A stretch of 35,882 nt of DNA from the NCBI GenBank assembly GCA_002786785.1, contig PCUD01000070.1, positions 1-35,882 on the forward strand. The letters run 5' to 3'. This stretch comes from Ignavibacteriales bacterium CG18_big_fil_WC_8_21_14_2_50_31_20. Lineage in GTDB: Bacteria; Bacteroidota; Ignavibacteria; Ignavibacteriales; Melioribacteraceae. Numbering within the stretch: position 1 is the first letter of the stretch; the number at the start of each line of letters is the position of its first letter. Below the pieces are notes generated by a model. That model saw only the letters and a list, made by a program, of their open reading frames with translations, ran no database searches and had not been told where the DNA came from. Both the position numbers and the translations under genes were made by a program. This document shows positions 1 through 35,882 of this stretch, one piece after another.

Positions 1-25
1 AACGAATTAAATCTTTTTTAAACAT
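1..25 (-). CDS. Start of a gene cut by the window edge, probable ABC-2 type permease
   Basis: Only eight codons are visible (MFKKDLIR), beginning at an ATG 14 nt after the stop codon of the ABC ATPase. Sequence alone cannot identify it. The close spacing and the usual arrangement of ATPase followed by membrane subunit suggest the permease of the same exporter, and a short charged N-terminus before a first membrane helix is typical of such subunits. Seen: start codon and position. Inferred: function. Confidence 0.4.
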
Positions 26-39
26 CTGGAATATATTGC

Positions 40-960
40 TCAATCTCTAATCCTCCTGCCAGTAAGATGCAAAAATACATCTTCTAATGAAGCACTGCTT
101 ACCTCAATTAAATTTGATGACAATCCAATTTTTTCAAAATATGTGTAAAGCTGTGAATCTTTTTGAAATTCATTATTTGGAATTATTTCATATTTGAAAT
201 CAAAAACATTAACTACTGCAATCTCACATAACTTATCATAAAGACTTTCTGTTTCAGCCGTTTTAATTATTTTTATAGTTTTCTTTCTATCCAAAGTATT
301 TAGTAAATCTGTTAATGAACCAGACGCGACTATTTGTCCGTTATCAATTATTGCCAATTTGTTGCAAAGTCTTTCGGCTTCTTCCATGTAGTGAGTTGTG
401 TATATAATTGTTATTCCCTGCTTATTTAATTGCTGCAACATTTCAAATATCGCGTTTCTTGATTGAGGATCAACTCCAACAGTTGGTTCATCACAAAGCA
501 AAACTTCTGGATTTTGCAATATTGAAACCGCAAGGTTTAACCGTCGTTTCATGCCACCCGAAAATTCTTTTACAGCACTATTTTTTCTATCTAAAAGTTG
601 AACAAGTTCCAAAGCTTTATCAATGTTTGTACTTAATTCCTTTTTGGAAAGTTTGAAAAGAGAGCCAAATATTTTAAGATTTTGGTAAGCTGTTAATTCT
701 TGATAAAGTGCAATCTCTTGCGGAACGTAGCCTATTTTCCTTTTAATTTGCTTATCACCAAATTTCACTAATTTATTATTATATGTAATTGTTCCACTAT
801 CTGCTTTTAGAAAGCCAATTAAATGGTTCATTAATGTTGTTTTTCCAGCTCCATTTGGACCAAGAAGTCCAAAAAATTCTCCCGAATTAATTTCAAGCGA
901 AATGTTATTTAACGCAGTAATTTTGCCAAAATTTTTTGTTAAGTTCTCTATTTTTAACAT
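40..960 (-). CDS. ABC transporter ATP-binding protein (CcmA/DrrA/NodI type)
   Basis: This is the nucleotide-binding subunit that powers an ABC-2 type exporter at the inner membrane. Over 306 residues it has every expected motif: Walker A GPNGAGKT (34-41), Q-loop Gln81, signature SGG (134-136), Walker B LLCDEP with catalytic Glu158, and H-loop His190. About 75 residues follow the ATPase core, as is common for the drug/antibiotic-type exporter ATPases. The ATG at 960 is preceded by AGGA at short spacing. A second gene starts 14 nt after its stop, presumably the permease. The substrate cannot be told from the sequence: the family exports drugs, lipids, polysaccharides or haem. Family assignment is secure, substrate unknown. 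Confidence 0.93.
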
Positions 961-1171
961 ATCTTCCTATTTGGTTTTATGTGCGATGCAAAATAAAACA
1001 ATGTTGTATATTTACCAAGTTGATAAAATTGTTTTCAAATTTGAATTTACTTATGCAAAAGACGTTACAAAATATATTTGGTTTCATGGAATTTTACTGC
1101 TGTTCAGGACAATTGAGGATGTCTCAAAATTAACAATATATTTAAATTTATCATTATTTTTAGACATCTTC

Positions 1172-1213
1172 ACACACCCCTTGATGCGGAAAAGCATCGC
1201 ATCTGGGGTGTGT
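1172..1213. repeat. Palindromic CACACCCC hairpin repeat
   Basis: ACACACCCC (1172-1180) pairs with GGGGTGTGT (1205-1213). Inside, GATGCG (1183-1188) pairs with CGCATC (1198-1203). A relative with the same order (ACACACCCC, then GATGCT/AGCATC) is found at 15411-15434 inside the outer miniature element, so this is a dispersed family and not a one-off terminator. Confidence 0.7.
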
Positions 1214-1288
1214 TCGCGTAATTTGAACAAATATTTACTGCCGTCCAGGAATGCTCCTCTACAATAAAACAATATTAATAAGTTATAA

Positions 1289-1324
1289 AAAACCGCCGAT
1301 GTTTCCAAAACATAGGAGGTTTAA
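1289..1324. repeat. CCTCC/AGG-type palindrome, terminator-like
   Basis: The stem is AAACC-g-CC-g-ATGTTT against AAACAT-a-GG-a-GGTTT, interrupted symmetrically, followed by a T-rich stretch. It is related in layout to the hairpins at 1714-1736, 7198-7232 and 24969-24993. Confidence 0.5.
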
Positions 1325-1403
1325 CTTTTTATTCCATCTTTCCTAAATATTCCAATCTCTTTTTCCATTATTCCATTTTTCCAACATTCCGATTGTTGAG
1401 TGA

Positions 1404-1432
1404 TTTCCATGCTATCGAGGAATACTCCCCTA
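1404..1432. repeat. Dispersed palindromic element TTTCCATGCTRTCGAGG, degenerate copy
   Basis: Shares TTTCCATGCT-TCGAGGAA with the copies at 1670-1708 and 2702-2742 but lacks the closing half of the palindrome, so it is probably a decayed or truncated copy. Confidence 0.6.
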
Positions 1433-1669
1433 AATATTTTTTTTTGTAAAAATAAATATTTATAAGTAAGTTGCTTTTCAAGAAATACTCTGAGTGGCAT
1501 TGTGGGAAGTTTGTTAATGGGTTTTATTTTAGCTGTGTTTCTCGGTGTTAAATTATTAAAAAATTTTTACATACAGTTTGTTAGGCGTAATTTATATGCA
1601 TAATAAAAATCTATCCATAAAAACAAAATCATTGTTTACTTCAAATAAAAATATAATTTATATAAAAAG

Positions 1670-1708
1670 TTTCCATGCTGTCGAGTACCGCTCCTCTACA
1701 GCAAAGCA
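1670..1708. repeat. Dispersed palindromic element, copy upstream of the Bro-N gene
   Basis: TTTCCATGCTGTCGAG is followed by a short loop and CTC...ACAGCAAAGCAA. GCTGT pairs with ACAGC and GAG with CTC. The element lies about 50 bases before the start codon at 1761 and is followed by a half copy of the CCTCC/AGG palindrome (1714-1736). Confidence 0.7.
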
Positions 1709-1760
1709 ATCTTAAAACTCCGAGGTTTTCAAAACAATTTAGGCTGGAGAAGTTAATTTT

Positions 1761-2594
1761 ATGAGTAACATAAAACTTTTTGAATCAGTAAAAATTCGTT
1801 CTCATTGGAGCGAAGAAGAACAGAAATGGTATTTCTCTGTTGCGGATGTTGTTGAGGCGTTAACTGATAGCAAAGATATTAAACAGTATGTAAAGAGACT
1901 ACGGCAACGAGATGAACAACTTAATTTCAACTGGGGTACAATTTGTACCCCCCTTGAAATGATTGCCGCCGATGGTAAAAAACGTAAAATTCAAGCAGCA
2001 AATGTTGAAGGATTGTTAAGGATTATTCAATCTGTTCCATCTCCCAAAGCAGAGCCATTTAAACGCTGGCTTGCAAAAGTTGGTTACGAACGGTTGGAAG
2101 AAATTGAAAATCCGGAACTTGCTTCTCAAAGAATAAGAGATATTTATAAAGCTAAAGGTTATAGCGATGCATGGATAGAAAAAAGATTACGAGGAATTGC
2201 AGTTAGAGATGAGTTAACCGATCAATGGCAGAAAAGAGGGATTAAAGAACAAATGGAATTTGCAATTCTTACTTCTGAAATTAGCAGAGCAACTTTTGGT
2301 TTATCTCCTTCAGAATATAAAGAATTAAAAAAACTGCCTGGTAAAGGAGAAAACCTTAGAGACCATATGAACGATCTTGAATTGATCTTTACTATGCTTG
2401 GTGAGGCGTCAACTACTGAAATAACAAAAACGATTGATGCAAAAGGTTTTGCTGAAAATAAAACCGTAGCAAAGAAAGGTGGCAAAATTGCCGGTGATGC
2501 ACGTGTTGCTCTCGAAAAACAAACAGGCAAAAAGATTGTTTCAAAAGAAAATTACATGCAGCTATCCGAAAAGAAAAAAAGAAATCTAAAATAA
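1761..2594 (+). CDS. BRO family (Bro-N) protein, DinD-like
   Basis: A 277-residue soluble protein. Residues about 5-115 match the Bro-N fold found in phage antirepressors and DNA-damage-inducible protein D. Recognisable stretches are FSVADVVEALT, VKRLRQRD, AANVEGLLRIIQ and the PSPKAEPFKRWLA segment. The C-terminal part (GENLRDHMNDLELIFTMLGE) is the extension usual in stand-alone bacterial and archaeal members. Bro-N proteins bind DNA, but the role of these chromosomal versions is unknown. The ATG is preceded by GGAG at about 11 nt. There are no other phage genes nearby. It sits alone in a repeat-rich island, flanked on both sides by the same palindromic element, which fits a mobile or hotspot location. 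Family assignment is firm, function open. Confidence 0.85.
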   Translation: MSNIKLFESVKIRSHWSEEEQKWYFSVADVVEALTDSKDIKQYVKRLRQRDEQLNFNWGTICTPLEMIAADGKKRKIQAANVEGLLRIIQSVPSPKAEPFKRWLAKVGYERLEEIENPELASQRIRDIYKAKGYSDAWIEKRLRGIAVRDELTDQWQKRGIKEQMEFAILTSEISRATFGLSPSEYKELKKLPGKGENLRDHMNDLELIFTMLGEASTTEITKTIDAKGFAENKTVAKKGGKIAGDARVALEKQTGKKIVSKENYMQLSEKKKRNLK

Positions 2595-2701
2595 ATAAGA
2601 GTGGAAAACAATGTGATGGCAAATTAAATAAAGTTCGGTAAAAAATAAAGGATGTTATACAACGTAGCATATAATAAACAAAAGTAAAAGAACATCACAG
2701 C

Positions 2702-2742
2702 TTTCCATGCTGTCGAGGAACGGTCCTAGACAGCAAAGCAAA
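2702..2742. repeat. Dispersed palindromic element, best-preserved copy
   Basis: TTTCCATGCTGTCGAGGAA, then CGG, then TCCTAGACAGCAAAGCAA. GCTGTC pairs with GACAGC and AGGA with TCCT, giving a hairpin. It lies between the Bro-N gene and the secreted protein gene at 2783. Confidence 0.75.
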
Positions 2743-2782
2743 TTAACTAATTAAATCAACCACCGTGATGGTGAAATAAAAA

Positions 2783-3484
2783 ATGGAGTTCGTCATTTCT
2801 AAAAAAGTATTTCTTATTTTGTTTCTCTTTGTGTCATATTCTCAAATATTTACTCAAAATGAAACTATTCGTAGTTTTACTACTGGAGTCTTTGAGGTTG
2901 TTAATCCTCAAAAAGCAATTATTGAACTTGGAATGAATACAGCAAAATATTCGACTCTTTATTTTAATTGGTTGTATTCTATCAATGATAATATCGCAAT
3001 AAACTTAGACATAAGACCAGAAGATGGTTTTGAAGATTATTACATGTTCTTATCCGCAAGCTTTAATTTAACAAATGATTTTGCAATAGGGCCATACATG
3101 ATTTTCAATTGGAGAAGGTTGGGATTGTTTGGTTCATATAGAGCAGATGCTTTTGATGTTAGTATTGAAACAAAGCTTGGAGGAGATTTTGATATTAATC
3201 CTCCTCCGCTACAAGCATCTAATTTTAAATATTTCTTAAGTCTATCAACGAAAAAACGAGTATCAGAAAACCTTCAACTCATTGCAGAAATATATTTCAA
3301 TAACAATACCCCAAATCATGATTATGTTTATATAAATGAGGCTTTATTATTCAGTATCGGTGCTCAATATGAATTGTTTAATTCACTTAGTATTAGAGGA
3401 ATGATGGGTTATAACCAATTAAACAACAGTATGAATGGAAACAGCTTTGATGGAGTGGTTGGTATAAGCTATGTTTTTGAATAG
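2783..3484 (+). CDS. Secreted protein, probable outer-membrane beta-barrel
   Basis: A 233-residue protein with an N-terminal signal peptide (KKVFLILFLFVSYSQIFTQ, cleavage likely before Gln-Asn). The mature part is built of short alternating hydrophobic/aromatic strands such as YFNWLYSINDNIAINLDIRP, and it ends VVGISYVFE, close to the aromatic C-terminus of many porin-like barrels. I recognise no named family. It has no close same-strand partner: the Bro-N gene ends about 190 bases upstream, with repeats between. Localisation to the outer membrane is inferred from the signal peptide and strand pattern; transport, adhesion or a structural role cannot be told apart. Confidence 0.65.
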   Translation: MEFVISKKVFLILFLFVSYSQIFTQNETIRSFTTGVFEVVNPQKAIIELGMNTAKYSTLYFNWLYSINDNIAINLDIRPEDGFEDYYMFLSASFNLTNDFAIGPYMIFNWRRLGLFGSYRADAFDVSIETKLGGDFDINPPPLQASNFKYFLSLSTKKRVSENLQLIAEIYFNNNTPNHDYVYINEALLFSIGAQYELFNSLSIRGMMGYNQLNNSMNGNSFDGVVGISYVFE

Positions 3485-3525
3485 CGTAAATGGTGGTAGT
3501 ATTTTCCATACTGTCAAGGAATAGT

Positions 3526-3605
3526 GAGGTTGTCTCAAAACAGTCATTCTGTCCAGAAAGCTTTAGGGACAGCATGACAATTATTGAGTTATGAGACAGC
3601 CTCAC
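3526..3605. repeat. Long imperfect hairpin element
   Basis: GTGAGGTTGTCTCA (3526-3539) pairs with TGAGACAGCCTCAC (3592-3605) with one mismatch. Nested within, GTCATTCTGTCC pairs with GGGACAGCATGAC. The left arm resembles TGAGGATGTCTCAAAA at about 1114-1129, so the arm recurs in the same island. Confidence 0.7.
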
Positions 3606-3836
3606 CACTTCGCGGCAGAAAAGACAATAAACAGACTTGTTTAACAGTCAAGGCAAGAAAAAGTAAAAGATGGAGCTTCAGGCAAATGTCCAAAGCAAGA
3701 AAAAGTAAAAAGTGAAGCCTCGGGAAAATGCCCAAAGCAAGAAAAAGCAAAAGGTGAGCCTTCGGGCAAATGCCCAAAGCAAGAAAAAGTAAAAGGTGGC
3801 CAAATTCCCGCAATCTCGAAACAAAATGCAATGTAA
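3591..3836 (+). pseudogene. Broken reading frame with 14-residue tandem repeats (SGKCPK repeats)
   Basis: Reading from ATG 3591 gives 17 codons, a TAA at 3642-3644, then an open frame to TAA 3834-3836. After the stop, three full 42-bp units (from 3654, 3696, 3738) and a partial fourth (3780) encode QEKVKxxxSGKCPKQ-like 14-residue repeats. Between units the Ser, Gly and Cys codons of SGKCPK differ only at third positions (TCA/TCG, GGC/GGA, TGT/TGC), as expected if this frame was once under selection as protein. No start codon follows the TAA in this frame. I recognise no family for the repeat. Alternatives are a non-coding tandem repeat, or the complementary 80-codon frame (LLLFLAL repeats), which looks like a shadow. 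Confidence 0.45.
3654..3795. repeat. 42-bp tandem repeat, 3.4 copies
   Basis: Units start at 3654, 3696, 3738 and 3780, each beginning CAAGAAAAAG. Each full unit contains or nearly contains a small hairpin, GGGCAAATGCCC. A 42-bp period keeps the reading frame. Confidence 0.85.
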
Positions 3837-3880
3837 TTTATGTAATGTTGCTATTGAAAAACAGATTGCGGGAATTTTTT
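3802..3880 (+). terminator. 15-bp inverted repeat with T-run, possible terminator or element end
   Basis: AAATTCCCGCAATCT (3802-3816) is perfectly complementary to AGATTGCGGGAATTT (3863-3877), followed by more Ts. The 46-nt loop is long for an intrinsic terminator, so it may instead be the boundary of a small element. It begins inside the last codons of the repeat reading frame. Confidence 0.45.
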
Positions 3881-3917
3881 TGTGTGTGTTTAATTCATCC
3901 GTTTGGCAATGTTTTTG

Positions 3918-3973
3918 CTTTTGTCTTGTGTCTTTAGTCTTTTGTCTTTTGTCTTGCATCTTTTATCTTGTAC
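3918..3973. repeat. Heptanucleotide tandem array (CTTTTGT)n
   Basis: Eight consecutive 7-mers: CTTTTGT, CTTGTGT, CTTTAGT, CTTTTGT, CTTTTGT, CTTGCAT, CTTTTAT, CTTGTAC. Each starts with CTT, so the phase is strict while the last four bases drift. Confidence 0.8.
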
Positions 3974-4147
3974 CTTATTTTTTCAATTAAGAATAATTTC
4001 TTTTGCCTTGTTTAATAGCTTCTTTTGTGTTTATTTTTATTCAGCAAATTAGGATGTTTGTTTTGGAAGTATTTTTTGTAACCCTTTTATAATAAATAAC
4101 TTACATCTTTTTCAAATTAAAAATAAGCTTTTGGTAAACTCTATCTA

Positions 4148-6751
4148 ATGCATAAAATTTTACAAGAAACATTTGGATATTCTGAATTTCGTCCAGGACA
4201 GGAAGAAATTATTCAATCAATTATTGATGGAAATAATGTTCTTGCTTTACTTCCAACTGGCGGTGGAAAGTCACTTTGCTATCAAATTCCAGCACTTTTA
4301 GGAGAAACTTTTTCAATTGTAATTTCGCCACTTATCGCTTTGATGAAAGATCAAGTTGATAATTTGAACAAAAATGGAATAATTGCCGCTTATATTAATA
4401 GCACAATGCAATTTTACGAGATAGAAAAAGTTTTAAGCGAAATAAAATCCAATAAAATAAAACTCCTTTATGTATCACCCGAAAGGCTTGAAAATCGAGC
4501 TTTTGCTGAGCAAATTAAGTTCTTAAGTCCTAAATACATTTTTGTGGATGAGGCACATTGCATTAGCGAATGGGGACATAATTTTAGACCAAGTTACCGC
4601 AAAATTACCGAATTTACCGAAAGCATTGGAAATAGTAACATTTCAGCTTTTACCGCAACTGCAATTCCAGAAGTAAGACGCGATATAATTGAGCATTTCA
4701 ATTTTAATAATCCACGAGTTTTTATTAAAGGATTTGAGCGTGATAATTTAAAACTGAATGTGTTACGCACCAATCAGAAAAAAGAGAAAGTGCTTGAACT
4801 TGTATCAAAAAACCGCTTGCCTGCAGTTATTTATACTTCTACTCGAAAATCGGCTGAAGAACTTTCAGAATACTTAAACTTTAATAATCAAAACGCGGCA
4901 TTTTATCACGCGGGATTGCAGCCAGAGCAACGGCGAATGATTCAAGATGATTTTATGAGCGACCGTGTTAAAATTATCTGCGCAACCAATGCTTTTGGAA
5001 TGGGCGTTGATAAATCGGATATTCGTTTGTTAATCCATTACAATATTCCCGCTTCCATCGAAAATTATTATCAAGAAATTGGACGAGCTGGTCGCGATGG
5101 AAAAACCGCAAAAATCTTTTTGCTTTACGAGGATAGGGATTATCACATTCAAGATTATTTTATAAATAACAGTTACCCAACTTTGGACGAAATTAAAACT
5201 GTTTACAATTCCATTTTAAATGCCGCAAAAATTGCTGTTGGAAGTGAGTTTATTAAACGTATTTTAATTGATAATCAAATTATTCAATTACTTGCAAACA
5301 ACAAGATAAACCAAACAAAATTAAACTCGGCACTTAAAGTATTGGATAACAATAAGTTAATCGATTTTTCATCCGATAAAATAAATTTTTCGTTTATTAA
5401 AATTCTGTTTGAAAGCGAGCAGCTTAAAACATTTTTACAAAAGTTTGCACAGGATTTGAACAGGGAAATTCTTCTGTTTTTATTAAGGGAGTTTAGCAAT
5501 TCAATTTTTACTGATAAAAAAAAGATTGATATTAATTATCTGGCAAATAAACTTTCTGCCCCAATAAATGAAATTATTGAATCGCTCACTAAATTATCTA
5601 ATTCTGGAATAATTGAATTTACAATTCCATCAAATAAACCTTCAATTAAGTTAATTGGTGGTAGAATTTCACCCGATAATCTAAGAATTAATGTAGAACA
5701 TCATTTTGCGTTAAGAGATAATGCAAAATTAAAATTGGATTTAATGCGCAGTTTTGCTTTTACAAATGATTGTCGTTTTAAACTAATATTAAATTATTTT
5801 GGTGAAGAAGTTACAAATTACAATTGTGGTAAATGTGACAATTGTCGCTCGGAAGATTACCAAAACAAGCCCCAACTTGAGTATCTTGAGGAAATAGTAA
5901 TTGATACAATTCATAAAGCAACTGGAAGAATTAGGCAAAATGATTTAATAAAAATTCTTACAGGCAATGATAAACACGGCAATCTTAGAAATAATCCAAA
6001 TTTTGGAGTTTGTAAACATTTTAAAAAAGATGAACTTTTGGATATAATTGATTCACTAATAACAAAAAATTTAATCAAAAAGTTCGATTCTCAAATAGCT
6101 ATAACTGATTTAGGTAAAGATATTTTTGCTCTTCCAGAAGAAATTATTGTGGATAATAATACTACTTCTGAAAGCACTTACAATTTGCAATTAGTTCTAT
6201 TAAATAAATTGAAGGAATTGCGTAAAAGAATAGCAAAAAAGTTTTCGCAGCCTGAACAAATAATTTGCAACGATAATTTATTGAGAGGAATTGCAAAAGA
6301 TTTGCCAACTTCACCAAGTCAATTACTTGCAATTAATGGATTTACACAATGGATGTTTAACAAAATTGGCGAAGATATTCTGGAAACTATTTTAGATTTC
6401 AAAATTGAGAATAGAAAATTATTAGAAAAAGTTAGTGAATCCAAAGTAGAAACTGAAATTAAACTACCAGAAAATCTTGAAAAAACATATAAATTGCTTC
6501 AAGATAAATATTCATTGGAAGATATTGCTTCATTAAGCAAATTGCCCGAAGCGGTTATTTCCATGCAGATAGAATCGCTATTTGATTATTTCCCGAAATT
6601 AGAAATTAGCTCAATTATGAAAAAACACGAAATTGAATTGATAGAAAAAGAGATTAAAAAAGGCATTGAAGAGATTAAAGAATTAAAGGAAATTCTCCCC
6701 TCTTTTATTTCTTATGGTAAAATTAGAATTATGTTAGCAAAAAACAAATAA
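4148..6751 (+). CDS. recQ: ATP-dependent DNA helicase RecQ
   Basis: A 3'-5' DNA helicase for replication-fork repair and recombination. Over 867 residues: helicase motif 0 (FRPGQEEII, 14-22), Walker A TGGGKS (37-42), DEAH box (134-137) with the RecQ-specific aromatic loop HCISEWGHNFRPSY, SAFTATA, the second RecA-like domain with YHAGL and GMGVDKSDIR, and QEIGRAGRDG. The RecQ zinc site is complete (Cys542, Cys560, Cys563, Cys566), followed by winged-helix RQC, an HRDC domain at about 676-755, and a further roughly 100 residues resembling the helix-turn-helix tail of longer RecQ proteins. The length exceeds E. coli RecQ (about 610) because of this tail. The start is the only ATG before motif 0. 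Convergent with the next gene, with palindromes between them. Confidence 0.95.
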   Translation: MHKILQETFGYSEFRPGQEEIIQSIIDGNNVLALLPTGGGKSLCYQIPALLGETFSIVISPLIALMKDQVDNLNKNGIIAAYINSTMQFYEIEKVLSEIKSNKIKLLYVSPERLENRAFAEQIKFLSPKYIFVDEAHCISEWGHNFRPSYRKITEFTESIGNSNISAFTATAIPEVRRDIIEHFNFNNPRVFIKGFERDNLKLNVLRTNQKKEKVLELVSKNRLPAVIYTSTRKSAEELSEYLNFNNQNAAFYHAGLQPEQRRMIQDDFMSDRVKIICATNAFGMGVDKSDIRLLIHYNIPASIENYYQEIGRAGRDGKTAKIFLLYEDRDYHIQDYFINNSYPTLDEIKTVYNSILNAAKIAVGSEFIKRILIDNQIIQLLANNKINQTKLNSALKVLDNNKLIDFSSDKINFSFIKILFESEQLKTFLQKFAQDLNREILLFLLREFSNSIFTDKKKIDINYLANKLSAPINEIIESLTKLSNSGIIEFTIPSNKPSIKLIGGRISPDNLRINVEHHFALRDNAKLKLDLMRSFAFTNDCRFKLILNYFGEEVTNYNCGKCDNCRSEDYQNKPQLEYLEEIVIDTIHKATGRIRQNDLIKILTGNDKHGNLRNNPNFGVCKHFKKDELLDIIDSLITKNLIKKFDSQIAITDLGKDIFALPEEIIVDNNTTSESTYNLQLVLLNKLKELRKRIAKKFSQPEQIICNDNLLRGIAKDLPTSPSQLLAINGFTQWMFNKIGEDILETILDFKIENRKLLEKVSESKVETEIKLPENLEKTYKLLQDKYSLEDIASLSKLPEAVISMQIESLFDYFPKLEISSIMKKHEIELIEKEIKKGIEEIKELKEILPSFISYGKIRIMLAKNK

Positions 6752-6765
6752 ATCTATAAATTTTT

Positions 6766-6860
6766 GTAGCACAGATTAGCAATCTGTGTTTTTCAAGTCA
6801 GCCACAAATTAACATTCTGTGTTTTTAAAAGGTCGTCACAGATTACTAATCTGTACTACG
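6766..6860. repeat. Three GTAGCACAGATT palindromes between convergent genes
   Basis: CACAGATTagcAATCTGTG (6770-6788) followed by TTTTT is a good bidirectional terminator after recQ. A degenerate copy (about 6802-6826, ending CTGTGTTTTT) and an inverted copy CACAGATTACTAATCTGTAC (6837-6856) follow. The first and last copies carry GTAG and CTAC on their outer sides, so the array is roughly symmetrical. Confidence 0.7.
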
Positions 6861-6876
6861 TTAATTTGTGTAAAAA

Positions 6877-7179
6877 TTATTTTCTTTTTTCTTGTGATTT
6901 AAGAGTATCTAAATAATTTTCAGCTATTGCAAAAAACTCATCCCAAGTAGCTTCATCATATTTATAATTTTCAAGAGCAGTCAAATACATTTTTTCATCT
7001 AAATTATAATCTTTATAAATTTTATTAGTCACAATTTTCATCGAATCTGCATTCGATTTAAACTCCTCCTCAGCAACAAGAATATTTACATAAACATGAG
7101 CTATATCATCCATAGATGGAGAACCATTAAAGTTACAACTAAAAACTAGTATTAATAAAACTAAGGAATATTTTTTCAT
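6877..7179 (-). CDS. Small lipoprotein (possibly DUF4296-like)
   Basis: About 100 residues with a lipoprotein signal peptide: a basic N-terminus, a hydrophobic stretch and the lipobox LVFSC. I start at the ATG at 7179; an in-frame TTG lies two codons upstream. The mature protein is acidic and helical, with a Tyr-rich C-terminal half (YLTALENYKYDEATWDEFF) resembling DUF4296 lipoproteins of Bacteroidota, which have no known biochemical function. It lies downstream of the rhomboid gene on the same strand, separated by a hairpin. Lipoprotein: confident. DUF4296: tentative. Confidence 0.65.
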   Translation of the reverse strand: MKKYSLVLLILVFSCNFNGSPSMDDIAHVYVNILVAEEEFKSNADSMKIVTNKIYKDYNLDEKMYLTALENYKYDEATWDEFFAIAENYLDTLKSQEKRK

Positions 7180-7197
7180 TTTCAACTTTATGTATTT

Positions 7198-7232
7198 AAA
7201 CCTCCAAGGTTTTAAAAACTTTGAAGGTTTTA
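7198..7232 (-). terminator. Hairpin terminator after the rhomboid gene (CCTCC/AGG family)
   Basis: AAACCTCCAAGGTTTT pairs imperfectly with AAAACTTTGAAGGTTTT, A/T runs on both sides. It lies 17 bases downstream of the rhomboid stop codon and just upstream of the small lipoprotein start. Same palindrome family as 1289-1324 and 24969-24993. Confidence 0.65.
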
Positions 7233-7248
7233 CTTCCTAATTAAAGAA

Positions 7249-8205
7249 CTAATTCTTTTTACTTGCTTCAAATAAAATTCGTTTTTCCTCAGCAGTTAAG
7301 TTCTGGTATCCTGATTCACTAATTTTATCAAGAATTTTATCAATTTCCTGTGGAGTTGGATATGGAGTTTTTTTCTTATCGCCATTTATTTCATAAAATT
7401 CAGCATCTTCAATCTTTTTCTTTCCAAAATGAACTCCACCAGTTGGTTTTCTAAATCCACTATCGCTATTTCCTGAAGTAAAATTTTTAAGATTTGAAGT
7501 AGAATTTTTAACTTTATTAAACAAACCATCAATATTGAAATTATTTTTTCTATCAAGTAAAATAAAAATGAAAGCAGTTAATGCACCACCAATATGAGCC
7601 AAGTGAGCTACAACATCCATATTTCCAACAGCCATAAATTCAATTAATACTAAAAATGCTATTAAATATTTTGCTTTTACTGGAAAAAGAAAATAAACAT
7701 AAATTTCTCTATCTGGGAAAAAAAGTGCAAAAGCAATCATAACTCCAAAAACAGCACCCGAAGCACCAATTGTAAATGCTAATTGATTTGATAAAACTGG
7801 GCCAAGGAACAATTGCAAAATTGCCGCTCCAACACCAGAAAGAAGATAAAAGAATAGGAATTTTTTTGAACCCATCATATTTTCAATTTCATTTCCAAAC
7901 ATCCAAAGCATAAACATGTTGAAAAATATGTGCGAAAAACCACCGTGCATAAATTGATAAGTAAAAACTTGCCATATTTGGAAGTTGAATGATTGTCCAG
8001 ACGGATCAAGCCCAAATAGAGGGTTTAATGCAAAATATCTGTTAATAATATACCAACCTGGATACGACCCAAACTGGATTTTTTCAAATAAAGTTTGAAT
8101 TAAAAAAACAACCACATTTATTATTATTAATTGCTTAATTATTGGAGGCAATAAACTAAATCCTCCAAAACCTGATGATCTATAATTTTGTGAACCGTAA
8201 CTCAT
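7249..8205 (-). CDS. Rhomboid family intramembrane serine protease
   Basis: Cleaves transmembrane substrates within the inner membrane. The 318 residues contain a six-helix rhomboid core (about 22-220) with the HxxxN oxyanion motif (His92, Asn96), the nucleophile in GASG (Ser149) and the catalytic His204 in AHLAHIGG. The WQVFTYQFMHGGFSHIFFNM stretch is diagnostic. The cytoplasmic tail (about 220-318) is charged and ends in a small helical module (TPQEIDKILDKISESG, LTAEEKRILFEASKK) seen in many FCB-group rhomboids. The start at 8205 has AAGGA at good spacing. Natural substrates in this lineage are unknown. Downstream of prfC on the same strand, but about 270 bases away. Confidence 0.93.
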   Translation of the reverse strand: MSYGSQNYRSSGFGGFSLLPPIIKQLIIINVVVFLIQTLFEKIQFGSYPGWYIINRYFALNPLFGLDPSGQSFNFQIWQVFTYQFMHGGFSHIFFNMFMLWMFGNEIENMMGSKKFLFFYLLSGVGAAILQLFLGPVLSNQLAFTIGASGAVFGVMIAFALFFPDREIYVYFLFPVKAKYLIAFLVLIEFMAVGNMDVVAHLAHIGGALTAFIFILLDRKNNFNIDGLFNKVKNSTSNLKNFTSGNSDSGFRKPTGGVHFGKKKIEDAEFYEINGDKKKTPYPTPQEIDKILDKISESGYQNLTAEEKRILFEASKKN

Positions 8206-8280
8206 TTATAATCCTTATTTAAATACAACCTAAAATTACTCTTTTATAATCAAAATTTAAAGAGAGTAAATTTTTCTACT

Positions 8281-8340
8281 TAGTAACCTTGTTCAACTGT
8301 TTAGTTATTATATTCAACATTTTTAAAAACCCAACTTTTA
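8281..8340 (-). pseudogene. Degenerate duplicate of the 3' end of prfC
   Basis: About 60 bases here match 8475-8534, the last 18 or so codons of prfC, at roughly 80 percent identity (TAGTAACCTTGTTCAACTGT shared exactly at the left end). On the minus strand the copy reads KVGFLKMLNI before drifting out of frame, against [10 protein letters not shown] in the intact gene. It has no start and cannot be expressed as the factor. It is separated from the real end by about 135 bases. Confidence 0.75.
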
Positions 8341-8415
8341 ATCAAATATAGAAAATATAATTTTTATTAAAATGGATTTTCTCTATAACCTTGCTACTTA
8401 AAAAGTTGGGTTTTT
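8325..8415. repeat. 15-bp inverted repeat with long loop
   Basis: AAAAACCCAACTTTT (8325-8339) is the exact complement of AAAAGTTGGGTTTTT (8401-8415), separated by 61 bases. The left arm falls in the duplicated prfC end. It may act as a terminator for prfC or mark a small rearrangement. Confidence 0.6.
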
Positions 8416-8472
8416 TATAATTCCTCAAAATTTAATGATCCCAATAATGTTATTTATTAACTATTTAATAAT

Positions 8473-10077
8473 TTAGTAACCTTGTTCAACTGTCTGGTCG
8501 TTATGCTCAACTTGTGATAAAAACTCAACTTTTGGATTTTTCTCTTGAGCGCGACTTAAAGCAAACGACGATTCGGCAATAAAAACCAATTCGTTAGTTT
8601 TATCAACATAAAGCGAATTTGAGCGAAGTCTTTTCATCTCATCTACATCATCTTCTGATTTATACTTGAGCCAAAATGCTTTGTAAGCATTCATAAAAGT
8701 AAAGTCAGCAGTTGCACCAAACTCTTGCAACAATCTGTACTTAATAACATCAAATTGCAATTCCCCAACTACACCAATAACTTTTCGGTTAGTATCTGGT
8801 TGGATAAATAGTTGAGCTAGTCCTTCATCCGTAAGCTGTCGCAATCCCTTTTCCAATTGTTTTGATTTAAAAGGATCTTTATTCATAACAACTCTAAAAA
8901 TTTCCGGTGAAAATCTTGGAATGCCTTTGAACATAAATGATTCGCCTTCGGTTAAAGTGTCACCAATTTTGAATGTATCAGAATCGTAAAGACCAATAAC
9001 ATCTCCTGGATAAGCAGTTTCAACAAGCGATTTACTTTGTGCCAAAAATGAAGCTGGATTTGGGAATTTCATATCTCTATTCAAACGCACATGATGATAA
9101 TATGTATTTCGTTCAAATTTGCCAGAGCAGATTCTTACAAACGCCATTCTATCTCGATGTTTAGGATCGATGTTAGCATGTATTTTAAAAACAAATCCGC
9201 TAAATTTATCATTAGTTGGATCAATAAATCCTTTTGTAGTTTCTCGTGGAATTGGGCGTGGAGCTAATTCAACAAAAGTGTCTAAGAGTTCTCTTATTCC
9301 AAAATTATTTAATGCACTTCCAAAAAATACTGGAGCAACCTCGCCAGAAAGATAATCTTTTTTATTAAATGGTTCGTACACACCATTAATTAGTTCAATA
9401 TCATCTTTTAATTTTTTCGCATCCGTTCCAAAAATTGTCTTTAGCTCTGGATCATCAACACCCTTAAATGATTTTACATCATCTTCTATAAACTGTTTGT
9501 TGGCTTTATAAAATGAGAATGTGTTTTCGGTTAAATTGTAAACACCCCTAAAACTAACTCCTATTCCAAATGGGAAAGTTAAAGGGCGCACCTTTATTGA
9601 GAGTTTTTCTTCTATTTCATCCAACAGTTCAAATGGGTCACGACCTTCCCTATCAAGCTTATTTATTAGGATAATAACAGGCGTATTCCTCATTCTACAA
9701 ACATTCATTAGCTTTTCTGTTTGCTCTTCAACCCCTTTAACACAATCAATTACTAAAATTACACTATCAACAGCGGTAAGCGTTCTATATGTATCCTCAG
9801 CAAAATCTTTGTGACCAGGAGTATCTAACAAATTTATTTTTTGCCCTTTATAATCAAATGATAACACAGATGAAGCAACAGAAATTCCACGCTGTTTTTC
9901 AATTTCCAAAAAATCAGAAGTCGCTGTTTTTCTAATTTTGTTCGATTTAACAGCCCCAGCAATCTGTATTGCACCACTAAATAATAACAGTTTTTCTGTT
10001 AATGTAGTTTTTCCAGCATCTGGGTGACTAATAATGGCAAAAGTTTTTCTGCGTTCAATTTCTTTTATATTACTCAT
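8473..10077 (-). CDS. prfC: Peptide chain release factor 3 (RF3)
   Basis: Translational GTPase that recycles RF1/RF2 from the ribosome after termination. The 534 residues match the family length. G1 SHPDAGKT (17-24), G2 RGISV (63-67), G3 DTPGH (85-89) and G4 NKLD (139-142) are all intact. The N-terminal [18 protein letters not shown] and [21 protein letters not shown]-type stretch separates it from EF-G, and the C-terminal domain carries the RF3-typical [16 protein letters not shown]. The ATG at 10077 has only a weak purine-rich stretch before it. A TATATTTG box at 10186-10193 may be its promoter. Oddity: its 3' end is partly duplicated downstream. Confidence 0.96.
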
Positions 10078-10185
10078 AAAATCTTAACTCGTTAATAATT
10101 TTCACTTTCCAAATTCACTTTAATTCAATTTTAATTATTTGTGATACTCACTTGGAGTGAATTTCTATAAATTTAATTTGGAGTG

Positions 10186-10193
10186 CAAATATA
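10186..10193 (-). promoter_or_regulatory. Possible -7 box of a Bacteroidota-type promoter for prfC
   Basis: On the minus strand the sequence is TATATTTG, matching TAnnTTTG exactly. It lies about 110 bases before the prfC start. No clear TTTG -33 box at the expected distance, so this is tentative. Confidence 0.35.
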
Positions 10194-10376
10194 ATGAATA
10201 TTGAACTTTTTGTTTTAGAATTATTTTTTGGACTAAATTTGAATACGAGATTTTGTCCTTAACAACAATAAAATTAGTAATTATAAATTTCCAATAAATG
10301 AATCATGTTGGTAATGACAAATTAGAAAACTTATTTTTTGTAAAAAATGTATAACATTTTACAATCGCCAACATTT

Positions 10377-10505
10377 GAGTTTCTGCAAAATAAGAATTTA
10401 TCTCTTTGTAATTTCTCTTCCAACGTTTTACGTTTTTTGCATCCCGCTGCTTTTGGGCGGAATTGTTGGAATCGAAATGACAGAATCAATATTTTGCAGA
10501 AACTC
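10377..10505. repeat. 129-bp element with 16-bp perfect terminal inverted repeats
   Basis: GAGTTTCTGCAAAATA (10377-10392) is exactly complementary to TATTTTGCAGAAACTC (10490-10505). The interior carries a minus-strand GTCATTTCGATTCC ... AGAGAAATTAC arrangement like common repeats in this lineage. No clean target duplication is visible. It sits 16 bases after the symporter stop codon, so it may also stop transcription. Confidence 0.7.
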
Positions 10506-10521
10506 TATTTAACTATTTAAA

Positions 10522-12402
10522 TTATAAACCTTGTTTTCCTAAATTTCGATAAATAGTAGCTCCAGAAATTATTGCTAATAGAATAAAAGTTGCAGCTAAT
10601 AAATAATCTCCAAAAAGTAGTTTTCCTATTCCAAATAGAGAAGCATAAATTAAAATTACTCCTAAAAACCAATTCAAAAACATAAGACCAAATCCAGAAT
10701 CACTTTTAACATCGGGCAATTTATCTGAAATCATTTTCCAACCAATTCCTCCAGGATGTACTTTTCGATAGAATGCAAACAGAGTTTTCTCATCCGTTGG
10801 CTTAGTTAAAAATGTAACCGCTAGCCAAACAATAGATGTACCGGCAACAATTGGATAAAGAGTAAACGGGAACGTCATGTCATATCCATAAGTTACAATT
10901 GGTAGAATAACAAACGGAGTAACCATTGCTGCGATTTCTGACCACGCATTAATTCTCCACCAGAACCATCTTAAAATTAAAACTGTTCCAGTGCCAGCAC
11001 TTGCTGCAAGAATAAATTCCCAAGCTCCAGAAATGGTTGTTAGAAAGTATTTGGTAACAACTAAAGCAAAAATTACCACAATGAACATTGAAATTCTTGA
11101 AGCTAAAACATAGTGTTTATCAGTTCCAGTTTTTACAAGAAACCGACGATAGAAATCGTTAATTATATATGAAGTTCCCCAATTTAATTGAGAAGCAATT
11201 GTGGACATGTAGGCAGCTAGGAAAACGGCAATCAACATTCCTAATAAACCAGCAGGCAAATATTTTAACATAAGTTTGGGATACATTATTCCTGGATCTA
11301 CTGTGTTTTCGTATCTATCATAAAAATCCAAAAATTCTTGTGAGCGTACAGTTTCTGTAATTGATTGAGTTTGGTGAACTTGAACAACTTGTTGATAAAG
11401 TGCTGGATTTTCTTTCAATAATATTTCTGGATTCTGTTCACGTGGAAGTATTACTAACGCAGCTAGTGCAACTAAAATCCAAGGCCAAGGTCTTAAAGCA
11501 AAATGAGCAACAGTAAACCAAAGAGTTGCAAACAAACTATGTTTTTCATTTTTTGCTGACATCATGCGTTGAGCAATATAACCGCCACCACCAGGATCTG
11601 CGCCAGGATACCAACTTGCCCACCATTGGATTCCCATGTGCGCAATGAATGCTCCAATTGAGAGTGCTAGCACCCCACTTGTTACACTTCCAACTTCAAC
11701 CTCACCAATTCGAGGAAGAAAATCGATAACATACGGAGAAAGTTTTGATTGAATTCCAACCATACCGCCAACTTCAGGAAGCTGAACTACAATTATTGCA
11801 AGAACTATGCAACCAACCATTGCAAATACAAATTGGAAGCTATCCGTCCTTGAAGTACCAACCAATCCAGAAGCTGAAGCATAAATGGTGATAATAATAA
11901 CTAAAATTACAACTAGTAAAAATGCATCAAATCCAGGAAATACTGTGCGAAATATTTTTTCCATTGCTTTGTTAACCCAACCCATTACAATTGCATTCAT
12001 AAGCAAGCCGAGATACAAAGCTCTAAAACCACGAAGAGCCGCTGCAGCTTTTCCAGAATATCTAAACTCTGCAAACTCAACATCAGTTACAATTTCTGCT
12101 CTTCGCCATAAACGAGCAAAAAAGAAAACTGTTAACACGCCGCCAATTATTAAATTCCACCACATCCAGTTGCCGGCAATACCATTTTTTGCAACTAATT
12201 CTGTAACTGCAAGAGGTGTATCTGCCGCAAAAGTAGTTGCTACCATTGCTGTTCCAGCAATGTACCACGGTAGGTTTCGTCCTGAAAGGAAAAATTCGTC
12301 AGTGTTTTTACTTCCCTTTTTAGAATAATAAGCTGCTATTCCAAATATTACAAGAAAAAAACCAACAATGACAGCAATGTCAAGAAATTGAAGTTGTCCC
12401 AT
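10522..12402 (-). CDS. Sodium:solute symporter (SSS family)
   Basis: Inner-membrane carrier using the sodium gradient for uptake. The 626 residues contain about 14 hydrophobic segments. The N-terminus (YYSKKGSKNTDEFFLSGRNL) and the following WYIAGTAMVATTFAADTPL are typical of the SSS family (the SGLT/PutP group). A hydrophilic insert of about 60 residues (ILLKENPALYQQVVQ to YENTVDPGIMYP) lies between helices. It is downstream of, and on the same strand as, a creatininase-family hydrolase (127 bases away), a pairing that suggests uptake of an amide or related nitrogen compound for that enzyme. The actual substrate cannot be read from the sequence. A 16-bp inverted-repeat element follows the stop. 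Confidence 0.9.
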   Translation of the reverse strand: MGQLQFLDIAVIVGFFLVIFGIAAYYSKKGSKNTDEFFLSGRNLPWYIAGTAMVATTFAADTPLAVTELVAKNGIAGNWMWWNLIIGGVLTVFFFARLWRRAEIVTDVEFAEFRYSGKAAAALRGFRALYLGLLMNAIVMGWVNKAMEKIFRTVFPGFDAFLLVVILVIIITIYASASGLVGTSRTDSFQFVFAMVGCIVLAIIVVQLPEVGGMVGIQSKLSPYVIDFLPRIGEVEVGSVTSGVLALSIGAFIAHMGIQWWASWYPGADPGGGGYIAQRMMSAKNEKHSLFATLWFTVAHFALRPWPWILVALAALVILPREQNPEILLKENPALYQQVVQVHQTQSITETVRSQEFLDFYDRYENTVDPGIMYPKLMLKYLPAGLLGMLIAVFLAAYMSTIASQLNWGTSYIINDFYRRFLVKTGTDKHYVLASRISMFIVVIFALVVTKYFLTTISGAWEFILAASAGTGTVLILRWFWWRINAWSEIAAMVTPFVILPIVTYGYDMTFPFTLYPIVAGTSIVWLAVTFLTKPTDEKTLFAFYRKVHPGGIGWKMISDKLPDVKSDSGFGLMFLNWFLGVILIYASLFGIGKLLFGDYLLAATFILLAIISGATIYRNLGKQGL

Positions 12403-12529
12403 AAAATTCCATAATGTTAGTTGTTTAATTACTTAGTTAATTGTTTATATTTAATAGATTGTCACAATCACAGAGCAAGGACGTCCAAAAAATGAACTCA
12501 TCAAAATGATTGTACTTTTTGCATTTAAT

Positions 12530-13297
12530 TTATTCATAAATATCCGAAACATTTACTTCATATAATTCAACAAGAAATTGAGCAATTTTTTTTATTACAA
12601 CATTTATATATTTCTCACCTTTTTCGGCAGTAGCAGCTTTTGGGTTTCCAATTCCAGTATCTTTTGTGACAGCAGTCCATTGTCTTGGAGTCCAAGCCCA
12701 TTTTTCTTTGAATGCATTTAGTTTTAGAACCTTTGCTTCACCATCACCAGCTTCAGAAAGTGGAAGTACAAATTGGGGAAATATGTGCAGCATAAAACTT
12801 GTTTCCATTTCATCTGCATGATCACCATCACTTTCATCGAAATATGCTTTTTTATCCTCAACCACATACCAGTTAACATTAGTAATAAATATTTTGGAAT
12901 TCTTTTGAAGCTCTCTAATTATCTGTTTAAAATCATTTCCACCATGCCCATTAAGAATTACAAGTTTTTCTATTCCATGGTTTTCTAAGCTTTCAATTAC
13001 ATCAGCTAATATTTTTGATTGGGTTGAAGGATTCATATTTATGGTTAGTTTAATATCCATTTGGGAAGTGTTTACGCCAAAAGGGATTGTTGGAAGAACA
13101 ATAACTTTTGCTCCTTTTTGCCAAGCTATTTTGGCGGATTGTTCGGCACAATATTCAGTTTCAAAAATATCAGTTCCGTATGGTAGATGATAATTGTGGG
13201 CTTCGGTTGCCCCCCATGGTAGAATTGCAACTTTATAATCAATTTCTTTAACTGTTTTCCAATTTGTTTCTTTTAACAAATATGGTTTTAACTCCAT
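12530..13297 (-). CDS. Creatininase family protein (amidohydrolase)
   Basis: Family members are metal-dependent hydrolases of cyclic or formyl amides (creatininase; FAPy deformylase; the mycofactocin peptidase MftE). In 255 residues the metal-binding framework is present: Glu32 and His34 (TEAHNYHLP), Asp43 (YGTD), His118 in NGHGGN, and the acidic DHADEMETS segment (159-167). GIGNPKAATAEKG near the C-terminus is also typical. The start at 13297 has AGGA 7-8 bases upstream. It is followed by a sodium:solute symporter on the same strand. Creatinine itself need not be the substrate: the family is broad and the sequence does not discriminate. Family confident, substrate unknown. Confidence 0.9.
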   Translation of the reverse strand: MELKPYLLKETNWKTVKEIDYKVAILPWGATEAHNYHLPYGTDIFETEYCAEQSAKIAWQKGAKVIVLPTIPFGVNTSQMDIKLTINMNPSTQSKILADVIESLENHGIEKLVILNGHGGNDFKQIIRELQKNSKIFITNVNWYVVEDKKAYFDESDGDHADEMETSFMLHIFPQFVLPLSEAGDGEAKVLKLNAFKEKWAWTPRQWTAVTKDTGIGNPKAATAEKGEKYINVVIKKIAQFLVELYEVNVSDIYE

Positions 13298-13627
13298 ATA
13301 AAATCCTTTTGCAAATTTTTATTATGACTAACAAAAACAATTATTAATTAACATTAAATTTTACTAAATGCAAAAACTCAAATGGTAAATTAGTTAATCC
13401 GATAATTAAATTCTTTAATAATTATTAAAATTTGTTTTAATCCATTATGAAAATGGATTTTTTTATTAAGTATAAAACTATGAGAAATCCACATTGTTTT
13501 GTTAAAATTTTTTCAAATTTATTACTAAAATGCTGGCTTTTTAACTTGTTCCTAATTGGTGGGGTATGTCACAAAAAAAAGGAGTGGCGAAACCACTCCT
13601 AAAATCACTAACTGCTTTGAGACTAAA
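13298..13627. other. AT-rich gap with a hairpin
   Basis: Apart from the terminator at 13580-13600 the stretch contains AATCCATtatgaaaATGGATT (13439-13459) followed by Ts on the plus strand. No gene lies upstream on that strand, so its role is unclear. The creatininase promoter must be at the left end. Nothing else was seen. Confidence 0.5.
13573..13600 (-). terminator. Intrinsic terminator of the small secreted protein
   Basis: On the minus strand AGGAGTGGtttcgCCACTCCT is followed by TTTTTTT: a GC-rich 8-bp stem, a short loop and a U-tract. Textbook form, about 28 bases after the stop codon. Confidence 0.9.
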
Positions 13628-13987
13628 TTATTTATTTACTCTTCGTCCGCTTCCTTTTTGTAATGCTGAAGTACCGTCAACACAAATACCATCACCTTTC
13701 TTTTTGCCAAATCCAGTACCATCTTGAGGTCTAACTCCAGAACCATCACCGTAACTACCACCATTACCTTTGTTTTTGCCTTTATTCAGATTTTTATTGC
13801 CTTTAGTAAAGCCTTGTAAATCAGTTCCAACATTATCACAAATTCCATCACCATCAGCATCAACCCAGTTTAATCTTGGTGCGTCAGGGTTACCGCTTCC
13901 GTCTAATAATCTTACTTGTCCAAACATTGTGTTTGATAGTAAAGCTACTGCAAAAAGTACGAGTGCTACATTCATTAAGTTTTTCAT
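13628..13987 (-). CDS. Small secreted Gly/Lys-rich protein with EF-hand-like loops
   Basis: About 119 residues. I start at the ATG at 13987, which has AGGA about 8 bases upstream and opens directly into a signal peptide (MKNLMNVALVLFAVALL, cleavage after MFG or before Gln). A further 15 in-frame codons lie upstream but contain no better start. The mature protein has a DADGDGICDN loop of the calcium-binding type seen in EF-hand/thrombospondin-3 repeats, a weaker KKGDGICVDG, and Gly/Lys/Asn-rich linkers (NKNLNKGKNKGNGG). No known function; a cell-surface or periplasmic role is likely. A separate strong terminator shows it is a single-gene transcript. Confidence 0.7.
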   Translation of the reverse strand: MKNLMNVALVLFAVALLSNTMFGQVRLLDGSGNPDAPRLNWVDADGDGICDNVGTDLQGFTKGNKNLNKGKNKGNGGSYGDGSGVRPQDGTGFGKKKGDGICVDGTSALQKGSGRRVNK

Positions 13988-14317
13988 TTTGTTTCCTTTT
14001 TGTTTGTTATTAAAAGTTAAGGTCACTACCACTATATAAACTATTGTGCCAATTGATTATTGTCCATTTTTGAATTGTTTTTGAGGATTTTTTGATTAGC
14101 ACAATTGATAAAAAATTCAAATTAGTCGTATCAATCGTCATTAATGTCGATTTCTTATATTTACATCTTACCTATCATTATTTCAATTTCGTAAACAAAT
14201 ATCATTTTGCATAATTAGAAGTTATAAATATTATCTTTTCAATTATTATTTTGTAGTTTTAAAAGTAGATTTCTGTATAACTTTAAGAGCGTAATAGCAA
14301 ATACACGAGGTAAAATT

Positions 14318-15184
14318 TTGAGAACTAATACAACAAACTTTTTGAAGGATACAGTTTTTATATTAATTGGAATTTTTTCTGCGGGATTTGGATTAAAAGG
14401 ATTTTTGCTACCAAACTCTTTTATTGATGGTGGTGCTATGGGTATTTCACTGTTAATTTCGGAAATTAGTGGTTTATCTTTATCAATTCTAATAGTCGCA
14501 ATTAACTTACCATTCCTTATTCTTGGATATTCTCAAATTGGAAAGGAATTTGCAATAAAAAGTATTATTGCAATTATTACTCTTGCAATTGTGGTTCATT
14601 TTGTAGAATACCCAATTATTACTCACGATAAATTACTTATTGCAGTTTTTGGTGGTTTTTTCTTGGGGGCTGGGATAGGTATGGCAATTCGCGGTGGCTC
14701 TGTAATTGATGGAACTGAAGTTTTGGCAATTCAAATAAGTAAAAAAACTGGTTTATCAATTGGTGATATAGTTTTAATTTTCAATATTATTATTTTCTCA
14801 TTTGGAGCTTATATTTTGTCAATGGAAATTGCTTTATATGCAATATTAACTTATTTATCAGCGTCTAAAACAATTAATTTTATTATTGAAGGAGTTGAGG
14901 AATATACCGGAATAACAATAATCTCAGATTTTAGTGAAAAGATAAGATTGATGATTACTGAAGAATTAGGACGCGGAGTAACTATTTATCAAGGTAAAGG
15001 CGGCTTTGGAAAGGAAAGTGATAGTTTAAAACATTTTGATATTGTTTACACAGTTGTAACGCGGTTAGAGATAGCCCGCCTAAAAAACGAAATTAGTGAA
15101 ATTGATCCTTTTGCATTTATTATTATGAATAGTATAAAAGATACACAAGGGGGAATGATAAAAAAGCGTGCATTGCATAGCTAA
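14318..15184 (+). CDS. YitT family membrane protein
   Basis: An integral membrane protein of 288 residues, with about five to six hydrophobic segments (about 10-180) and a soluble C-terminal DUF2179 domain (about 195-280, with GRGVTIYQGKGGF). The segment GFGLKGFLLPNSFIDGGAMG is diagnostic of the family. YitT-like proteins are widespread but functionally undefined; transport has been proposed. It starts at TTG 14318, with AGG at about 9 bases; the next ATG falls inside the membrane region, so TTG is the better choice. Divergent from the small secreted protein across 285 or more bases. Downstream lies a pseudogene. Confidence 0.88.
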   Translation: MRTNTTNFLKDTVFILIGIFSAGFGLKGFLLPNSFIDGGAMGISLLISEISGLSLSILIVAINLPFLILGYSQIGKEFAIKSIIAIITLAIVVHFVEYPIITHDKLLIAVFGGFFLGAGIGMAIRGGSVIDGTEVLAIQISKKTGLSIGDIVLIFNIIIFSFGAYILSMEIALYAILTYLSASKTINFIIEGVEEYTGITIISDFSEKIRLMITEELGRGVTIYQGKGGFGKESDSLKHFDIVYTVVTRLEIARLKNEISEIDPFAFIIMNSIKDTQGGMIKKRALHS

Positions 15185-15359
15185 TATTTAACACAAATAT
15201 TTATGAGAAAATCTTGATAGAAATTCAATAATGCATATTTCACGTAGTGGTGGCCTATTACCATTACTTGATGATAAAAATCAGGATAATGTGGTCAAAT
15301 ATTACACCATTTATCTTACCAATTCAAAAAAACATCTGCAATAATTGTAATTAGGTTCT

Positions 15360-15368
15360 ATTAGAAAG
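15360..15368. repeat. 9-bp target duplication, left copy (outer element)
   Basis: ATTAGAAAG here equals 15680-15688; the flanking bases differ, so the duplication is exactly 9 bp. Confidence 0.85.
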
Positions 15369-15679
15369 CAATGCTGTCAACTTAAGCAATTCAATATGTT
15401 TTAGAGAAGAACACACCCCTGATGCTAAAGCATCTTCCCCTCTCAAGCTATGGTGCAACTTAAGGTAGTATTTTCGTAGAGCGTCATTCCTGAATGCATT
15501 TATCGGGAATCTTTTCGATTAAAAAGATTCCGTGTAAGAACATCACGGAATAACAAAGCGCTTAAGTTGACAACATTGCCTCTCAAGAGGGAATAATTTT
15601 GTACCATGTTTAAAAAATCACTGCCGAAAGCTTTAGGTAGGGATTTAGGAGTGTGTTATTTCTTAAGTTGACAGCATTG
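15369..15679. mobile_element. Outer miniature inverted-repeat element, IS1-like ends, 311 bp
   Basis: CAATGCTGTCAACTTAAG (15369-15386) is exactly complementary to CTTAAGTTGACAGCATTG (15662-15679), flanked by 9-bp direct repeats. The core ATGCTG-CAACTTA matches the terminal inverted repeat of IS1 (GGTGATGCTGCCAACTTA), and 9 bp is the usual IS1 target duplication. No transposase is encoded, so it must have moved with one supplied elsewhere. Without the inner element it would be about 171 bp and contain a CACACCCC/GATGCT palindrome (15411-15434) and a second weaker stem (AACACACCCC against GGAGTGTGTT). Confidence 0.88.
15448..15578. mobile_element. Inner miniature element, 131 bp, nested in the outer one
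   Basis: The ends CTATGGTGCAACTTAAG (15448-15464) and CTTAAGTTGACAACATTG (15561-15578) are imperfect inverted repeats of the same type as the outer element. Exact 9-bp direct repeats CCTCTCAAG flank it (15439-15447 and 15579-15587). Inside, GGAATCTTTT (15506-15515) pairs with AAAAGATTCC (15522-15531). It inserted into a near-palindrome of the outer element, so it arrived later. Confidence 0.85.
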
Positions 15680-16144
15680 ATTAGAAAGAGAGTATTCCTA
15701 TAATTACCAGCAAGTCTAAAACCTCGCTAATACATGATTATTATGGATTTCAAAAAAAATGCTATGAAATTAAATAGCCTGCACAAGATAACCCAACATT
15801 AGCAGTTAAAATATTTGATTTACTAAATAGCCGTGGAATAAAATATGCAAAGAACGAAAAACAGAGGCTTTGATAATGGTTTATTTACCCCTTTTATAAA
15901 TTATGTATCCCAAAGCAGATATTCCTTGTATACAAATTTCTCTTATGAATAATTTAAATTCTTCTAAAAATATTAAGATTGGTGAGATATTATTTGATTT
16001 ACCTAAAAGCAATATTGTTTTATACTATAAAACTCACTTTTAATTAAAAGGAAAGATGCTTAATTTTAAACTAGAGAAAAAATTATATAACTTATGATTT
16101 AAGCAGTGAGTTTAACATTTTTATATTAACTTGAGGTATTTTTA

Positions 16145-18376
16145 ATGACAGATTACAAAATTATATGGACCAAAATTGATGAAGCACCAGCATTAGCAAC
16201 ATATTGCTTACTTCCAATTGTAAAAGCATTTACAAAAGGAACCGGAATTGATGTTGAAACTAAAGATATTTCATTAGCTGGTAGAATTATTGCCAACTTT
16301 CCAGAGAATTTAACCGAAGAACAAAAAATTCCAGATTATTTGGAGCAACTTGGCCATTTAGCAAAATCACCAGAGGGAAATATTATAAAACTTCCAAATA
16401 TTAGCGCTTCAATTCCACAACTTCAAACAGCAATTAAGGAATTACAAGAAAAAGGATATAACATTCCAACATATCCTGAAGAACCAAAAACCCAAGAAGA
16501 AAAAGATTTGCAAAAACAATTTGCAAAAGTATTAGGCTCTGCAGTAAATCCAGTTCTTCGTGAAGGAAATGCAGATAGAAGAGCTGCTGTTTCAGTAAAA
16601 AAGTTTGCTCAAAAATATCCTCACAAAATGATGAAGCCTTGGCCAGAATATGGCTCAAAATCACGCGTAGCTTTTATGAATTCAAATGATTTTTATGGTA
16701 ACGAAAATTCAACAACAATTGAAAAAGCTTGTGATGTAAGAATTGAATTTGTGAGCACAACCAATGAAATTTCAATATTAAAAGAAAAACTTTCCCTTTT
16801 AGATGGTGAAGTAATTGATACAACAGTTATGAATGTTGCTGCTCTTAGAAAATTTTATGTCGAGCAAATTGAAGAAGCAAAAAATGACGGAGTACTTTTA
16901 TCTTTACACCTAAAAGCAACTATGATGAAAGTTTCTGACCCAATTATGTTTGGGCATGCTGTTTATGTTTATTTCAAAGAAGCACTTGATAAACATGCCG
17001 ATGTATTAAAATCAATTGGTGCTAATGTTAACAATGGTTTAGCAGATGTTCTTGATAAATTAAACAAACTTCCAGCAGAGAAAAAAGCTGAAATTGAAGC
17101 TGATATTGCAAAAGTTTATGAAACTCAGCCAGAACTTGCAATGGTTGATTCTAGGAAAGGAAAAACTAACTTACATGTTCCAAATGATATAATCGTTGAT
17201 GCTTCAATGCCAAATGTTGTGCGCGATGGTGGTAAAATGTGGAATAAAAAAGACGAGTTGCAAGATGTTATTGCAATGATTCCAGACAGATGTTACGCAA
17301 CCATGTATAATGAAATTATGGTAGATGCTAAAAAGAATGGACAATTTAACCCAGCTACAATGGGAAGTGTTGCCAATGTTGGTTTAATGGCTCAAAAAGC
17401 TGAAGAATATGGCTCTCACGATAAAACATTTGAAGCACAAGATAATGGGAGAATAAGAGTTGTTAATAACTCAACAAATTCAACAATTCTTGAGCAAAAT
17501 GTTAAAAAGGGTGATATTTTTAGAATGAGTCAAGCTAAAGATTTACCTATAAAAGATTGGGTAAAACTAGCTGTAAACAGAGCAAAAGCAACAGGTTCAC
17601 CTGCAATATTTTGGTTGGATGAAAAGCGTGCTCACGATGCTCAAATGATTAAGAAAGTAAATAAATATTTGCCAGAACATGATACAACTGGACTTGATAT
17701 TAGAATTATGAATCTTGTTGATGCAATGAAGTTTACTGTTGAAAGAGTACGCAAAGGTCTGAACACAATTTCTGTAACTGGAAACGTGCTTCGTGATTAC
17801 TTAACCGATTTATTTCCAATTCTTGAATTAGGAACAAGTGCAAGAATGCTATCGATAGTTCCGTTATTAAATGGAGGTGGATTATTTGAAACAGGTGCTG
17901 GTGGCTCTGCTCCAAAACATGTTGAACAATTATTGAAAGAAGGTCATTTAAGGTGGGATTCTCTCGGTGAATACTGTGCAATTGTTCCTTCTCTTGAAAT
18001 GATTGCCGAAAAATCTAAGAATATAAAAGCAACTTTATTAGCAGAAACATTAGATGTAGCTATTGGATCTTACTTAGAAAATGGAAGAATGCCTTCACGT
18101 AAAGTTAACGAAATAGATAATAGAGGAAGTTCATTTTATCTTGCAATGTATTGGGCTGAAGCGCTTGCAGCGCAAGATAAAGATGCTGAGATGAAATTAC
18201 GTTTTAATAAGATTGCTAAAGAGTTGAAAGAAAAAGAAGATAAAATAGTTTCAGAACTTCTTGCTGCTCAAGGTAAACCATCGGATATTGGCGGTTATTT
18301 TATGCCTGATGAAGTGAAAGCAAATAATGTTATGCGTCCAAGCGCAACATTAAATGCAATAATTGATTCAATGTAA
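16145..18376 (+). CDS. icd: Isocitrate dehydrogenase, monomeric NADP type
   Basis: Oxidative decarboxylation of isocitrate to 2-oxoglutarate with NADP in the TCA cycle. The 743 residues fit the large monomeric class (about 740), unrelated in size to the 45-kDa dimeric enzyme. The opening [20 protein letters not shown] and later [40 protein letters not shown] and [18 protein letters not shown] are hallmarks of that class. ATG 16145 follows GAGG at about 9 bases. It is a single-gene transcript ended by a strong hairpin. Divergence from the usual Bacteroidota enzyme type was not assessed. Confidence 0.95.
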
Positions 18377-18396
18377 TCTCTTCAAATAATAGAATA

Positions 18397-18427
18397 AAGG
18401 GGATTTGATTTTATATCTAATCCCCTT
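18397..18427. terminator. Terminator between convergent icd and mscL
   Basis: AAGGGGATT pairs with AATCCCCTT across a 13-nt loop, with T-rich sequence to the right and A-rich sequence to the left. It lies 21 bases after icd and about 24 bases beyond the end of mscL, so it can serve both. Confidence 0.85.
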
Positions 18428-18450
18428 TTCACTTAAAAAGCCTAATTGCA

Positions 18451-18843
18451 CTATTTTTGTAACAAATCTCTTATTTCACGTAGTAATAAAATATCTTCTG
18501 AAATTTTTGGAGCCTCAACTGGTTTAACTTCTTCTTTCTTTTTCAAAGAGTTTATTCCTTTAATTGCCATAAAAATTATAAAAGCAATAATTAAAAAATC
18601 AAGCACTACTCCTATAAATATACCGTAATTAATACTAACAGCAATATCTGTTTCAGTTGCATCTTTTAATACAATTACTAAATCTTTAAAGTCAACACCA
18701 CCGAGCAAAAGCCCAATTGGAGGCATAACAACATTGCTGATAAAAGATGCCACAATCTTTCCAAAAGCACCACCAATAATTACTGCAACGGCCAAATCAA
18801 CTACATTACCTCTCATTGCAAATGCTTTAAATTCTTTTAACAT
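18451..18843 (-). CDS. mscL: Large-conductance mechanosensitive channel MscL
   Basis: An inner-membrane tension-gated channel that releases solutes during hypo-osmotic shock. 130 residues: N-terminal amphipathic helix ([12 protein letters not shown]), pore-lining TM1 ([19 protein letters not shown]), periplasmic loop, TM2 ([20 protein letters not shown]), and a charged C-terminal helix ([12 protein letters not shown]). I start at 18843, because GGAG lies exactly six bases upstream. An ATG four codons earlier (18855) would put this ribosome site inside the gene. Lies downstream of the phosphofructokinase on the same strand, but a terminator separates them. Confidence 0.95.
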
Positions 18844-18849
18844 TTCAAT

Positions 18850-18853
18850 CTCC
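18850..18853 (-). promoter_or_regulatory. Ribosome binding site deciding the mscL start
   Basis: Minus-strand GGAG, six bases before the ATG at 18843. It overlaps the alternative upstream ATG, ruling against that start. Confidence 0.75.
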
Positions 18854-18936
18854 ATTTTTTAAAGTTGATGAAATATAAATAATCCCCCAAAAACAAACTA
18901 CTAATTTTAAGATAATTCACAGATTTTAAAATAAAA

Positions 18937-18964
18937 AAAACCTTACAATAAATTGTAAGGTTTT
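18937..18964 (-). terminator. Terminator of the phosphofructokinase gene
   Basis: AAAACCTTACAAT, loop AA, ATTGTAAGGTTTT: a perfect 13-bp stem with T-runs on both strands, about 25 bases after the stop. Confidence 0.9.
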
Positions 18965-18988
18965 AATAATTACTATATAATTACTTAT

Positions 18989-20038
18989 CTATCCAAAAAG
19001 AGTTTGAGCTTCATTGTATGTTTCGTCATCAACTGTTTTAAGTGTTCCAACAGCTTCTTCAAGCGAAACAGAAACAATTTTAGCTCCATTTAAAGCTACC
19101 ATTTTACCAAAATCTTTGGCTTCAACTAATTCTGTAGCTTTAATTCCAAACCTACTTCCAAGCACTCTATCTGCAGCAGTAGGAGTTCCGCCACGTTGAA
19201 TATGGCCAAGAACAACTGCTCTTGTTTCATATCCAGTTTCTTTTTCAATTTCTTCTGCAACAATATTTCCAATTCCACCAAGAGCAACGTGACCAAAAGA
19301 ATCTTTTTTCAAATTTTGAAGGACAAAAGAGCCATCTTTATCGTGCTCATCTTCTGTGTTAATTTTTGCACCTTCAGAAACAACAACAATGCTAAATAAC
19401 TTTCCTCTTGCATGTCTTGTTCTAATAACATCGCAAACATCTTTAATTTTAAAAGGTTTTTCGGGAATTAAAGTAATATCAGCACCACCAGCAAGTCCAG
19501 AATAAAGTGCAATCCAACCAGCATGTCTTCCCATAACTTCAACAACAATAACCCTATTATGTGATTCCGCCGTTGTATGTAATCTATCTATTGCATCTGT
19601 AGCAATATTAACAGCCGTATCAAATCCAAAAGTGTAATCCGTTCCACTCAAATCATTATCAATTGTTTTAGGTACTCCAACAACGTTTAAACCATCTTTA
19701 TATAATTTTGAAGCAACACCAAGAGTATCTTCGCCACCAATGGCTATTAAAGCATCGAGACCAATTTCTTTGTAATTATCAATAGCTTGTTGATAATAAT
19801 TTTTCCCTTTTTCATACAAATTAGTTCTTGATGACCCAAGAATAGTTCCTCCACGATGAAGAATTCCAGAAATTGCTGCGTGGTCAAGAGTATAATAATT
19901 TTTATCGAGCAAACCTCTCCAACCATTTTTAATACCAACAACTTCGTAACCTAACAAAAGAGATTTACGAACAACACCACGAATAACAGCATTTAAGCCT
20001 GGACAATCGCCACCACCTGTTAAAACTCCTATTTTCAT
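18989..20038 (-). CDS. pfkA: 6-phosphofructokinase, residues of the PPi-dependent type
   Basis: Phosphorylates fructose 6-phosphate at C1 in glycolysis. 349 residues with GVLTGGGDCPGLNAVIRG at the N-terminus, the catalytic TIDND (125-129), and EVMGRHAGWIAL. Two positions decide the phosphate donor in this family: residue 104 (Gly for ATP, Asp for pyrophosphate) and 124 (Gly for ATP, Lys for pyrophosphate). Here the motifs are GGED with Asp104 and PKTIDND with Lys124, so pyrophosphate is the expected donor and the reaction should be reversible. The start at 20038 has AAGGTG at good spacing. It follows pcrA by 24 bases, so the two are probably cotranscribed. The family is certain; the donor is a residue-based inference. 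Confidence 0.93.
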   Translation of the reverse strand: MKIGVLTGGGDCPGLNAVIRGVVRKSLLLGYEVVGIKNGWRGLLDKNYYTLDHAAISGILHRGGTILGSSRTNLYEKGKNYYQQAIDNYKEIGLDALIAIGGEDTLGVASKLYKDGLNVVGVPKTIDNDLSGTDYTFGFDTAVNIATDAIDRLHTTAESHNRVIVVEVMGRHAGWIALYSGLAGGADITLIPEKPFKIKDVCDVIRTRHARGKLFSIVVVSEGAKINTEDEHDKDGSFVLQNLKKDSFGHVALGGIGNIVAEEIEKETGYETRAVVLGHIQRGGTPTAADRVLGSRFGIKATELVEAKDFGKMVALNGAKIVSVSLEEAVGTLKTVDDETYNEAQTLFG

Positions 20039-20062
20039 TTTACACCTTAAATTTATTTATAT

Positions 20063-22240
20063 CTAGATTAATGTCAACTTTGCAAATTTTGTTAAAAGAT
20101 GTTTAGTACCAAACTCTTCAAACGCAATACTTATTTTTTGGCTGTCACCAACACCGCCAATAGCTAATATTTTACCATCACCAAATTTTTCGTGATTTAC
20201 TCTGCTTCCAACTCTTAAAGAACGTCTTTCTTGATCAAATTCGTCAAAATCTTCTTGATAAAGTTCATCATAATAAGCACGTCTTCTGCGGGAAGATGTT
20301 TTTCTTTGTCCACTATTTAGCTCTTTAACAGTTGATGGGTCAATTTCACCAATAAATCTTGAAACATCTTGATAAGCAACCTCCCCAAATCTATATCTCG
20401 AGCGGGCATAAGAAAAAATAATTTTACGTTCTGCACGAGTAACAGCTACATAAAACAATCTTCTTTCTTCTTCAATATTGGAATCCGAATCAAATTTTTT
20501 ATTTAATGGGAATATATCTTCTTCGCAACCACTGATAAATACAACAGGAAATTCTAAACCTTTGGCGCTGTGAATAGTCATTAATGTAACATAATTATCA
20601 TCTTCTTCGTAAGAATCGATGCCGGTAATTAATGAAACTTCTGCTAAAAAATCATCAATTGTTGCATTTTTTTGTTCTTTGGTAAACTCAGCAACACTAT
20701 TAATTAATTCTTGAACATTATCGTATCTTTGGCGTGATTCAACAGAATTTTCATCCTTGTACATTTTCAACACACCAAGATCAGCAATTAAAGCAGAAGT
20801 AAGTTCGGTTAAAGACAATTGGTCTTTTAAGTCAATATATTTATCGAGCAGTATTTTAAACTGTTTAACATTTTTTTGGATTCTTTCTTTTACTTCAATT
20901 ACTTCAAAAATACGCGCCATTGTTGCAAACAAAGTAATATCAAATTTTCGTGCAAAGGCAATCATTTTGCTAATTGAAGTACTGCCAATCCCTCTTTGTG
21001 GAAAATTCATAATTCTTAGTAGGCTTTCTTCATCGTTTTGGTTTGCTAAAATTCTAAGATAAGCCACAATATCTTTCACTTCTTTTCTTCTGAAAAACTC
21101 AACACCACCAACAATTTTATATGGCAATTTTTCACGACGCAAAGCTTCTTCCATTGCTCGTGATTGTGAATTTATTCTATAAAGAATTGCAATATCTTTA
21201 AGAGATATTTTTTGGGCAGATATTTCTTTTTTTATTTGCTTTGAAATCTGAAATGCTTCATCCTTTTCATCGGTACAACGAATTATAGAAAGTAAATCTC
21301 CTTCTTCATTATTAGTCCAAAGAGTTTTTTCAATTTGATTTTGATTATTTTTAATTACCGAACCAGCAGCTTTAAGTATTTTTTTAGTTGAGCGATAATT
21401 TTGTTCTAATCTAAAAACTTGAGTTTTAGGGAAATCCTTTTCAAAATTGAGCATATTATCAAGATCAGCACCTCTCCAACCATAAATTGATTGAGCATCG
21501 TCGCCAACAGCACAAAGCTTAGTTCTTCCTGTTACAAACAATTTAATAATTTCATACTGCGCTTTATTAGTATCTTGAAATTCATCAACAAGAACGTATT
21601 TAAAGTCTTTTTTGTATTTAGCTAAAATTCTTTCATTATTATTAAATAATTGAATTGGTTTTAAGAGTAAATCATCAAAATCCATTGAATTATTTTCAAA
21701 TAATCTTTTATTATATTCTATATAAACTTGTGCTAATCTTTTTTCAGAAGGAGTTTCTGCATGATGTTTTGCAAATTCTTCTGGTAAAATCATTCTATTT
21801 TTAAGAGAACTTATTAAGTGTTGAATAGCCGATGGTGATTTTTCATCTATTGAGACATTAAGTGCCAGCAAAACATTGCTTACAAGGGCAATAGAATCTT
21901 CTCTATCATAAATAGAAAAATTTTGTTTATAATTTATGTGTTCTGCTTCAGTGCGTAAAATACGAGCTAAAATTGAGTGAAAAGTACCCATCCATAATTG
22001 TTTAGACTTTGTAACACCAATCATTGCAGTAATTCGTTTTTTCATTTCTTTAGCGGCTTTATTAGTAAATGTTAAAGCCAAAATATTAGATGGATCAAAA
22101 CCATCTTCAATTAGAAATGCAATTTTGTGGGTTAAAACTTTTGTTTTTCCAGAACCAGCTCCGGCAACTATTAAATGTGGTCCAGCATTATACTGAACTG
22201 CTTCAAGTTGTGCTTCATTAAGATCTTTCAGTGATTTCAT
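20063..22240 (-). CDS. pcrA: ATP-dependent DNA helicase PcrA/UvrD
   Basis: A superfamily 1A 3'-5' helicase for excision repair, mismatch repair and clearing replication forks. About 725 residues: NEAQLEAVQ (Q motif), Walker A AGAGSGKT, TFTNKAAKEMKKR, DEFQDTN (motif II), GDDAQSIYGWRGA (motif III), LEQNYRS (motif IV), LMTIHSAKGLEFPVVF (motif V), VAVTRAERK (motif VI). The C-terminal region forms a small Tudor-like domain (GSRVNHEKFGDGKILAI) that contacts RNA polymerase in PcrA/UvrD. I start at 22240 (MKSLKDLNEAQ), since the in-frame ATG 12 codons earlier adds a non-conserved lead. A Bacteroidota-type promoter at 22502-22533 would leave a leader of about 250 bases. Confidence 0.94.
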   Translation of the reverse strand: MKSLKDLNEAQLEAVQYNAGPHLIVAGAGSGKTKVLTHKIAFLIEDGFDPSNILALTFTNKAAKEMKKRITAMIGVTKSKQLWMGTFHSILARILRTEAEHINYKQNFSIYDREDSIALVSNVLLALNVSIDEKSPSAIQHLISSLKNRMILPEEFAKHHAETPSEKRLAQVYIEYNKRLFENNSMDFDDLLLKPIQLFNNNERILAKYKKDFKYVLVDEFQDTNKAQYEIIKLFVTGRTKLCAVGDDAQSIYGWRGADLDNMLNFEKDFPKTQVFRLEQNYRSTKKILKAAGSVIKNNQNQIEKTLWTNNEEGDLLSIIRCTDEKDEAFQISKQIKKEISAQKISLKDIAILYRINSQSRAMEEALRREKLPYKIVGGVEFFRRKEVKDIVAYLRILANQNDEESLLRIMNFPQRGIGSTSISKMIAFARKFDITLFATMARIFEVIEVKERIQKNVKQFKILLDKYIDLKDQLSLTELTSALIADLGVLKMYKDENSVESRQRYDNVQELINSVAEFTKEQKNATIDDFLAEVSLITGIDSYEEDDNYVTLMTIHSAKGLEFPVVFISGCEEDIFPLNKKFDSDSNIEEERRLFYVAVTRAERKIIFSYARSRYRFGEVAYQDVSRFIGEIDPSTVKELNSGQRKTSSRRRRAYYDELYQEDFDEFDQERRSLRVGSRVNHEKFGDGKILAIGGVGDSQKISIAFEEFGTKHLLTKFAKLTLI

Positions 22241-22501
22241 ATAACTCTTTTGTTTGTGAGATTTATTTAACCCCAAATATGCATTAGAAAAGCATTAATG
22301 CATATTCGACTAACTCGCTCTAAGCGTTTATACCATTTTTCACTCAACCTTTTGGTTACAAATGCTAAAACCAAGTACGAAGGGGCAAGTTCGCTTCAAT
22401 ATTAATTATTCTTTTTCTAACATTGTTAATTTTAATCCTATTCGCATTATTCAGGTTTAACAAGTTAGCTTTGCTAAAATAATTTTTGCAAATTTAATTT
22501 G

Positions 22502-22533
22502 CAAAAGTACATAAATCATAGACGGAATCAAAA
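22502..22533 (-). promoter_or_regulatory. Bacteroidota-type promoter for pcrA
   Basis: On the minus strand: TTTTG (22529-22533), a 19-base spacer, and TACTTTTG (22502-22509). This matches the -33 TTTG and -7 TAnnTTTG consensus of Bacteroidota primary sigma promoters, with the expected spacing. Confidence 0.7.
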
Positions 22534-22568
22534 TTTGGAAGGTTTTTTTATTACTTTTTATTTAGTTT

Positions 22569-22598
22569 ACAGCCTAAAAACTAAGTCTTTTAGGCTGT
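22569..22598 (-). terminator. Terminator of the M29-like aminopeptidase
   Basis: ACAGCCTAAAA pairs perfectly with TTTTAGGCTGT around an 8-base loop, about 80 bases past the stop codon. Confidence 0.7.
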
Positions 22599-22676
22599 CT
22601 CCTATAAATACATAAAACATTTAGGGGTAAGGAATCAAAAAATAATGCAAAATTATGCTTACTATAACATATTGGC

Positions 22677-23639
22677 TTATATTAATAATTTGCCATTTTC
22701 CATTATTATTTTTCCATCAAAATGTACTGTTGGCTTGGTAATAACTCCATCTAAATGAATTGGCACATTTACACTTCCACCCATTGTTATGTTGTTACCC
22801 AAAGCTAAATGAACAGTTCCAAGCACCTTTTCATCCTCAAGCAAATTACCATTTAACTTGGCTTTATCATTTGCACCAATTCCTATTTCAGCAATATTTC
22901 GTGCCATTTTTCCGTGAGCATCAAGCATTTTAATAAGTTTTTTGGCTTGAGAACCACCTGTAATTTTAGTTGCAAAACCGTTTTCAACAACAATTTTAAT
23001 TGGTTGTTTTCCAATAACACCAATTCCAGACATTGAACCATCTACAACAAAAATACCATTTGCACTACCTTCTATGGGTGCAGCAAAAGTTTCACCAGTT
23101 GGTAAATTACCACCTTCGCCTTTTTTATGGAATAAACCTTTGCTTGCAATGGCTGTTCTTCCACCAATTTTAAGAGAAATCTCCGTGCCATTTGGGGCTG
23201 TAATTTTAACATTATCGGTTTTATCAAAAATCTTTTTCATTTTAAGAGTCAAAGCAGCAATCTTTTTGTAATCAGCACTTAATCCTCTAATCATTACATC
23301 TGTTGTTATTCCAGGGAACGTTGCAACACGCACACCTAATGTTGATGCAGCTCTTCTTGCATTGGTATGAGTTAAAGACTTTTTTGTTGGAAGTAAAACA
23401 ACGTCAAATTCTTTCATTAATTCTGACACATATTTTGGAGGTTCTTGACCGTGAGTTTCCCACGATTTCATTTCAACATATATCGATTCGTGTCCTAGAT
23501 TAAGAGCATTAAAATATAAAGCTTTCCCAATTTCGTTTGTTAATTCATCGGTAATTATAAGCACTTTTTCTTTTTTCTTTGTTGCCATGCAATCGGTAAT
23601 TGCAATTCTGCATGCTTTGTCAAGTTTGGATAATTTCAT
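22677..23639 (-). CDS. M29-like metallo-aminopeptidase
   Basis: Related to thermophilic aminopeptidase T/AmpS (peptidase family M29), which removes N-terminal residues with two metal ions. In 320 residues the likely metal ligands sit in familiar settings: Glu183 in GEGGNLPTGETFAAP, Glu251 in AEIGIGAN, His277 in GTVHLALG, and His295/Asp297 in VPIHLDG. It is shorter than classical M29 enzymes (about 410) because the N-terminal domain is reduced, so it may be a distinct subgroup; a dioxygenase-like relative (NicX type) also shares this fold. GGAG precedes the start by about 8 bases. It lies downstream of peptide transporters on the same strand, suggesting hydrolysis of imported peptides. Confidence 0.8.
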   Translation of the reverse strand: MKLSKLDKACRIAITDCMATKKKEKVLIITDELTNEIGKALYFNALNLGHESIYVEMKSWETHGQEPPKYVSELMKEFDVVLLPTKKSLTHTNARRAASTLGVRVATFPGITTDVMIRGLSADYKKIAALTLKMKKIFDKTDNVKITAPNGTEISLKIGGRTAIASKGLFHKKGEGGNLPTGETFAAPIEGSANGIFVVDGSMSGIGVIGKQPIKIVVENGFATKITGGSQAKKLIKMLDAHGKMARNIAEIGIGANDKAKLNGNLLEDEKVLGTVHLALGNNITMGGSVNVPIHLDGVITKPTVHFDGKIIMENGKLLI

Positions 23640-23769
23640 TATTTACTCCGATAAGTTTTTTCTAATAACCTAATAATACTTTTAAGATAAAATTACGGTA
23701 TGCCGAAAGGTAAAAATATTTTCATCTATCTTTGTCTTTGTTTCTTGAATACTAATTTTTAGCGGTTAC

Positions 23770-24537
23770 TCAAAGAGGAATTCCAACATTGAGCTGCACA
23801 AATCCTTGCAATCCACCTTGTGAAATTAATTTACTATCTGCACCTTTATTTGGAATAGCTGACCCATCTAAGTCATCTGTCAAATCGTCAATCTCTATAA
23901 ATGAGTACATTCCGGTTGCTTCAATACTAATATAATCTTGAATTATATTAAAAATAAAACCAGACCCAACAGAGTAGGCCATTTTTACTTTATCTGACGT
24001 GAATATATTTTCAGAAAAAATTGAATTAGACAAAGGATTATCATTATAATTTTTTATTGTTAACTTAGGCGAGAAAAACTTGAGTTCTCCATCCAAAATT
24101 TTCCAATCGATAAAACCAATAAGAGGAATTCCAATGTCAAAACCTATTCCCCAATTATCCATTTCAAATTTTGCATCATAAATATAATTGAAGCCAAAAC
24201 CATCTGGACTTTTTTGGCTTTGCTCCTCAGAAAGGAACTGATAATATCCTTTTACAGTTACAAAGAATTTTGAATATTGCGCACGAACAAGATTAATTCC
24301 TACTTTAAAGCCTTTTCCTTCGTTGAAATTAAATGAATCATTCCTCAATGATGATGATGACCAAGGTGGATTAGCTAAATAATTCAAATGGCCATTTAAT
24401 CCATCAGCTTGATATTGCTGAATTGAATACCCGCCATAAATACCTGATAAGCCCAAGCAGCCAAATCCACATGATTGTGAACTAACTTTTGAAAAGGATA
24501 AAAGGGCAATTGATATTATCAAGTATTTAATTTTCAT
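23770..24537 (-). CDS. Secreted protein, probable outer-membrane beta-barrel
   Basis: About 255 residues. I start at the ATG at 24537, which opens directly into a signal peptide (MKIKYLIISIALLSFSKVSS, cleavage before Gln-Ser). The mature N-terminus has two close cysteines (SCGFGCLGLSGIYGGYSIQQ). The rest is a succession of amphipathic strands (FFVTVKGYYQFL, NWGIGFDIGIPLIGF, GFVQLNVGIPL) in the style of a barrel ending in the outer membrane. No named family was recognised. Same strand as the PqqD-like gene (52 bases upstream) and the aminopeptidase (130 bases downstream), so it may be part of a peptide-related cluster. Confidence 0.65.
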   Translation of the reverse strand: MKIKYLIISIALLSFSKVSSQSCGFGCLGLSGIYGGYSIQQYQADGLNGHLNYLANPPWSSSSLRNDSFNFNEGKGFKVGINLVRAQYSKFFVTVKGYYQFLSEEQSQKSPDGFGFNYIYDAKFEMDNWGIGFDIGIPLIGFIDWKILDGELKFFSPKLTIKNYNDNPLSNSIFSENIFTSDKVKMAYSVGSGFIFNIIQDYISIEATGMYSFIEIDDLTDDLDGSAIPNKGADSKLISQGGLQGFVQLNVGIPL

Positions 24538-24589
24538 TATTTTCACACTAAATTTTTCGTTTCTCATTTTAATATAATTAAATCATTTG

Positions 24590-24928
24590 TCACTTACTTG
24601 TTTTTTCAAATAACATAATTAGTTTGTTTGAATGCATTTGCTTCATAAATTGAACTACTCTATTTTCAGCTGGTTCAATCTGTTCACCAAATTTTTCATT
24701 AGACAATTTAATGATTTCTTTTACACTAATCGATGCATTAATTTTATCCCAAATAAAAGAGCCTATTTCATCTAAATCAATTTTATAGGGCTTATTAATT
24801 AATTTTCGAAAAAATATTTTTTCAATAAATGTTGGTTTCTTAAAATATAAAACCGTTACAATTCCATTATTTGTTTCACTTTCGCAAATTCTTTTTGGAA
24901 TTAGTTCCAAGTACTCTTCATCTTTCAT
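24590..24928 (-). CDS. PqqD family protein (stand-alone RRE-like)
   Basis: A small cytoplasmic protein of about 112 residues. PqqD-type domains are peptide-recognition (RRE) folds that present precursor peptides to radical SAM or other modifying enzymes. Recognisable is LDEIGSFIWDKI followed by the helical SVKEIIKLSNEKFGEQ and VVQFMKQMHSNKLI, with an N-terminal LIPKRICE strand. I start at ATG 24928 (MKDEEYLEL); an in-frame ATG 13 codons earlier starts inside a basic, non-conserved lead next to a terminator. No PQQ precursor, radical SAM enzyme or other maturase is visible in the window, so its partner is unknown. It sits between a dipeptide-type MFS carrier and an outer-membrane protein. Confidence 0.75.
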   Translation of the reverse strand: MKDEEYLELIPKRICESETNNGIVTVLYFKKPTFIEKIFFRKLINKPYKIDLDEIGSFIWDKINASISVKEIIKLSNEKFGEQIEPAENRVVQFMKQMHSNKLIMLFEKTSK

Positions 24929-24968
24929 TTTTCTTTTTCTTTGTAATGTAATTCTGTTATAATACAAC

Positions 24969-24993
24969 CTCCGAGATTTTAAAAATCTCGGAG
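24969..24993 (-). terminator. Terminator after the MFS gene (CCTCC/AGG family)
   Basis: CTCCGAGATTTT, one base, AAAATCTCGGAG: a perfect 12-bp stem just 20 bases after the MFS stop and about 40 bases before the PqqD-like start. The same palindrome family recurs at 1289-1324 and 7198-7232. Confidence 0.75.
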
Positions 24994-25013
24994 ATTTAAT
25001 ACTGTCTAAATAA

Positions 25014-26285
25014 CTATTTCATACCTATTTCCAAACCATGTCCATTAGGTCCTTTTTCTTCACGTCGCAATAAATATGCAAAAACAAATCCAATAATTCC
25101 TAATATTGAAAGTATCCACATTCCCATTGCATAACCACCAGGATTCTCGGCAGACGCACCAGAAATATCGTTTGACCAGCCGAGAAGATAATTGAAGGTA
25201 AATACTCCAATTTGTTGAATTAAAGTCATTATTGAGTATGCTGTACCTAATCTATTTTGCTTAACTAAATATGCAACTGAAGGCCACATAATAGCTGGAA
25301 TAAGAGAAAATGCAATACCTAGCATAATAATTGGTACATATAAAGTAATTCCAGAATAAACGAGCATTAAATAAACTGGTAAAATTAAAACTGATCCAAA
25401 CATCATCATTGATGCTCGTTTACCTATTTTATCCGCCAGAAGACCAAATAAAGGCGTAGCAATCATAGAAGCAAAAATTAAAGCACTATTCAACTGTCCT
25501 GCTAATTCTCTGCTTGCACCGTGAGCTTCCATATAAAATTTAATTGCAAATGTTCTAAATGGAAATACAGCAGAATAAAATGTAACACAAAGGATTACAA
25601 TGTACCAAAAGGATTTTCCAAAATTGAACATATCAGAAAAAACAAATTTATCAGTTTCACTAGCTTCTCCAAGTTCGTAATTTCTTTCTGCATAACTTTC
25701 CATAAACCAATAAATCAATCCACCAGCTATACAAGTTAAGCCAATAATAAAAGCAACATAAAGTGGGTCACTCCAATTATTATAAAAACTTTTTCCCCAT
25801 GTTGGAGACCAATCGGCAGCAAACGAACCAAGACGTGCAATTGTTAAGTTTATTCCAAAAGCAAAACCAAGCTCTTTTCCTTTAAACCACTTTGCAAGCG
25901 CGGTTGTAATTGCAACAATAAGTGGTTCAGCTCCAAATCCTAAAAGTAATCGTCCAGCCAGCATTACATAATATTCTGAACTGAGTGCTGTTACTAGTGC
26001 CGCAATAGAAGTAAGAGTTCCAAAAATCATGATTGAAGCTTTAACTCCAATTCTATCAATTATAGGACCACTAATAAGTAAAATAAAAACAGCGGCAAAA
26101 CTATAAATGGAGTATAATGAACCAATATCAACATCAGAAAAACCTAATGTAGTTTTTAACATATCAGCAATTGGTGCAATGCTATCATAAATATAATAAT
26201 TTCCAAACATTGCCAAACTAACTAAGACTAATACCGACCATCTATAAAATGGAGATGGTACTTTTTTAACAGCATCTTTAATCAT
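25014..26285 (-). CDS. MFS transporter, MFSD1-like (dipeptide carrier type)
   Basis: An inner-membrane carrier, 423 residues, 12 hydrophobic segments. The N-terminal FGNYYIYDSIAPIADML and DIGSLYSIYSFAAV, then the loop DRIGVKASIMIFG, resemble the family of animal lysosomal MFSD1, whose members move dipeptides. The A-like motif repeats in the second half (GLLADKIGKRASMMMFG). It starts 15 bases after the OPT gene, so the two are one operon. Neighbouring OPT transporter and aminopeptidase genes support peptides as substrate. Assigning MFSD1 rests on remembered motif similarity; another organic-anion or sugar MFS is possible. Confidence 0.8.
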   Translation of the reverse strand: MIKDAVKKVPSPFYRWSVLVLVSLAMFGNYYIYDSIAPIADMLKTTLGFSDVDIGSLYSIYSFAAVFILLISGPIIDRIGVKASIMIFGTLTSIAALVTALSSEYYVMLAGRLLLGFGAEPLIVAITTALAKWFKGKELGFAFGINLTIARLGSFAADWSPTWGKSFYNNWSDPLYVAFIIGLTCIAGGLIYWFMESYAERNYELGEASETDKFVFSDMFNFGKSFWYIVILCVTFYSAVFPFRTFAIKFYMEAHGASRELAGQLNSALIFASMIATPLFGLLADKIGKRASMMMFGSVLILPVYLMLVYSGITLYVPIIMLGIAFSLIPAIMWPSVAYLVKQNRLGTAYSIMTLIQQIGVFTFNYLLGWSNDISGASAENPGGYAMGMWILSILGIIGFVFAYLLRREEKGPNGHGLEIGMK

Positions 26286-26300
26286 ATTTTTCTCAATATT

Positions 26301-28253
26301 TTATATTTTTTCTTCTTTATTTTTTGACATTGCAAATGAAAATAGTACAATTGCTAATCCTAGAAAAAGAACCAACGAAATAAAATCACCAGTTAGTCCA
26401 AGGCTTTCACCAATTCCTGTGTTTAATTTATCAGCAACAGAAATTTCAACTCCATTAGCATTGGTTTCCCAAATCCAACCTTTTAACGATGCAATAACAA
26501 TTCCAGTTAACGCACCACCAGCAATTAATCCCGAACTTAATAATGCGCCTGGACCAATATCTGATTCACTTTCGTCAGATTTTTTAATTTTATCGACTAA
26601 CATTTTAACCAATCCACCAAGAAATATTGGACTACTGACCGATAGTGGTAAATAAGCACCAACGGCAAAAGGAAGCGAACGAACTCCGCTTAATTCCATA
26701 ACCGCAGCTATTCCCATCCCAACAAGAACCAATCCCCAAGGAAGATTTTGACTCAGTAATCCTTTAATAACTGTAGCCATTAACGTAGCTTGAGGTGCTG
26801 GAAGTTGATCGGAGCCAATTACCAAAATATCGTTTAATAAGATTATTGTAAATCCAATTACAAGAACAGAAGCAAAAACACCGATTAGCAAACCAAGCTG
26901 TTGTTTAATTGGAGTTGCTCCAACTATATAGCCTGTTTTTAAATCCTGTGATGTTGCTCCAGCATTAGCAGAAGCAATACAAACAATAGAGCCAACAACA
27001 AGAACTATTGGTTGATAAACATCCCCTGTCCAGCCAACGGCAACAAAAATAAGTGCAGTTGCCATAAGTGTTGCAATTGTCATTCCAGAAATAGGATTAG
27101 ATGATGAACCAATTAATCCAACAATTCTTGAAGAAACCGTTACGAAGAAAAATCCAAAAACGACAATCATAATTGATGAAAGTAAGTTAGTTGGTATTGA
27201 AGGAATTGCAACCATTAAAATTACAAGTAATACACTTCCTACTAATACGTATACTAAAGGAATATCTTTTTCAGTTCTAAGTTTTTCAATATGAGCATTT
27301 GCTTTATTGTCTCGCAAATCCTTGAAGGAGTCTTTGAATGCATTTATAATTGTTGGAAACGATCTAACTAAAGTAACAACGCCACCAAAAGTAACAGCCC
27401 CTGCGCCAATATAACGGATGTAATTACTCCAAATTTCAGCAGCAGACATTTCAGAAATCAATTTTGTTGCGGGAGCAAAAACCGTAGTCATTTGATCACC
27501 AAGTAAAGTAATTAATGGAATAAGTACCAACCATGAGAGCACACCACCAGCGACCATAATTCCAGCAATTTTAGGACCAATTATATAACCTACACCGAGT
27601 AATTCTGGAGTAATTTCTCCAGTTACAGTTCCATTTGGAAGTGCTGAATTTCTACTAAAAATATAACGAGGCACATCCTTCCAAAGACCGAAAAGTGACA
27701 TTAAAATTTTATAAGCAAAAGCAATTCCAAGACCGTAAAAAACTTTTTGTGCAAGTTTACCACCTTTTTCACCAGCAATAAGAACGTCAGCGCAAGCGGT
27801 TCCTTCTGGAAATGGTAGTTTGCCATGTTCTTTAACAATAATTGAACGGCGTAATGGAATCATAAAAAGAACGCCCAAAATTCCGCCAACAAGTGCTAAA
27901 ACAAAAATTTGGAAATATTGGAAATATTCTGCTCCACCTGGTAAAAATAGAAGTGCGGGAATTGTGAAAACTACACCAGCAGCAACAGATTCACCAGCAG
28001 AACCAATTGTTTGAACCATATTGTTTTCCAATATAGTACCTTTTCCAAATTTTTTAATAACTGAAATTGAAAGTACAGCAATAGGAATTGAAGCACTAAC
28101 TGTTAATCCAACTTTAAGTCCAAGATAGACAGTAGCTGCTCCAAAAATTATTCCAAATATTGCACCAAGAATTATTGCTTTTGGAGTAAACTCTGGAATA
28201 AAATCGTTTGCAGAAATGTAAGGTTTGAAGTTTACATTGTTATCTACGCTCAT
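26301..28253 (-). CDS. OPT family oligopeptide transporter
   Basis: A secondary transporter of the OPT superfamily, taking up small peptides (or metal-chelate compounds) with protons. 650 residues with about 15 hydrophobic segments. Diagnostic stretches: NNMVQTIGSAGESVAAGVVF (a family hallmark), KLPFPEGTACADVLIAGEKG, and near the C-terminus LPFAVGAYLPLSVSSPIFLGG. The start at 28253 has GAGG six bases before it. It is the first gene of an operon with the MFS carrier (15-base gap). Bacterial OPT members of this PET-like type are thought to move peptides; metal chelates cannot be excluded. Confidence 0.93.
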   Translation of the reverse strand: MSVDNNVNFKPYISANDFIPEFTPKAIILGAIFGIIFGAATVYLGLKVGLTVSASIPIAVLSISVIKKFGKGTILENNMVQTIGSAGESVAAGVVFTIPALLFLPGGAEYFQYFQIFVLALVGGILGVLFMIPLRRSIIVKEHGKLPFPEGTACADVLIAGEKGGKLAQKVFYGLGIAFAYKILMSLFGLWKDVPRYIFSRNSALPNGTVTGEITPELLGVGYIIGPKIAGIMVAGGVLSWLVLIPLITLLGDQMTTVFAPATKLISEMSAAEIWSNYIRYIGAGAVTFGGVVTLVRSFPTIINAFKDSFKDLRDNKANAHIEKLRTEKDIPLVYVLVGSVLLVILMVAIPSIPTNLLSSIMIVVFGFFFVTVSSRIVGLIGSSSNPISGMTIATLMATALIFVAVGWTGDVYQPIVLVVGSIVCIASANAGATSQDLKTGYIVGATPIKQQLGLLIGVFASVLVIGFTIILLNDILVIGSDQLPAPQATLMATVIKGLLSQNLPWGLVLVGMGIAAVMELSGVRSLPFAVGAYLPLSVSSPIFLGGLVKMLVDKIKKSDESESDIGPGALLSSGLIAGGALTGIVIASLKGWIWETNANGVEISVADKLNTGIGESLGLTGDFISLVLFLGLAIVLFSFAMSKNKEEKI

Positions 28254-28353
28254 AATACCTCGTTATTTATAGTATAAAAAGAAATTTGACATGGAATATT
28301 TTGATATAACTTAATATATGCAAGTAATAAATTGAAACACATATATTTTTTTA

Positions 28354-31300
28354 CTAATAATGTACTTGCTTTTGTGCTTGAATAATTGAAAATTTTAATA
28401 TTTTTTGTCCCAAATCTGGAACGTTTATTATTGCAATATATAAACCAGACGCTATTTTATTTCCATATTCGTTTTTAAGATTCCAACGTAATGAAGCAGA
28501 CAAATCATTTTTGTCCAACAATTTAATTAATACACCGCTTAATGAATAAATTTTAATATTTACTTTTTCTGGAAGGTTTGAAAATGTAACAAATGGTTCA
28601 TCGTTTGCAAAACCAAAACTATTGCTCAGTGGATTGTATGCAAATAGCGGATTTGGATAAACATTTATTTTATCAAATTGAGCTTTCTTTTCATCTTTGG
28701 ATTTTTCTGTTTTGACTCTAAAATAATATTTATCATTTTCCGTTAAAACATGCGAAGGTGTAATTGTAAGCTTTCCAGTTGGATTAAAATCTATTTGATG
28801 AAATGGTGTTGTAAATCCCGCAATATACATTGCGTTAAACCACGGACTGCGTGCAATTGCTTTAATTGAATCTGTAATATTTGGGCCGCTAGCATTTAAC
28901 AAATATCCATTTGCAACATCTGCAACTCTGCTGGAAGTTCCCGTCTGAGCAACCAATTGTGAAATGTCTTCGCTATAAGGAGTGTTAAAAACTATCAAAT
29001 ATTCTTTTGTAGCGGTAATACTAGTACTTGGATTCCATTTTCCATCTGGAAACTTTAGTGTATCAAGTGCAAAACCATTTTCCAAAAAGCCAAGTTGCAT
29101 TTTTGTTTCATTTCCAAATTTATCAATTGCATAAGCCGATACTGGAATTTTTACAAATCCAGAATCTACATTATCTGTTCCTTTCCAAGGATATCTCACT
29201 AAAGTTCTAACGTATCGTAAAGCTTTGCTCGAATCGCCAAAACGCAATTCTACAGTTGATAAATCTTCAATTGAAATTGCCATTGATTGCTTTAACGATA
29301 TTGCAAAAACTTTTTGCGATTCTTTTATATCAGAACCAACATAAAAAACTCCAGTATTTCTATCATCAAATTCGGTAAACCACTTTTCAGTTCCAGAAAA
29401 CTCAGTTTTGACTCTTCCAGGTTCAATCCAATCTATATCAAGTACAAATCCGTCACGCATGTCGTTAACATTGCCCAAATAATCATTTTGCAGAAAAATA
29501 CGATTTAACTCTTTTCCGCTTGAAACATTTGTTAAAATAGCTTTCAAAGAATAAGTTTCTTCCCAAGGCAGACGCTGAAAGCCAACTTCGTATAGATCAT
29601 CTTTTACAGATTCTTGTTCATAAATTGAATAGGATATTTTTGCCTCCGAAATACCTTCTTTATGCTCGACTAAAACTCCTTTGAAATAGGAATCATTTTG
29701 GTTTTCGCCAATTACAATACCTAAATTTCCTTTATCATCATTTAAAATAACTGGCTCATTTTCCAAGTATCCGAAAATTACATTTCCTGGTATTAAATAT
29801 GACCTATCAATTCCATATTTCACCATTTTTGAATTATCGAAACCAAATGGAGTGATTGAGAAATAATATGGTTTCCCTTTTCTTAAAGATTCATTGTTAA
29901 ATGGATCCCAAGTAATTTTATGCAAATTTTTATTTTCTGACAATTCCACAACTGGAGTTTCGTCAGCAATAATTGTACTAATTGTTAAATCATTTTCATC
30001 TTCTATTAAAAGGTTTTTAATTGAGCTGTATTTGTAGGTAGCTATCAATTTTTTGTTAGGCTGATTATTAATTGTTTCGCTAGTTGAGGATGAGTTGAAC
30101 ATGTAAATATTATACCCTTGAAAATCAATATTATACCCATAACCGATATTTGAAAATCCACGTTGTGGAGATGTATCAAAAAGGATTTCTATTGAATTAT
30201 CATTAGTTATTGTTGTTGGGTTTACTTCTGGATAAGATTGTGGTTTATCAAAAAAGTTATATTTAATCTCTCTTCCATTAGTAATTGCTTCTTTCATTGC
30301 TTCAGTTGGCTCTTCGTTAACTCCAAGCACAAATGCAAAAATAATGTCGATTGGTTTTTTCTCTTCAAGATTAAATGTTCCAGACGTAATTAAAAAGGCT
30401 TTATCACTTCCACGAGTGTTTATCCAACCTTTTTGCATAATTATATTTCCAGAATATATAAACGCTTTGTTAATATTGTTGCAATCAATATTATTTACAA
30501 TTCCATCAAATGAATTACAAGGTTCTGGATTATTTTCACCCAACATTACTTTTCTTATCAAATCTGTCGAAAAAGGTTGATAAATTTGAGTTGGGAAATA
30601 GGCTTCTTTTGTATTAACAGTTGCAACAATATTGGCATTTTTTTTGCTATTAATTTTTTGTTGATTAAGGTTTTCACCTTCCAAAATGTATGCAGTTTGA
30701 CTCAAATTACTATTACTAATTGGTCCTTGCATCATTGTTGTAGTAAGAGCAATTTGATTTTCTTTGTTTGCAAAATCTCTGTATGGAGAATAAGCTAAAA
30801 TCATATTATTTGTTTCATCAGAAGCTAAAAAATCATTTCGATAATATCCCAAATCTGTATCAGTTGCCAAAGAAAAATTTACGTCATACAATATTGGTGA
30901 AACTTTTCCAGTATTTTCGATTGAATATTTAATAAAAACTACTTTTTCCAAATTTGGATTATTTGAGTAGCCCCAAACGGTTTGTCTAATGTTTATTCCA
31001 AGTGGTTCAGTACCTTCAATTCTTCTTTCATTGGTAGGAACTCCATCATTAAAAGCTGACCAAGCCATAACATCGCCATATTGTGCTGGTCTATCCTCGT
31101 TTTCATCCCAAATTCCATTTCCGTTTTTATCAATTGGTAAATAAACTCCATCTTTGTCGCCATCATAAAACTCTGCACCGAGTTTAACTGCATTTTTCCA
31201 ATTTTGCCATTCAGAACCAAAAGGAATTGAATTAACCGAATTTGTGTAAACTCCAAGCGAATCATCAGGATTTTCGACAGTACCTTTTACATAATCAAGA

Positions 31301-31602
31301 ATTTTGCGAGTAATTTCAACACCATTTGACCATAATTTATAATTTTGATCATATCCACTAAGAAAAAAACCAGAGGAATACAGAAACGACATAGTGTCAA
31401 TTATTCCAGCTTTTCTAGTTGGATTTTTTATTTGATTTCCAATCTGCCCAGCTTCATAAATTGGCAAAGTGATTCGGTTAAATTTTATTCCATCAGTTTC
31501 TGCGGTAGTTTTATTCTTCTCTTTATCATTTTTGGGGGATGCAACAATATTTGCAGAAAGCAAAACAATGAAAAGGAATATAATATGTAATTTATTAAGC
31601 AT
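28354..31602 (-). CDS. Large secreted protein with T9SS type A sorting domain
   Basis: About 1080 residues. I start at 31602 (MLNKLHIIFLFIVLL), which opens a signal peptide and lies 4 bases after the upstream stop; 19 more in-frame codons lie upstream but are inside that gene. The N-terminal part has an acidic calcium-type stretch (DGDKDGVYLPIDKNGNGIWD) and the motif RPAQYGDVMAWSAFNDG common in FCB surface proteins. The C-terminus has the sorting signal signature VYPNP, then a short beta domain with YSLSGVLIKLL and a LRWNLKNEYGNKIASGLYIA segment of the FlgD/T9SS A type. It should be exported through the type IX system and held at the cell surface. Function beyond that unknown. Last gene of the TonB operon. 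Confidence 0.85.
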   Translation of the reverse strand: MLNKLHIIFLFIVLLSANIVASPKNDKEKNKTTAETDGIKFNRITLPIYEAGQIGNQIKNPTRKAGIIDTMSFLYSSGFFLSGYDQNYKLWSNGVEITRKILDYVKGTVENPDDSLGVYTNSVNSIPFGSEWQNWKNAVKLGAEFYDGDKDGVYLPIDKNGNGIWDENEDRPAQYGDVMAWSAFNDGVPTNERRIEGTEPLGINIRQTVWGYSNNPNLEKVVFIKYSIENTGKVSPILYDVNFSLATDTDLGYYRNDFLASDETNNMILAYSPYRDFANKENQIALTTTMMQGPISNSNLSQTAYILEGENLNQQKINSKKNANIVATVNTKEAYFPTQIYQPFSTDLIRKVMLGENNPEPCNSFDGIVNNIDCNNINKAFIYSGNIIMQKGWINTRGSDKAFLITSGTFNLEEKKPIDIIFAFVLGVNEEPTEAMKEAITNGREIKYNFFDKPQSYPEVNPTTITNDNSIEILFDTSPQRGFSNIGYGYNIDFQGYNIYMFNSSSTSETINNQPNKKLIATYKYSSIKNLLIEDENDLTISTIIADETPVVELSENKNLHKITWDPFNNESLRKGKPYYFSITPFGFDNSKMVKYGIDRSYLIPGNVIFGYLENEPVILNDDKGNLGIVIGENQNDSYFKGVLVEHKEGISEAKISYSIYEQESVKDDLYEVGFQRLPWEETYSLKAILTNVSSGKELNRIFLQNDYLGNVNDMRDGFVLDIDWIEPGRVKTEFSGTEKWFTEFDDRNTGVFYVGSDIKESQKVFAISLKQSMAISIEDLSTVELRFGDSSKALRYVRTLVRYPWKGTDNVDSGFVKIPVSAYAIDKFGNETKMQLGFLENGFALDTLKFPDGKWNPSTSITATKEYLIVFNTPYSEDISQLVAQTGTSSRVADVANGYLLNASGPNITDSIKAIARSPWFNAMYIAGFTTPFHQIDFNPTGKLTITPSHVLTENDKYYFRVKTEKSKDEKKAQFDKINVYPNPLFAYNPLSNSFGFANDEPFVTFSNLPEKVNIKIYSLSGVLIKLLDKNDLSASLRWNLKNEYGNKIASGLYIAIINVPDLGQKILKFSIIQAQKQVHY

Positions 31603-31606
31603 AATT

Positions 31607-32671
31607 TTAATTGATAATTGGATAATTTCTAATATCTGATTCACGGAAACTTTGTTCAAATTTGTTGAGCAACAATTTGTTATAAATCATACTTACTGCA
31701 CCAAAATGAATTGATTTAGCATTATATCCCAACAAACGAAGATACGCAGTAATAAATAAACTTTTTTGTCCATTAAACGAATAGCTAAAAATAGTTTTAT
31801 CAATCGGGAGTGTCAACAAATTTGTAGACGCTTTAAAATCAGTTTGAGCTAAATATAAAACAGAACTTATCGGATGCCCACCCCAAGTACCTGGAGGAGA
31901 AATATCTTTGAAATATCTTTTTACGTCATATAAATCTCTATCATCGTAACACATAACAAAAGAATCGACAAAAATTGAATATCGTAGCGAGTAAGTTGCA
32001 TCAACTTGTTGAATTGTTGCAATTGCATTTAAATATTCATCTTCGGTAAGCATTTTCTTTATTCTATTTTTAGCAAACTGTTCGGTTGTTTTTGAATTAT
32101 CAATTTCAATACTTGGAATTTTATTTTCTTTTTTAGGTTTAGGATAGTATCCTGTTTCATACATAAACCACCATTCAGAATCACCACGTGCATTTATCCA
32201 CACATCCGCAAATTGAATATTCCATTGTGCCATTCCAAAATTAAGCGAAAATACATTTGTAAATCCATATAACCTCAGCAAAGAAGTTGCATAAGCTGCT
32301 TTTTGTCCGCTTTCGCTAATTATAATTATTTTTGCTTCCATATTTACATTGTTAAATTCCAATGAATCAATTAATTGTTCAATTCCAAAATTACGCGCAC
32401 CTTCAATGTGTCCGCTTTGGAATTGACTTGGTGTACGAATATCCATCAAAAGATAATCTGATAAATTACTATAAGCGTCATCAACTGAAATTATTGCTGG
32501 ATTTTTACTCGAATTTATATAATCGCCATGCGTTTCCAAATAAGAAATTAAATCGGCAGAAGTGTAGTATTTAATTTCAACTGGTTCATTAATATCTTCC
32601 ATGCAACCTGTAAAAATTAGCGAGGAAATTATTAAAGCAATTAGGGTAATATTTAATTTAATTATTTTCAA
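31607..32671 (-). CDS. Lipoprotein with two rhodanese-like domains, active-site Cys replaced by Ser
   Basis: 354 residues, lipobox IFTGC with lipidated Cys23. The first rhodanese-like domain (about 35-165) has LLMDIRTPSQFQSGHIEGARN and an active loop ISESGQK in which the usual catalytic Cys position is Ser119. The second (about 210-340) has the loop YSFNGQK with Ser298 where Cys is typical, followed by ITAYLRLLGYNAKSIHFGAVSMIY. A conserved WGGHPISSVLYL joins them. Sulfur transfer is therefore unlikely; a binding or structural role is more plausible. It starts with TTG overlapping the stop of the DUF4249 gene by 4 bases (TTGA), and no ATG exists before the lipobox. Translationally coupled within the TonB operon. 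Confidence 0.82.
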   Translation of the reverse strand: MKIIKLNITLIALIISSLIFTGCMEDINEPVEIKYYTSADLISYLETHGDYINSSKNPAIISVDDAYSNLSDYLLMDIRTPSQFQSGHIEGARNFGIEQLIDSLEFNNVNMEAKIIIISESGQKAAYATSLLRLYGFTNVFSLNFGMAQWNIQFADVWINARGDSEWWFMYETGYYPKPKKENKIPSIEIDNSKTTEQFAKNRIKKMLTEDEYLNAIATIQQVDATYSLRYSIFVDSFVMCYDDRDLYDVKRYFKDISPPGTWGGHPISSVLYLAQTDFKASTNLLTLPIDKTIFSYSFNGQKSLFITAYLRLLGYNAKSIHFGAVSMIYNKLLLNKFEQSFRESDIRNYPIIN

Positions 32672-33477
32672 TTTATTTGTATCGGAATTACCGTTTTAGT
32701 ATAGCCCATAAACAATCCAATGGTATTTTTACCAGAAACGTTCCAAAAAACCGAACCACCGCCTTCGCTAAAAATATTTTCAATCGGTTTATTGTTCTCG
32801 CGAGTTGAAAAATAGTCCTTATATGGTTCATCAAATGAATATAAAATTATTTCAACTTTATATTTTTCTGGATTTTCAAAATACACAATTGGAATATTTG
32901 AGGTTCTGACTTCGATAGTATTTAATGTATCTGCCAGTTTGCTTGTAACCTCGTAAAATATTGAATCAACATAACTTTCATAATTACTATCAAGTGATTT
33001 AATTGAATATTTTGCCGCATAAACTGATCTGGGATTTGGAACCACAACACATTTCAAATATTCACCTTCCAATTTTGCTTCTGCAATTATTGGCTCTTTT
33101 GGAATTGTAGTAACTGAATAAATTCTTTTGCCTTCAAATTCTGCAAACAATTCGTATTTAATTCCTTGAATTACATAAAGGTTATTAACTGGCGAATAAA
33201 TTCCATCTTTTTCATGTTTTAAAGTGAAAATTCCTTGTGTTTCTGACCAAATATATGCTGTAACTTCTTTTAATGCAACATCTTCACGAGTTAAATTTAA
33301 TTCAATAGGAAAACTTTTTGTGAACGATATTTTTACTGAAGATGAATCTCCTATTAACCTTCCACTAACCACATTAAATTCTTGAAATGGAATATCACTT
33401 TCAATTACATCAATTTGTTCACAATTTAAAAGCACAAAAAAAGGTAAAAACAACAGTATGTATTTTAGAATTTTCAT
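32668..33477 (-). CDS. DUF4249 family lipoprotein
   Basis: 269 residues, signal peptide with lipobox LLNC (Cys19). The mature protein is beta-rich: IESDIPFQEFNVVSGRLIGD at the start, the Ile/Pro-rich TTIPKEPII region, and a VFWNVSGKN motif near the end. DUF4249 proteins are outer-membrane-associated lipoproteins encoded next to TonB receptors in Bacteroidota, probably surface partners of the receptor. The gene begins 1 base after the receptor stop and overlaps the next gene by 4 bases, so translation is coupled. Function of the family is not established. Confidence 0.82.
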   Translation of the reverse strand: MKILKYILLFLPFFVLLNCEQIDVIESDIPFQEFNVVSGRLIGDSSSVKISFTKSFPIELNLTREDVALKEVTAYIWSETQGIFTLKHEKDGIYSPVNNLYVIQGIKYELFAEFEGKRIYSVTTIPKEPIIAEAKLEGEYLKCVVVPNPRSVYAAKYSIKSLDSNYESYVDSIFYEVTSKLADTLNTIEVRTSNIPIVYFENPEKYKVEIILYSFDEPYKDYFSTRENNKPIENIFSEGGGSVFWNVSGKNTIGLFMGYTKTVIPIQIN

Positions 33478-33478
33478 A

Positions 33479-35812
33479 TTAAAATTTTACCGCAAATCCA
33501 AAAGTTGGGAAAAATGGCATTAATGTAATTTGATTTAGTTTTGGTGTACTTGTGTAATCAAATTCATTTTTTTTAGCATCAAAATCGTAAGCAATATATT
33601 GAGCAAAAGCGTTACTTTGATTATATAAATTGTAAATATTTATAAAAAAATCTGTTGGAAGTGAAAACATTGTTGTAGAATATTTAATATTTAAATCCAT
33701 TTTGTGATAATCGGGCAAATTATACTCATTTCGTGAGGAATAATTCACATTTTGGTTTTCAATTCCATCAATTTCACTATTTGTAAAATAATATTTGCCA
33801 GTTGGCATTGTCATTCCAGAACCAGTTGAGTAGCTCCAAGTTATTCCAAGACTAAGATTTTTCATAATTTCGTATGTCATAACAAATGAAATATCGTGTA
33901 ATCTGTCATATTGTGGAGGAAAAATTTTTCCAGCATTTAACTCGGTAAATAACCTTTTTGTCCACGAAATAGTGTAACCCAGCCAACCAGAAATTTTTCC
34001 AGCACGCTTATTTAAGAAAAATTCAACTCCGTAAGCTTCGCCAATTCCTTTTGTAAAATTATTTTCAATTGGATTTTTAACTGAATAATATGGCATATCT
34101 CTAAATTCGTAAATGTTCTCAAAATCCTTATAATAAGCTTCAACCGAAAATAAATAGATTTTTTTATCAAAATAAATATCAAAACCCGCTACACTTTGTC
34201 GCGAAAAAGAAGGTTTAATCTTACCAGTTGAAGGATACCACAAATCGGTTGGCATGCGAATATCATTTCGCAAAATTAAATGCAAAAATTGATGTGCTTC
34301 TGCGTAAGCGCCTTTTAGCAAAAAATTATCAGAAAAAGCGATTGACATTGAAAGCCGTGGTTCAAATTTAACATCGCTCAAATTGGAAAATTTGTAAATT
34401 CTAACACCAAAGTTTGTATTTAAAAATCCAAAAGGTTGCCATTGACTTTGCAAAAAATAAGCTATTTCAAATGAATTGTGGTTTTCAAAATGGTCTGGCG
34501 ATGTTTCTAAAACTGAGTGATAAACAACCCAATTTACTAATTGATATTTATGAAAAATAAATTCGTACCCACTTTTAATTGTAAATTCATCCGAAATGGT
34601 TAAATCGACATCTTGCTTTACCGATATATCTTGTAAATCAGATGAAGAGAAATAATCAGATTCGATGCTATTTGTAAGATCATTTAATGACGAAGTAAAC
34701 TTATATTTAATGAACGAAAGGTTAGAACGAAGAATATATGAATTCTCATTCATTGTTAACCAATTTGCGCTTAAATTCATATTTGACCAATTTGTTTTAT
34801 AATCAAAGCCCAAATTTACTGGCGGACTGTAAATATTATCTTTGTTATACATAAAATTTATGGCAATATTCTGCTCTTTCGAAAATTTGTAATTTAATTT
34901 TGTGCTCATATCAAAAAAATTGTTTCTCGGTGTTACACTTTCCTTTTGGAATATTTCTTGAAGTTGGTCGTAATACATAATTCTTGATGAAACTATGTAA
35001 GTAAGCTTAGCCGTAATTGGACCTTCCAAAGTTGCATGAGACATAATAGTTCCAATTCCAATAACGCCTTTTTCACGCTCATTTGTTCCTTCGCGGAGTT
35101 TAACATCCAAAACGCTGGAAAGTCTTCCACCATATTCTGCTGGAAATGCACCTTTTATTAATTTTACATCATTTAAAGCATAAGTGTTAAAAGTGCTTGC
35201 AATATTTCCAAGATGCGAAGGATTGTAAAGCATTGTTCCATCAACTAAAGTTAAATTTTGGTCGGGCGAACCGCCGCGGACGTATATTCCGCTTGACATT
35301 TCGGAAGCAACTTTTACTCCAGGCAATAATTGTAGTGACTTAAAAACATCAATTTCGCCACTTAAAGATGGCAGCATATTTAGCATTTTAGGAGAAATAT
35401 CAACAGCACTTATAATTTCTTCAGTCTCTTTTGTATCGCGGACAATAACTTCTTCAATTTGAACAGCAGCGGAAGTTAAAAAAACATTTAATTCGAGTGC
35501 TCCACTGGTTTTGGATATATCAACATACTCAACTTTTTCTTTATAACCCATATTTCTAAAAGTGACTTTATATTTCCCTATAGGCAATCTTGAAGTAACA
35601 AATTGCCCATCCAAACCAGTTGCTGCACCTGTTTGGAATAAATCATTAAATTGGACATCTTTAGTAATTATTATATTTGCGCCTATAATTCCATTTTTAG
35701 TTTCGGAATCAAATACATACCCAGTTATTTTCATTCCACCATTTTGTGAATAGATTATTGTGGCAAAAAATATAGATACAAAAAAAGAAATTATTTTTAT
35801 TTTGTTGGACAA
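33479..35812 (-). CDS. TonB-dependent outer-membrane receptor with CarboxypepD-regulatory-like domain
   Basis: An energised outer-membrane channel for large or scarce substrates. 777 residues: signal peptide (1-22, ...ATIIYSQ), N-terminal carboxypeptidase-regulatory-like domain (about 27-112, ITGYVFDSETKNGIIGANI), plug (about 120-235, GIYVRGGSPDQNLTLVDG and YGGRLSSVLDVK), then a 22-strand-type barrel ending in Phe (FPTFGFAVKF). No SusD partner is present; the partner is DUF4249. It begins at TTG 35812; no ATG is available in frame upstream. A TATCTTTG box at 35844-35851 is its likely promoter. First gene of a four-gene operon. Substrate unknown. Confidence 0.9.
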   Translation of the reverse strand: MSNKIKIISFFVSIFFATIIYSQNGGMKITGYVFDSETKNGIIGANIIITKDVQFNDLFQTGAATGLDGQFVTSRLPIGKYKVTFRNMGYKEKVEYVDISKTSGALELNVFLTSAAVQIEEVIVRDTKETEEIISAVDISPKMLNMLPSLSGEIDVFKSLQLLPGVKVASEMSSGIYVRGGSPDQNLTLVDGTMLYNPSHLGNIASTFNTYALNDVKLIKGAFPAEYGGRLSSVLDVKLREGTNEREKGVIGIGTIMSHATLEGPITAKLTYIVSSRIMYYDQLQEIFQKESVTPRNNFFDMSTKLNYKFSKEQNIAINFMYNKDNIYSPPVNLGFDYKTNWSNMNLSANWLTMNENSYILRSNLSFIKYKFTSSLNDLTNSIESDYFSSSDLQDISVKQDVDLTISDEFTIKSGYEFIFHKYQLVNWVVYHSVLETSPDHFENHNSFEIAYFLQSQWQPFGFLNTNFGVRIYKFSNLSDVKFEPRLSMSIAFSDNFLLKGAYAEAHQFLHLILRNDIRMPTDLWYPSTGKIKPSFSRQSVAGFDIYFDKKIYLFSVEAYYKDFENIYEFRDMPYYSVKNPIENNFTKGIGEAYGVEFFLNKRAGKISGWLGYTISWTKRLFTELNAGKIFPPQYDRLHDISFVMTYEIMKNLSLGITWSYSTGSGMTMPTGKYYFTNSEIDGIENQNVNYSSRNEYNLPDYHKMDLNIKYSTTMFSLPTDFFINIYNLYNQSNAFAQYIAYDFDAKKNEFDYTSTPKLNQITLMPFFPTFGFAVKF

Positions 35813-35843
35813 TTTATCAGCTAATTTTAAAATAAGTAAAAAG

Positions 35844-35851
35844 CAAAGATA
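35844..35851 (-). promoter_or_regulatory. Bacteroidota-type -7 box before the TonB receptor operon
   Basis: Minus-strand TATCTTTG matches TAnnTTTG exactly, about 32 bases upstream of the TTG start. A clear -33 TTTG at the usual distance was not found. Confidence 0.55.
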
Positions 35852-35882
35852 TAGAAATGACTGCTAAATTATAGGAAATAAT

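Follow-up and report, generated by a model that had tools for sequence, protein, structure and literature searches.

A TonB-dependent receptor and its probable lid may have captured a two-domain rhodanese lipoprotein as a third subunit

A TonB-dependent receptor, a DUF4249-type lipoprotein and a lipoprotein with two rhodanese domains form a real three-gene module, and we consider it somewhat probable that the receptor and its lid captured the rhodanese lipoprotein, which would have become an accessory ligand-capture subunit and not a canonical sulfurtransferase. The module lies on the minus strand of the window, the whole 35,882-nucleotide stretch of DNA analyzed here. The receptor gene comes first (33479..35812), followed by the DUF4249-type lipoprotein gene (32668..33477), the tandem rhodanese-fold lipoprotein gene (31607..32671) and, outside the conserved module, the gene of a large secreted protein whose C terminus is weakly sorting-like (28354..31602). 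The first-pass annotation had described these genes as nearly touching or overlapping, with gaps of 1, −4 and 4 bases, and this is borne out: the −4 gap between the lipoprotein and rhodanese genes is a TTGA overlap, and the secreted protein has its ATG at 31602, the ORF listing starting it further upstream, with the TTG at 31659.

Fetched loci of 36 genomes, representing five families, show these three genes in the same order and no more than 26 bases apart, so the order in the window is not due to chance, and the coupled unit of one receptor and two lipoproteins proposed earlier is supported. The rhodanese gene follows the lipoprotein gene in all 37 fetched loci and the receptor gene precedes it in 36, counts that are partly circular in that these loci were chosen by rhodanese matches. 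A lipoprotein search of 164 genomes of the order, in which lipoprotein and rhodanese match coordinates were compared by eye, gave 32 strong matches, 31 adjoining a rhodanese match and one at a contig edge, plus three contig-edge fragments; a rhodanese neighbor was found for none of 17 weaker matches (G161 C46 and G163 C33 left out), and L077 and L078 held no rhodanese-family member above threshold. At least five of the 37 modules carry adjacent tandem rhodanese copies, four with two and one with five. The gene following the triad varies between modules and thus offers no pointer to the ligand; nor did the wider neighbors sampled and read as sequences (UvrA-like, PurL-like, glycosyltransferase-like and others) give any hint of it.

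By Pfam, the receptor contains CarbopepD_reg_2 (PF13715, 1.5e-13) and Plug (PF07715, 1.1e-8) domains, and its PDB profile search returned a single short match, to an unrelated protein (E 0.00076). The lipoprotein encoded behind it is probably the receptor lid. Its earlier DUF4249 label comes from its relatives: the window protein itself has no Pfam match up to E 0.1, and 6 of its 12 aligned relatives match PF14054, at best with E 7.2e-11. The two places in this genome that match PF14054 are other genes. The lipobox Cys is present in 36/36 aligned lid-type lipoproteins. A PDB profile search with the lipoprotein yielded nothing credible (best E 0.064), and the SusD family is absent from the family matches of the window genes and of the aligned lipoprotein relatives.

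The third protein is a rhodanese-family member by several measures: PF00581 matches it at 3.5e-16 and is found in 18/18 aligned copies, the window's included, its domain 2 aligns to domain 1 by profile with a probability of 99.37, and a PDB profile search returned ordinary rhodanese-domain proteins and Cdc25 phosphatases. An AlphaFold2 model was unusable (pLDDT 34.4), the alignment comprising the window protein and one relative that is 95% identical. Both active-site Cys positions had been read as Ser, and the sequence together with the domain–domain profile alignment agrees, placing S119 (IISESGQKA) and S298 (SYSFNGQKS) there. Among 45 receptor-linked copies, a count that left out a rhodanese ORF under 200 aa, none has Cys in both loops, 42 have Ser in loop 1, and four keep a single loop Cys, two in loop 1 and two in loop 2. 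Much of the loop frame persists in receptor-linked copies (G122 in 46/46, Q123 in 42/46 and Y127 in 44/46), as do D77 and R79 (46/46 each), and loop 1 is better conserved than loop 2.

A Cys outside the two loops, at position 241 (codons 240–242, Met-Cys-Tyr, 31946..31954, minus strand), occurs in 43/46 receptor-linked copies versus 0/83 others in the same alignment, ORFs shorter than 290 aa or of 450 aa and more being left out of the count; three of the 46 lack it. It is the only widely conserved Cys besides that of the lipobox, the next commonest being found in 14/46, and the domain–domain profile alignment maps it to the Asp position of the DxR motif of the second domain. In the rhodanese fold, the DxR Asp lies near the active-site loop. 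The first-pass claim that the protein is not a sulfurtransferase therefore holds in a weaker form, that it is not one by the canonical loop: the loop Cys are gone, but Cys 241 is conserved. This residue went unnoticed in the first reading, and it can be put to the test. A disulfide linking Cys 241 to a partner was considered but discounted, because alignments of the receptor and of the DUF4249-type lipoprotein show no conserved Cys other than that of the lipobox.

Homologues that retain the active-site Cys do exist, and they have a different genomic context. Where a multihaem cytochrome precedes the rhodanese copy, both loops carry Cys in 91/91 cases, as opposed to 0/45 receptor-linked copies ("directly upstream" in this context count disregards further rhodanese copies and small same-strand ORFs without a label), so that, within this sample, the active-site state can be predicted from genomic context. 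Since the Cys state follows context in this way, the Cys-keeping homologues do not contradict the proposed loss; their position 241 is mostly Asn. Both kinds of copy occur in 11 of the 106 genomes with fetched copies, which allows direct comparison with the Cys-keeping sister family inside some of the same genomes.

The phylogenies, built by a quick method with SH-aLRT support only and with ORFs below 290 aa left out, are consistent with this division. In a rhodanese tree with phylum-level relatives, for which 36 of 80 cytochrome-linked copies were drawn at random, the receptor-linked copies fall on one side of a branch with support 100, and the four outgroup rows are not on one side of a branch. 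A 130-row rhodanese tree counts three changes for the receptor-linked and five for the cytochrome-linked state, because six unassigned rows lie among the groups, four of which group with cytochrome-linked copies and two with receptor-linked ones. In the receptor tree, one branch with support 98 splits 32 receptors with a rhodanese neighbor (one of them assigned from contig edges) from 15 without, and the association requires one change. With one branch in each tree, the rhodanese lipoprotein appears to have been recruited once, by one receptor–lid pair.

Whether such a lipoprotein would reach the cell surface can be approached through the residues behind its lipobox. The optimum surface signal published for Bacteroidota lipoproteins is C-X-K-(D/E)2-X, with K and then two acids (PMC5080379); the window copy, with C23 followed by MED in the sequence CMEDINE, bears a looser likeness to it. 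The pattern C-x-[KEDQ]-[DE] is found in 24 of the 25 receptor-linked rhodanese copies (of 46) with a recognized lipobox and in 4/39 other ORFs with a lipobox in those loci. The pattern is not peculiar to receptor-linked proteins, since it occurs in 3/27 lid-type lipoproteins with a recognized lipobox (74% have an acid at +2) and in 31/37 cytochrome-linked rhodaneses.

We infer from these observations that the triad codes for an uptake complex of the outer membrane, in which a TonB-dependent receptor and a DUF4249-type lid would be joined by a surface lipoprotein built from two rhodanese folds. A single ancestral lipoprotein of the rhodanese family would have been captured by one receptor–lid pair and would have ceased to be a canonical enzyme, both loop Cys being replaced, in most cases by Ser or by a combination of Ser and Asp, with much of the loop frame kept, and one new Cys arising at the Asp position of the DxR motif in the second domain. 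The rhodanese pockets may then capture ligand at the cell surface and pass it to the receptor and lid. An accessory role of this kind is the most likely one, considering gene order and analogy.

The conserved Cys invites a bolder, tentative extension, namely that the captured rhodanese has a rewired site and that this third subunit takes a sulfur-, selenium- or metal-bearing ligand by way of a relocated thiol. In its full form, with Cys 241 supplying the reactive thiol in the second pocket and a sulfur, selenium or metal ligand bound or processed covalently before import, this alternative seems to us rather unlikely. It would explain why Cys 241 is the one Cys widely kept apart from the lipobox, sits at the DxR Asp, is missing from all other aligned copies and has no partner in the receptor or the lipoprotein; furthermore, copies in the phylum-level relative L178 lie near YeeE/YedE-like and Psr-type-like sulfur genes, as read from their sequences. 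However, three copies do without the residue, and a Cys that is buried might serve structure alone. If the rhodanese folds instead bound no small ligand and served the receptor complex as a subunit for structure or docking, the absence of catalytic residues would be expected and the tandem copies might be understood as accessory surface subunits; but the largely retained loop frame of G122, Q123 and Y127 and the prevalence of Ser in loop 1 exceed what a mere scaffold needs, and we hold this alternative to be unlikely.

That the receptor-linked rhodaneses are functionless enzymes in decay agrees with the loss of both catalytic Cys and is nonetheless scarcely credible, given full-length open frames across five families, a near-uniform Ser in loop 1 and the gain of a conserved Cys. 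The proposal in the first-pass annotation of a four-gene unit whose surface complex would serve or display the secreted protein is very unlikely. In its favor, 4 bases separate the rhodanese gene from the start of the secreted protein, and two other genomes of the genus have a relative at 4–5 bases. Such relatives directly follow 3/37 modules, or 3 of the 34 that can be judged when three that run off the contig are set apart, and all three are in the window's genus, so the secreted protein is not part of the module; a different gene or one on the opposite strand follows in the other 31, and 15 further matches to the protein occur in its genome. Behind another two modules, at distances of 187 and 280 bases, stand unrelated proteins whose C termini are sorting-like. 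The earlier description of the secreted protein as a T9SS cargo is itself weak: TIGR04183 (Por_Secre_tail) gives E 0.56, below the cut-off, and the protein is not among the 134 TIGR04183 matches of its genome, but its C terminus resembles three TIGR04183-matching places there (C20, C124 and C131). The relative in G002 reaches E 0.00048, at 20 bits against a cut-off of 23.

Returning to the favored reading, capture by a receptor–lid pair suggests the conversion of an enzyme into a component of an uptake machine, and DUF4249-type receptors would thereby gain a third partner. The closest published parallel is in Bacteroides, where the receptor BT2172 is proposed to work with the DUF4249 protein BT2173 (PMC11003636, which cites a 2023 preprint, "Many Families of Lids"). 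As in that pair, the receptor gene of the window adjoins a DUF4249-type lipoprotein gene; unlike that pair as it is described there, a third, rhodanese-fold lipoprotein is fixed behind it in one receptor clade, and the lipoprotein has diverged too far to match PF14054 directly. No description of a receptor–DUF4249–rhodanese module was found in the literature searched, consisting of titles and abstract openings with few subscription papers and no preprints.

The cytochrome-linked paralogues (e.g., G000 C47) are members of this two-domain lipoprotein family that one branch separates from the receptor-linked copies, and differ in their two loop Cys, mostly Asn 241, an upstream multihaem cytochrome and no receptor pair. 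ExtH of the Geobacter sulfurreducens extHIJKL cluster is a rhodanese-family lipoprotein described as outer-surface (PMC6148476, PMC5877670), and like the window protein it belongs to an outer-membrane gene cluster, a likeness by description and not by sequence. Because extHIJKL has a porin and cytochromes where the window module has a receptor pair, it appears to resemble the cytochrome-linked paralogues and not the window module; no porin or multihaem cytochrome is among the eight annotated window genes, L035 contains no cytochrome or porin cluster (two large ORFs upstream of the receptor left out), and cytochromes do adjoin the paralogous rhodanese copies. The BtuB–BtuG and SusCD utilisomes likewise add surface lipoproteins to a TonB receptor (PMC10404256, PMC7618045); the word "rhodanese" does not occur in either paper, and, unlike these systems, the window lipoprotein has no SusD match. 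Judged from its sequences, the module thus appears to be a variant of receptor-plus-lipoprotein systems in which the rhodanese third subunit would be what is new.

On the minus strand, the genes for a TonB-dependent receptor, a lipoprotein and a rhodanese-like lipoprotein follow one another from 35812 to 31607 with successive gaps of 1 and -4 bases, and a large secreted protein, fourth in the row, starts 4 bases past the rhodanese-like gene. The receptor carries the Pfam domains CarbopepD_reg_2 and Plug, and the sole Pfam match of the fourth protein is a weak FlgD_ig. The DUF4249 label that the first-pass annotation gave to the second protein is valid for its family, since 6 of 12 aligned relatives match DUF4249; the window protein itself has no Pfam match. 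The third protein has a single Pfam Rhodanese domain (residues 63-151); profile comparison assigns residues 218-335 to a further domain of the same fold (probability 99.37, E 3.4e-21) and pairs S119 with S298 and D77 with C241 between the two domains.

Relatives of the rhodanese lipoprotein were found in 44 of 79 genomes at the family level (E<=1e-5, weaker partial rhodanese matches included), 72 of 164 at the order level (1e-25), and, in samples, 87 of 391 at the class level (1e-40) and 30 of 395 at the phylum level (1e-30). Across the fetched loci 134 members were labelled, and their upstream gene, assigned by passing over other rhodanese copies and small unlabelled ORFs, is a DUF4249-type (lid-type) lipoprotein in 46 and a multihaem cytochrome in 80; five members are at contig edges and three in other settings.

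The receptor-linked arrangement is a real module, three genes in size. Each of the 37 lid-type lipoproteins in the fetched loci has a rhodanese gene after it, and 36/37 have the receptor before them, the gaps ranging from -73 to 26 bases and from -50 to 21 bases. The number of adjacent rhodanese genes is one in 32 modules, two in four and five in one. At L041:7543-13158, one receptor–lipoprotein pair is followed by five tandem rhodanese lipoprotein genes. Because these loci had been picked by rhodanese matches, the order was searched separately by lipoprotein, which gave 54 places, 32 of them strong (E at most 1.6e-65; next 2.4e-50). Of these, 31 adjoin a rhodanese match by coordinates and one stops at a contig edge, as do three lipoprotein fragments. 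Among the 17 inspected of 19 weaker places, a receptor lies upstream in 15 and a rhodanese gene is in view in none. In the receptor tree (all trees used a quick method and one support measure), the 32 receptors with a rhodanese neighbour, including one (L176) classed from contig edges, are split from the 15 without by one branch with support 98.

The first-pass annotation had proposed a four-gene surface complex serving or displaying the secreted protein. Past the last rhodanese gene, 3 of the 37 modules run off the contig; among the 34 judgeable, a relative of the secreted protein lies directly downstream in three, all from the window's genus (gaps of 4-5 bases, ATG start), an opposite-strand gene comes next in 16, and other genes occupy the remainder. 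Fifteen additional matches to the secreted protein occur in its own genome, and these, together with the varied downstream genes, leave the four-gene display system unsupported. In two loci, L039 (280 bases away) and L080 (187 bases), the downstream proteins differ from the window's secreted one and have sorting-like C termini, that of L039 matching TIGR04183 at E 1.8e-11. The window's own 3.8 Mb genome is very rich in T9SS-type secreted proteins, with 134 TIGR04183 sorting-domain places, so an occasional sorting-domain neighbour is unsurprising. Among the family-level loci covered, an OPT gene lies downstream in two, both of the window's genus. Further down the minus strand, at 23770-28253, the window has a run of genes for an OPT transporter, an MFS transporter, a PqqD-domain protein and one protein that matches no family, with no radical-SAM family among the 18 window proteins scanned. 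A BRO-N domain protein, of a family common in phages or mobile elements, lies at 1761-2594 (plus strand).

The active-site loops differ by genomic context. Upstream proteins in the cytochrome context have 10 CxxCH motifs in 76/79 cases, and all 80 cytochrome-linked copies of the first set have Cys in both loops; with 11 additional copies, fetched later or masked by overlapping ORFs and each following a cytochrome of the same family (in one case a short ORF that carries 7 such motifs), the total is 91/91. None of the 45 receptor-linked copies of 200 aa or more has Cys in both: loop 1 (position 119, window numbering) holds Ser in 42, Cys in two and Gly in one, and loop 2 (position 298) holds Ser in 27, Asp in 11, Cys and Gly in two each, Glu and Thr in one each, and is missing in one. 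In the rhodanese tree that includes phylum-level relatives, a single branch (support 100) separates the receptor-linked copies from all the others. Two copies outside both contexts, of the cytochrome-linked kind by the tree, have Cys and Asp (L139) and Gly and Asp (L151) in their loops. The latter (L151:1-1587, minus strand) is a longer protein of about 520 aa with an extra N-terminal part and a rhodanese region without either loop Cys; its genome also carries a cytochrome-linked Cys/Cys copy.

When 46 receptor-linked copies (44 plus two contig-edge copies placed with them by the tree) were compared with the 80 cytochrome-linked ones, three positions reached 70% conservation or more within each kind but differed between them: 119 (Ser versus Cys), 241 (Cys versus Asn) and 286 (Gln versus Lys), the window protein having Leu at the last. 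C241 is present in 43/46 receptor-linked copies, usually set in [FY]-[VIL]-x-C-Y-[GDA], the exceptions being both copies of a second module in one genome (G002) and a single member of a five-copy tandem array in another (G044); of the 83 other aligned copies, 77 have Asn, 4 Ala and 2 Ser. It occupies the Asp position of the DxR motif in the second rhodanese domain; in rhodanese folds the DxR Asp sits close to the loop. Besides the lipobox residue it is the sole widely conserved Cys (the next best occurs in 14/46), and 21/46 receptor-linked copies have no Cys beyond positions 23, 119, 241 and 298.

A good part of the loop frame is retained in receptor-linked copies, more in loop 1 than in loop 2, and with its pocket frame thus preserved the rhodanese lipoprotein may capture a ligand. 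A surface location is inferred from acidic residues after the lipobox, which resemble the Bacteroidota lipoprotein export signal described in an excerpt of PMC5080379. The acidic motif occurs in 24/25 receptor-linked copies with a recognised lipobox versus 4/39 other lipobox ORFs; however, it is also common in cytochrome-linked copies (31/37) and present in just 3/27 lid-type lipoproteins.

Among phylum-level relatives, two loci (L177, L178) have paired rhodanese copies adjoining a porin-like protein. Judged by reading, 7/8 of their loops have Cys, and the remaining one, a second loop in L178, has Glu. The L178 pair (L178:7662-16837) lies near proteins resembling, again by reading, YeeE/YedE, NrfD, Fe-S and molybdopterin oxidoreductase subunits, possibly a sulfur-respiration cluster. 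This hints at a sulfur-related ancestry, to which ExtH of Geobacter, as covered in excerpts of PMC6148476 and PMC5877670, likewise points.

The receptor and lid-type lipoprotein may be analogous to BT2172/BT2173, proposed as a pair in an excerpt of PMC11003636; this likeness and the gene order suggest that the rhodanese lipoprotein would form a complex with them. The Cys/Cys lipoprotein adjoins a conserved cluster (L068:1929-10523, and similarly at, for example, L043, L054 and L064), with a decahaem cytochrome in 29 loci, a small protein after it in 28, a sigma-54 regulator in 24, cytochrome c554-like and porin-like proteins in 15-16, and further multihaem cytochromes; haem-biosynthesis-like genes come after it in about 12. 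In appearance this cluster resembles the Ext-type conduits for extracellular electron transfer.
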